Source: Longibaculum muris
Lineage (GTDB): Bacteria > Bacillota_I > Bacilli_A > Erysipelotrichales > Coprobacillaceae
DNA: 42,341 nucleotides
Assembly (NCBI RefSeq): GCF_004343035.1
Contig: NZ_SMCQ01000027.1
Location: 1 to 42,341, forward strand
Reading direction: 5' to 3'
Both the position numbers and the translations under genes were made by a program. Shown here piece after piece: positions 1-42,341 of the stretch. Each line of letters begins with the position of its first letter. Within the stretch, counting starts at the first letter, position 1. The notes beneath the pieces are model-generated. The model saw nothing but the letters and a program-made list of their open reading frames with translations, searched no databases and was not told the origin of the DNA.

Positions 1-220
1 AAAAAAGTATCTCAGATAACTAAAATACTAGATATAATCAACACATTGAGGAGATGGTCTAATTGGTTTTGCAAAATTATGCTTCGAAACTCGGGTGATA
101 TTTCATTATAAGTTCACAACAATTACAAATAATGTTCATACATGGTTCATATTGACACGGTATATTAAAAGTGTAAAGAATAATAGAATTCATAAAATCT
201 CCCTTAAAAATATGTATTCT
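1..220. other. Left-edge non-coding stretch
   Basis: I see no gene here. A 60-codon open frame at 95-277 lacks a ribosome binding site, is very AT-rich and runs through the terminator at 221-253, so I do not accept it. A short TTCGAA-containing stretch at about 80-100 looks a little like a tRNA T-loop but has no matching stems. Confidence 0.6.
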
Positions 221-253
221 AAAAAAGAGTCGAAATGTTTCGATTCTTTTTTT
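221..253 (+). terminator. Intrinsic terminator
   Basis: A-tract, then a TCGAAA/TTTCGA-centred stem with a TG loop, then a run of seven to nine T. The A/T tracts on both sides mean it could work in either direction. It isolates the HAD-azlCD unit from whatever lies to the left. Confidence 0.8.
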
Positions 254-261
254 GTACGAAG

Positions 262-291
262 TTATATTATTATATAAAATTATGCTATAAT
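262..291 (+). promoter_or_regulatory. Promoter for the HAD-azlCD unit
   Basis: The -10 TATAAT at 286-291 is preceded by TGC, giving an extended -10. The -35 (TTATAT, about 262-267) is weak. It lies 24 nt before the start codon and just after the terminator at 221-253. Confidence 0.6.
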
Positions 292-314
292 GAATTAAAA
301 AAAGAGGTGAGCTT

Positions 315-959
315 ATGAAAAATATATTATTTGATTTAGATGGAACAATAACGGATCCTTTTTTAGGAATTACGAAAGCTGTTGCTTATAGTTTAAATTC
401 ATTTGATATTAGAATTAATGGTTTAGATGAATTAACAGTTTTTATTGGTCCGCCATTAGATGAATCATTTCAAAAGTATTATGGAATGAATGAAGAAAAA
501 AGTTGGCAGGCAGTAGAAAAATATCGTGAATATTATTCTCAGATAGGTTTGTTTGAAAATGAAGTTTATGAAGGAATGGAAGATTTTTTAAAATCTCTTA
601 TTGATAGTGGAAAAGATTTATATATTTGTACAAGTAAGCCTTATATTTTTGCTAAAAAAATAATTGAGCATTTTGGTTTGACGAAGTATTTTAAAGGAAT
701 ATATGGGGCTGAGTTGGATGGTACGAGAAAGAATAAAAAAGATGTCATAGCTTATTGTTTACAACAAGAGCAACTTAATGTTGATGATTGTTTGATGGTA
801 GGAGATCGTAAACATGATGTGATTGGAGCACATTTGAATCGAATACAATGTGTTGGTGTTTTATATGGTTATGGAAGTAAAGAAGAATTTGAAAATAATG
901 ATTGTGAATATATTGCAAAGAATTTAAAGGAATTAAAGGAAGTTATAGAGAATGTATAA
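315..959 (+). CDS. HAD-superfamily hydrolase (phosphoglycolate phosphatase-like)
   Basis: This 214-residue cytosolic HAD hydrolase probably dephosphorylates a small phosphorylated metabolite. Motif I is FDLDGT with nucleophile Asp7 and Asp9. Motif II is ICTSKP (Thr106/Ser107), a lysine near 140-142 fits motif III, and motif IV is VGDRKHD with Asp164 and Asp168. Residues 15-85 form the helical cap of the HAD-IA class, which contains Gph and PpaX. The ribosome binding site AAAGAGGTGA precedes the ATG. The stop overlaps the azlC start by 8 nt, so the two are translationally coupled. Substrate specificity cannot be read from the sequence; nucleotide and pyrophosphate phosphatases share this architecture. 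Family call is secure, substrate is not. Confidence 0.88.
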   Translation: MKNILFDLDGTITDPFLGITKAVAYSLNSFDIRINGLDELTVFIGPPLDESFQKYYGMNEEKSWQAVEKYREYYSQIGLFENEVYEGMEDFLKSLIDSGKDLYICTSKPYIFAKKIIEHFGLTKYFKGIYGAELDGTRKNKKDVIAYCLQQEQLNVDDCLMVGDRKHDVIGAHLNRIQCVGVLYGYGSKEEFENNDCEYIAKNLKELKEVIENV

Positions 960-1641
960 AAAGGATATGCGAGAAGCTTTTTTGACAACTATTCCAGTAA
1001 TGATGGGATATATTGTTTTAGGAATGGCGTTTGGAATGTTATTGGAGAGTAAAGGATATGGTGTGATTTATGCTTTGTTAATGAGTTGTTTTATATATGC
1101 TGGAAGTATGCAATTTGTTGCGATTAACTTATTAACTTCCGGAGCAACACTTATTAGTGGAGCGATTATGACACTACTTATTAATGCGAGACATTTGGTT
1201 TATGGTCTATCAATGATTAAGAAGTTTGAAGGAATGGGTAAATTAAAACCTTATATGATTTTTTCTTTAACAGATGAGACTTACTCACTATTGGTTGCCT
1301 CTCAAACACCGGAGGGTTGTCATGAAAAGATTTATTTATTTTTAATTTCTTTCTTTGATCAATGTTATTGGGTTGTTGGAAGTTTAGTTGGTTCATTGAT
1401 TGGTTCTTTGATTACAATCAATACAACTGGATTAGATTTTGCTATGACGGCTTTGTTTGTTGTTATTGTTTTAGAACAATTTTTAACAAATGAGAAACAT
1501 CTTTATACATATATTGGTTTTATCATAAGTATTTTATGTTTAATTATTTTTGGTAGTGAATCTTTTATTATTCCTTCAATGATAGGGATATTATTGAGTT
1601 TAATTATCCTTTATCAAAAAGGGGGAAAAGAAAATGCATGA
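952..1641 (+). CDS. azlC: AzlC-family branched-chain amino acid exporter, large subunit
   Basis: A 229-residue integral membrane protein of the AzlC family, the large subunit of a two-component exporter for branched-chain amino acids and analogues such as azaleucine. The N-terminal half has the family pattern: TTIPVMMGYIVLGMAFG, then YAGSMQFVA and LLINARHLVYG, with a DETYSL segment near residues 100-106. Several hydrophobic helices follow. The start overlaps the upstream HAD gene by 8 nt, with AAAGGA about 11 nt upstream of the ATG. The 3' end overlaps azlD by 8 nt. The azlC-azlD order is the standard one and supports the assignment. No Lrp/AzlB regulator is nearby; transcription appears to come from the promoter before the HAD gene. 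Confidence 0.93.
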   Translation: MYKKDMREAFLTTIPVMMGYIVLGMAFGMLLESKGYGVIYALLMSCFIYAGSMQFVAINLLTSGATLISGAIMTLLINARHLVYGLSMIKKFEGMGKLKPYMIFSLTDETYSLLVASQTPEGCHEKIYLFLISFFDQCYWVVGSLVGSLIGSLITINTTGLDFAMTALFVVIVLEQFLTNEKHLYTYIGFIISILCLIIFGSESFIIPSMIGILLSLIILYQKGGKENA

Positions 1642-1948
1642 TTTATTATTAATTGCAGTGATTGCTTTTGTTACTTTATTAACACGTTTACTACCATTTC
1701 TTTTATTTAAAAATCATACTCACCCTATTATTGAATATTTAGGAAATGTTTTACCTTTTGCAATTATGGCAATGCTTGTTGTTTATTGTTTAAAGGGTGT
1801 TGATTTATTAAGTGGCAATCATGGTATTTGTGAGATATTAGGGGTTTTAGCTGTTATTGGTTTACATTTGTGGAAAAGAAATACTTTGTTATCTATTTTT
1901 GGTGGAACAATTGTTTATATGTTATGTGTTCAGGTTTTATTTATTTAA
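1634..1948 (+). CDS. azlD: AzlD-family branched-chain amino acid exporter, small subunit
   Basis: A 104-residue membrane protein with three to four predicted helices, matching the small AzlD subunit in size and position. The TRLLPFLLF segment near residues 17-25 and the LGNVLPFAIMAMLV segment near 36-49 are typical of the family. It begins within the last 8 nt of azlC, after a GGGGGAAAAG ribosome binding site. The gene ends just before a compact terminator, making it the last gene of the unit. With AzlC it should form the exporter for leucine, isoleucine, valine or toxic analogues. No other function is suggested. Confidence 0.9.
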   Translation: MHDLLLIAVIAFVTLLTRLLPFLLFKNHTHPIIEYLGNVLPFAIMAMLVVYCLKGVDLLSGNHGICEILGVLAVIGLHLWKRNTLLSIFGGTIVYMLCVQVLFI

Positions 1949-1969
1949 GTGTCTTTAGGACACTTTTTT
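1947..1969 (+). terminator. Intrinsic terminator after azlD
   Basis: Stem AAGTGTC/GACACTT with a short TTTAG loop and a six-T tract. It begins at the azlD stop codon. Its T tract runs straight into the -10 of the next promoter. Confidence 0.85.
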
Positions 1970-1977
1970 GTTATAAT
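1969..1977 (+). promoter_or_regulatory. Extended -10 promoter for the SGNH hydrolase unit
   Basis: TG-T-TATAAT: the -10 hexamer is at 1972-1977 with TGn directly upstream. No good -35 is visible because the terminator occupies that region. The predicted start of transcription is about 15 nt before the GTG at 2000, leaving a very short leader. Confidence 0.6.
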
Positions 1978-1999
1978 AGAAACATAAGGAGTGAAGCTT

Positions 2000-2647
2000 G
2001 TGAGAGAAAATATGAAATATGATACAAATCAGTATCAATTAAGAGAGTCAATTCTTAAAAGAATGTTACAAATTATAGCTGGACATAAATATATTGAACC
2101 TCATGGAATTGTTTTTTATGGAGATTCTATTACTGAATATTGTCATCTTAAAAAATGGTTTGGTGAGTTTGAGAATACCCATAACTGTGGGATTGGTGGA
2201 ATCACATCAGATATGTTATTGCATTTCATTGATGAAGGGGTTATCAAATATCAGCCAAGTCAAGTCTTTTTAATGATTGGAACAAATGACTTAGGAAATA
2301 CAGTTATGTCAAGTCCAAGAGATATAGCATTAAATGTTAAAGAAATGGTAGAGATTATTCATTATAATTTACCAGAATGTCAAATTCATTTGGTAGGTTG
2401 TATACCATGTTTAGAAAATGTTCATGGTTATCAGGTATTAAAACAAGGAATCCGTAGTAATGATATATTAAAGATGATTGAACAGGAGTATCAACGTGTT
2501 ATTCCTTATGAATATGTTCATTTTATATCAGTTTATCAAGCATTATGTGAAAATGGACAACCATTGGAAAAATATTATATCGATGGATTACATATCAATG
2601 ATGATGGTTATAAAGCTTTAAGTGATGAAGTAAAAAAACAATTGTAA
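2000..2647 (+). CDS. GDSL/SGNH-fold esterase or lipase
   Basis: A 215-residue SGNH hydrolase without signal peptide, so probably cytosolic. Block I is FYGDSITEY with catalytic Ser43. Block II Gly lies in the NCGIGGIT segment (63-69). Block III is GTND with Asn96. Block V is DGLHIND with Asp195 and His198. The family covers acyl-esterases, carbohydrate acetylesterases and lysophospholipases; the GDSIT...GIGG...GTND...DGLH pattern is close to sugar-acetylesterase and platelet-activating-factor acetylhydrolase-like members. I place the start at GTG 2000 because AAGGAG at 1986-1991 sits 8 nt upstream; a GTG at 1991 would lie inside that site. It leads a four-gene unit. Confidence 0.88.
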   Translation: MRENMKYDTNQYQLRESILKRMLQIIAGHKYIEPHGIVFYGDSITEYCHLKKWFGEFENTHNCGIGGITSDMLLHFIDEGVIKYQPSQVFLMIGTNDLGNTVMSSPRDIALNVKEMVEIIHYNLPECQIHLVGCIPCLENVHGYQVLKQGIRSNDILKMIEQEYQRVIPYEYVHFISVYQALCENGQPLEKYYIDGLHINDDGYKALSDEVKKQL

Positions 2648-2659
2648 GGGGTGTTTGAG

Positions 2660-3229
2660 ATGGGAAAATGGATAAAAGTTGTTATTGCGTTGGTAATGGC
2701 AATTGGATTGATTGGTGCAGGTGTTTATATGAAACTTGAATCAGGATATACATTAGATACTGATGAAAATATAAAGAAAGCAATTCAAGAAGTTTTTCAT
2801 GTTAATGTGGATGATGAAGAAATTTCATATTCTGCTGCAATTGATAGTGATAAGTCGTTATATTTTATAATTACTTTTTATAAAAATACATATAAGCTAT
2901 TTACTTTTGAACAAAATAGTAAAGGTAAATATGAGAGTGATTTTCATTATGTATCTTTTCCTGATAGTTCAGAAAATGCATATGTGATTTCATTATCACC
3001 AATGGATAACATTGTTTGTATTCCTAATGTGTTTGGGATGATTAATAGTATTGATATAACAGCAGGTAATTATGAAATAGGAGGAGAGGTCGTGTCAAAT
3101 CAAAAATTTATTATTGAATATTTGGGAGAAAATCAGGATGTTCAAATAGAAGCTTACGATTCATTTGGCGATCATGTTGATTTGAATCCGGAATTAATTA
3201 ATATTGTATATAATTACACGACTCAATAA
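2660..3229 (+). CDS. Membrane-anchored protein of unknown function, paralogue 1
   Basis: I do not recognise this 189-residue protein. Residues 4-23 form one hydrophobic helix (VVIALVMAIGLIGAGVYMK) after a positive start, so it is probably an N-in, C-out anchored protein or uncleaved signal. The rest is a soluble, acidic, beta-rich domain. The junction GAGVYMKLESGYTLDTDE is closely matched in the next gene (GAGLYMKQQTGYVFDTQQ), so the two are tandem duplicates. I chose ATG 2660 because AAGGGG at 2646-2651 is 8 nt upstream; a GTG at 2651 overlaps that site. Only 12 nt separate it from the SGNH gene, and 2 nt from the next gene. Function is unknown; envelope or substrate-binding accessory is only a guess. 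Confidence 0.75.
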   Translation: MGKWIKVVIALVMAIGLIGAGVYMKLESGYTLDTDENIKKAIQEVFHVNVDDEEISYSAAIDSDKSLYFIITFYKNTYKLFTFEQNSKGKYESDFHYVSFPDSSENAYVISLSPMDNIVCIPNVFGMINSIDITAGNYEIGGEVVSNQKFIIEYLGENQDVQIEAYDSFGDHVDLNPELINIVYNYTTQ

Positions 3230-3231
3230 TT

Positions 3232-3783
3232 ATGAAGAAAAATTTAAAAATAATAATATATCTATCAGCTGCATTATTTATTTTAGGTGCTGGTTTATAT
3301 ATGAAGCAACAGACTGGATATGTTTTTGATACACAACAACAAGTTTTAGATACAATTGCCGATATCAAAAAGACTTCATCAAATAAGATAACAATTGTTG
3401 CATGGGATAAACTTGAATGCAAGAATCATAGTTATTGTATGGTTGTTGGAAATTATGAAAATGATAAGTTTTTATATATTTTTAAACAAATAAGAAATAC
3501 GTCTAGATTTGAAGATTATTATGAAACTTCTATAAATAATAGTGAAAATGAATGTATAAGTATTCATGCAGATAAAGATTTGCTTCAATTTATTTTTGTA
3601 GATAATACATTACAAAAAATTGATCTATTACGTTCTAGTCATCATGTTATTGATGATATCCCAATCAATAATGAACAATATATTTTTAAAATTATTGATA
3701 GTGACACGGTTAATTTTAGTCCATTTGATAAAAATGGAGAATATTTAGATGATTGTATGATGCAATCCATATCTTTTTCTTAA
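3232..3783 (+). CDS. Membrane-anchored protein of unknown function, paralogue 2
   Basis: A 183-residue protein built like the preceding gene: a short basic start (MKKNLK), one hydrophobic helix at about residues 7-23, then an extracytoplasmic domain. After the shared GAG-x-YMK...GY...DT junction the two diverge strongly, with a common pattern of short beta segments (for example DKFLYIF here and DKSLYFI there). This suggests an old duplication. The 2-nt gap and lack of a strong separate ribosome binding site point to translational coupling. It is followed after 10 nt by an esterase gene. I can assign no function. Confidence 0.72.
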   Translation: MKKNLKIIIYLSAALFILGAGLYMKQQTGYVFDTQQQVLDTIADIKKTSSNKITIVAWDKLECKNHSYCMVVGNYENDKFLYIFKQIRNTSRFEDYYETSINNSENECISIHADKDLLQFIFVDNTLQKIDLLRSSHHVIDDIPINNEQYIFKIIDSDTVNFSPFDKNGEYLDDCMMQSISFS

Positions 3784-3793
3784 AGGAGTTATT

Positions 3794-4531
3794 ATGCAAA
3801 AATATTATGAAATACCCACATCTAAAGGAATAATGAGAGGATTTATTCATATTCCTAATGTACCTAAATATCCAATATGCATTATTTTTCATGGTTTTAC
3901 TGGCTGTAATACAGGAACAAAGTTTTCTTATACAACTTTATCCAGAATTTTAGAAAAACACTCAGTTGCAAGTATAAGAATGGATTTTCTAGGAAGCGGA
4001 GAATCTGATTTGAGTTTTAAAGATATGACTTTCCAAGATGAGCTAACATGTGCCAAAATGATTTTAAATGAAGTGAAAGCATTAGATGCTGTTACTGATA
4101 TTTATTTATTAGGTCATTCAATGGGTGGAGCAATTGCTAGTGAATTGGCAAAACTTTATCCTCAAGATATTTCTAAGATGTGTTTATGGGCACCTGCATT
4201 TAATCTGCCACAAGCTGTAGAATATTTAAAAGGGAATGTTGTAGAAGCTGATTTTTATGATCATAATGGATTTGAAATATCTCATGAGTTTGTGGAGGAT
4301 ATAACAGCAAGAGATTTTTATCAGAATTTAGATACTTATCAAAATCAATTAATGATTATTCATGGTACAAATGATACAACGGTGCCTTTTGAAATATCAA
4401 AAAAGTATTTAAAAGGTTTTCATCAAGCAGCTTTTTATCCTATTCAAGGAGCTACTCATAATTTTGATAAGTTAGAACATATTCAAGAAGTTATAGATTT
4501 ATCTTATCATTTTTTGACAGATACAAAATAG
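3794..4531 (+). CDS. Alpha/beta hydrolase, Est1E/cinnamoyl-esterase-like
   Basis: A 245-residue cytosolic alpha/beta hydrolase. The oxyanion-hole region is FHGFTGCNTGTKF (32-44), the nucleophile elbow is GHSMGG with Ser109, the acid is Asp194 in HGTNDTTVP and the histidine is His222 in GATHNF. The IRMDFLGSGESD and DMTFQDE segments (61-84) match, from memory, the rumen feruloyl esterase Est1E and lactobacillar cinnamoyl esterases. Such enzymes cleave hydroxycinnamate or other short aryl and acyl esters. AAAGGAG lies 5-6 nt before the ATG. It closes the unit with the SGNH hydrolase and the two TM proteins. The stop codon falls in the terminator loop. Family is secure; the feruloyl preference is inferred. 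Confidence 0.87.
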   Translation: MQKYYEIPTSKGIMRGFIHIPNVPKYPICIIFHGFTGCNTGTKFSYTTLSRILEKHSVASIRMDFLGSGESDLSFKDMTFQDELTCAKMILNEVKALDAVTDIYLLGHSMGGAIASELAKLYPQDISKMCLWAPAFNLPQAVEYLKGNVVEADFYDHNGFEISHEFVEDITARDFYQNLDTYQNQLMIIHGTNDTTVPFEISKKYLKGFHQAAFYPIQGATHNFDKLEHIQEVIDLSYHFLTDTK

Positions 4532-4545
4532 TATCTGTTTTTTTT
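4517..4545 (+). terminator. Intrinsic terminator after the esterase unit
   Basis: Perfect 8-bp stem ACAGATAC/GTATCTGT with a six-base loop and a run of eight T. The upstream arm is the last codons of the esterase gene and the stop is in the loop. Confidence 0.9.
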
Positions 4546-4666
4546 AATGGATATACCCTTATGGTTGGAAAAAGAATCATTTTGTGACACTTTTTATAGA
4601 AATTTAAGTTATATATCTAAATGAGAAACGAGATATCAATTATGGAATAATCAATATCTGTAAAAA

Positions 4667-4690
4667 CTGATATACTTTTATCAGGAGGAG
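4667..4690 (+). promoter_or_regulatory. Small hairpin abutting a strong ribosome binding site
   Basis: A perfect 6-bp stem CTGATA/TATCAG (4667-4672 and 4679-4684) has a six-base loop. Its 3' arm shares two bases with the strong Shine-Dalgarno AGGAGGAG (4683-4690) of the secreted esterase. It could shield the mRNA or tune translation. The stem is short, so chance is a real alternative. Confidence 0.4.
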
Positions 4691-4697
4691 AAAGGTC

Positions 4698-6236
4698 ATG
4701 AAAAGATTGAAGAAATTATTTGCATTGGTTGTTAGTACAGCAATTGCATTAACAACATTTTTAAGTGTTCCTGTTAAAGCTGATAATAGCTATAAAGCCC
4801 AATTATACGCTAGAATTACAGATGCAGGTCAAGTCGTTAATAAAATGATTATTGATTTTGGAGCAGACAAACGTGTATCAGGTGTTGATAAGGATACATT
4901 CACAGTTCATGCAAAATCAATTGTTCAAATTGGAGAAAACAAAGGAAATGCTTATTACGATTTAGATCGTAAAATTGTTAAGGTAGAAACAAAAGGAAGT
5001 CAAGTGACTGTTTACTTCGATGAATCTGAAGGAGCAACATTGACTTGGTTAAGTGAAGGTAGAAACTATCCAGCTAAACTTGAGTATACAATCACTCAAA
5101 ACAAACCAATCAAAGCAACAGCTGTTGATGGTAGAGATTTAGCTGATATCAATGCTACATACACTTGTGATAACAGTGTCAAGGATGCAGAAACAGAAAA
5201 ATTCAAATCAGTTAAAGTCAAAGATGGTATCAACTATCAATTCTATGAAGCAAAAGATTCTGATAAGTTAATCGTTTGGTTCCATGGAAATGGTGAAGGA
5301 GATTTAAACGGTACTGGGAATAACGTTGCACAAATGTTAGCCAACCGAGGAACTGTTGCATGGGCAAGCGATGAAGCACAAGAAATCTTTGGTGGTGCAA
5401 ATGTCATGGCATTCCAAGCACCAGAAACATGGTATTATGCACAAAGCGATAAATTATTAGAGAAAGCTTACAATGAAATCAAGGATGTTATGAAAGCATA
5501 TAACATCGATCCAGAAAAAGTTGTCGTATCAGGATGTTCAGCAGGAGGATACATGACAACAAGAATGTTAATTGCATATCCAAATTTATTCCAAGCAGCA
5601 ATGATTAACTGTCCAGCATTGGATGTTGCAAGATTAAGAGGTGGAGAAACACCAACAGATAAAGAACTTGCAGGAATCAGAGACTCAAAGACAGCTATCT
5701 GGCTAGTTCAAGGAGAAACAGATGGAAGTGTAGAATCAGAAGCATGTTCACAACGTATGTTCAAGATTCTTACAGAAGGACAAAAATTAACAACAACAAA
5801 AGTAGCACAAAAATTAAATTCAGATTTCACAACTCAAGAAACAGCAGATGGAAAATATAAATTATCATTATATAAGACAGTTGATCAAGAAAACAAAGCA
5901 GATTCATTTGGTGTAGAAAGACCAGTCGGAAAATTAGAATTTGCTGAAGATTATGATCAAGACGGAGTAGAAACAGTAGTAAAATATAGTGATCACTGGT
6001 CATGGATTTATACATTAAACAACAATCCAAAAGATGCCAAAGGTCAACATATCATGAATTGGGCAGCAACTTATGTTCAAGATAAAAAAGCTGAAAACAA
6101 TCAAAAACCAACTGATAATGTGAAACCTGGAAAAGTAGAAACAAGCGATAACAATTCAATTGCTATGTATGGTTTATTACTTGTTGTAGCTATGGGTGGA
6201 TTCGTAGCAGTTAAAAGAAAAAGTAAAGAAAATTAA
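4698..6236 (+). CDS. Secreted PHB-depolymerase/EstA-like esterase with wall-anchor-like tail
   Basis: This 512-residue exported hydrolase has a signal peptide at 1-28 (MKRLKK, hydrophobic core, cleavage after VKA). Residues 30-140 look like an N-terminal beta-sandwich and 180-460 an alpha/beta-hydrolase domain. Expected catalytic residues are Ser281 in SGCSAGG, Asp342 in GETDGS and His433 in SDHWSW. The layout resembles Thermotoga EstA-type esterases with an Ig-like N-domain. The C-terminus (480-512) has VETSDNNS, a hydrophobic stretch (487-505) and KRKSKEN, resembling a sortase tail without LPxTG. Many AAC, ATC and TTC codons, unlike its neighbours, suggest high expression. It stands alone between two terminators. 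Substrate is unknown. Confidence 0.82.
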   Translation: MKRLKKLFALVVSTAIALTTFLSVPVKADNSYKAQLYARITDAGQVVNKMIIDFGADKRVSGVDKDTFTVHAKSIVQIGENKGNAYYDLDRKIVKVETKGSQVTVYFDESEGATLTWLSEGRNYPAKLEYTITQNKPIKATAVDGRDLADINATYTCDNSVKDAETEKFKSVKVKDGINYQFYEAKDSDKLIVWFHGNGEGDLNGTGNNVAQMLANRGTVAWASDEAQEIFGGANVMAFQAPETWYYAQSDKLLEKAYNEIKDVMKAYNIDPEKVVVSGCSAGGYMTTRMLIAYPNLFQAAMINCPALDVARLRGGETPTDKELAGIRDSKTAIWLVQGETDGSVESEACSQRMFKILTEGQKLTTTKVAQKLNSDFTTQETADGKYKLSLYKTVDQENKADSFGVERPVGKLEFAEDYDQDGVETVVKYSDHWSWIYTLNNNPKDAKGQHIMNWAATYVQDKKAENNQKPTDNVKPGKVETSDNNSIAMYGLLLVVAMGGFVAVKRKSKEN

Positions 6237-6241
6237 TGTAG

Positions 6242-6271
6242 AAAACTTAGGAGAAAAATCCTAAGTTTTTT
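6242..6271 (+). terminator. Intrinsic terminator after the secreted esterase
   Basis: An 11-bp stem AAAACTTAGGA/TCCTAAGTTTT with a GAAAAA loop, followed by further T residues. Confidence 0.88.
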
Positions 6272-6319
6272 AGTAAGGAAAACAAACATATTGTCGAATG
6301 CTGTCAAAATAAATATATC

Positions 6320-6349
6320 TTGAAATAAATATGTGAAAATGTATATAAT
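6320..6349 (+). promoter_or_regulatory. Promoter of the RpiR-like regulator pair
   Basis: TTGAAA (6320-6325), 18-nt spacer, TATAAT (6344-6349). The start codon follows about 35 nt downstream. Confidence 0.75.
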
Positions 6350-6357
6350 GTATACAT
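6339..6357. promoter_or_regulatory. Inverted repeat over the -10, candidate operator
   Basis: Perfect 7-bp inverted repeat ATGTATA-TAATG-TATACAT that swallows the -10 box. A protein bound here would block the promoter, so autoregulation by one of the two downstream RpiR-like proteins is the simplest reading. No experimental or homology support is visible. Confidence 0.5.
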
Positions 6358-6384
6358 ATTAAAGGGATAGTAGAGGACAATATT

Positions 6385-7149
6385 ATGAATAACTTTATAA
6401 CAACACTTTTGCAATTTGTTAATAATCCAGATGAACGTGATACAAATTATAATATAGCTTATTGTTTAATTTCACATTGCCATGAATTAGATAAAATGAG
6501 TGTTCAAGATTTAGCTGATGAATGTTATGTATCTGTTTCTACTTTTAATCGTTTTTTTAAACTTTTTGGGTTTAAAAAGTTTGTTATTTTTAAACAATTA
6601 ATTGCTAGTCATGTTGTGATTAGATTGAGTCAAATGCAATATCGTATTAAATTGAAAGATTATAAACAAGTTGAATCAACATTTTATTCATTTTTAAGTT
6701 CAAATGACTATCAAACAGTTGTGAATGCATCAGCTTTTATTATTCAACAATGTTGTGAAACAATTTTAAAATCAAAAAGAATTGTATTAATTGGTTCTGA
6801 TGAAATGATTTCTAATGCATTAAGATTTCAAGGTGATTTTTGTGTAATGAAAAAAATGACAATTAAAGATTCTATTTATTTAGAAAGATTTTTTGTTCCT
6901 AATGAAGATGATTTTGTTATTATTATGACAATGAGTGGGAGGATTGTAGATCTTAATGATGATTTAATGGAACATATAATGGCTCGTCATCCCAAAGCAT
7001 TAATGATTGGAAATAAAGATTATATAAAAGAAAATGGGATGTTTTTACAAATACCAATGGGACTTGATGAAGTTTTAGAAAATATGATTTTAGATTATTA
7101 TTTACAAGAAATTGTCTATACATATGCGAGGGATTATTATGATTGTTGA
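6385..7149 (+). CDS. MurR/RpiR-family transcriptional regulator
   Basis: A 254-residue regulator with an N-terminal RpiR-type helix-turn-helix (about 35-75; SVQDLADECYVSVSTFNRFF) and a C-terminal SIS-like sugar-phosphate-binding domain (about 120-230). The SIS part starts at KRIVLIGSDEM and contains the IIMTMSGRI segment expected at the phosphate-binding loop. RpiR proteins normally sense a sugar phosphate and control a nearby catabolic operon, but no sugar operon adjoins this one. The next gene is a diverged paralogue overlapping by 11 nt, so the two are co-translated and may form heteromers. The promoter carries an inverted repeat over its -10. Targets are unknown. Confidence 0.83.
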   Translation: MNNFITTLLQFVNNPDERDTNYNIAYCLISHCHELDKMSVQDLADECYVSVSTFNRFFKLFGFKKFVIFKQLIASHVVIRLSQMQYRIKLKDYKQVESTFYSFLSSNDYQTVVNASAFIIQQCCETILKSKRIVLIGSDEMISNALRFQGDFCVMKKMTIKDSIYLERFFVPNEDDFVIIMTMSGRIVDLNDDLMEHIMARHPKALMIGNKDYIKENGMFLQIPMGLDEVLENMILDYYLQEIVYTYARDYYDC

Positions 7150-7846
7150 GCAATTAAATACTTTACTAACAATTAGTGATCATGATAGTAATGAATATTT
7201 GATTAGTACTTATTTATTGAATAATTGGAAGAATATTGTGAATTATAAAATGAATGAGGTTCTCATGGAAATTCCAGTTTCCAAATCGACTTTATCAAGG
7301 TTTTGTAAAACTTTAGGATATCGTAATTTTACTGATGTTCAATATCAGTTGTTTTTTGAAATGTCAAAAGTTCATCCTTATAAGAATAATGTGGAATTAG
7401 AAGAAGTTATTCATTTAAAACCGGTTTTAAAGAATAAAAAGAGAATTGTTGTTATTGGAGATGAAAATTCTATGACACCTTTATTGATATATAAACAAAT
7501 CTTTTTTAATATTGGTATAGAATTTGTTATGAAATTTAAAAATAGTAGACCGATTGATGTTTTACAAGAGTTTTGTGTTTCACAAGAGGATATTGTTATT
7601 TATGTTTCTTTATATAAAACAAATTTAGAATTGCTTGCAAATATTTTTGAACATTATATTGAGGTTATAGATTATTTAAGAAAGCAGGATATTTCTTATA
7701 TTTATATAGGACAGATGGTAGATAAGAAAGAAAATGAGGAATATTTTCTACAAATTAAACCATCAAGTAATGTAAGTGATCTTATTTTTCAATTATGTCA
7801 AGCCTTTGAAAAAATCTATGCTCTTTTAAGTGTAGAGAATAACTAA
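7139..7846 (+). CDS. RpiR-like transcriptional regulator, diverged second copy
   Basis: A 235-residue paralogue of the upstream regulator. The helix-turn-helix is recognisable (MEIPVSKSTLSRFCKTLGY), followed by NFTDVQYQLFFEM. The C-terminal domain starts at KRIVVIGDEN. Where active SIS domains carry a serine-rich phosphate loop this protein has VIYVSLYKTN, so ligand binding may be lost or altered. I start it at ATG 7139 because GAGGGA at 7128-7133 lies 5 nt upstream; a TTG 27 nt earlier lacks such a site. It overlaps the stop of the first regulator. No clear terminator follows it. Confidence 0.78.
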   Translation: MIVEQLNTLLTISDHDSNEYLISTYLLNNWKNIVNYKMNEVLMEIPVSKSTLSRFCKTLGYRNFTDVQYQLFFEMSKVHPYKNNVELEEVIHLKPVLKNKKRIVVIGDENSMTPLLIYKQIFFNIGIEFVMKFKNSRPIDVLQEFCVSQEDIVIYVSLYKTNLELLANIFEHYIEVIDYLRKQDISYIYIGQMVDKKENEEYFLQIKPSSNVSDLIFQLCQAFEKIYALLSVENN

Positions 7847-7943
7847 GAAGATTTGTAACCGCTCACGATAAAATGTTATGAAAGAGATTTTAAATAAATT
7901 TATAAATAATAATAAAACGTTGATTACAGCGATATATTTATTG

Positions 7944-7971
7944 TTGTGTTTTGGTATAATTGTGTTATAAT
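7944..7971 (+). promoter_or_regulatory. Promoter of typA
   Basis: TTGTGT (7944-7949), 16-nt spacer, TATAAT (7966-7971). It lies 28 nt upstream of the ATG at 8000 in a 153-nt intergenic region that is otherwise featureless. Confidence 0.6.
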
Positions 7972-7999
7972 CTAAAAGTCGAAAAGGAGTGCGAAATTG

Positions 8000-9823
8000 A
8001 TGAATAACATTAGAAATATAGCTATTATTGCACACGTTGACCATGGAAAAACAACATTGGTTGACCAATTATTAAAATTATCTGGAACATTAAAAGATAA
8101 TGAACAGATTGCTGATAGAGCAATGGATTCAAATGCCATTGAAAGAGAAAGAGGAATTACTATCTTAGCTAAAAATACAGCAATTAATTATAAAGATTAT
8201 AGAATTAATATTATGGATACACCAGGCCATGCAGACTTTGGTGGAGAAGTAGAACGTATCATGAACATGGTAGATGGTGTTTTACTTGTTGTTGATGCTT
8301 ATGAAGGAACAATGCCTCAAACTCGTTTTGTTTTAAAGAAAGCATTAGAAGCAAAGGTTAAACCTATTGTTGTTATTAATAAAGTTGATAGACCAGTTGT
8401 TCGTATTAATGAAGTTATGGATGAAATTCTAGAATTATTTATGGAATTAGGAGCTGATGATAATCAATTAGATTTCCCAACAGTTTTTGTTTCAGCATTA
8501 ATGGGAACCTCAAGCTTAGATCCTGATTTATCAACACAAGTTAATAATATGGATTGTTTATTTGATATGATTATTAAAGAAATTCCAGCACCATTAGTTG
8601 ATGAAGAAGGTGGATTACAATTCCAACCAGCTTTATTAGATTATAATGATTATGTTGGACGTATTGGAGTTGGCCGTGTACAAAGAGGAAAGATTAGAGT
8701 TAATGAATCTGTTGTATGCTTACGTGCTGATGGAACAAAAACACAATTTAGAATTCAAAAATTATTTGGATTCTTAGGATTGCATAGAATTGAAATTGAA
8801 GAAGCAGGAGCGGGAGATATTGTTGCGATTGCTGGTCTTTCTGATATTGGAGTTGGAGAAACTGTTTGTACAATTGGGCAAGAAGAACCTTTACCATTAT
8901 TACGGATTGATGAACCAACAATTCAAATGGTGTTTGGAACAAATACTTCACCTTTTGCAGGAAAAGAAGGTAAATTTGTAACTGCAAGTAAAGTAGAAGA
9001 AAGATTATTTAAAGAAACAAATAAAGATGTTTCTTTAAAGATTGAAAGAATTCCAAATAGTGAAGAATGGATTGTTTCAGGTCGTGGAGAATTACATTTA
9101 TCTATTTTAATTGAAAATATGCGTAGAGAAGGTTTTGAATTACAAGTTTCTAAACCAAAAGTTATTATTAAAGAAATTGATGGGGTAAAATGTGAACCAT
9201 ATGAAGAAGTCTTTATTGAAGCACCTGATGAATGTATTGGTAGTGTTATTGAATCATTAGGATTTAGACGTGGTACATTAGAAAATATGGAATCTGATAA
9301 TGGGATGACAAAAGTTCATTATATTATTCCATCACGTGGATTAATTGGTTTCATGACAAATTTCTTAACAATGACAAAAGGATATGGAATTATTAACCAT
9401 TCTTATTTAGATTATCGTCCAATGGAAGGTGATACTGTTGGTGAAAGACAATTAGGTGTCTTAGTATCTATTGATTCAGGACAAACAACTGCATATGCTT
9501 TAGGTAGTGTAGAAGATCGTGGAGTTATGTTTGTTGGTCCTGGTGTTGATGTTTATGAAGGAATGATTGTTGGTGAACATAGTCGTGATAATGACTTAGT
9601 TGTTAATGTTACAAAAGGTAAACAATTAACAAATACACGTTCATCTACAAAAGACTCAACAGTTGTATTAAAGAAACCTCGTTTCTTTAACTTGGAATCA
9701 TGCTTAGATTATATTAATGATGATGAATTAGTAGAAGTTACACCTGTCAATATTCGTTTAAGAAAACGTTTATTAACAGAAAATGAAAGAAGAAAAGCTT
9801 ATACGAAAAAGATGAATGGATAG
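8000..9823 (+). CDS. typA: Ribosome-associated GTPase TypA/BipA
   Basis: A 607-residue translational GTPase, full length for the family. It binds the ribosome like EF-G and helps 50S assembly and growth under stress or cold. G1 is [10 protein letters not shown] near residue 11, the switch I region contains RERGITI, G3 is [12 protein letters not shown]4 is NKVDRP and G5 is SALMGT. EF-G-like domains II and III, domain V and the TypA-specific C-terminal domain follow, the last containing [15 protein letters not shown] and [15 protein letters not shown] lies 10 nt upstream of ATG 8000; a TTG three bases earlier is less likely. It is a single-gene unit ending in a strong hairpin. Confidence 0.97.
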
Positions 9824-9840
9824 CCAAATGGCTATCCATT
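9815..9840 (+). terminator. Hairpin after typA
   Basis: Perfect 11-bp stem AATGGATAGCC/GGCTATCCATT with a four-base loop, beginning in the last codons of typA. The T tract afterwards is short, so it may act as an mRNA 3' end rather than an efficient terminator. Confidence 0.65.
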
Positions 9841-10011
9841 TCAATAAGAAGTGTTGATAAAATACCCTAAAAAATGACAAAGTTATTGGAAATATAACGT
9901 TATAACCTAAAAATATCACATAATTGTATAGGAAAATAACAAAATATGGAATAAAGTTTGTGTTTTGAATAAAAAGGTGGTATATTATCAGTAATAAATG
10001 GGGGTAATATC
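9841..10011. other. Intergenic region with 12-bp palindrome
   Basis: No gene. It holds a perfect palindrome TATAACGTTATA (9893-9904) with a further GTTAT upstream, and two similar stretches CCTAAAAAAT (9866-9875) and CCTAAAAATAT (about 9906-9916) on either side. A possible extra promoter, TGG-TATATT at 9978-9986, lies upstream of the main DUF6465 promoter. Confidence 0.45.
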
Positions 10012-10040
10012 TTGAAAAAGTAATCGCTTTCATTTATAAT
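10012..10040 (+). promoter_or_regulatory. Promoter of the DUF6465-like gene
   Basis: TTGAAA (10012-10017), exactly 17 nt, TATAAT (10035-10040): a near-consensus housekeeping promoter. The spacer contains a cre-type site. The transcript would start about 14 nt before the GTG. Confidence 0.82.
10019..10033 (-). promoter_or_regulatory. cre-type operator (CcpA/LacI-family site)
   Basis: Read on the minus strand the site is ATGAAAGCGATTACT, which fits the cre consensus WTGNAANCGNWNNCW at every fixed position. It fills the spacer between -35 and -10, where binding by CcpA with HPr-Ser-P would block initiation. The LacI-family protein encoded downstream is an alternative ligand, because such proteins recognise similar palindromes with a central CG. 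Confidence 0.7.
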
Positions 10041-10060
10041 ATGATTAAGGAGGACAGATA

Positions 10061-10279
10061 GTGAAACTAAAATTACAAGTACAATTTAATAATAAAAACG
10101 TTGAAGCGACTGATATTGAAAAATTAGTCAAAGAGGATGTTAAATCAAAAGGTGTTAAAATGACAACTATTGATACATTAGAGGTTTACTATAAACCAGA
10201 AGATCGTTCAATTTATTATGTTGCAACAACAAAAACTGGTGATGTTGTGGGAAATAAAGAACCACTATTCATCGATTAA
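10061..10279 (+). CDS. Small DUF6465-like protein
   Basis: A 72-residue cytosolic protein of unknown function, probably DUF6465. It has an N-terminal beta strand (KLKLQVQFNNKNVEA), a lysine-rich helix (TDIEKLVKEDVKSKG) and a C-terminal strand pair around LEVYYKPEDRSIYYVATTK. Small Clostridia and Erysipelotrichia proteins of this type share the YYKPED...IYYV pattern; I make the call from memory of that family. It starts with GTG, supported by AAGGAGG at 10047-10053, 7 nt upstream. A strong promoter with an embedded cre-type site suggests carbon-regulated, possibly abundant expression. It is monocistronic, ending before a wobble-containing terminator. Confidence 0.72.
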   Translation: MKLKLQVQFNNKNVEATDIEKLVKEDVKSKGVKMTTIDTLEVYYKPEDRSIYYVATTKTGDVVGNKEPLFID

Positions 10280-10312
10280 TTCTTAATATTACTTAAAACA
10301 AATATACCCACA

Positions 10313-10348
10313 AAAAGAAGCTATCGTAATGATGGTTTCTTTTGTTTT
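10313..10348 (+). terminator. Intrinsic terminator after the DUF6465-like gene
   Basis: A 13-bp stem (AAAAGAAGCTATC against GATGGTTTCTTTT, two G-T pairs) with a GTAAT loop, followed by GTTTT. Confidence 0.75.
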
Positions 10349-10353
10349 ATCAC

Positions 10354-10381
10354 TTGCAAGGGAAAAGTTTTCTTGTATAAT
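10354..10381 (+). promoter_or_regulatory. Promoter of the LacI-family gene, with dyad in spacer
   Basis: TTGCAA (10354-10359), 16 nt, TATAAT (10376-10381). The spacer region 10357-10375 holds an imperfect dyad with CAAG and CTTG ends and a GAAAA-G-TTTTC core, a candidate autoregulatory operator. It lacks the central CG common in LacI operators. Confidence 0.65.
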
Positions 10382-10401
10382 GAATACATGAGGATAGAAA
10401 T

Positions 10402-11394
10402 ATGGAAAATAAGAAATTAACAATGAGTGATATAGCCAAAATGGCTGGAGTTGGAAAAAGTACTGTTTCAAGGTATTTTAATGGTGGTTATGTCAAAGAT
10501 GAAACAAGAGAAAAATTAAAGAAAATTATAGATGAGTATCATTATGAGCCAAATGCTGTGGCACAAAGTTTGAAAGCAAAGCATAGTCATATGATAGGAA
10601 TTGTTGCACCTTGTCTAGATTCAATTACTTCATCAAGAATGTTAATGGCAATTGATGAGTATTTAAAAAATAGTGGGTATACAACAATTATCATGAATAC
10701 AAATCATAATGAAATAAGAGAACTTGCCTTTATAGAACATTTGTGGCGTATGAATGTAGATGGTATTATTTTACTTGCGACAACTCTCACTATGACACAT
10801 CAACAGATTGCTGCTAAATTAGATATTCCTATATTAACAGTTGCGCAATTGTTTAAAGGGGGTATTTCAATCATTTATGATGATTATCATGCAGGCTATG
10901 ATGTTGGAGAATATGGAGCAAGTATGAATCATCAAAATGTTTTATATTTAGGTGTTAATCAAAAAGATGAAGCTGTTGGTGTTCAAAGGAAAAAAGGTGT
11001 TTTAGATGCATTGAAAGATCATCAAGTAAAACATGTAACAGTGAAAGAAACAAACTTCTCTTTTACTGATTCTCGTCGTATTATTCATGAGTATTTAACA
11101 AATCATCAACCAAGTTTAATTATTTGTGCTACTGATAATATTGCATTAGCATGTTATAAAGAAATTATGGAAAGAGGATTAAAGATTCCAGATGATATTT
11201 CATTGATTGGTTTTGGAGGATATGAAGTGTCATCACTTGTTACACCAAGTTTATGTACAATTCGTTATGATAATGAATTGGCTGGACAAATGGCCGGAAA
11301 AACAATGATTCAATTGATTCATAAAGAACCAGTTGCGCAAACACAATTAATTGGCTATCAATTAATCAAAGGAGAAAGTGTAAAAAAGCTGTGA
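10402..11394 (+). CDS. LacI-family transcriptional regulator
   Basis: A 330-residue repressor. The LacI helix-turn-helix and hinge are at residues 6-60 (MSDIAKMAGVGKSTVSRYFN, then PNAVAQSLKAKHS). The periplasmic-binding-protein-like domain follows from about 63, with ICATDNIALACYK and the SLIGFGGYE...TPSLCTIRYD stretch typical of sugar-responsive members. The GFGGYE form recalls Lactobacillales sucrose repressors (ScrR), but the ligand is a guess. No sugar transport or hydrolase genes adjoin it, so it is an orphan here. Its neighbours on the left have a cre-type site it might bind. The stop codon lies inside the terminator, which also ends the opposing nitroreductase gene. Confidence 0.88.
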   Translation: MENKKLTMSDIAKMAGVGKSTVSRYFNGGYVKDETREKLKKIIDEYHYEPNAVAQSLKAKHSHMIGIVAPCLDSITSSRMLMAIDEYLKNSGYTTIIMNTNHNEIRELAFIEHLWRMNVDGIILLATTLTMTHQQIAAKLDIPILTVAQLFKGGISIIYDDYHAGYDVGEYGASMNHQNVLYLGVNQKDEAVGVQRKKGVLDALKDHQVKHVTVKETNFSFTDSRRIIHEYLTNHQPSLIICATDNIALACYKEIMERGLKIPDDISLIGFGGYEVSSLVTPSLCTIRYDNELAGQMAGKTMIQLIHKEPVAQTQLIGYQLIKGESVKKL

Positions 11395-11415
11395 TTAAAT
11401 CACAGCTTTTTATTT
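11383..11415. terminator. Bidirectional terminator between LacI regulator and nitroreductase
   Basis: Long perfect stem around AAAAGCTGTGAT/ATCACAGCTTTT with A and T tracts on both sides. It ends both convergent genes, whose stop codons lie in or at the edge of the hairpin. Confidence 0.88.
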
Positions 11416-11949
11416 TATAATATGATATCTATTGAGTTTTTTCTCTTTACGTGGACCTTCGTTTCTAACGTAGCCTAATGCCGCACATCCAACAACTTGA
11501 TGATTGACAGGTAATCCTATCTTCGTTAAAACGTTTCTCACTTCTTCTACATTTTGCGTATCTCTTAATTGATTAATCCAGCAGCTACCAACATTTAAAC
11601 TTGTTGCTGCAAGAAAAATGTTTTCAAGCAAACAACTACCATCTTCAATCCGACGGCTTTCATACTCTGGACCACTTACAATCACTAGCACAGGCGCATG
11701 ATAGGCACAATGATAATTCTCAGGTTTCTTTTCGCCTCTTTCGGCAAAGACAACATTTAATTCATGGACTAATTCATCAATTAGCTCTTTATTTGTGACA
11801 GCAAAAGCCTCACATTGTTGTCTGTTCATCGCACTAGGTGCTTGAATACCTGCTTCTAAGATAGCTTTTAAAGTTTCTTCATCAAGTGGATCTGGTAAAT
11901 AATCACGACAACTTTTACGTTTATATATTGTTTCTAATGTTTCATTCAT
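11410..11949 (-). CDS. Nitroreductase-family FMN oxidoreductase
   Basis: A 179-residue flavoprotein of the nitroreductase superfamily, which reduces nitroaromatics, quinones or flavins with NAD(P)H as a homodimer. The N-terminal KRKSCRDYLPDPLD is the FMN phosphate-binding region (Arg/Ser), followed by GIQAPSAMNRQQCEAF with the conserved P-S-x-x-N. The C-terminal part has LNVGSCWINQL and VGCAALGY, the usual GS-C-W and GYP-like elements. The length fits short single-domain members. The ribosome binding site AGAGGTGA precedes the ATG, and a separate promoter at 11970-11997 drives it. Physiological substrate is unknown. Confidence 0.88.
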   Translation of the reverse strand: MNETLETIYKRKSCRDYLPDPLDEETLKAILEAGIQAPSAMNRQQCEAFAVTNKELIDELVHELNVVFAERGEKKPENYHCAYHAPVLVIVSGPEYESRRIEDGSCLLENIFLAATSLNVGSCWINQLRDTQNVEEVRNVLTKIGLPVNHQVVGCAALGYVRNEGPRKEKKLNRYHIIK

Positions 11950-11969
11950 TCTTAATCACCTCTACCCAT

Positions 11970-11997
11970 ATTATAGTCTTATTCATTGAAAAAACAA
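11970..11997 (-). promoter_or_regulatory. Promoter of the nitroreductase gene
   Basis: On the minus strand, TTGTTT (11997-11992), 16 nt, TATAAT (11975-11970). It lies back to back with the lipoprotein promoter. Confidence 0.65.
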
Positions 11998-12016
11998 TGC
12001 TAAATACAATGATTTG

Positions 12017-12025
12017 TGGTATACT
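12017..12025 (+). promoter_or_regulatory. Extended -10 promoter of the lipoprotein operon
   Basis: TGG-TATACT: -10 at 12020-12025 with TGn upstream; no good -35. The strong AAAGGAGGG ribosome binding site follows before ATG 12051. Confidence 0.55.
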
Positions 12026-12050
12026 AATGTCGATATAAAGGAGGGCATGT

Positions 12051-13547
12051 ATGAAAAAACTACTAGTAGGATTATTAGCTATTGTCTTATTAACAGGTTG
12101 TTCACACAAAAATAAAGACACAACTTTTATGTTAACACGAGATGATCAATTCTATGCTTTATATAATCAAAAAGGAAAACAACTTACAAATTATAATTAT
12201 AAAACATTTCAAGAAGTTAAAGGTGTTGGATATTTAGTTACTGATAGAGATGATAAAAAAAGTGTTATTTCATTTGAGGGTGAACCAATCATCGAAGCAG
12301 GTGTCTATGAGACATTAGAAGCTGTTGACCAAATGTTTTATGCGACTAAGAAAGTAGAAGTCAAAAAAGAGGATAAAGATACGAAAAAAGCAACTGTTGA
12401 TCCTTATCTTAAAAGTAATTTATATGTTTTAAATGGTGAAGGAAAGGTATTATATCAAGCTGATAGTCAAACGGCTATTTTAAAGAGTGAATTACCTGTT
12501 ATCTTTAAAGATAATGAGTATATTGTTTTGTATCATGAAGGAGAAGAATTATATCGTGGAAAAGAGGCTGTTAAATATGTCAGTCGTTATAAATATAGTT
12601 CTTCAGTTGTGATTGGTTTTAATGAGACAAATCATTTTTATCATTTTACAACGAAAGAAGATCAAAAAGATATAGATGTAGATTTAAAACAAAAAGGAAC
12701 TTATAAAATATTAGCTCAAAATCAAGATGGAATTATTTTAAATGATGAAAAATTAAAGAGTATGATTTATGTTGATTTCAATCGTCAACAAGTTTTCCAA
12801 AATACAATTGGAATCAATGATGCTTATTTTGATGAAGAACAAAATATTATCTTAACAAGTCAACATAAAATGTATGCTTATCCAATTGGTGGGGTACCAG
12901 TTTTATTAAATAGTTATTATTTAAAATCAGTGACTTATGTAAATCGTTCTTCTGATATTTATGGTCCTCATCAAGTTTACAACAAAGGGAAATTAACAGG
13001 AGAATTAGAAAATTGTCAATTATATCCTGAAGCTAAACTTGTTTATTCAGAAATTTTCCCTGTTTATGTAAGAAATAAAGGATATCAATATTATAATTTC
13101 AATAGTAAAAAAGTTATTGATAAAACATATATGGAAGCAGAACCATTTAACTCTGATAAGTGTGCAGTGGTTAAAATAAATGATAAAGGTTATTCTTTGA
13201 TTAATGATAAGGGCGATGTTTTGACAAAATCTTATTATTACCAAATTAAGTACATAGGCAGTTCATATTATGCAGTCTATAATGAAAGTGGAACTTTTGG
13301 GATTATAGATTCAACAGGAGAAAAGATTTTACCTGTTGAGTATATTGATTTACCAGAAAAACCTATTGTAAGTTATGATGATCATAATTATTTGATTTTA
13401 GGTAAAAATGGAAGATCTTATGTTTATGATATTGATGATGAAATGAAAGAAATCTTTTCTAAAGAAGGGCAAGTGACTTTAAATTCAAAGGGATATTTTG
13501 AGGTAGGTCATGACTATTATAGAATTGATGGTGAAGTAATTAAGTAA
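12051..13547 (+). CDS. Lipoprotein with WG-like repeats
   Basis: A 498-residue lipoprotein. The signal peptide ends in the lipobox LTGC (Cys17), so the mature protein is lipid-anchored on the outer face of the membrane. The body consists of repeated beta-hairpin units that look like diverged WG/KWG-type repeats. Examples are KGYSLINDKGDVLTKSYYY, GTFGIIDSTGEKILPVEY and GRSYVYDIDDEMKEIF near the C-terminus. Such repeats usually form propeller-like binding surfaces; no enzyme motif is visible. It is 9 nt upstream of a membrane-anchored methyltransferase-like gene with a shared promoter, implying joint function. What it binds is unknown. Confidence 0.78.
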   Translation: MKKLLVGLLAIVLLTGCSHKNKDTTFMLTRDDQFYALYNQKGKQLTNYNYKTFQEVKGVGYLVTDRDDKKSVISFEGEPIIEAGVYETLEAVDQMFYATKKVEVKKEDKDTKKATVDPYLKSNLYVLNGEGKVLYQADSQTAILKSELPVIFKDNEYIVLYHEGEELYRGKEAVKYVSRYKYSSSVVIGFNETNHFYHFTTKEDQKDIDVDLKQKGTYKILAQNQDGIILNDEKLKSMIYVDFNRQQVFQNTIGINDAYFDEEQNIILTSQHKMYAYPIGGVPVLLNSYYLKSVTYVNRSSDIYGPHQVYNKGKLTGELENCQLYPEAKLVYSEIFPVYVRNKGYQYYNFNSKKVIDKTYMEAEPFNSDKCAVVKINDKGYSLINDKGDVLTKSYYYQIKYIGSSYYAVYNESGTFGIIDSTGEKILPVEYIDLPEKPIVSYDDHNYLILGKNGRSYVYDIDDEMKEIFSKEGQVTLNSKGYFEVGHDYYRIDGEVIK

Positions 13548-13556
13548 GGAGACATT

Positions 13557-14609
13557 ATGGAATATTTATTTATTTTATTAGCAACATTTATAGGAATGTT
13601 ATTTTTGATGCAATTGGTATTTTTTGAAATAACGAGAAGTAAGATGGCAAAAGCAGAAAATGTCAATTGGTATTTATCATTAGATAAATCGTTTAGTTAT
13701 AATCGTGTAGGTTATATGTTATTTATTTGTTTTATTTGTTATTTGATATCTTCACCAGAAGATATGTTTACAGCTTCTTGGTTTATCTACTTTATTTTAT
13801 TTCTTGCGATGGGAGTTGTAGCCGATGCAATTGTTCAATATCTAATTCTTGTTTATAGCAAAAAAAGATGTCGCAAGGAAATAGAAGATGCTAAATTATT
13901 AAAAAATGAGCTTTTACAGATAGCTCAAACAATTTCTGGAGAAGCTGAAGAACCAGAACAATCAACACCACAATATGATGATGAAGCTATTTTAAAACAA
14001 TACCTTTTACCAGAAGATCATTTAGCTTTTTTAAGTGTTGATAATGGTGAGTTTGCCAAGAACTTTACTCCACAACCAGAAGCAACATTTTTAATTGAAC
14101 CTTATGCTGATGAGAAAGTTCTTGAACAAAAGTTTGCCGATACATCAATGAAAATCACTACTTTAACACCAGCAGGGCAGTTACCATTTAAAGATGAAAA
14201 AATTGATGTCTTTATGTGTCGTTATTCAAATTATGATAAAGCTGAAGTACAAAGAGTCTTAAAACCAAATGGATACTTCATTGTTCAACAAAATGGTACT
14301 GCAAATCTTAAGGAATTTGTATCTTTATATATGCCATTTCGTATGAAAGGGTCTTGGGATGCTTATTCTTGTGCAGGAACTTTAGAAGGAATTGGAATGC
14401 GTATTATTAATAAGTTTGAAGATTATGGAACATTACGTTTCCATAGTATTGAATCTTTACATCAATTCTTTAAAAGAGAGTCACCTGATTTAGCTAATAT
14501 TAATAAATATCAAGTTTTCTATTTAAAGGCTTTAAAGGCAATTAAGGACCATCATTATTTTGAAATGACAACACATAAATTCTTGGTTATTGCACAAAAA
14601 GTGTCATAA
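13557..14609 (+). CDS. Membrane-anchored methyltransferase-like protein with degraded SAM motif
   Basis: A 350-residue protein. Three N-terminal membrane helices (about 2-25, 48-66, 72-100) are followed by a charged linker and a cytosolic domain (about 150-350). That domain looks like a class I methyltransferase. PFKDEKIDVFMC and EVQRVLKPNGYFIVQQ match motifs IV and V of the RlmA/methyltransf_11 type. The C-terminal LEGIGMRI...LRFHSIESLHQFFK...THKFLVIAQK matches a Firmicutes methyltransferase family ending. The glycine-rich SAM loop is not intact: the equivalent place reads LSVDNGEFAKNF. Catalysis may therefore be lost. It follows the lipoprotein gene by 9 nt with AAGGAG in the gap. Role unknown. 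Confidence 0.7.
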   Translation: MEYLFILLATFIGMLFLMQLVFFEITRSKMAKAENVNWYLSLDKSFSYNRVGYMLFICFICYLISSPEDMFTASWFIYFILFLAMGVVADAIVQYLILVYSKKRCRKEIEDAKLLKNELLQIAQTISGEAEEPEQSTPQYDDEAILKQYLLPEDHLAFLSVDNGEFAKNFTPQPEATFLIEPYADEKVLEQKFADTSMKITTLTPAGQLPFKDEKIDVFMCRYSNYDKAEVQRVLKPNGYFIVQQNGTANLKEFVSLYMPFRMKGSWDAYSCAGTLEGIGMRIINKFEDYGTLRFHSIESLHQFFKRESPDLANINKYQVFYLKALKAIKDHHYFEMTTHKFLVIAQKVS

Positions 14610-14627
14610 AAATATTTATAAAATCAC

Positions 14628-14658
14628 TTGACAAAAAAATATTATGAAAGCGCATAAA
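14628..14658 (+). promoter_or_regulatory. cre-like site near a second possible HPr promoter
   Basis: A consensus -35 TTGACA (14628-14633) is followed by ATGAAAGCGCATAAA (14644-14658). The latter matches WTGNAANCGNWNNCW at all fixed positions except the conserved C near the end. The half-site TGAAAGCG is identical to that in the DUF6465 promoter. The best -10 for this -35 (around 14653-14660) has a long spacer, so the promoter itself is doubtful. Confidence 0.45.
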
Positions 14659-14674
14659 ATCTTTTCAAAATATA

Positions 14675-14702
14675 TGGAAATGTAAATTAATTGTGTTATA
14701 AT
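14675..14702 (+). promoter_or_regulatory. Proximal promoter of ptsH
   Basis: TGGAAA (14675-14680), 16 nt, TATAAT (14697-14702), then a short leader and AAGGAGGAG before ATG 14736. Confidence 0.65.
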
Positions 14703-14735
14703 AGTACTATAAATTATTAAGGAGGAGTCAATAAA

Positions 14736-15005
14736 ATGGCAGAAAAATTATCTTTCGTAGTTTCAGATCCAGTTGGATTACATGCTAGACCTGCAACTAT
14801 CTTAGTAAACCAAGCTAGTAAGTTCACTAGTAATATTAAATTAAGTTACAACGGTAAAGAAGTTAACTTAAAATCTATTATGGGTGTTATGTCTTTAGGT
14901 GTACCTACTAAAGCTACAGTTGAAATTATTGCTGAAGGTGAAGACGAAAAAGACGTAATCGCTTCAATTGCAAAAGTTATCAAAGAACAAAAAGTTGCTG
15001 AATAA
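14736..15005 (+). CDS. ptsH: Phosphocarrier protein HPr
   Basis: An 89-residue HPr, the general phosphocarrier of the sugar phosphotransferase system. It accepts phosphate from enzyme I on His16 (GLHARPAT) and passes it to the sugar-specific EIIA proteins. The regulatory serine is Ser47 in LKSIMGVMSLG, the target of HPr kinase in Firmicutes; HPr-Ser-P is the co-repressor of CcpA. The gene uses ACT, GTA, AAC and similar favoured codons, as expected for an abundant protein. Unlike the classical ptsHI operon it stands alone, with a strong terminator directly after it. Enzyme I must be encoded elsewhere. Confidence 0.97.
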   Translation: MAEKLSFVVSDPVGLHARPATILVNQASKFTSNIKLSYNGKEVNLKSIMGVMSLGVPTKATVEIIAEGEDEKDVIASIAKVIKEQKVAE

Positions 15006-15025
15006 TATATAGCAACATAAAATAC

Positions 15026-15057
15026 AGGACCACTTCATAGTGGTCCTATTTTTCTTT
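15026..15057 (+). terminator. Intrinsic terminator after ptsH
   Basis: Perfect GC-rich 8-bp stem AGGACCAC/GTGGTCCT, six-base loop, then ATTTTTCTTT. Confidence 0.92.
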
Positions 15058-15100
15058 ATAGGCTTATTTTATGCATAAGAGGTATCTTTTATGCTTTTTC

Positions 15101-15129
15101 TTTACTTTCATTAGTCTAAGTGATATGAT
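15101..15129 (+). promoter_or_regulatory. Promoter of the sdpRI-like pair
   Basis: TTTACT (15101-15106), 17 nt, TATGAT (15124-15129). The operator repeats overlap its spacer and the region just downstream of the -10. Confidence 0.6.
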
Positions 15130-15161
15130 TTATTTAGATACTTAGACAAATATCTAAATAA
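15111..15161. promoter_or_regulatory. Interleaved inverted repeats, probable SdpR operator
   Basis: Two perfect inverted repeats share the middle arm region. TTATTTAGATA (15130-15140) pairs with TATCTAAATAA (15151-15161), an 11-bp dyad with a 10-nt spacer. GTCTAAGT (15114-15121) pairs with ACTTAGAC (15140-15147). All arms carry a CTAA/TTAG core. The layout fits cooperative binding of an ArsR-type dimer to several sites around the start of transcription, that is, autorepression. Confidence 0.72.
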
Positions 15162-15177
15162 TAGAGGAGGTCAAAAT

Positions 15178-15447
15178 ATGGGTGATGCATTTAAAGCGTT
15201 AAGTGATCCAACAAGACGAAAGATTTTAGAGCTTTTACAAGAAAAACCTTTAAATGCTGGAGAGATTGCAGATTATTTTCAAATAACAAAACCATCTATT
15301 TCACATCATTTATCTATTTTAAAGAATAGTGGATTGATTATTGATGAAAGACAAGGACAAAATATTGTTTATAGTATTGATATGACGGTCTTTCAAGATA
15401 TGATGAAATGGTTTATGAATTTTATGGATATGGGGGATAAGAAATGA
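15178..15447 (+). CDS. sdpR: ArsR-family autorepressor, SdpR-like
   Basis: An 89-residue winged-helix repressor. It begins FKALSDPTRRKILELLQEKPL, the hallmark of SdpR-type ArsR proteins, followed by the recognition region PSISHHLSILKNSGLI and the wing ERQGQNIVYSID. No metal-binding cysteine pair is present, so it is not a metal sensor. In Bacillus, SdpR represses sdpRI and is released when membrane SdpI captures the SdpC toxin. Here the stop overlaps the SdpI-like gene by 4 nt, the same order. A repeated dyad lies directly upstream. AGAGGAGG supports the start. No sdpABC toxin genes are in the window. Confidence 0.87.
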   Translation: MGDAFKALSDPTRRKILELLQEKPLNAGEIADYFQITKPSISHHLSILKNSGLIIDERQGQNIVYSIDMTVFQDMMKWFMNFMDMGDKK

Positions 15448-16088
15448 AAAAGAAGATATTTGATATTGTTCTTTGGATAATCACGTTGTTTTTTATTGGT
15501 GGTGTTTTTTTGATGCCTGAAACAGTTCCTATTCATTGGGATATAAATTGGAAGGTAGATGGATATGGGAGTCGTTATTATTTAATTATTTTAGCATTAT
15601 TTCCTATTCTTGTGCATTATGGAATGTTTTTTGCAAAGAAGATTGATCCAAGGAAAAGAAATATTGAAAAAAGAGAAAAGACATATGAAATCTTTAGATA
15701 TGGTTTGACTTGTTTCTTTATTGTATTGGTTGTCATTTTCTATTATTTAACATTGAATCCACAGGGAAATATTAAAGTTATTTTACTGAGTGTTTTAGGT
15801 TTGTTGTTGATTGGAATGGGAAATTATATGCCAAAAGTTCCACAAAATTATTTTTTAGGAATTAAAACCCCATGGACATTAGCTAATGAATATGTATGGA
15901 AGAAAACACATAAATTAGGTGGGTATTCATATATTGTTGTTGGACTGATTATTCTTATCTATGCTTTGTTGGATTTACCATATGAATATATTGTGATTAT
16001 GGTGTTGTTGATTGGTGATGTGATTTTATGTTATGGATATTCGTATTTTGTTTTTAGAAAGATAGATACGAAAAATATTGATTTATAA
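15444..16088 (+). CDS. sdpI: SdpI-family immunity/signalling membrane protein
   Basis: A 214-residue polytopic protein, shaped like Bacillus SdpI (DUF1648 plus SdpI domain). The N-terminal DUF1648 pattern is visible as PETVPIHWDINWKVDGYGSR (26-45). The SdpI signature GNYMPKVPQNYFLGIKTPW, then VWKKTHKLGG, lies near residues 130-160. About six hydrophobic helices are apparent. Known SdpI proteins protect the membrane from the SdpC peptide and sequester SdpR. With no toxin genes nearby, this may guard against other strains or act as a general envelope sensor. It starts within the last codons of sdpR (ATGA overlap). Confidence 0.88.
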   Translation: MKKKIFDIVLWIITLFFIGGVFLMPETVPIHWDINWKVDGYGSRYYLIILALFPILVHYGMFFAKKIDPRKRNIEKREKTYEIFRYGLTCFFIVLVVIFYYLTLNPQGNIKVILLSVLGLLLIGMGNYMPKVPQNYFLGIKTPWTLANEYVWKKTHKLGGYSYIVVGLIILIYALLDLPYEYIVIMVLLIGDVILCYGYSYFVFRKIDTKNIDL

Positions 16089-16113
16089 AAAATTAAAATA
16101 TATAATTATAATA

Positions 16114-16136
16114 TAAATAATTTTAATAATTATTTA
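16114..16136. repeat. AT-rich inverted repeat before the ABC exporter
   Basis: Perfect 9-bp repeat TAAATAATT/AATTATTTA with a 5-nt loop, inside a 66-nt gap of almost pure A and T between sdpI and the ABC ATPase. It is just upstream of the ribosome binding site. Low stability argues against a terminator; an operator or chance is possible. Confidence 0.4.
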
Positions 16137-16154
16137 TAGGAAAAGAGGGATATT

Positions 16155-16868
16155 ATGTTAAAGATTGAACATTTAACAAAGAAGTATGATCAATATAAAG
16201 CTGTAGATGATTTGTCATTAGAAATTGATGATGGTTTGATTTATGGATTTATTGGTCATAATGGTGCTGGTAAAACAACAACATTAAAATCTGTGGTTGG
16301 AATTTTACCGTTTGATGAAGGAGATATTTTTATTGATGGAAAATCAATTAAAAAGAATCCTTTGGAATGTAAAAAAGAAATGGCTTATATTCCAGATAAT
16401 CCAGATTTATATGAGTATTTAACAGGAATCCAGTACTTAAATTTTGTGGCTGATGTTTATCAGGTCTCAAAGAATGATAGAGAAGCACGTATAGCAAAAT
16501 TTGCTGATATGCTTGAATTAACAGATGATTTAGCTCAGCCAATTAGTGCTTATTCTCATGGTATGAAACAAAAGTTAGCAGTTATTTCAGCATTTATTCA
16601 TAATCCTAAACTTATTATTATGGATGAACCTTTTGTTGGATTGGACCCTAAAGCTTCACATTTATTAAAACAATTAATGAAAGAGCATTGTCAACAAGGT
16701 GGGGCCATCTTCTTTTCTACACATGTCTTAGAAGTTGCTGAGAAGTTATGTGATAGGATTGCAATTATTAAACAAGGAAAACTTATTATCAGTGGTCGTA
16801 CTCAAGATGTGACTCAAAATGAATCACTTGAGGATGTATTCTTAGAATTGGAGAATGACAATGCTTAA
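16155..16868 (+). CDS. ABC transporter ATP-binding protein
   Basis: A 237-residue nucleotide-binding subunit. Walker A is GHNGAGKTT (about 34-42), the Q-loop region is MAYIPDNPDLYEYL, the signature is YSHGMKQKL (a variant of LSGGQ), Walker B is LIIMDEPF, followed by GLDP and the switch histidine in FSTHVLE. The YSHGMKQKL form is typical of ATPases paired with large permeases in efflux or ABC-2-like exporters. Its end overlaps the permease start by 8 nt, so the two form a complex. It follows the sdpRI pair by 66 nt and may partly share its transcript. Substrate unknown; drug, peptide or lipid export is possible. Confidence 0.92.
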   Translation: MLKIEHLTKKYDQYKAVDDLSLEIDDGLIYGFIGHNGAGKTTTLKSVVGILPFDEGDIFIDGKSIKKNPLECKKEMAYIPDNPDLYEYLTGIQYLNFVADVYQVSKNDREARIAKFADMLELTDDLAQPISAYSHGMKQKLAVISAFIHNPKLIIMDEPFVGLDPKASHLLKQLMKEHCQQGGAIFFSTHVLEVAEKLCDRIAIIKQGKLIISGRTQDVTQNESLEDVFLELENDNA

Positions 16869-18456
16869 GACATTGATTAAAATAAGATTACAAGGAATCT
16901 TATTAAGACAAACAAAAAGCAGTAAGAATAGCAAGAGTAGTATTGGTAAAATTATTTTAATGATTTTTCTCTTTGCATATGTTGCTGTGGTCTTTATTGG
17001 CATGTTTGGATTACTCTTTTCTACATTAATTGAACCACTGCATTTAATGGGAATAGATTGGATGTATTTTTCTGTAATGAGTATTATCATTATTATGCTT
17101 TGTTTTATTGGTAGTATCTTTTTAACACATCATGAAATATATGAAGCAAAAGATAATGAACTCTTATTAGCAATGCCGATTTCTAATCGTGATATATTAT
17201 TAAGTCGTGTTTTTACTATTTTGATTTTAAATTATGTCTATGAAATTCTTGTTGCAGCACCAGCCTTTTATATTTATATAACTCGTGTTGGAATGGGAAT
17301 TGTTGAGATTTTCATGTTTATTGGTGTCTTTTTAACTTTACCTTTATTTGTTTTAGCTTTATCTTGCTTGTTTAGCTGGTTATTAGCACACGTTATGGTA
17401 AGAGTTAAAATGAAGAATGTCATTGCAATTGTATTATTTATGGTCTTTATGTTTGTTTATTTCTATGCTGTTAATTCAATAGAAGAATATATTAATTGGT
17501 TAATTATGCATGGACAAAGTATTGCTTCAGCAATTGAAAAGGGAATTTTCCCACTTTATCATTTAAGTATTGCTTTAGAAAGTGGTAACATTATAAGTTT
17601 CCTTATTTATTTAGCTTGTGCAATCATTCCATTTGCAATCGTTATCTATATTCTTTCAACAAACTTTATCAAGATGGCAACAACAAAAGCAAAGGTTAAA
17701 AAAGTTCAATATGTTGCCAAACCAATGAAAGCCAATTCTGTTAAAAAAGCATTATTAGTAAGAGAAGTGAAACATTTTACTTCTAATGCAATGGTGGTTT
17801 TAAATGGCGCTATGGGAACGATATTATGTATCTTAGCATGTGTTGGTGTTGTTTTCTACGCTGATAGCTTAAAAATGATACTTAAAGAAGTTCCTGAATT
17901 AAAAGAGATGATGACTCCGATTTTATGTTTAGTTGTTATTTCTGCTTCATCACTTAATATGATTAGTGCTTCATCTATTTCATTAGAAGGAGATCGCTTT
18001 TGGATTATTAAATCATTACCTGTATCATCTAAAGATATTTTGGATATTAAATTAGCATTACATGGTGTTTTATGTATACCAGCAGGAATTTTATTATCAA
18101 TTGTCTTGATTGTTACTTTTCAAACATCAATATTTGATAGTTTATTTATTCTTCTTGCTCCAATTATCTTTACATTATTAATAGACTTTATTGGTTTATT
18201 ACTTAACTTATGGAAACCTAAATTTGATTGGGTTAATGAAACTGTATGTGTAAAACAAAGTATGCCAGTTGTTATTACAATGTTTGTATCAATGGGATTA
18301 GCAGTCGCTATTGCAATGCTTTATGGTATATTACTGGTTGATATCATGTCTATATACACTTATATGTATATTGTTATTGCCGTAACTTTACTTTTAGATA
18401 TCGCATTATATTATCTCATTTGTACATGGGGTGTACGTCAATTTGATGCATTATAA
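16861..18456 (+). CDS. ABC exporter permease
   Basis: A 531-residue membrane protein with about 10-12 hydrophobic helices and only short loops. These occur in two groups: about 30-260, and 300-530 after a basic cytosolic linker (KAKVKKVQYVAKPMK). The N-terminal cytosolic stretch is basic and serine-rich (TKSSKNSKSS). It resembles large single-chain exporter permeases of Firmicutes rather than six-helix ABC-2 subunits. The start ATG 16861 is preferred to an ATG 6 nt earlier because GGAG at 16850-16853 is at the proper distance. It overlaps the ATPase gene and ends at a bidirectional terminator. Substrate cannot be inferred. Confidence 0.85.
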   Translation: MLKTLIKIRLQGILLRQTKSSKNSKSSIGKIILMIFLFAYVAVVFIGMFGLLFSTLIEPLHLMGIDWMYFSVMSIIIIMLCFIGSIFLTHHEIYEAKDNELLLAMPISNRDILLSRVFTILILNYVYEILVAAPAFYIYITRVGMGIVEIFMFIGVFLTLPLFVLALSCLFSWLLAHVMVRVKMKNVIAIVLFMVFMFVYFYAVNSIEEYINWLIMHGQSIASAIEKGIFPLYHLSIALESGNIISFLIYLACAIIPFAIVIYILSTNFIKMATTKAKVKKVQYVAKPMKANSVKKALLVREVKHFTSNAMVVLNGAMGTILCILACVGVVFYADSLKMILKEVPELKEMMTPILCLVVISASSLNMISASSISLEGDRFWIIKSLPVSSKDILDIKLALHGVLCIPAGILLSIVLIVTFQTSIFDSLFILLAPIIFTLLIDFIGLLLNLWKPKFDWVNETVCVKQSMPVVITMFVSMGLAVAIAMLYGILLVDIMSIYTYMYIVIAVTLLLDIALYYLICTWGVRQFDAL

Positions 18457-18458
18457 AA

Positions 18459-18485
18459 AAAGAGACTTCGCTATGAAGTCTCTTT
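18459..18485. terminator. Bidirectional terminator between ABC permease and histidine kinase
   Basis: An 11-bp stem AAAGAGACTTC/GAAGTCTCTTT with A and T tracts on the two sides. The last codons of the minus-strand kinase form part of the stem. Confidence 0.88.
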
Positions 18486-20618
18486 AATGTTAAAGGTTAG
18501 AATAGATTTAAATAAATCACCATCAACTTCAACTTTAAATTGTCCTTTTTGTAATTCAGTAAAGCTTTTAACAATTGCTAAACCTAATCCAGAACCACTT
18601 GTATTTCTAGATTTATCACCTTGAACAAATCTTTCAACAATTTCATTTTCATTAAAAGTCATTTCTGCTTCAGAAATATTCTTAAAAGTAATCTGAATTT
18701 GATGATCTATTTGTATTAAATCAATATATACTCTTGTATTAGCTAAAGCATACTTACTAATATTAATAAACAGATTTTCAAAAATACGATATGTTTTAGA
18801 ACTATCCAAATAACAAATAATCTTTTCTTCACTACAATTCATTCTTACATCTAAATTCTTTTCATCTAGCTTATCTTGACTCTCTAATTGAGCTTGCTTA
18901 ATTAAAGAAACAATATCTACATCAACAAGATCTAAATGAACATTCCCACTATTAACCTTACTCACTTCAAATAAATCATCAATAAGATTTTTAAGCCTCA
19001 ATGAATTTCTTTCCAATATTTCAATATATTTCTTTCTATCTTCATCAATCAACTGATCATTCTTTAATAAATCAATATAAGTAATAATAGAAGTTAATGG
19101 TGTTTTTAAATCATGAGAAACATTAGAAATGAGTTCGGTTTTCATTTTTTGTGATTTTACTTCTTCATTGACTGCTTTTTCAAAGCCATCTTTAATATGT
19201 GTAAATTCATCTTTCAAAGGATTAAATACACCAACATCTTCATTAATCTTAACTCCAAAGTTTCCATTTGATAATTGTCTTGTCGCATTTAATAAGACTT
19301 GATAATCATTTTGAATATCTTCAAATTTTTTCTTTAAAAGAATAAAGATAATAAATGAATAGACTAATGAAAAGAAAATTCCAAAGACAAAAAAGACACT
19401 AATTATAGAAATAATAACAAAATTAAAGAGAACAATTTTTAATACTGAACGATTGATATTATCATTAAAATCAAAATCAACAATCTTATTAAGAATAATT
19501 TGACTGTTTGTAATAATCCAACCTAGACAAGTATTTTCTTTACAATAATTCTTAAATCCTTTATGAAATAAATATTTTATCATATAAGCAAAAATAACAA
19601 ATAACATAAAGAAGATAAACCAAAATCCTATATTGATAATAGGAGTTAAGATTTTATCAAGATTTTGAATACCAAATTCTTGATAAAAATCAATCATGTG
19701 TTTTTGACTAGTGGCTGCGATTAAATACGGACTAAATACATAGAGAGTTCCAGTAACCAAACACCACATAAAAGCTAATATTCCAAATTTAATACGAGAA
19801 ATAACATCTAATAATTTTTGTTCTTTAAATAATTGATAAGGTGTTATCAGTGTTATAAGCATAATAATTGCTATTGCAAAAACAACATAAGGCATTGAAT
19901 ATTTCAGATAATCTGAGGTACTATAGTTTGTTAAATAGACTGATAGATTACTATTAGCAGCTAATTTTTCAGGAACAGCATAAGTAATAGTTAAGTTTTT
20001 AGGATTTTTAAAATTAATATAAGCTTCAGAAGTTATCTCATGATTACTTTCATTATATTCGCTATAAGTTTGAGATTGATGAATCATATAATTATTTAAC
20101 TCACGAGATTGAATTTTATCATTGTGAGAATAATTCACAAATAAAATTCCATCTTGATCAAATTGTATTTGTACATACCACTGATATTTTTTTTGCAATG
20201 CTTGATCATTTTGAATAGAATTTAAACGATCATTTGTATTAGAGATTTGTTTTTTGGTTGTCATATCTGTAGCTTGATAATAGATATCTGTTTCTTTTTC
20301 AAGCTCTCTTTGGGATTGTTTAATACCATATTTGAAATCTTCAATTTCACTTGTAATACCTTCTATATTAGAATTTCCAACGATTTCTAAATACTGATGG
20401 GTATCTATATTTGAATTTTCTTTAGATTTTAATGAACAATCAATAGCGTAATTATATTGTGCAATTTGACTTGCAACATATTCAGTAATCAGTGATTGAC
20501 TGGGTGTTTCTTTACTGATTGTTGATTGAATTGCTGGATAACTTAAATATATCCCAATACTCGTTGCAAGTAATATAACAACAATCATAAAACTTACAAG
20601 ATATTTTTTCTTTTTCAT
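18471..20618 (-). CDS. VanS-like sensor histidine kinase with multi-helix sensor region
   Basis: A 715-residue membrane kinase, long for its class. TM1 is at about 7-27, then an extracytoplasmic domain to about 235, then four further helices between about 240 and 430. A HAMP-like linker follows. The dimerisation domain has SHDLKTPLTS with phospho-accepting His502. The ATPase domain has an N-box (NLFINISKY) and G2 box (SRNTSGSGLGLAI). The usual DxGxG G1 box is replaced by FKNISEAEM, as in several VanS-like kinases. The gene follows its response regulator by 3 nt. The multi-helix sensor suggests membrane-embedded signal detection, for example of envelope damage. Signal unknown. Confidence 0.88.
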   Translation of the reverse strand: MKKKKYLVSFMIVVILLATSIGIYLSYPAIQSTISKETPSQSLITEYVASQIAQYNYAIDCSLKSKENSNIDTHQYLEIVGNSNIEGITSEIEDFKYGIKQSQRELEKETDIYYQATDMTTKKQISNTNDRLNSIQNDQALQKKYQWYVQIQFDQDGILFVNYSHNDKIQSRELNNYMIHQSQTYSEYNESNHEITSEAYINFKNPKNLTITYAVPEKLAANSNLSVYLTNYSTSDYLKYSMPYVVFAIAIIMLITLITPYQLFKEQKLLDVISRIKFGILAFMWCLVTGTLYVFSPYLIAATSQKHMIDFYQEFGIQNLDKILTPIINIGFWFIFFMLFVIFAYMIKYLFHKGFKNYCKENTCLGWIITNSQIILNKIVDFDFNDNINRSVLKIVLFNFVIISIISVFFVFGIFFSLVYSFIIFILLKKKFEDIQNDYQVLLNATRQLSNGNFGVKINEDVGVFNPLKDEFTHIKDGFEKAVNEEVKSQKMKTELISNVSHDLKTPLTSIITYIDLLKNDQLIDEDRKKYIEILERNSLRLKNLIDDLFEVSKVNSGNVHLDLVDVDIVSLIKQAQLESQDKLDEKNLDVRMNCSEEKIICYLDSSKTYRIFENLFINISKYALANTRVYIDLIQIDHQIQITFKNISEAEMTFNENEIVERFVQGDKSRNTSGSGLGLAIVKSFTELQKGQFKVEVDGDLFKSILTFNIKETS

Positions 20619-20621
20619 AAT

Positions 20622-21332
20622 TTATTCCCTGCCTTGTTTTTCAATTTTATATCCAACGCCCCAAACAACTTTTAAATAGCGTGGATTCTTAGGATCAATT
20701 TCTATTTTCTCTCTTAGATTACGAATATGAACCATGACAGTATCAGTACTAATAGCATCTTCTTGCCAAACACTTTCATAAATATTGTCGGCTGAAAAGA
20801 CTTTGCCAGGGTATGACATTAATAATTCTAAGATTTTAAATTCGATAGGAGTCACTTTAACAGCTTTTCCTTCAACTGTTACTGTTTTTGTATCTAAATT
20901 TAATTCTAATCCTCCAACAATATAACTATTTTCATTTTGTTGATGATCTTGAACCATATTTAAATATTTACTATAACGTCTAAGCTGTGAAGAAACACGT
21001 GCTAAAAGTTCCATTGGTACAAATGGTTTTGTGACATAATCATCTGCCCCAATATTAAGTCCAGTAATTTTATCAATATCTTCTGATTTAGCCGATAACA
21101 TAATAATTGGAAAATCATATTTTTCTCTTATTTTCATTGTCATTTGAATACCATCCATAACAGGCATCATAATATCAACAATCGCTAAATGAATTGTCTC
21201 ATGTGATACGATATCTAATCCAGCTTGTCCATTATGTGCCTTTAAGACACGATAACCCTGTGTCTTTAAATAAATCTCAATCGCATTACATATTTCTACC
21301 TCATCTTCAACAATTAATATTGTATATTCCAT
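20622..21332 (-). CDS. OmpR/VanR-family response regulator
   Basis: A 236-residue response regulator, first gene of the pair with the VanS-like kinase. The receiver domain has acidic pocket ED (10-11), phospho-acceptor Asp53 in IVDIMMP, the switch Ser in IIMLSAK and Lys in DDYVTKPF. The C-terminal winged helix (about 140-232) shows VTPIEFKILELLMSYPG and DTVMVHIRNLREKIE, then the VWGVGYKIE wing. GAGGGA lies before the ATG. A likely -10 (TATAAT on the minus strand, 21362-21357) precedes it without a clear -35, which fits an activator-dependent promoter. Target genes are not evident; the closely placed TVP38-like gene lies upstream on the same strand. Confidence 0.93.
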   Translation of the reverse strand: MEYTILIVEDEVEICNAIEIYLKTQGYRVLKAHNGQAGLDIVSHETIHLAIVDIMMPVMDGIQMTMKIREKYDFPIIMLSAKSEDIDKITGLNIGADDYVTKPFVPMELLARVSSQLRRYSKYLNMVQDHQQNENSYIVGGLELNLDTKTVTVEGKAVKVTPIEFKILELLMSYPGKVFSADNIYESVWQEDAISTDTVMVHIRNLREKIEIDPKNPRYLKVVWGVGYKIEKQGRE

Positions 21333-21356
21333 GTTTATCCCTCACTTTTCCCATAC

Positions 21357-21362
21357 ATTATA
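21357..21362 (-). promoter_or_regulatory. -10 element before the VanRS-like operon
   Basis: TATAAT on the minus strand about 25 nt before the regulator's start. No convincing -35. Confidence 0.4.
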
Positions 21363-21405
21363 CTGAAATTTGAAAAAGAAAAGTAGAGATAAATCTAAAG
21401 AATTT

Positions 21406-22095
21406 CTAAAGATTATAATTCATGACTTTCTTTTGATTTATTTTCTTATAAACATAAAGACCAACTAAAGAAATGATTCCAGTAATCACAAATACTAAGA
21501 TAGAAAAAATATAATTTTCTACTCCAATCGCATGTCCTCCAATTGTACTTGTAATAATAGATGGGATTCTAGCAATAGTAGTAATGAACAAGAAAGTAGA
21601 TAATTTCATATCGGTTAAGGGAATAAAATAAGTCAAAGCATCTTTTGGAGTACCAGGAATAAAGAAAATAAGAAAACATAACATATTTCTTTTCTCCTTA
21701 TTCTTCAAAAAAGAGACTTCTTCAATCTTCTTAGTATCAATAAAACGTTGAATAAAAGAAAGTCCAAACTTTTTGACAAATACATAAATGAGACTACTAC
21801 CAATAGCACTACCAATCAAACAAGCTATCATACCACCAATTGGTCCATACAAATAACCAGACATAATTTCAATAATTTCACCTGGTAAGAAAACAAAGAC
21901 AACTTGTAAAGCCATTAGTAAACTCATCATGAAATAACCTAAAATACCAAATTCTTGTAATTGATGTCTTAATAACTGAGGATCATGAAATAGACTCATC
22001 ATAGGTTTATATAATAATAAACATGCGATTGCCATAATCAGAAAACATAGACCAATTCCTTTTATTTCTTTTTGATGTTGCTTTAAAAACTTCAT
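21406..22095 (-). CDS. TVP38/TMEM64 (DedA-like, SNARE-associated) membrane protein
   Basis: A 229-residue polytopic protein of the VTT/DedA superfamily. Diagnostic segments are VFVFLPGEIIEIMSGYLYGP (about 62-81), followed by GSAIGSSLIYVFVKKFG, and the second conserved part FFIPGTPKDALTYFIPLT (about 142-159), then ARIPSIITSTIGGHAIG. The F-x-P-G-x-P-K-D motif lies in the re-entrant loop. Family members act in membrane lipid handling (undecaprenyl-phosphate or phospholipid scrambling) and tolerance to stress. I start it at 22095, where AGGAGTG is 7 nt upstream; a TTG seven codons earlier is less likely. It precedes the VanRS-like operon on the same strand with a 73-nt gap. Confidence 0.87.
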   Translation of the reverse strand: MKFLKQHQKEIKGIGLCFLIMAIACLLLYKPMMSLFHDPQLLRHQLQEFGILGYFMMSLLMALQVVFVFLPGEIIEIMSGYLYGPIGGMIACLIGSAIGSSLIYVFVKKFGLSFIQRFIDTKKIEEVSFLKNKEKRNMLCFLIFFIPGTPKDALTYFIPLTDMKLSTFLFITTIARIPSIITSTIGGHAIGVENYIFSILVFVITGIISLVGLYVYKKINQKKVMNYNL

Positions 22096-22181
22096 AATTA
22101 TCACTCCTATCAACAATTCATAGTATGAACGTTAAATAGAAAAAACAGCTCGCTAAATTTATAAAGAAATTCTAAAGAAAA

Positions 22182-22205
22182 TAAAAACAAGAGCTTAAAC
22201 TCTTG
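22182..22205 (-). terminator. Intrinsic terminator after the HD-domain gene
   Basis: On the minus strand a CAAGAG/CTCTTG stem with a TTTAAG loop is followed by TTTTTAT. It separates the HD gene from the TVP38-like gene. Confidence 0.75.
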
Positions 22206-22206
22206 C

Positions 22207-22788
22207 TTATTTCTTTCCTTCAATAAAATATGTTGCTTCCATATCAGCTGTTGATAAGGCAAATGCAAGTGGAAACATTTCAAAGGCAGCCCCGACATTT
22301 CTAGCATCTTCACTACCAGAAAATCCCATATGATAACGAATCGCAAAAGCTTCTTCTCTCGTTAAACGCATATACCCACTAATCATATAGACACTTTTTT
22401 CTCCATGACCATAAGGTAAAGTATCATTATATTCATAAGTAGGAACTTGAACCCATTGACCATTTTCTTTAACATTTCTAAATCCTTTTTTATAGCAGTT
22501 AATTTTACATAAATCGTGAAGCAAGGCAACAATCGCAATACTTTCTTCGTTATATTTTAATCCATAAGTAGATTGCACACGCTCACGTGATAAATAATCT
22601 TTTAAACAATCATAAACATTTAAACTATGTTCAACCAATCCACCATCATAATTTCCATGAAATCTAGCACTTGCAGGAGCATCAAAGAAATCCGAGTTCT
22701 TCGATAACAAAAATTCTAAAAGCTTTTCACTACCATCACGATGGATCGTTTGTTTATAAATTTCAATAAATCTTTCTTTATTATTCAT
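22207..22788 (-). CDS. HD-domain phosphohydrolase
   Basis: A 193-residue cytosolic HD-superfamily protein. Metal ligands are visible in GGLVEHSLNVYDCL (His about 54) and the HD pair in VALLHDLCKINCYK (about 90-91). A further conserved histidine lies in PYGHGEKS and another in IRYHMGFSG. The C-terminus has FALSTADMEATYF, with the terminal Asp of the HD fold. Such proteins hydrolyse nucleotides or other phosphate esters. This subgroup is common in Firmicutes and in their phages, without a known substrate. GGATGTG precedes the ATG. It is flanked by a terminator and an intergenic region, so it seems monocistronic. Confidence 0.83.
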   Translation of the reverse strand: MNNKERFIEIYKQTIHRDGSEKLLEFLLSKNSDFFDAPASARFHGNYDGGLVEHSLNVYDCLKDYLSRERVQSTYGLKYNEESIAIVALLHDLCKINCYKKGFRNVKENGQWVQVPTYEYNDTLPYGHGEKSVYMISGYMRLTREEAFAIRYHMGFSGSEDARNVGAAFEMFPLAFALSTADMEATYFIEGKK

Positions 22789-22957
22789 GTTTTCACATCC
22801 TTTTTTACTATTGTATCAAAAAATAAATGAATTGAAACATTTTTGTTTTAAAAAGAGCATCTTTATTCTTATAAAACAAAATCTGTTTTAAAAACAAAGA
22901 TTTATTTAAATATAGATATTAATATGATTTTTTTTGTGATATCTATTGTCTGAGTTT
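22789..22957. other. AT-rich divergent intergenic region
   Basis: No gene. It carries a weak minus-strand promoter for the HD gene (TACAAT at 22815-22810). It also has an imperfect hairpin built from AAATCTGTTTT and AAAACAAAGATTT (about 22879-22904) and an 8-bp inverted repeat ATAGATAT/ATATCTAT (22912-22919, 22939-22946). None has a clear assigned role. Confidence 0.4.
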
Positions 22958-22986
22958 TTGCTTTTTCTTTTTAAAAATATTATAAT
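22958..22986 (+). promoter_or_regulatory. Promoter of the ybaK-lipoprotein operon
   Basis: TTGCTT (22958-22963), 17 nt, TATAAT (22981-22986). Confidence 0.7.
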
Positions 22987-23022
22987 AATGATAGAAAAAT
23001 TGTGATAAAAAAGAGGGATATG

Positions 23023-23502
23023 ATGAAGAAAGTGAAAACAAATGCTTTACGCATTTTAGATCAAAAACATATTGATTATCAGACAAGAGAATACAATTAT
23101 GATGAAGATCATTTAAGTGGAGAACATATTGTAGGACAAGTTGATTTAAGTGAAGATGAGATATATAAAACATTGGTATTAAAATATAAAGAGGGGTATC
23201 TGGTTTGTTGTATACCTGTGATGGCAGAGATAGATTTAAAGAAACTTGCTAAAGAGAGTGGACATAAGAGTGTAGAGATGTTACATCAAAAAGATTTACT
23301 TGGTTTAACAGGATATATCAGAGGGGGATGTTCGCCAATAGGCATGAAGAAATTGTTTCCAACTTATTTTCAAGAAGATATCTTGTTGTTAGAAAAGGTT
23401 GCTGTGAGTGCTGGGAAAAGAGGATTGCAAGTTATCTTAAAACCAGATGATTTAATTAGTAGTGTACAAGGGAAATGTGTAGATGTTATAAGAAGGGGAT
23501 AG
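23023..23502 (+). CDS. ybaK: YbaK/EbsC-type Cys-tRNA(Pro) deacylase
   Basis: A 159-residue editing-domain protein. YbaK removes cysteine wrongly attached to tRNA-Pro by prolyl-tRNA synthetase. Family features are LDQKHIDYQTREY near the N-terminus, the DEIYKTLVLKY segment with the conserved lysine, CCIPVMAEIDLKKLA, and TGYIRGGCSPIGMKK with the GGxSPxG motif, then AGKRGLQVILKPDDL. I start at ATG 23023 because GAGGG at 23013-23017 is 5 nt upstream; earlier in-frame starts are too close or lack a site. The stop is 5 nt before the lipoprotein gene, so the two are co-transcribed. Confidence 0.92.
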   Translation: MKKVKTNALRILDQKHIDYQTREYNYDEDHLSGEHIVGQVDLSEDEIYKTLVLKYKEGYLVCCIPVMAEIDLKKLAKESGHKSVEMLHQKDLLGLTGYIRGGCSPIGMKKLFPTYFQEDILLLEKVAVSAGKRGLQVILKPDDLISSVQGKCVDVIRRG

Positions 23503-23507
23503 GAAAG

Positions 23508-24797
23508 ATGAAAAAACAGGCAATTATGGGATTGGCTTTAATGTTGTTGATGGGGTGTTCTTCACAAAAGATTGAGACTGAGAAGAAGGAACCTATGTTA
23601 ACGTTTCAAGATATCAAAGAGGTTGAATATGGAGATTCGTTTGAAGTATCAAATTTAGTAAAGGATGTACAAGGCGTTATTAAAGATTATCCTAAATTAG
23701 ATACATTAAAAGTAGGAAAACAAAGTTTGACATTTGTTGTTGAATTGGATCAAACAAAGAAAGATTTTCAGTTTGATATAGAGGTTAAGGATACAAAACA
23801 TCCAATTATTGAACTTAAAAAAGATAAAATAACAATCAATACTAAAGAGAAGATAGATGTTTTAAAATATGTTCAAAAAATTAAAGATCCCGTGGATGGA
23901 GATTTAAAATATATAAAAGAAAATCAAGTTAAAAAAGAAAGTTTAGCTTATTATACTTATCATGAATCTATAGATTATTCAAAACCAGGTACATATAAAA
24001 TTCATTTTACTGCAATCGATAATCATCAAAATAAAACAGAAAAAGATTTATTAGTTGTTGTTAAAGAGGAAAAACCAATACAAAAAACAACTTCAACAGT
24101 TCATCAAAAAGAACAAGAAACAACTTCTCAAAATAATAATACAACAAAACCCCAAAAAGAAACAAAGAAAGAGCTAGATCAAAAAGATTATCAATATGTT
24201 TTAACAAGTACAGTTGATAAGATGAAAGCAGCTCAGGGTAAAAATAAAATGGTTATTGTGACTGCGAAAGCAAAGGCAAGAAAATGTGTTGTTCAATATT
24301 TTGAAAAGCAGAATAATCAATGGGTTGAAAAAATGAAAACAAATGGATTGGTGGGAAAAGCTGGAATAGGAGTTGGAAGTGAAAATTCAACAAGAACACC
24401 GATGGGCGTTTTTCATTTTACTCATGCTTATGGAATTAAAGCAAATCCAGGTAGTGTCTTAGCATATACGCAAATTAATCAACATCATTATTGGTGTGGA
24501 GATCAATATTATAATCAATTTGTTGATGAAACTCAGATGGATCATAGTCAATGTAGTCATGTTAATGATGAACATTTAATAGATTATCCAGGTAGTTATA
24601 ATTATTTTTTATCTTATAATTATAATAGTAGTTGTATTAAAGGAAAAGGTTTTGCATATTTCTTACATTGTGCAAGAGGAAATTATACTATGGGATGTGT
24701 TGGGGTCAATCAATCAAATATGGTTTATCTTATGCAAAGGGTTGACTCATCAACGGGGTTTGTTGTGAGTTTAATAAATCAGATAGAGAATTATTAA
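23508..24797 (+). CDS. Lipoprotein L,D-transpeptidase-like protein
   Basis: A 429-residue lipoprotein with lipobox LMGC (Cys17). Residues 25-190 hold two Ig-like/cadherin-like segments (DUF5011-like; KDTKHPIIELKKDKI, then KPGTYKIHFTAIDNHQNKT). A Thr/Gln/Lys-rich linker follows (about 195-235). The C-terminal domain (about 240-429) looks like YkuD/YafK L,D-transpeptidases: RTPMGVFHF is the usual TPxGxF element, and HCARGNYTMGCVGV supplies His387 and Cys397. These enzymes make or edit 3-3 peptidoglycan crosslinks outside the membrane. The H-to-C spacing is shorter than in classical YkuD. ATG 23508 is supported by AAGGGGAT upstream. It is probably an envelope-anchored wall enzyme. Confidence 0.83.
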   Translation: MKKQAIMGLALMLLMGCSSQKIETEKKEPMLTFQDIKEVEYGDSFEVSNLVKDVQGVIKDYPKLDTLKVGKQSLTFVVELDQTKKDFQFDIEVKDTKHPIIELKKDKITINTKEKIDVLKYVQKIKDPVDGDLKYIKENQVKKESLAYYTYHESIDYSKPGTYKIHFTAIDNHQNKTEKDLLVVVKEEKPIQKTTSTVHQKEQETTSQNNNTTKPQKETKKELDQKDYQYVLTSTVDKMKAAQGKNKMVIVTAKAKARKCVVQYFEKQNNQWVEKMKTNGLVGKAGIGVGSENSTRTPMGVFHFTHAYGIKANPGSVLAYTQINQHHYWCGDQYYNQFVDETQMDHSQCSHVNDEHLIDYPGSYNYFLSYNYNSSCIKGKGFAYFLHCARGNYTMGCVGVNQSNMVYLMQRVDSSTGFVVSLINQIENY

Positions 24798-24864
24798 ATC
24801 GAAGATAATTTCAAAATTTGTTATAAAATATCATGTGGTTTTAGTGGCTTTCAATTTATGGATT

Positions 24865-24873
24865 TGGTATAAT
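24865..24873 (+). promoter_or_regulatory. Extended -10 promoter of pgcA
   Basis: TGG-TATAAT, -10 at 24868-24873; -35 weak. ATG follows 20 nt downstream with AAGAGGTG. Confidence 0.65.
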
Positions 24874-24893
24874 AAAAACAAGAGGTGAACAAT

Positions 24894-26588
24894 ATGGATT
24901 ATAATACAAATTATGAAAGATGGCTTAATCATCCTGCTGTAGATGAAGCCATGAAAGCAGAACTTGCAAGTATGGGAGAAAAGGAAAAAGAAGATGCCTT
25001 CTATACGAATGTTGAATTTGGGACAGCTGGAATGAGAGGAATCTTAGGACCAGGAACAAATCGTATGAATATCTACACAATTAGAAAGGCTAATGTTGGT
25101 TTTGCTAAATATGTGTTAGGATTGGAAAATGGAAAAGAAAGAGGAGTTGCAATTGGATATGACAATCGTCATATGTCTTATCGTTTTGCAATTGAAAGCG
25201 CTAAGGTTTTAGCAACTTATGGGATTAAATCATTTATTTTTGAAAGTTTAAGACCAACACCTGAATTATCTTTTGCTGTGAGATATTTAAAATGTGCTGG
25301 GGGAATTATGATTACAGCTTCTCATAACCCAAAAGAATATAATGGATATAAGGTTTATGATGATACTGGATGTCAATTGATTCCTGAATGGGGAGATTTA
25401 GTTGTTAAATATGTTAATGAAGTAGAAGATGAATTAGATGTAAAAGTATGTAGTGATGAAGAAGCTTATCCATATATGACATGGATTGGACATGAAGTTG
25501 ATGAAGCTTACTATAAAGAAGTTATGGGAATTGAAATTAATCCTGGTATGGATAAGAGTGGATTTAAGATTGTATTCTCACCACAACATGGAACAAGTAA
25601 TATTCCAGTTAGAGAATGTTTAGGTCGTTTAGGATATGATGTTGTGCCAGTATTAGCACAATGTGCACCAGATCCTGATTATACAAATACAAAATCACCA
25701 AACCCTGAAGTACCTGCTTCTTATGAATTAGCAATTAAAAAAGCAAAAGAAGTGGATGCTGATGTTGTGGTTATCTGTGACCCTGATGGAGATAGATTAG
25801 GAGTTGTTGCTAAACATGATGGTGAATATGTATTAATGAGTGGTAACCAATCTGCAGCTGTTTATTTGGAATATATTTTAAGTCAAATGAAAGAAAAGGG
25901 AACTTTACCTAATAATGCCGTTATGTATAATACAATTGTAACTTCTGATTTAGGTGAATTAGTTGCAAGAAGTTATGGTGTTGATGTTGAAAAGACATTA
26001 ACTGGATTTAAATTTATTGGGGATAAGATTAGAAAATATGAAAAGACTGGTGAAAAGACATTTGTCTTTGGATATGAAGAATCTTATGGATGTGTTGTTA
26101 AGGATTTCGTAAGAGATAAAGATGCTGTTCAAGCTGTTTTAACAGCTGCTGAAGCTGGTAACTACTATAAGAAACAAGGTAAAGATTTAGTTGATATCTT
26201 AAATGAATTATATGCAAAACATGGTACATTTAAGGAAACTCAAATTGCTTTATCTAAAGCAGGAGCTGCAGGAGCTGCTAGAATTAAAGAAATTATGGAT
26301 AATTTAAGAAAAGATGCTCCTACAGAAATTGGTGGTGTCAAAGTTGTTGCAAGTGAAGATTATCAAACAAGTGTAAGATATGAAAATGGTAGTGAAACAA
26401 CAATTGATTTACCAAAATCTAATGTACTCAAATATTACTTAGAAGATGGTTCTTGGATTGCTGCTAGACCAAGTGGTACTGAACCAAAATGTAAGTTCTA
26501 TTTCTCTATTAAAGGAACAACTGCTGATGATGCAGCAAGTAAAACTGAAGTTTTCCATAAAGCAATGATGGAAATTATTGGTGAATAA
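24894..26588 (+). CDS. pgcA: Phosphoglucomutase/phosphomannomutase (PgcA type)
   Basis: A 564-residue alpha-D-phosphohexomutase that interconverts glucose-6-phosphate and glucose-1-phosphate, feeding UDP-glucose, glycolipid and wall-polymer synthesis. EFGTAGMRG lies near 41-49, the phosphoserine loop is TASHNPKEYNGYK with Ser143, the metal loop is DPDGDRLGV, the sugar-binding loop is GYEESYG and the phosphate-binding loop is RPSGTEPKCKFY. Length and the EFGTAGMRG start fit Firmicutes PgcA rather than GlmM. AAGAGGTG favours ATG 24894 over a GTG inside that site. It is monocistronic with its own promoter and terminator. Codons suggest good expression. Confidence 0.95.
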   Translation: MDYNTNYERWLNHPAVDEAMKAELASMGEKEKEDAFYTNVEFGTAGMRGILGPGTNRMNIYTIRKANVGFAKYVLGLENGKERGVAIGYDNRHMSYRFAIESAKVLATYGIKSFIFESLRPTPELSFAVRYLKCAGGIMITASHNPKEYNGYKVYDDTGCQLIPEWGDLVVKYVNEVEDELDVKVCSDEEAYPYMTWIGHEVDEAYYKEVMGIEINPGMDKSGFKIVFSPQHGTSNIPVRECLGRLGYDVVPVLAQCAPDPDYTNTKSPNPEVPASYELAIKKAKEVDADVVVICDPDGDRLGVVAKHDGEYVLMSGNQSAAVYLEYILSQMKEKGTLPNNAVMYNTIVTSDLGELVARSYGVDVEKTLTGFKFIGDKIRKYEKTGEKTFVFGYEESYGCVVKDFVRDKDAVQAVLTAAEAGNYYKKQGKDLVDILNELYAKHGTFKETQIALSKAGAAGAARIKEIMDNLRKDAPTEIGGVKVVASEDYQTSVRYENGSETTIDLPKSNVLKYYLEDGSWIAARPSGTEPKCKFYFSIKGTTADDAASKTEVFHKAMMEIIGE

Positions 26589-26615
26589 GGATTGATATTT
26601 CAATCCTTTTCTTTT
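26587..26615 (+). terminator. Intrinsic terminator after pgcA
   Basis: AAGGATTG/CAATCCTT stem with ATATTT loop, followed by TTTTCTTTT. Confidence 0.85.
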
Positions 26616-26644
26616 ACACAAAATTTACACAAGTGATTTATAAA
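26613..26644 (+). promoter_or_regulatory. Direct repeat and -10 before the first tandem two-component system
   Basis: TTTACACA occurs at 26613-26620 and again at 26624-26631, an 11-nt period. That equals TTTACA-N5-TTTACA, the layout of PhoP-type boxes recognised by OmpR-family regulators. It sits where a -35 should be, ahead of a TATAAA (26639-26644), and no consensus -35 is present. This fits activation by a response regulator, perhaps its own product. Confidence 0.55.
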
Positions 26645-26666
26645 ATAAAGATAGAAGGTGATTGGT

Positions 26667-27344
26667 ATGTATAAAATATTATTAATAGAAGATGATTTAG
26701 ATATTAGAAATATTATTGTGAAATATTTTGATAAACGGCATATTCAAGTGATTGAAGCAAGTGATGGACATATGGGGTTATCATTAATGAATAAAGATAT
26801 TCAGCTTGTTTTATTAGATATCATGATGCCTGGTATTGATGGATATGAGGTTTGTCAACAAATACGTTATCATTATCAATCACCTATTATTTTTATTAGT
26901 GCTTTAAGTGATGAGGATAATCAATTAAAAGCTTTTGAACTTGGGGCTGATGATTTCATAACAAAACCATTTCTACCTTCAGTTTTGTATGCAAAGTGTT
27001 TAGCAATATGTAAAAGACAAGATTCAAATTCATCCAACTATAAGACTTTTTCCCATATTCAAATTGATTATAATAATCATGAAGTCTTATTAGATGGACA
27101 AGTTTTAGAATTAACCCATAAAGAATATCTGTTATTAGAATATTTTACTAAACATCCTCATCAATTATTAGAAAGAGAACAAATTTTAGATGCGATATGG
27201 GGATATGATTACTATGGACAAGCAAGAGCTGTTGATACTTATGTTAAAAAACTAAGAAAGAAGTTAGGGAAATATGGAAATTATATTGAAACAGTTTTTA
27301 AGGTAGGATATGTCTTTAAAGAGGGTGAAAATCATGAAACATAG
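26667..27344 (+). CDS. OmpR-family response regulator, tandem system 1
   Basis: A 225-residue response regulator. Receiver: acidic pocket EDD (8-10), phospho-acceptor Asp51 in LLDIMMPGIDGYE, switch Ser in IIFISALSDED, Lys in DDFITKPF. Winged helix: LTHKEYLLLEYFTKHPHQ, recognition helix ARAVDTYVKKLRKKLGK and wing TVFKVGYVFK. ATG 26667 is chosen because AAGGTGAT precedes it; a GTG nine bases earlier lies inside that site. The stop overlaps its kinase gene by 11 nt. It is about half identical to the regulator at 29156, a clear tandem duplicate. An 11-nt-period direct repeat upstream could be its own binding site. Confidence 0.93.
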   Translation: MYKILLIEDDLDIRNIIVKYFDKRHIQVIEASDGHMGLSLMNKDIQLVLLDIMMPGIDGYEVCQQIRYHYQSPIIFISALSDEDNQLKAFELGADDFITKPFLPSVLYAKCLAICKRQDSNSSNYKTFSHIQIDYNNHEVLLDGQVLELTHKEYLLLEYFTKHPHQLLEREQILDAIWGYDYYGQARAVDTYVKKLRKKLGKYGNYIETVFKVGYVFKEGENHET

Positions 27345-29085
27345 GATAAGTGCTAAAATCTTTATTATTTTAATGGTTGGATTTATGTTGATTTTAGGTA
27401 TTTCTGCTAAGTTGAATATTGAAGCACAGAAGAATTTATATTTATCTTGGATTAGAGAACAATATAATTATAAGCAAATAACAGAAAGTATTACTGATTT
27501 ATTGGATGAATATGGGATAAATCAAAAAGATATCTTTCAGTTATTAAAAAATAAAGATTTTCAAAAAAAGATACAAACGATTTGTCCAGGATATTGGAAT
27601 TATATTTTTATCTGCCAAAAAGATAATGAAAATCAAAATCAAAAAATACAATATTATACATTGGGTCAAGATTTTGTGAATAATTATCTTGTCTTATATT
27701 CTAATCAAACAAAAGAAAGCCAATGTATATCAATTGAATCTTTAAACGATAATCAAAAAGCAGAGTTACTTTCATTATTAAAATCAGGTCTATATACAAA
27801 TGATGCTGATGATTATTCGAATATAGATGTAAAATATACAATAGAGAATAGTCATTTAGTCTATTTTGAATGTCAAAATATTTTATATGGTCAAAAAACA
27901 AAGAATTATCAAGAGGGTAGAATAACTTCGTTTTGTATCAATAATCAACTACAAACTGTTGATCCACTAAAACAAATTCCAATACTTGTCGATGTTGATT
28001 CAATGAAAGAAAGTATCCTAACTCCACCTTATTATTATGGTGCTGATGGAAGCTATGTTTCCTACATGCGAGAAATTGGTCAACAAACATTCTTTTTAAC
28101 AAACATAGGAGATGATAATGCATCAATCTATATTGTTAGTGTAGTAGAGAATGTTCAAGATTATGTTCTTGCAAGATATATAGAAGAAAATAATATGCTA
28201 TATTTTATTGCCTTAATATGTGCAATTCTTATTTCCCTTATTCTTTCTTATATGATTGCTAAACCTATTAAAAAGGTAGAAAAAGTTGCTTTAAAGATTG
28301 CTCATAATGATTTTGATGAAACATTGCATATCAAGTCTAAAGATGAAATTGGCAGTTTAGCAAAAAGTGTCAATCACATGAGTCATCAGCTTAAACAAAC
28401 AATTCAACAATTAAATGATGAAATAGAACATGTTAAAAAACTAGAATCACTAAGAAAAGATTTCATTAATCAATTTACACATGAAATGAAAACACCTTTA
28501 GGAATTATTAATGGTTATGGAGAATTGATTGAAGAAGCAGAAAGTGATGAAGAAAGAGAAAAATATATAGCGATTATTCATCGAGAGACAAAACGTATCA
28601 ATCAGCTGATTCAGTCAATGTTAAGTTTGTCTCGTCTAGAAGCAGGAAAAGTAGAGATGAATATTGAAGAATTTGACTTAGAAGATAGTGTAACTGAGAT
28701 TATAGATGAATATGAAGTCTTGTTTATGAAAAAGAACATTGTCGTTAAAGTCAATAATATACAATCAAGAATCAAAGGAGATAAGAAGTTACTAGAAACA
28801 GTAATTCATAACTTCTTGTCAAACGCTATCAAGCATACCCCAGATAATGGACAGATCGAAGTCACGATAGATAAAGGATGTGCAGTCTATAATAGTGGAA
28901 GTTTAATAGATGAAGAAGAAATAGAGGATATTTGGTATACATTTGTGACGCATGATCATCAAGGAAGTGGATTAGGCTTAGCAATATGTCAATCGATATT
29001 AGAAATGCATGGTTATGATTATGGAGTAAAGAATTTAGAAACGGGTGTACAATTTTATTTTCAAATGAAAAAGGAATGCGAATAG
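27334..29085 (+). CDS. Sensor histidine kinase, tandem system 1
   Basis: A 583-residue two-TM kinase. TM1 is at about 7-24, an extracytoplasmic domain of about 250 residues follows, and TM2 is near 285-306 (LYFIALICAILISLILSYMIA). HAMP follows (KPIKKVEKVALKI). A coiled stretch QQLNDEIEHVKKLESLRK leads into HisKA with FTHEMKTPLGI and His383. The catalytic domain has NFLSNAIKHTP (N-box) and HDHQGSGLGLAI (G2). G1 is reduced to YNSGS, as is usual in this subfamily. It overlaps its regulator by 11 nt; GAGGGTG decides ATG 27334 over an ATG eight codons earlier. Signal unknown; the large extracellular domain suggests an external ligand. Confidence 0.92.
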   Translation: MKHRISAKIFIILMVGFMLILGISAKLNIEAQKNLYLSWIREQYNYKQITESITDLLDEYGINQKDIFQLLKNKDFQKKIQTICPGYWNYIFICQKDNENQNQKIQYYTLGQDFVNNYLVLYSNQTKESQCISIESLNDNQKAELLSLLKSGLYTNDADDYSNIDVKYTIENSHLVYFECQNILYGQKTKNYQEGRITSFCINNQLQTVDPLKQIPILVDVDSMKESILTPPYYYGADGSYVSYMREIGQQTFFLTNIGDDNASIYIVSVVENVQDYVLARYIEENNMLYFIALICAILISLILSYMIAKPIKKVEKVALKIAHNDFDETLHIKSKDEIGSLAKSVNHMSHQLKQTIQQLNDEIEHVKKLESLRKDFINQFTHEMKTPLGIINGYGELIEEAESDEEREKYIAIIHRETKRINQLIQSMLSLSRLEAGKVEMNIEEFDLEDSVTEIIDEYEVLFMKKNIVVKVNNIQSRIKGDKKLLETVIHNFLSNAIKHTPDNGQIEVTIDKGCAVYNSGSLIDEEEIEDIWYTFVTHDHQGSGLGLAICQSILEMHGYDYGVKNLETGVQFYFQMKKECE

Positions 29086-29098
29086 GCATTCCTTTTTT
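29068..29098 (+). terminator. Intrinsic terminator between the tandem two-component systems
   Basis: AAAAAGGAATGC/GCATTCCTTTTT stem, stop codon of the kinase in the loop, T tract after. The second system therefore probably has its own promoter. Confidence 0.85.
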
Positions 29099-29114
29099 AA
29101 TCATTCCACCTCGA

Positions 29115-29131
29115 TTACACAGATATGTGAT
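29115..29131. promoter_or_regulatory. TTACACA...GTGAT element before tandem system 2
   Basis: TTACACA (29115-29121), five bases, GTGAT (29127-29131). The same two words occur two bases apart before system 1 (26625-26631 and 26633-26637). The CACA/TGTG core is also a small dyad. It is a possible site shared by the paralogous regulators; no consensus promoter is visible here. Confidence 0.4.
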
Positions 29132-29155
29132 AAGATGATATTAGGGAGTGATAGG

Positions 29156-29851
29156 ATGTATAGAATATTGATAGTTGAAGATGAATATCATATTCGTCAT
29201 ATTATTAAAGAATATTTTTCATTAAAGGATATTGAGGTGGTAGAAGCATGTAATGGATATGAGGCTATAGAATTAATGAATGAATCGATTGATTTAGTTT
29301 TATTAGATATTATGATGCCTGGTATTGATGGTTATGAAACGTGCAAACAATTAAGGATAAAAACCAAAAGACCTATTATTTTTATAAGTGCTTTATCTGA
29401 AGATCAAAATCAAGTGATGGCATATGAGTTAGGTGCTGATGATTATATAACGAAACCATTTAAACCATCTATTCTTTATTTAAAGTGCTTAGCAATGATG
29501 AAAAGAGATCAAAAAATAGAAGAAATGTATTTAGAATTTGGTCATGTGAAATTAGACAAAATGAATCATGTTTTGATTATTGATGGACAGTCTATTATTT
29601 TAGCTCATAAGGAATATGAATTACTTCTTTATTTGTGTAATCATCATAATCAATTGTTAACACGTCAACAGATTTTAGATAAAATTTGGGGTTATGATTA
29701 TTATGGTGATGGACGAGCAGTTGATACGTATATTAAGAAGTTAAGAAAGAAATTAGGAAAGTATTCTGTTTATATTCAAACAGTCATTAAGACAGGATAT
29801 ATATTTAAGGTGGTGAATATTGATGAAAGTATTGAAACTAACATTATTTAA
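29156..29851 (+). CDS. OmpR-family response regulator, tandem system 2
   Basis: A 231-residue regulator, paralogous to that at 26667. Asp51 lies in LLDIMMPGIDGYE, which is identical in both copies; the switch is FISALSEDQ and Lys is in DDYITKPFKP. The winged helix has LAHKEYELLLYLCNHHNQ, GRAVDTYIKKLRKKLGK and TVIKTGYIFK. The recognition helix differs from its twin by only one residue, so both proteins probably bind the same or very similar sites. AGGGAGTG at 29143-29150 decides ATG 29156. It has a short C-terminal extension (VVNIDESIETNII) that overlaps the kinase gene by 29 nt. Confidence 0.92.
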   Translation: MYRILIVEDEYHIRHIIKEYFSLKDIEVVEACNGYEAIELMNESIDLVLLDIMMPGIDGYETCKQLRIKTKRPIIFISALSEDQNQVMAYELGADDYITKPFKPSILYLKCLAMMKRDQKIEEMYLEFGHVKLDKMNHVLIIDGQSIILAHKEYELLLYLCNHHNQLLTRQQILDKIWGYDYYGDGRAVDTYIKKLRKKLGKYSVYIQTVIKTGYIFKVVNIDESIETNII

Positions 29852-31601
29852 AAAAATATTTTTAGTTATTTTTATAGGGTTCTTTCTTGTTGAAACAATT
29901 AATGTTTATATGGATTATCAAAATAATTGTGCAAGCATAGCAAACAATATGGTGAATAATGATATCGTTGACAAACTTGATTTATTAGCACGAAAATATG
30001 AGGATAAAACATATCAAGCAACAAGTTCTCAGATAGTCGAAAGTGTAGAAAAATTGTTTGAGGATCAAAATGGGTATTGTGTAATATTAGATGAACAAAA
30101 TCAAGTTATTTATGAAACAATGAAAAATGAAAACTTTTCCCAAAAACCATATATGATTGTTGTGCCAAAAACTGATGAATATATTGACTATATTCCCGTT
30201 CGTATTAACCTTGATAAACTTTCTCAAGAACAAAGAGATGCGATTGAAAAAAATATTCAAAATCAATATAAAGATCAAGCTATTGTTGTAGAATATGCTG
30301 GAAAAACTATCAATGTAGAAAATGGAGGAGAGGAGATAGAGCCAACTTATTTATCAGTGGATGGTCAAATCTATTTAGAAGATAAAACCCAAAATAGACA
30401 GACTAGTTGTGTTCATATATATTCTAGTCCTCATCTCTTTTATAGAGATTACTATAGTTCATCCAATGAAGAAGCTTATGTTATGAATGATAAAGAGTTT
30501 AGTCAAATATTATATCAATCAGCCTTAAAATTAAATCATGATATGGGCGGTGTTGGAATGGTTAAGATTGATTATGAAAAAATGGATAATAATCTTGTCT
30601 TAACACAAAGAATCTATATAACTTTAAATGATCAAAAGACACTAAGTGTTGTTTTTGTTGATTATTATTTTGATGTCTTTACTTATGCTTTTTCACAAGC
30701 TATATATGATAATATAAAGGTCTATATCTTTTCTCTCATTTTATCTTTCTTAATGAGTTTAGGTATATCTTATATGGTAACAAGACGTATTAAAAAAATA
30801 GATAACATAACAAGGCAGATTGCAGATAATCATTTTGATCTTTCTTTATCAGAAAAACCACGGGATGAATTAGGGACATTATCACATAATATTAATCATA
30901 TGAGTCAACGTTTAAAACTAACTATCCAACAGCTTAATGATGAAATAGAACATGTCAAACAATTAGAATCAGTAAGAAAAGAATTTATAGCTAATTTTAC
31001 TCATGAAATAAAAACCCCTCTAGCAATCATTAATGGATATATAGAGTTGATAGAAGAAACAAAAGATGATCAGAAGAAATCTATATATCTAGAAGCCATT
31101 AATCAAGAAACAGATAAGATTAACCAATTAATTTTAGCTATGTTAGATTTATCAAGATTAGAGTCTGGACAAGTAGAACTTCATATTCAAGAATTAGATT
31201 TAGAAGATATATTAACAACAATCATTGAATCTTTTGCTTCACTTTTAGAAAAGAAACAAATACAGGTCGTAATAACTGGTGAATATTCTACGATTGAAGC
31301 AGATTTATTTGAAATGGAATTGGTTATCAAGAATTTAATCAGTAATGCAATTAAACATACACCACAAAATGGTCATATTTATATTTGTTATGAAAATCAA
31401 ACATTATTCATTGAAAATGAAGGTGAACATTTGAGTGATAAACAAAAAGAGAAAATATGGGATACTTATGTATCAAGTGATAGAGAAGGAACAGGATTAG
31501 GTTTAGCAATTTGTAAGACAGTTTTAGATTTGCATGGTTTTTCATATGATGTTCATAATACAGAAAGAGGCGTTTCGTTCCAAGTGAATTTAAAACATTA
31601 A
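29823..31601 (+). CDS. Sensor histidine kinase, tandem system 2
   Basis: A 592-residue two-TM kinase, paralogue of the one at 27334. TM1 is at about 8-26, an extracytoplasmic sensor spans about 27-295, and TM2 is near 298-317. HAMP follows (RRIKKIDNITRQI). The QQLNDEIEHVKQLESVRKEF segment and FTHEIKTPLAI with His394 match the twin almost exactly. NLISNAIKHTP is the N-box and REGTGLGLAI the G2 box. The sensor domains share little obvious sequence, so the duplicates have kept their output and changed their input. AAGGTGGTG supports ATG 29823. A strong terminator follows. Confidence 0.92.
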   Translation: MKVLKLTLFKKIFLVIFIGFFLVETINVYMDYQNNCASIANNMVNNDIVDKLDLLARKYEDKTYQATSSQIVESVEKLFEDQNGYCVILDEQNQVIYETMKNENFSQKPYMIVVPKTDEYIDYIPVRINLDKLSQEQRDAIEKNIQNQYKDQAIVVEYAGKTINVENGGEEIEPTYLSVDGQIYLEDKTQNRQTSCVHIYSSPHLFYRDYYSSSNEEAYVMNDKEFSQILYQSALKLNHDMGGVGMVKIDYEKMDNNLVLTQRIYITLNDQKTLSVVFVDYYFDVFTYAFSQAIYDNIKVYIFSLILSFLMSLGISYMVTRRIKKIDNITRQIADNHFDLSLSEKPRDELGTLSHNINHMSQRLKLTIQQLNDEIEHVKQLESVRKEFIANFTHEIKTPLAIINGYIELIEETKDDQKKSIYLEAINQETDKINQLILAMLDLSRLESGQVELHIQELDLEDILTTIIESFASLLEKKQIQVVITGEYSTIEADLFEMELVIKNLISNAIKHTPQNGHIYICYENQTLFIENEGEHLSDKQKEKIWDTYVSSDREGTGLGLAICKTVLDLHGFSYDVHNTERGVSFQVNLKH

Positions 31602-31638
31602 AGACAGATATTAATATTATATTTGTCTTTTTTTTATT
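31600..31638 (+). terminator. Intrinsic terminator after tandem system 2
   Basis: A 12-bp stem AAAGACAGATAT/ATATTTGTCTTT (one G-T pair), seven-base loop, run of about ten T. Confidence 0.9.
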
Positions 31639-31662
31639 TTCTTTTATAATTTTTATTAAAAA

Positions 31663-31691
31663 GTCAAACTTTTTTTGTTTTTAAACAGTTA
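31663..31691 (+). promoter_or_regulatory. Possible ECF-type promoter of the sigma factor operon
   Basis: GTCAAAC (31663-31669), 16 nt of T-rich spacer, CAGTTA (31686-31691). The AAC-type -35 followed by a T-rich spacer is typical of ECF sigma promoters, which are often autoregulated. A housekeeping alternative is TTTGTC-N17-TATAAT at 31622-31650, but that overlaps the terminator. Confidence 0.3.
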
Positions 31692-31711
31692 TAAGGGTGA
31701 GGAGGGAGAAA

Positions 31712-32251
31712 ATGAACGAGAAATATTATATAAGACGTATTCAAAAAGGTGATCATAGGGCCCTTGATCACTTTATAGAATTACTCTATCCTCAAGTTTA
31801 TTGTTTTATTTGCCATAAAATTAAGGATGAAAATATAGCAAAAGATATAACTCAAGATACGTTTGTTAGGTTTATACGAGCATTGCCAACATATCATAGT
31901 GAAGGCAAAGCATTAAATTATTTATACAAGATTGCAAGTCATGTTTGTTATGACTATTATAAGAAAGAAAAAAATTATTTAATGTTAGAAGATGAATTAA
32001 TAGCTGATGAAACAATAGATGTACATGAAACGATTATAAAGAATATGACAAGTACACAATTACAAGAAGTGATATATGAATTAAAACCAGCTATGCAAGA
32101 TATTATTATTTTAAAATATTATCATCAATATACTTTTAAAGAAATTTCAGAGATTTATCATATACCTATTTCAACAGTAAAAACAAGGCATTATCAAGCT
32201 TTAATTCAGCTCAAAAAACAAATGGAAGGAGAGCATATAGATGAATATTGA
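31712..32251 (+). CDS. ECF-type RNA polymerase sigma factor
   Basis: A 179-residue sigma-70 family factor of the ECF class. Region 2 (about 15-80) includes VYCFICHKIKDENIAKDITQDTFVRF and LNYLYKIASHVCYDYYKK, covering the -10 recognition and core-binding helices. Region 4 (about 115-172) has LKPAMQDIIILKYYHQYTFKEI and the recognition helix IPISTVKTRHYQALIQLKK. It lacks the long regions of primary sigma factors. GGAGGGAG at 31701-31708 fixes ATG 31712; an upstream GTG lies before that site. The stop overlaps the next membrane gene by 11 nt, the position commonly taken by an anti-sigma factor. It probably drives its own ABC exporter operon. Confidence 0.92.
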   Translation: MNEKYYIRRIQKGDHRALDHFIELLYPQVYCFICHKIKDENIAKDITQDTFVRFIRALPTYHSEGKALNYLYKIASHVCYDYYKKEKNYLMLEDELIADETIDVHETIIKNMTSTQLQEVIYELKPAMQDIIILKYYHQYTFKEISEIYHIPISTVKTRHYQALIQLKKQMEGEHIDEY

Positions 32252-32927
32252 TTATACAGCATTACAAAAAACAAAAGAAGCTTGTCATGAAGAATTAGAT
32301 ATGATTGTGAATAAATATAATACTCATCATTTACAAACAATTTATCAATATATGAAAGTAGAAATGAAAAATCAAATGATTATATCAGTAATAGGAATGT
32401 TACTGATTACACTTGTCAGTTATTTTATGAATGATGCAACAACTGTATGTATTATGCTTTATTTTTTAGTTCTAGGAAGTCAGGCAATATTGGAATATAT
32501 GAAAAATCAAATTTATAGGGTTAAGGAACTTTTATCTGTTTCTTATATAAATGAAGGAAGAAGTTTTTTATATAAAAGTGTAGGTATAGCGATTTTGCAA
32601 CTAGGCATGTTTGGTTTTATATGCATATTGATACCATTTAATCAAATCACATTTATCAAAACTATTTTTTATGCTTTATTACCAGTTTATATATCACAAA
32701 TGTTATCATTACAATTTATGAAGTTCATAACAAATATTTTTGGTGTGTTAATGAGTTATTTTATGATTTATTTAAGTTTGATTTTTGTGATTGATTATTT
32801 AAATATTGTTTCGTATATATCAGTATCAACATGTTATATCGCTATAATAGTTATGGTTTTTATTTATATTGGAAATATCACATTCCTATATAAAGAAAAG
32901 AAAGGAAGAAATTTGATATGGAATTAA
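32241..32927 (+). CDS. Membrane protein in anti-sigma position
   Basis: I do not recognise a named family. The 228-residue protein has a soluble N-terminus of about 45 residues (charged, helical: ALQKTKEACHEELDMIVNK), then about six hydrophobic helices in pairs (about 48-80, 105-140 and 165-215). A cytosolic N-terminal helix followed by membrane helices is the layout of many ECF anti-sigma factors, and the gene directly overlaps the sigma gene and the ABC ATPase gene. No zinc-type HxxxCxxC motif is present; CHEEL carries only a single Cys-His pair. It could instead be a third transporter subunit. The anti-sigma role is inferred from position and topology. Confidence 0.65.
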   Translation: MNIDYTALQKTKEACHEELDMIVNKYNTHHLQTIYQYMKVEMKNQMIISVIGMLLITLVSYFMNDATTVCIMLYFLVLGSQAILEYMKNQIYRVKELLSVSYINEGRSFLYKSVGIAILQLGMFGFICILIPFNQITFIKTIFYALLPVYISQMLSLQFMKFITNIFGVLMSYFMIYLSLIFVIDYLNIVSYISVSTCYIAIIVMVFIYIGNITFLYKEKKGRNLIWN

Positions 32928-33790
32928 CATTAGAACACGTATCTAAAAAATATAAAGAAAATGATGTTGTTAAAGATGTGAATGTGTCTTTAAAGCCAGG
33001 GGTTCATGCATTGTTAGGTGCTAATGGAAGTGGTAAAACAACTTTGATGAGATTGATTTGTGGGCTTTTAAAGGGGGAGGGGTCAATTCATTTTGACGAT
33101 ATAGATGCTTCACTAGAATATGAAAACTTTGCTTCACATATTGGCTATATGCCACAAAATTTTGGCTATTATCCACATTATACACTTAAAGAATTTCTGG
33201 ATTATATGGCAATTGTAAAAAACTTAAATAAAGATTATAGTGAAAAAAGAATCTTAAGTTTAGTCAAAGAATTAGGTTTAGAGAATCAACTGAATAAGAA
33301 AATGAAAACTTTATCTGGGGGGATGTTGAGGAGAGTAGGAATTATTCAAGCGTTATTAAGTGAACCAGAGATTTTAATTCTTGATGAACCTACAGCTGGA
33401 TTAGATCCAAAAGAGCGTATTGTTTTTAGAAATCTCATTGCTTCTTTATCCCAATCTACAATTATTTTGTTGTCAACACATATTGTAAGTGATATTGAAA
33501 GTATTGCCGATGATATTCTGATTATGAAAGAAGGAGAGATTATTATGCATGGAATTTATGAAGATTTGATAAAAGTGATTAAAGGCAAGGTTTGGGAAGT
33601 ATTGGTTCCTAAGCAAGATGCTTCATCACTTATGAAAAGATATCGTGTTGTAAAAAATCATAATCAAAATAATGGAGTTTATATGAGAATTGTATCTGAT
33701 TTAAAACCACATGATGAAGCAATTGCGGTTATTCCTGATTTAGATGATTTATATTTATATTATTTTGTTGAGGAAGTTGCTTATGATTAG
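32918..33790 (+). CDS. ABC transporter ATP-binding protein of the ECF operon
   Basis: A 290-residue ATPase. Walker A is GANGSGKTT (about 33-41), Q-loop region IGYMPQNFGYYPHYT, signature LSGGMLRRVGI, Walker B LILDEPTAGLD and the switch His in LLSTHIVSD. A C-terminal extension of about 80 residues (from KVIKGKVWEV) is typical of YxlF-type and bacitracin-type ABC-2 exporters. The gene overlaps its neighbours by 10 nt on the left and 8 nt on the right. The order sigma, membrane protein, ATPase, permease recalls the sigY-yxlCDEFG operon of Bacillus subtilis. Substrate unknown; antimicrobial peptide export or resistance is plausible. Confidence 0.92.
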   Translation: MELTLEHVSKKYKENDVVKDVNVSLKPGVHALLGANGSGKTTLMRLICGLLKGEGSIHFDDIDASLEYENFASHIGYMPQNFGYYPHYTLKEFLDYMAIVKNLNKDYSEKRILSLVKELGLENQLNKKMKTLSGGMLRRVGIIQALLSEPEILILDEPTAGLDPKERIVFRNLIASLSQSTIILLSTHIVSDIESIADDILIMKEGEIIMHGIYEDLIKVIKGKVWEVLVPKQDASSLMKRYRVVKNHNQNNGVYMRIVSDLKPHDEAIAVIPDLDDLYLYYFVEEVAYD

Positions 33791-35243
33791 GTTAATAAAA
33801 AGTGAGTTTCAAAAGCTTTTAAAGGGAAAATTTATAAGACTATTTATATTGATAAGTATATTGGTAAGTATAGGGATTTGTTATAAAGTTTATTATGGAA
33901 GTGATAATTATAAAAATGTAGGCTATAATTTAACAAATCTTGAAGGAAAACAGTTAAGTGATCTTGAGTTTTGTAAAGCGAAAGATGCTGTTATGCATAG
34001 TTATTCAGGAGAATGGTCACAAGCAAAACAAAAACAAATTATTCAAGATTTAAAAAATGAATTGAAAAAATATCCAAGAGATCAAATAGATGAAAAAGCA
34101 ATGACTAAAGCTTATGGGAAGAATTGGAAGTATTATTTAGAAAAACAAAAAAAGACAGGACTATCTCAAAAGGATATTCAAGAAATAACTAATGAAATAG
34201 GTCAAAGTCCAGAATATTTGACACAAGAAGATGATACAATTGAATTAGAAACAATTTATACAAATGACTCAAAAAGAGAATATTTATCAGAATTATATAC
34301 TCATAATAAACATATACATCAAAGCATTGATAATAATATTGATACCAGTCATTTGATTTCATCAGAATGGAATACTTATTTATTGAATCCTCAATTAAAA
34401 AATGTTTGGGAAGTTGATTATTTAGCAAGTACACTTACACAAAATGAAAAACTAACAAAGGAAGAAACAACAAGTTTTCAGAAGTACTTAATGTCAGAAG
34501 TAGAATCGTTACCTCATCAATTTGAAAGTGGTTTACCTAATCAATTTATGCTTCAAGCTTTATCCATGGTTTATATTTTACCTATATTTGTTATTATGAT
34601 AGCATTAGCTAATATCTTTGCGATTGAAAGAGAATACCAAATGGATCAGATTATTTATCCTACTCAATCAAATCGTCATCGTATAACAATAGCAAAACTG
34701 ATAACAGGATATCTTTTCTCAATTGGATTAATCATCTTACAATTGATTATTGTTTATTTATTTGGAAGTCTTGCTTTTCCTATCCACGGTTGGAATTTTC
34801 TCGTTACAAGTATAGATTTCTTTAGTGTAATCCCAATTATTCCAACCACTTATTTAACACTTCTCATCTATGCAATTGTATTACCTCTATTTGGGGCAAT
34901 TGCAATGGCAACTCTTTCTATGGGATTATCCTATGTATTAAAAAAGAAATTTATAGTTATTATTCCTTTATTTATTCTTGTTATTGTAGGAATGTTTTTT
35001 CAAATGATTTACATTCCAAGTTTTATGAAAACATTCTTTGAATTTTGTCTACCTATAAATATGATACAATTCTATAATTATTTTTTAGAAAATAACATCT
35101 TAGGAATTGGTTCACCTTATATCATTAGTGAAGCATTTGTTATACCTATGAGATGGATTGTTATTGGATTATGGGGATTTATAACAATTTTAGTGATAAG
35201 TATTATATATAAACAATCCTATAAACAGTATATTCGTTATTGA
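33783..35243 (+). CDS. ABC-2-type permease with large extracytoplasmic domain
   Basis: A 486-residue permease. One helix at about 16-36 (FIRLFILISILVSIGICYKVYY) is followed by a hydrophilic, lysine-rich domain of about 220 residues (40-260). Five to six helices occupy 265-480. A helix, large outer loop, then helix bundle is the pattern of ABC-2 subunits that handle peptides or sense them outside. The N-terminal IRLIKSEFQKLLKGK is the usual amphipathic lead of ABC-2 permeases. ATG 33783 follows GAGGAAG and overlaps the ATPase gene by 8 nt; earlier in-frame starts lie deep in that gene. A clean terminator follows. Confidence 0.85.
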   Translation: MIRLIKSEFQKLLKGKFIRLFILISILVSIGICYKVYYGSDNYKNVGYNLTNLEGKQLSDLEFCKAKDAVMHSYSGEWSQAKQKQIIQDLKNELKKYPRDQIDEKAMTKAYGKNWKYYLEKQKKTGLSQKDIQEITNEIGQSPEYLTQEDDTIELETIYTNDSKREYLSELYTHNKHIHQSIDNNIDTSHLISSEWNTYLLNPQLKNVWEVDYLASTLTQNEKLTKEETTSFQKYLMSEVESLPHQFESGLPNQFMLQALSMVYILPIFVIMIALANIFAIEREYQMDQIIYPTQSNRHRITIAKLITGYLFSIGLIILQLIIVYLFGSLAFPIHGWNFLVTSIDFFSVIPIIPTTYLTLLIYAIVLPLFGAIAMATLSMGLSYVLKKKFIVIIPLFILVIVGMFFQMIYIPSFMKTFFEFCLPINMIQFYNYFLENNILGIGSPYIISEAFVIPMRWIVIGLWGFITILVISIIYKQSYKQYIRY

Positions 35244-35268
35244 AATAGCAAAAGTGCTATTTCTTTTT
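35242..35268 (+). terminator. Intrinsic terminator after the ECF-ABC operon
   Basis: GAAATAGC/GCTATTTC stem with AAAAGT loop and TTTTT. Confidence 0.88.
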
Positions 35269-35275
35269 ATTTATC

Positions 35276-35304
35276 TTGAAAGAGCAGGTTTTGTCGATTA
35301 TAAT
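35276..35304 (+). promoter_or_regulatory. Promoter of the small membrane protein gene
   Basis: TTGAAA (35276-35281), exactly 17 nt, TATAAT (35299-35304): near-consensus. Confidence 0.8.
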
Positions 35305-35328
35305 TAAATATCATGGAGGTCATTTGAT

Positions 35329-35712
35329 ATGAATAAAATTTTTGGAATAATTTTACCCTATATTATGCTTGCTTTTGTTGGAATTATAAATACTATTGAG
35401 TTTGAATATAAAGTTATTGTGGCTGCACTTATTTTAGGCTTTCTAATTGGAATTTGGTTTTATTGTTTACATAAGAGTGAAGGAACGGTAATGATGAAAT
35501 TAGGAATTATTTTTAGTCTTATCATTTTTGTTGTTGCACTTGTTTTAGGAATGTTGAATTTACATTTAGAAATGTTATCACAATTGTCATCAATGTTTGC
35601 TATGTTAATTGGTATGGAGTGTATGGGGTTATATATTGTTTCAAAAAATAAACCAAGATTAAATATGACTTATAAATATTCATATAGAAATAAAAGAAGA
35701 AGATATTTTTAA
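35329..35712 (+). CDS. Small four-helix membrane protein of unknown function
   Basis: A 127-residue protein with four predicted membrane helices (about 4-22, 28-47, 56-76 and 82-104) and a strongly basic tail rich in Lys, Arg and Tyr (YKYSYRNKRRRYF). I recognise no family. GGAGG lies 9 nt before the ATG. It has its own near-consensus promoter and a terminator on each side, so it is expressed alone and apparently without much regulation. The basic, aromatic tail would face the cytoplasm and could contact lipid head groups or nucleic acid; that is only inference. Confidence 0.7.
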   Translation: MNKIFGIILPYIMLAFVGIINTIEFEYKVIVAALILGFLIGIWFYCLHKSEGTVMMKLGIIFSLIIFVVALVLGMLNLHLEMLSQLSSMFAMLIGMECMGLYIVSKNKPRLNMTYKYSYRNKRRRYF

Positions 35713-35723
35713 TATAAGAAATG

Positions 35724-35756
35724 AAAAGGAGTAGATTTTAAAATTCTACTCCTTTT
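35724..35756. terminator. Bidirectional terminator between the small membrane gene and addA
   Basis: A 12-bp stem AAAAGGAGTAGA/TCTACTCCTTTT. The addA stop codon lies in the loop; A and T tracts serve both directions. Confidence 0.88.
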
Positions 35757-38700
35757 GCAATATTTAAATAATAAACAATCGCATGAATATCTTGCTGATA
35801 CATATCTTTTAAAACTTTTTGATAATAATTTAATTGAACTTGATGTTTTTGAATTAACGATTCATCACTATTTTTTATAGAGACACGATCTGTTTTATAA
35901 TCTAAAACATAAATTTCGTTTTGGTAGACAAAGACTAAGTCGAATATACCATGAATAATTTGCTTTCTTTCTTGGTCATTATATGAGAAAGCTTTTTCTT
36001 TGTAGACATGTTGAGCATTTTGAATCATGTGATAATAAGGACTATCAATAAAACCCTGTATTTTATCTTGATATTCTTCAAGAATTGTTTTCCCTTGTTC
36101 ATCAATCACTTCTTCATCGTATAATTGTTGAATCAGTGAAGGTATATCATCATTTTGAAATGATAAATAACTTAATAGGAGATGGACTAATGTTCCTTTA
36201 TCACTTGCTGCTATTTGTGTTGCTTCATCAGGTGATGTTAATGATAGATAGTGATCATCTTCTATTTTTTGTAATTGTGTTACAGCCATTGTAAGGGGCT
36301 CTTGTATGTCATAAGGATAAACATAATCACGATAATGAGATTGGATAGTGCCATCAATGACTTTGTTTTCATAAGTAACTTGTGGAATGGCTTGTTCAAT
36401 TTCATGATCTGTTGTAAGAGTTAATGAAAACATAGCATGTTCGGTTGAATCAAATGTCATATGTTTTTCAAAATGATATTTTTCTAATTGTTGCGCTTTT
36501 GGTTTTAAGGCTTCAATGTTTTGACACTGTTGTATAATCATTGGATGACGTAACACAGCTGATAATACCCAAGTTAAATAGTTGTTTGTTTTTCTTAGGC
36601 GATCATATAATAAAATATGTTGAGCATTTTCACGATGATATATATCAGGATCTTCGTTGACTAAAAGTTTCTCTTGGATTGCAGTGATTTCATCAATATT
36701 CTTTATAACACCAGTTAAAATGAGTTTTTGTGAAGCACGTGTTAATGCAACGTACAAAATACGCATTTCTTCATTCACTGATTCATCAAGTTGACGTCTT
36801 GCTATCATATTACGATAACAGTTTTCATATTCAACCGTTATATCTTCTATTTCATTAGTTGAGACTTTCACTCTTGGTTTCATTGCAATTCCAAGACGTT
36901 TATCAATCATAAGACGTTCTTTGCTATCTTGGGTATTAAATTGCTTATGCATGTTACAAACAAAAACAATAGGAAATTCTAGACCTTTGGATTTATGAAT
37001 TGTCATAAACTCGACGTAATTATCACTTCCTGAAGATGAATTGGCAGGAGCATAATCAGATGAGTTGCTCAAAGCCTCTATCAATTCATCAAGATAAGGT
37101 GCTTGTTCTTGGGTTTGTAAAATAATATCTAAGAATAATTCTAGATTTGCTTTTCTTTGAGCACCATTAATCATTTGAGCAACAAACAATGGGTAGTCTG
37201 TCACTTCATAAATTTTTTTCATCAATTCATAAGGAGAATGTGAATAACTATAGTTTCTTAGTTCTTCATAGACTTCTAAAAATTGAAGAATAGAAGGCTC
37301 ACTGGAAACTTTTAAACATTCATAAAGTGGCGATTCTTTATCATCCTGACGAAGCCTAGCAATTATATCTAAAGGAATACAAGAGATACTATAAGGTTGT
37401 CTAAGAATACTCAGTAAAGCAACATCATCATAAGGATTATTGATGGCTTTTAGAAAAGTCATCATATTTTCTATTTCATTAGAATTCATAAACCCTTGTG
37501 ATAAAACAATATGGTTAGGAATTTGATACAAGTCAAAGACTTTTTTGAAAGTTAAGAAAGAAACAGTTGAACGCATTAAAACAACCATATCTTTATAATC
37601 AACAGGTTTTTGATTAATTTTCATTTCATTTTTTAACTTCAATATCTTTTGCGCTACCATATGAGCTTCATACTGTTCTTTATCTAAAGAAGAAGCAGGA
37701 TTATAAATATCAATTAAAATTTCAGTTGTAAGATTTTCATCTTGAAAGAAACGTGCTCTTGCTTCTTCTTTACGACCATTTTCTTTCCCCATATAGTCAT
37801 AGTTTAAACGTGCGCTATCATCCAAATAGTATTCTAAACCACCAATCTCTTTATCCATAATTTGATTGAAAATATAGTTAATAGAATCTAAAACAACCTT
37901 AGAAGAACGATAATTAAAAACCAAATCAATTCTTCTTGTTTGACTCTTTTGGCAATCTTCATCAGTTAAAGAAAAGGTATCATATTTATCAGAAAAGATT
38001 TGTGGATCTGCTTGTCTAAAACGATAAATAGATTGTTTCATATCTCCTACCATAAATAAAGGGATATGTGGGTCTTGATAATTGGCGATTTTAAGTAATA
38101 AAGATTCCTGTATTTGATTCGTATCTTGATATTCATCAACCATAATTTCTTTTAAACGATGATATAAGATATTAATAATCCCATGTTCTGGTTCTAAAAG
38201 CTCATGAGCATATCTTTCAAGATCAGAGAAATCTAATTGATTGAGTTCTTTCTTTTTTGCCTGATAAGCCATTTGAAACTGATAAAGCAGTTTCCCTTTA
38301 GACAATAACATATCAATGGCTTCATAGCTTACCTTTAGTTTCTTTACGAAATCCTCTGGATTATCTTCTAAATAAGATTGAGCAGCTTTATTATAAGATG
38401 AGAAAATATCACCTTTCATCTTTGTAAAAGTTTTTTTGTATTCAGGTTCAATATCCTTCCAAGACATATTATATGATTTAGGTAATGGTGCTTTTACCAT
38501 TGAAACAAGCGTATCATATGTTAATTGTTGTTTAAAAATTTTGATTCGCTCATCTAAATAATCATAATAAGCTTCAAAAGGCACGGGTAAGACTTGATTC
38601 TTTTCAGTTTGTTCATCAGGTCTTTCATAGAAGTCAATTAAGTCATGTGTTTCACAATAATACTTTAATTCTATAAGTTTATTCATTGCTAGCACAGTTT

Positions 38701-39349
38701 CGTTATAAAAAATCTGTTGAAGATAGGAAAAGAGTGGCCAATCTTCTAATGATGATGAGAGGGTATCGTAATTTTGAGTTTTGATTGTATCAATAAAACT
38801 ATAAAAATTATCAATGGAGTGTGACATCTCATCAACTGATAAAAGTAAACTTTCAAATCCACTTAAAGAATAACCCGGAAAATATAATTCTAAGAATTGT
38901 TTAATTTCATCATTCTCAATCCATTTTTCTTCACATTCTTTTAAGACTTCTCTTTTAATAGCAGTTGGATCACTATTAATTTCAAAACCAGGCATAACAT
39001 TAACAAGATATCCATATTTCATTAGCAATAAGTTACAGAAACCATGGAAGTTCGTTATATAGGCGTGAGGAAGATGGAGAATTTGATTTTGAAGATGAGC
39101 TTTTAATTCTTCATCAATATCTGATGAGACAATCTCATTCAATTCTTCACTTAATCTTTGTTTCATTTCATTTCCTGCAGCTTGAGTAAAAGTTAAAACA
39201 AGAAAATCAAAGATTTCATAGCCTTCTTTGAGTAGTTCAACAATACGACTAACAAGAATCTTTGTTTTTCCGCTACCCGCCGGAGCACTAACAAGAATTG
39301 AGGAATGTCTTTGTTGAATCGCTTTTAATTGTCCTTCATTAAACGGCAT
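35738..39349 (-). CDS. addA: ATP-dependent helicase/nuclease subunit AddA
   Basis: A 1203-residue UvrD-type helicase fused to a RecB-like nuclease, the motor and one of the two nucleases of AddAB. The complex processes double-strand ends up to a Chi site and loads RecA. Walker A is APAGSGKT (about 22-29), LVLTFTQAAGNEMK is motif Ia, VDEYQDTNQIQ is motif II, GDMKQSIYRFRQADP motif III, FMTIHKSKGLEFPIVF motif V and LYVALTRASQKL motif VI. The C-terminal nuclease has HGIFDLVF and VLDYKTD. I start at 39349: AGGAGGTG is 6 nt upstream of that ATG, and a GTG three codons earlier is part of that site. It overlaps addB by 11 nt. Confidence 0.96.
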   Translation of the reverse strand: MPFNEGQLKAIQQRHSSILVSAPAGSGKTKILVSRIVELLKEGYEIFDFLVLTFTQAAGNEMKQRLSEELNEIVSSDIDEELKAHLQNQILHLPHAYITNFHGFCNLLLMKYGYLVNVMPGFEINSDPTAIKREVLKECEEKWIENDEIKQFLELYFPGYSLSGFESLLLSVDEMSHSIDNFYSFIDTIKTQNYDTLSSSLEDWPLFSYLQQIFYNETVLAMNKLIELKYYCETHDLIDFYERPDEQTEKNQVLPVPFEAYYDYLDERIKIFKQQLTYDTLVSMVKAPLPKSYNMSWKDIEPEYKKTFTKMKGDIFSSYNKAAQSYLEDNPEDFVKKLKVSYEAIDMLLSKGKLLYQFQMAYQAKKKELNQLDFSDLERYAHELLEPEHGIINILYHRLKEIMVDEYQDTNQIQESLLLKIANYQDPHIPLFMVGDMKQSIYRFRQADPQIFSDKYDTFSLTDEDCQKSQTRRIDLVFNYRSSKVVLDSINYIFNQIMDKEIGGLEYYLDDSARLNYDYMGKENGRKEEARARFFQDENLTTEILIDIYNPASSLDKEQYEAHMVAQKILKLKNEMKINQKPVDYKDMVVLMRSTVSFLTFKKVFDLYQIPNHIVLSQGFMNSNEIENMMTFLKAINNPYDDVALLSILRQPYSISCIPLDIIARLRQDDKESPLYECLKVSSEPSILQFLEVYEELRNYSYSHSPYELMKKIYEVTDYPLFVAQMINGAQRKANLELFLDIILQTQEQAPYLDELIEALSNSSDYAPANSSSGSDNYVEFMTIHKSKGLEFPIVFVCNMHKQFNTQDSKERLMIDKRLGIAMKPRVKVSTNEIEDITVEYENCYRNMIARRQLDESVNEEMRILYVALTRASQKLILTGVIKNIDEITAIQEKLLVNEDPDIYHRENAQHILLYDRLRKTNNYLTWVLSAVLRHPMIIQQCQNIEALKPKAQQLEKYHFEKHMTFDSTEHAMFSLTLTTDHEIEQAIPQVTYENKVIDGTIQSHYRDYVYPYDIQEPLTMAVTQLQKIEDDHYLSLTSPDEATQIAASDKGTLVHLLLSYLSFQNDDIPSLIQQLYDEEVIDEQGKTILEEYQDKIQGFIDSPYYHMIQNAQHVYKEKAFSYNDQERKQIIHGIFDLVFVYQNEIYVLDYKTDRVSIKNSDESLIQKHQVQLNYYQKVLKDMYQQDIHAIVYYLNIAKGVEF

Positions 39350-42029
39350 CTTCTTCACCTCCTAATATCTTTTTAACATCTAAAAATTCAACCAAGTGAT
39401 AGTCATTATAGAAAACATCAAAACTACAAACACTATGATATGGACAATAATGACAAGGATTGACTAAAGTATGTGTAGCATTTTGATCACTGCCTTTAGG
39501 ATCAATTGCAATATTTCCATTCAACATATTTTGATATAATTCATAAATATGTTTTTCTATTTCTTCTAGTAATTTTTCAAGTTGTAAAGAAGTCAATATT
39601 TGTCCTTTATATTCATTTCTTGATTTTACATAAGAAACATTAATAATATCTGAACGTCTATCAAAAGTTGGATCCATTGCCTGAATAACACTATGACTTT
39701 CATCATCAATCACATATCCACCATAACGATATTGTTTATAGAATTCTGATTCATCAATCGGCTCACTCATTGGTTGATTGATTGATAGAATACGTTTTTT
39801 AGTATTGAAATAAAGAACTGCCCCTGGATCTTTTTGATATAATTCTGTGACCATCTTTAAATACAATAACATCTGAATGTTAAAACCTTGCATAGCAAGA
39901 TTTAAATCAATATCTTTTGCGCTTGATTTATAATCAATAATCGAAACATAATTTTCATATTGATCAATACGATCAACAAATCCTTTAAAATGCATTCCTT
40001 GTATATCACTTTGAACTTTCTTTTCTTTGTCATGAACAGCAAAAGATGAAATGTTTAATTGTCTTTTTAGAACTGTTAAAGTGATTTTTAAGTCTTTTTT
40101 TAATTGTTCAATGAAGTATTGATTGACTTTTGATGTCGCAATCTTTTGAGATAGGACTTCATTTTCAGCTATATATTGATCAACCAGTTGTGAGATATCT
40201 TGCTGATCGTTAATATTGATTGATAAGACATAGTGGACAAGACTTCCTAACTCATTAGGCATCAATTGTTGTTCTTTTAAAGGATAAATGCCTAAACCAT
40301 ATTGAATAAAGTAAAGAAAAGGACATTTGTTGTAAGTTTCAATTTGACTCACTGATAATGTTGGACTATAAAGATTCGCAACAATATTTTGAGATAAGGT
40401 AACAGGTTGATTTTTTGAAGATTTATAATCATGAATATGATGATTTAAAATTGTCTTGTTTTGATCTAAACCACCCATTAAATAATAATCATCTAATGAT
40501 AAAAATTGATTTGTCATAAATGGCTTGAGATGAAACATGTCATTTAATTGTTTATAGAGCGAAGAAGGTAAACGTGCTTCTCCTGATAAGGTTTGAAGGG
40601 CATATGAAAAAGTCATGCTATAAGATGGTTGTAAGAACGCTTTAAGAATGTCATTATGATGAACCCCTAATTGTTCTGTTGTAGAAAGTGGGGTAGGAAT
40701 TTGGTGCTTTCTCAACAACTCAATATCTTCATCTAAAAGCAAAGATGTATCTTTTATTAAATGTGGAAAAATTGTTTCATTCATTCCTAAAAAGAAGATA
40801 TGTTTTGGTTGACTAAGTGAAAGTTTATCAATTGTACAAACTTCAACATGATCTTTATAAAGATTGAGTTCTTGAGTTTGCTTTGGATATGTTGATTTAA
40901 AGAAATCGATAAATTCATGAGGTGTTATTGTTTCGTGATAATCTAATATTTGCTTAAGATAATCTTGATATGTTGCATCAAGTTCTTCTAATAAAAGATT
41001 TTTTGCAATCTCATGAAAAGTTGTCTGAGTTGATGCTTGTAAAGCTTTAAGAATCTTTTGGTAACTATAATCATATTGTGTTAAATGTGTTTGGGGTAAA
41101 GAATGAGGAATATGTAATTGTTCTAGAGCATCAATTAAATCGTTCACATAACTACTATCTGGATAAATAATCACAAAATCTTGAAAACGTAATCCTTCAT
41201 CAACAACTTTTTGATAAAGACTATAAACAACACGTTTGATTTCTTGTTTAGGTGTTGAAGCAGTCAATGTATAGTAAGGGTGGTCCTCTTGGCAAGGTGT
41301 TGTAGATTGTAAAAATAAGGATTGTGTTAAATAAGTAGGTTGATCAATTTCCATTGCATCTTTACAGAAAAGATGATAAGGCATATTGAAAATTCTTTGA
41401 TCATTATGATAAGTGTAACTCATTATTATCTCATGATTTTGAGCTAGACGCTTGATAATATTTTGTCTTTTGTTTTCATAAAGATGATCTCCATCAATAT
41501 AAATATGCATTTTTTCTAATGGTGAAAAATCAATACAGTCAAAGAAACTTTCTAATGTTATATGGGTATATTGATTAAGACATGATAAAAGCGAATGATA
41601 AAGATGGGCAAAATCTTTTAATTTTATACTTTCAAATTCATCTTCTTGATAAAATGTTTGATTGATATCAAAATCTTTGATTAAAGGAATAAATTCTTGA
41701 ATTAAGGGGTAAGGTGTAGCACTTTCAAAACAATGAAAAGATTCATTTTTTAAAATATTTCTTAAATGATAAGTTAATTCTACAGTACTAGCAATATGAT
41801 GTTTAGTAAGATGTAAATTAATTTGTAGTTGTTTTAAAAATTGATTCCAAGTTATAACTTCAATATTAACAAGATAATGTGTGTATTGAAAAAAGCGTTG
41901 TTCAACAACTCTTGGATTATCACAGATAATTATATATTTTTCAAAAGGATGTAATTTTGCATTTTCACAGCATTCTTTTATCATAATTTCCCATTTTTGG
42001 TAATGATTGAGGCCCTTAATTATTTTCAT
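39339..42029 (-). CDS. addB: AddAB subunit B (RecB-family nuclease with Fe-S cluster)
   Basis: An 896-residue partner of AddA, shorter than the roughly 1150 residues of Bacillus AddB. Helicase-like remnants occupy the first two thirds, for example IFFLGMNETIFP (about 410). The C-terminal nuclease has GFVDRIDQYENYVSIIDYKSS. Its iron-sulfur cluster cysteines are in TYNKCPFLYF and CHYCPYHSVC. The N-terminal region reads MKIIKGLNHYQKWEIM where Bacillus AddB has a GxxGSGK loop, so no Walker A is visible. That fits a purely structural, Chi-scanning role for the helicase part. AGGAGG precedes the ATG; an extended -10 lies at 42055-42063. Confidence 0.93.
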   Translation of the reverse strand: MKIIKGLNHYQKWEIMIKECCENAKLHPFEKYIIICDNPRVVEQRFFQYTHYLVNIEVITWNQFLKQLQINLHLTKHHIASTVELTYHLRNILKNESFHCFESATPYPLIQEFIPLIKDFDINQTFYQEDEFESIKLKDFAHLYHSLLSCLNQYTHITLESFFDCIDFSPLEKMHIYIDGDHLYENKRQNIIKRLAQNHEIIMSYTYHNDQRIFNMPYHLFCKDAMEIDQPTYLTQSLFLQSTTPCQEDHPYYTLTASTPKQEIKRVVYSLYQKVVDEGLRFQDFVIIYPDSSYVNDLIDALEQLHIPHSLPQTHLTQYDYSYQKILKALQASTQTTFHEIAKNLLLEELDATYQDYLKQILDYHETITPHEFIDFFKSTYPKQTQELNLYKDHVEVCTIDKLSLSQPKHIFFLGMNETIFPHLIKDTSLLLDEDIELLRKHQIPTPLSTTEQLGVHHNDILKAFLQPSYSMTFSYALQTLSGEARLPSSLYKQLNDMFHLKPFMTNQFLSLDDYYLMGGLDQNKTILNHHIHDYKSSKNQPVTLSQNIVANLYSPTLSVSQIETYNKCPFLYFIQYGLGIYPLKEQQLMPNELGSLVHYVLSININDQQDISQLVDQYIAENEVLSQKIATSKVNQYFIEQLKKDLKITLTVLKRQLNISSFAVHDKEKKVQSDIQGMHFKGFVDRIDQYENYVSIIDYKSSAKDIDLNLAMQGFNIQMLLYLKMVTELYQKDPGAVLYFNTKKRILSINQPMSEPIDESEFYKQYRYGGYVIDDESHSVIQAMDPTFDRRSDIINVSYVKSRNEYKGQILTSLQLEKLLEEIEKHIYELYQNMLNGNIAIDPKGSDQNATHTLVNPCHYCPYHSVCSFDVFYNDYHLVEFLDVKKILGGEEDAV

Positions 42030-42054
42030 ATCTTTTCCTCCTTAAACATCAAAG

Positions 42055-42063
42055 ATTATATCA
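42055..42063 (-). promoter_or_regulatory. Extended -10 promoter of addBA
   Basis: On the minus strand TGA-TATAAT; no clear -35. It is followed by a short leader and AGGAGG. Confidence 0.55.
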
Positions 42064-42182
42064 TAATTGTTTAAATTTTCCGAATTTTAAAATCATATTT
42101 TTTTAAATAAAAGTGTTTATCAAAGTACTGTCAATCAATTTATTCAAGGCATTCATAATGAATTTTTATAAATAGAGATATA

Positions 42183-42218
42183 AAAAAGGAAGTCTCTTTT
42201 ACTAAAAACTTCCTTTTT
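42183..42218. terminator. Intrinsic terminator between the right-edge gene and addB
   Basis: AAAAAGGAAGT/ACTTCCTTTTT stem with a 14-base loop and A/T tracts. On the minus strand it lies about 10 nt after the stop codon of the partial gene at 42228, so it ends that transcript. Confidence 0.75.
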
Positions 42219-42227
42219 ATTCCAAGT

Positions 42228-42341
42228 TTACCCTTTTATACAATCCGCAGCTTCATATATCTTTTCTAGACTTGCTTTTTCAATAAGTAAGTCAAATATC
42301 TTTTCGTACTGCTCTACGGATAGATTTTCCAGAAATCCTGT
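42228..42341 (-). CDS. C-terminal fragment of an unidentified protein (runs off the window)
   Basis: A minus-strand reading frame is open from the right edge to TAA at 42230-42228, giving 37 residues: the end of a longer protein whose start lies outside the window. It is helical and charged (SVEQYEKIFDLLIEKASLEK, ending YEAADCIKG). A terminator follows the stop at the expected distance, which supports a real gene. Codons such as GCG, TCC, CTA and TCT-poor usage look slightly richer in G and C than the surroundings. I cannot assign a family from so little sequence. Confidence 0.55.
   Translation of the reverse strand, partial: TGFLENLSVEQYEKIFDLLIEKASLEKIYEAADCIKG

Follow-up and report, generated by a model that had tools for sequence, protein, structure and literature searches.

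Organization of the operon

The window, a stretch of 42,341 nucleotides from the gut bacterium Longibaculum muris, carries between 31.66 and 35.26 kb a four-gene operon encoding an ECF sigma factor, a membrane protein referred to here as Mem, an ABC ATPase and an ABC-2 permease (Table 1). Successive genes overlap by 11, 10 and 8 nucleotides, in agreement with the ECF operon with overlaps of 8-11 nucleotides described in an earlier sequence-only reading of this DNA. The start of the sigma gene was placed at the ATG at 31712, the mechanically called open reading frame opening at the GTG at 31697. Its product matches PF04542 (E 1.1e-11) and PF08281 (E 2.6e-10), both above the cut-offs, and combines regions 2 and 4 with the short length of an ECF (group 4) sigma-70 factor. 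Walker A, signature and Walker B motifs were identified by eye in the ATPase. In the permease model about 205 residues separate TM1 from TM2, close to the 220 previously proposed for the outer domain, and the best VIA-align matches of the permease include NosY (Z 18.4) and PmtCD (Z 17.1).

Table 1. Features of the operon and its upstream boundary
Feature	Coordinates	Strand	Basis
Intrinsic terminator between HK2, the last sensor gene, and the ECF operon	31600..31638	+	Folding versus shuffles
ECF-type promoter of the operon, AAAC-N18-GTTA	31666..31691	+	Conserved across loci
Ribosome-binding site of the sigma gene, AGGAGG	31700..31705	+	Sequence
ECF sigma factor, 179 aa	31712..32251	+	Pfam regions 2 and 4
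Mem, 228-aa membrane protein, predicted ABC-2-type fold, proposed anti-sigma	32241..32927	+	Predicted structure
Mem residues 5-28, N-terminal helix, proposed sigma-binding element	32253..32324	+	Model; second-tier comparison
Mem residues 88-98, TM2-TM3 loop on the cytosolic side, carrying E96-L97; proposed ATPase-docking (coupling) helix	32502..32534	+	Conservation, alignment
ABC exporter ATPase, 290 aa	32918..33790	+	PF00005, E 1.4e-30
ABC-2 permease, 486 aa, start ATG 33783	33783..35243	+	AF2, pLDDT 81
Permease outer domain between TM1 and TM2, about residues 39-245	33897..34517	+	AF2 model
Operon terminator, 9-bp stem then T run	35242..35270	+	Sequence/folding

Recurrence and promoter of the operon

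Among the 315 genomes of the order, 14 carry the four-gene set, at 16 loci in all, and the ABC ATPase is co-encoded with Mem at each of the 16. A class-wide search for Mem was positive in 4 of 395 genomes, all from the same order and none beyond it. The sigma gene is directly followed by an overlapping Mem gene in 16 of 16 loci, which bears out the anti-sigma position attributed earlier to the unrecognized membrane protein. This overlap is kept in G047 and G603, where the ABC and permease genes lie ahead of sigma and Mem, and in G002, where an extra permease gene sits between Mem and the ATPase. Sigma and Mem thus form the constant pair of the operon. Permeases vary from one to three per locus; Mem is present once.

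A promoter arrangement of 26 nucleotides, located 42-51 nucleotides before the start, was observed in at least 12 of the 16 loci. Nine loci fit it at all eight positions and 13 at seven or more, against means of 0.06 and 1.65, respectively, over 500 rounds of dinucleotide shuffling. Since this ECF-type promoter occupies a fixed position in so many loci, it is very likely, judging from sequence and conservation, that the operon is autoregulated by its own sigma factor. The recurrence of the set at 16 loci and a promoter fit far exceeding that of the shuffles place the operon beyond chance. The same arrangement is found upstream of L087, a second-tier locus of another family.

The genome contains a single exact copy of the GTCAAAC-N16-CAGTTA promoter pointed out by the sequence-only reading, at 31663-31691, and no other exact GTCAAAC-N14-18-CAGTTA. 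The looser ARACTTTT-N14-GTTA gave 5 matches genome-wide versus 7 for the reversed control. Of the additional matches, one is intergenic (L042), one falls within an open reading frame (L041), and an identical site occurs at two contig places (L044/L045). A wider regulon was considered and set aside, the genome motif searches giving no evidence for targets outside the operon. The module is compact, with four genes and one promoter.

Predicted structure of Mem

A search of Pfam and NCBIfam with Mem gave no match at E ≤ 1. The AF2 model (pLDDT 83) comprises six membrane helices preceded by a soluble N-terminal helix, with about 45 residues before TM1; a six-helix protein of this kind, lacking a known anti-sigma motif, had been anticipated from the sequence. 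The model also contains a cytosolic coupling helix between TM2 and TM3, which together with the six helices is characteristic of the ABC-2 fold. Rows 1 to 34 of the VIA-align search were all ABC transporter transmembrane domains, with Z-scores from 11.2 down to 6.9 against 6.6 for the first unrelated row, on a scale where helical bundles may reach Z 13 through arrangement alone. The operon permease and Mem have the same top families in VIA-align, and the score of their profile comparison was reached by 2 of 200 shuffles, which tells against the ABC-2 reading of Mem. The N-terminal helix of Mem falls outside most fold matches.

The TM2-TM3 loop of Mem aligns with the coupling loop of the operon permease. 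Among the 16 Mem sequences E96 is invariant and L97 nearly so, and we propose that this Glu-Leu pair corresponds to the ATPase-docking site of ABC-2 domains. The Pfam ABC2_membrane profile was unmatched by the 16 Mem proteins and was also below cut-off for the bona fide permease (12.4 vs 31.6 bits); the Mem profile, run against PDB sequences, returned three weak matches, all unrelated. The C-terminal LWN of Mem is accounted for by the overlapping start of the ATPase gene (ATGGAATTA) and was therefore not counted as a conserved function.

Candidate functions of Mem

We favor, with moderate confidence, reading the operon as a module that joins an ECF sigma factor, its anti-sigma and an ABC exporter under autoregulation. 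Mem would be an ABC-2-type anti-sigma factor with an extra N-terminal helix and would bind the sigma factor. In the second-tier loci, which come from more distant relatives, the Mem-like six-helix protein has an N-terminus in common with single-helix (1-TM) membrane proteins whose genes directly follow those of related sigma factors (p ≤ 4e-4 in 6 of 8 pairs). The anti-sigma role of these 1-TM proteins is itself putative, which counts against our explanation. The full-length Mem profile matches the second-tier Mem-like profile, a fit that none of 200 block shuffles equalled, and the second-tier profile matches that of the permease weakly (P 0.0075). The second-tier search was positive in 4 of 237 genomes, all its own sources. 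A recognizable class I anti-sigma domain of more than 50 residues is absent from Mem, which has no Pfam or NCBIfam match; the limit of 50 cytosolic residues is taken from PMC7406223.

Mem might instead do no more than complete a heterodimeric ABC-2 exporter as its second transmembrane subunit, with no sigma binding; control of the sigma factor would then lie in its own transcription or with some factor elsewhere. The fold and coupling loop of Mem would suit such a subunit, but its gene overlaps the sigma gene in all loci, even with the ABC genes elsewhere in the operon, and remains single across loci bearing one to three permeases. For the window family itself the sigma-binding claim is weak: the N-terminus-only profile is not significantly similar to the second tier (72 of 200 shuffles reach the score), and 7 of 96 pairwise N-terminus tests fell below p 0.05, about the chance level, with the window's own Mem absent from the seven. 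However, the N-terminal module is shared with the 1-TM proteins of related systems, and the 4.3 and 8 kb covered there showed no ABC genes. The ECF group ECF257, one of the closest known systems, also speaks for the subunit reading: a review lists its sigma factors as tied to ABC transporters and without a known cognate anti-sigma (PMC8999054). On balance we consider this reading unlikely.

It is less probable still that Mem works alone as a six-helix anti-sigma comparable to NrsF, its ABC-2 likeness being a helical-bundle coincidence. Caulobacter NrsF (DUF1109), a negative regulator of sigma-F, resembles Mem in its six membrane helices, its short cytosolic N-terminal segment of 25 residues and its position beside an ECF sigma gene, but has conserved cysteines, and the system as described in the passages on NrsF includes no ABC partner (PMC3511200). 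Foldseek gave no significant match for the Mem model (best E 0.92), which speaks for this reading and against the favored one. Against this stand the ABC domains filling all 34 top VIA-align rows, above every unrelated one, the conserved Glu-Leu in an aligned coupling loop, the constant presence of an ABC ATPase gene, and the absence of any match between the DUF1109 profile and the 16 Mem proteins.

Neighboring two-component genes

Two sensor systems lie upstream of the operon and are duplicates, as previously claimed, their response regulators being 60% identical and their kinases 47% identical over 330 residues. The terminator after HK2 is strong, with a 12-bp stem followed by a T run; none of 200 shuffles equalled its folding energy of -10.9 kcal/mol (z -5.9), and the operon has its own promoter beyond it. 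The synteny of the block holds in part: the three nearest genomes (the window's own, G005 and G021) share the neighborhood, with the operon and the RR/HK genes near the same pgm gene, but the order differs in G005, where the operon lies on the opposite side of pgm with RR2/HK2 downstream. Each part also occurs apart, since G009 and G002 carry the operon but lack the HK1 sensor, and in G012, which has no Mem match, RR1-HK1 adjoins groESL-like genes; no RR/HK gene directly adjoins the other operons examined. With a terminator in between and each part found without the other, the earlier proposal that 26.6-35.2 kb is one envelope-defence locus uniting the two duplicated two-component systems with the ECF module is unsupported and, in our view, highly improbable. 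Envelope defence is a possible role of the operon, these data naming no substrate or inducer.

Comparison with known systems

The nearest known system is the autoregulated SigY operon of Bacillus subtilis, with the gene order sigY-yxlC-yxlD-yxlE-yxlF-yxlG. It likewise combines an ECF sigma factor, negative membrane regulator(s), the role proposed here for Mem, and an ABC ATPase and permease inside the sigma operon, and the ECF-type promoter found here would be autoregulated in the same way. The SigY family is also the best NCBIfam match of the window sigma factor, at 102.9 bits, well under the cut-off of 194. According to PMC4326333, YxlC is the sigma-Y antisigma, YxlD an antisigma component, YxlE a negative regulator, and YxlF and YxlG are ABC transporter proteins. 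Thus Bacillus has several small regulators, whereas the present operon has one six-helix protein of predicted ABC-2 fold. DUF5345 (PF17280), which we take to be the YxlC family, had no match in the 16 Mem proteins at E ≤ 10 and nothing above cut-off in 395 class genomes, with B. subtilis exceeding the cut-off as the control; sub-cut-off matches in class genomes sat in unrelated contexts, and a YxlC link was rejected. The suggestion of an undescribed system is right in part, the layout being similar to that of the SigY operon.

The predicted fold of Mem and of the operon permease is common to the ABC-2 exporters PmtCD and NosFY, but the extra N-terminal helix and the overlap with a sigma gene set Mem apart. 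In Bce-type modules a transporter serves as the sensor for a regulator of its own expression, the output being a histidine kinase. The exporter proposed here would resemble them as a transporter acting as sensor and would differ in sequestering a sigma factor.

Proposed mechanism and significance

With an anti-sigma based on an ABC-2 domain, as we propose for Mem, the exporter might gate the sigma factor encoded alongside it. At rest, the N-terminal helix of Mem would keep the sigma factor at the membrane. Mem probably joins the exporter, either pairing with the large permease or sitting next to it, since it keeps the cytosolic coupling loop that seats ABC-2 domains on the ATPase. Substrate or a membrane disturbance at the exporter would change the Mem/ATPase complex and free the sigma factor, which would drive transcription of its operon at the AAAC-N18-GTTA promoter identified by comparison. 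The extra exporter and Mem so produced would then recapture it.

A stronger version, which we advance tentatively, assigns the anti-sigma role to the ABC exporter as such. An ABC-2 transmembrane subunit onto which an N-terminal helix has been grafted would sequester the ECF sigma factor, with release brought about by substrate engagement or by the ATPase cycle. Transport activity would then be read directly as transcription, with neither a kinase nor proteolysis. We noticed no description of an ABC-2-fold anti-sigma in our searches of the open-licence PMC literature.

The transporter itself may thus hold a transcription factor in check. If true, this would be a third way of linking transporters to transcription, after the kinase sensing of Bce-type modules and the release of an anti-sigma by proteolysis. 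It would account for a membrane protein family unrecognized by Pfam and NCBIfam, and may bear on ECF groups listed with ABC transporters but without an anti-sigma.

Organization of the ECF sigma factor operon

The operon comprises four forward-strand genes, encoding an ECF sigma factor, a 228-residue six-helix membrane protein (Mem), an ABC ATPase and a permease. Successive genes overlap by 11, 10 and 8 nt, which bears out the gene content and the 8-11 nt overlaps proposed in the sequence-only reading. The sigma factor contains regions 2 and 4 only, and its top NCBIfam model is SigY (102.9 bits, cut-off 194). No match to Mem was found in Pfam or NCBIfam, and the 16 Mem family members gave only scattered chance matches in Pfam. 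The conserved LWN at the C-terminus of numerous Mem proteins is dictated by the nucleotides shared with the start of the ATPase gene (32918-32927, ATGGAATTA) and exemplifies overlap-driven protein conservation.

Features of the operon and its boundaries (window positions)
Feature	Position	Remark
Terminator after HK2	31600-31638	z -5.9; upstream of operon
ECF sigma gene	31712-32251	operon gene 1
Mem gene	32241-32927	operon gene 2
ABC ATPase gene	32918-33790	operon gene 3
Permease gene	33783-35243	operon gene 4
Second terminator	35242-35270	3' boundary of operon

Recurrence in relatives

Mem was found in 8 genomes (9 loci) among 98 relatives, and in 14 genomes (16 loci) when a profile was run against 315 genomes of the order; among 395 sampled genomes of the class, matches were confined to the same order (4 genomes). 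Every one of the 16 loci has the sigma gene in front of Mem, the two sharing 1 to 35 nt, and an ABC ATPase of this type close by. A permease is near the pair in 15, and the remaining locus (G076) stops at a contig edge. Each locus has one Mem but one to three permeases. The gene order is ATPase, permease, sigma, Mem in genomes G047 and G603, and an additional permease separates Mem from the ATPase in G002; the sigma-Mem adjacency is constant, independent of ABC gene location. In genome G631 (locus L036, 6419-7846), a second permease-like gene 3' of the intact permease is seemingly split into three short open frames, through either gene decay or misassembly.

A shared promoter motif

The motif AAAC-N18-GTTA is complete upstream of 9 of the 16 operons and present at seven or more of its eight positions in 13, several of these loci belonging to one genus and not being independent. 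When all 16 upstream stretches were dinucleotide-shuffled 500 times, complete matches averaged 0.06 (maximum 2) and matches of at least seven positions 1.65 (maximum 6); other spacings (12-24) gave at most 1 and 6, respectively. Twelve of the 13 best matches sit 42-51 nt before the start. In G447 the best match is at -118, and inspection by eye shows another 7-of-8 site about where the motif is normally found; G002, G047 and G603 have, by eye only, CGTC in place of AAAC. A genome search for the promoter, suggested in the sequence-only reading, gave no evidence of a wider regulon in the L. muris genome. A further intergenic site that fits the promoter pattern (contig C14:37366, locus L042), about 100 nt before a 436-residue open frame, is within chance expectation.

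Predicted fold of Mem

The AlphaFold2 model of Mem, built from 9 sequences (pLDDT 83), consists of a helix (residues 5-28) followed by six membrane helices, the second and third joined by a short helical loop (88-98). For this model, no significant match came from Foldseek alone (best NosY, E 0.92). With VIA-align against 352 candidate chains, rows 1-34 were all ABC transporter transmembrane domains: PmtCD (Z 11.2, rmsd 4.5, 190 aligned), NosY (11.1), ABCA1 (10.8), ABCG2 (10.7) and CcmB (9.9), down to LptF (6.9), the first unrelated row having Z 6.6; helical bundles can reach such values by arrangement alone. Most of these alignments start near residue 27-36 and leave the N-terminal helix outside. 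The operon permease, plainly of the ABC-2 exporter type (NosY Z 18.4), leads to the same families. In the loop, E96 is invariant and L97 nearly so among the 16 sequences, and the best match between the Mem and permease profiles is the coupling loop, the cytosolic part that docks on the ATPase (P 0.0017; 2 of 200 block shuffles equally good). An ABC-2 fold for Mem is supported by prediction, and these three observations argue for a true relationship.

Evidence for a proposed anti-sigma role

Among 296 genomes of the class, the next-nearest sigma factors (E 3e-39 to 2e-33, versus 6e-63 or better within the window family) define a second tier, of which six loci (L087-L092) were studied in detail. 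Four (L087-L090) encode a sigma factor, a 242-259-residue protein with five or six helices, an ABC ATPase and an ABC-2-like permease. L091 and L092 encode a sigma factor and a single-TM protein of about 325 residues, with no ABC genes in the 4.3 and 8 kb of sequence covered. The same 26-nt promoter site lies 48 nt before the sigma gene of L087, from another family; no exact copy was found in the upstream stretches of the other five.

Over their first 45 residues, the single-TM proteins match their counterparts in L087, L088 and L090 (6 of 8 pairs, p 2e-4 to 4e-4, the floor being 2e-4); both pairs with L089 fail. This N-terminal module, carried on a single helix or a six-helix body and in each case encoded immediately downstream of a related sigma gene, behaves as expected of a sigma-binding element. 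The full-length Mem profile matches the second-tier profile (31.3 versus 23.0 for the best shuffle; none of 200 block shuffles reached this score). The window-family N-terminus alone does not (72 of 200 shuffles as good), and 7 of 96 pairwise tests between N-termini of the two groups gave p below 0.05, so the family's own N-terminus is the weak link of the argument. We propose Mem as an anti-sigma factor because of its constant position whatever the ABC gene placement, and because of the second-tier module.

Besides the Mem type, the L. muris genome has pairs of canonical appearance, two ECF sigma genes (L047 on contig C2, L049 on C28) being followed by ordinary single-TM proteins of 453 and 358 residues. 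In each of two genomes of one genus (G066 and G067; L071, L077 and others), ECF sigma matches number at least 11 and fall in open frames of about 330-380 residues; judging from these frames, the sigma factors carry a long extra region and form large paralogous families.

Relation to the neighboring two-component systems

The two upstream response regulator/histidine kinase pairs, RR1/HK1 and RR2/HK2, are genuine duplicates of each other. The window order is pgm, RR1, HK1, RR2, HK2, operon, a 127-residue gene and the gene at 35738. In G005 it is operon, pgm, a 195-residue gene, RR2, HK2, a 128-residue gene and a gene like that at 35738. The two genomes have a common neighborhood but a different gene order. 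In G012, RR1-HK1 lies beside groESL-like genes and no Mem match was found. The HK1 sensor is matched in only 6 of 43 family genomes, and in none of the operon-bearing G005, G009 and G002. A single locus joining two-component and ECF control, as the sequence-only reading had envisaged, thus seems unlikely, because gene order differs, sensors and operon occur apart, and a terminator and a separate promoter lie between them. A further response regulator and 715-residue multi-helix kinase pair lies at 18471-21332, with similar pairs in the same neighborhood of L011 and L012.

Known systems and a possible mechanism

SigY of Bacillus, whose operon products are described in PMC4326333, is the closest known system. 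NrsF, as presented in PMC3511200, is a precedent for a six-helix anti-sigma factor, and the review PMC8999054 lists ECF257 as a group associated with ABC transporters but lacking a cognate anti-sigma factor. The sequence and its comparison with relatives establish the operon, its promoter, the constant sigma-Mem pair and its constant ABC partners. The N-terminal helix of Mem may bind the sigma factor while Mem docks on the ATPase, and transport of a putative substrate would then release the sigma factor.
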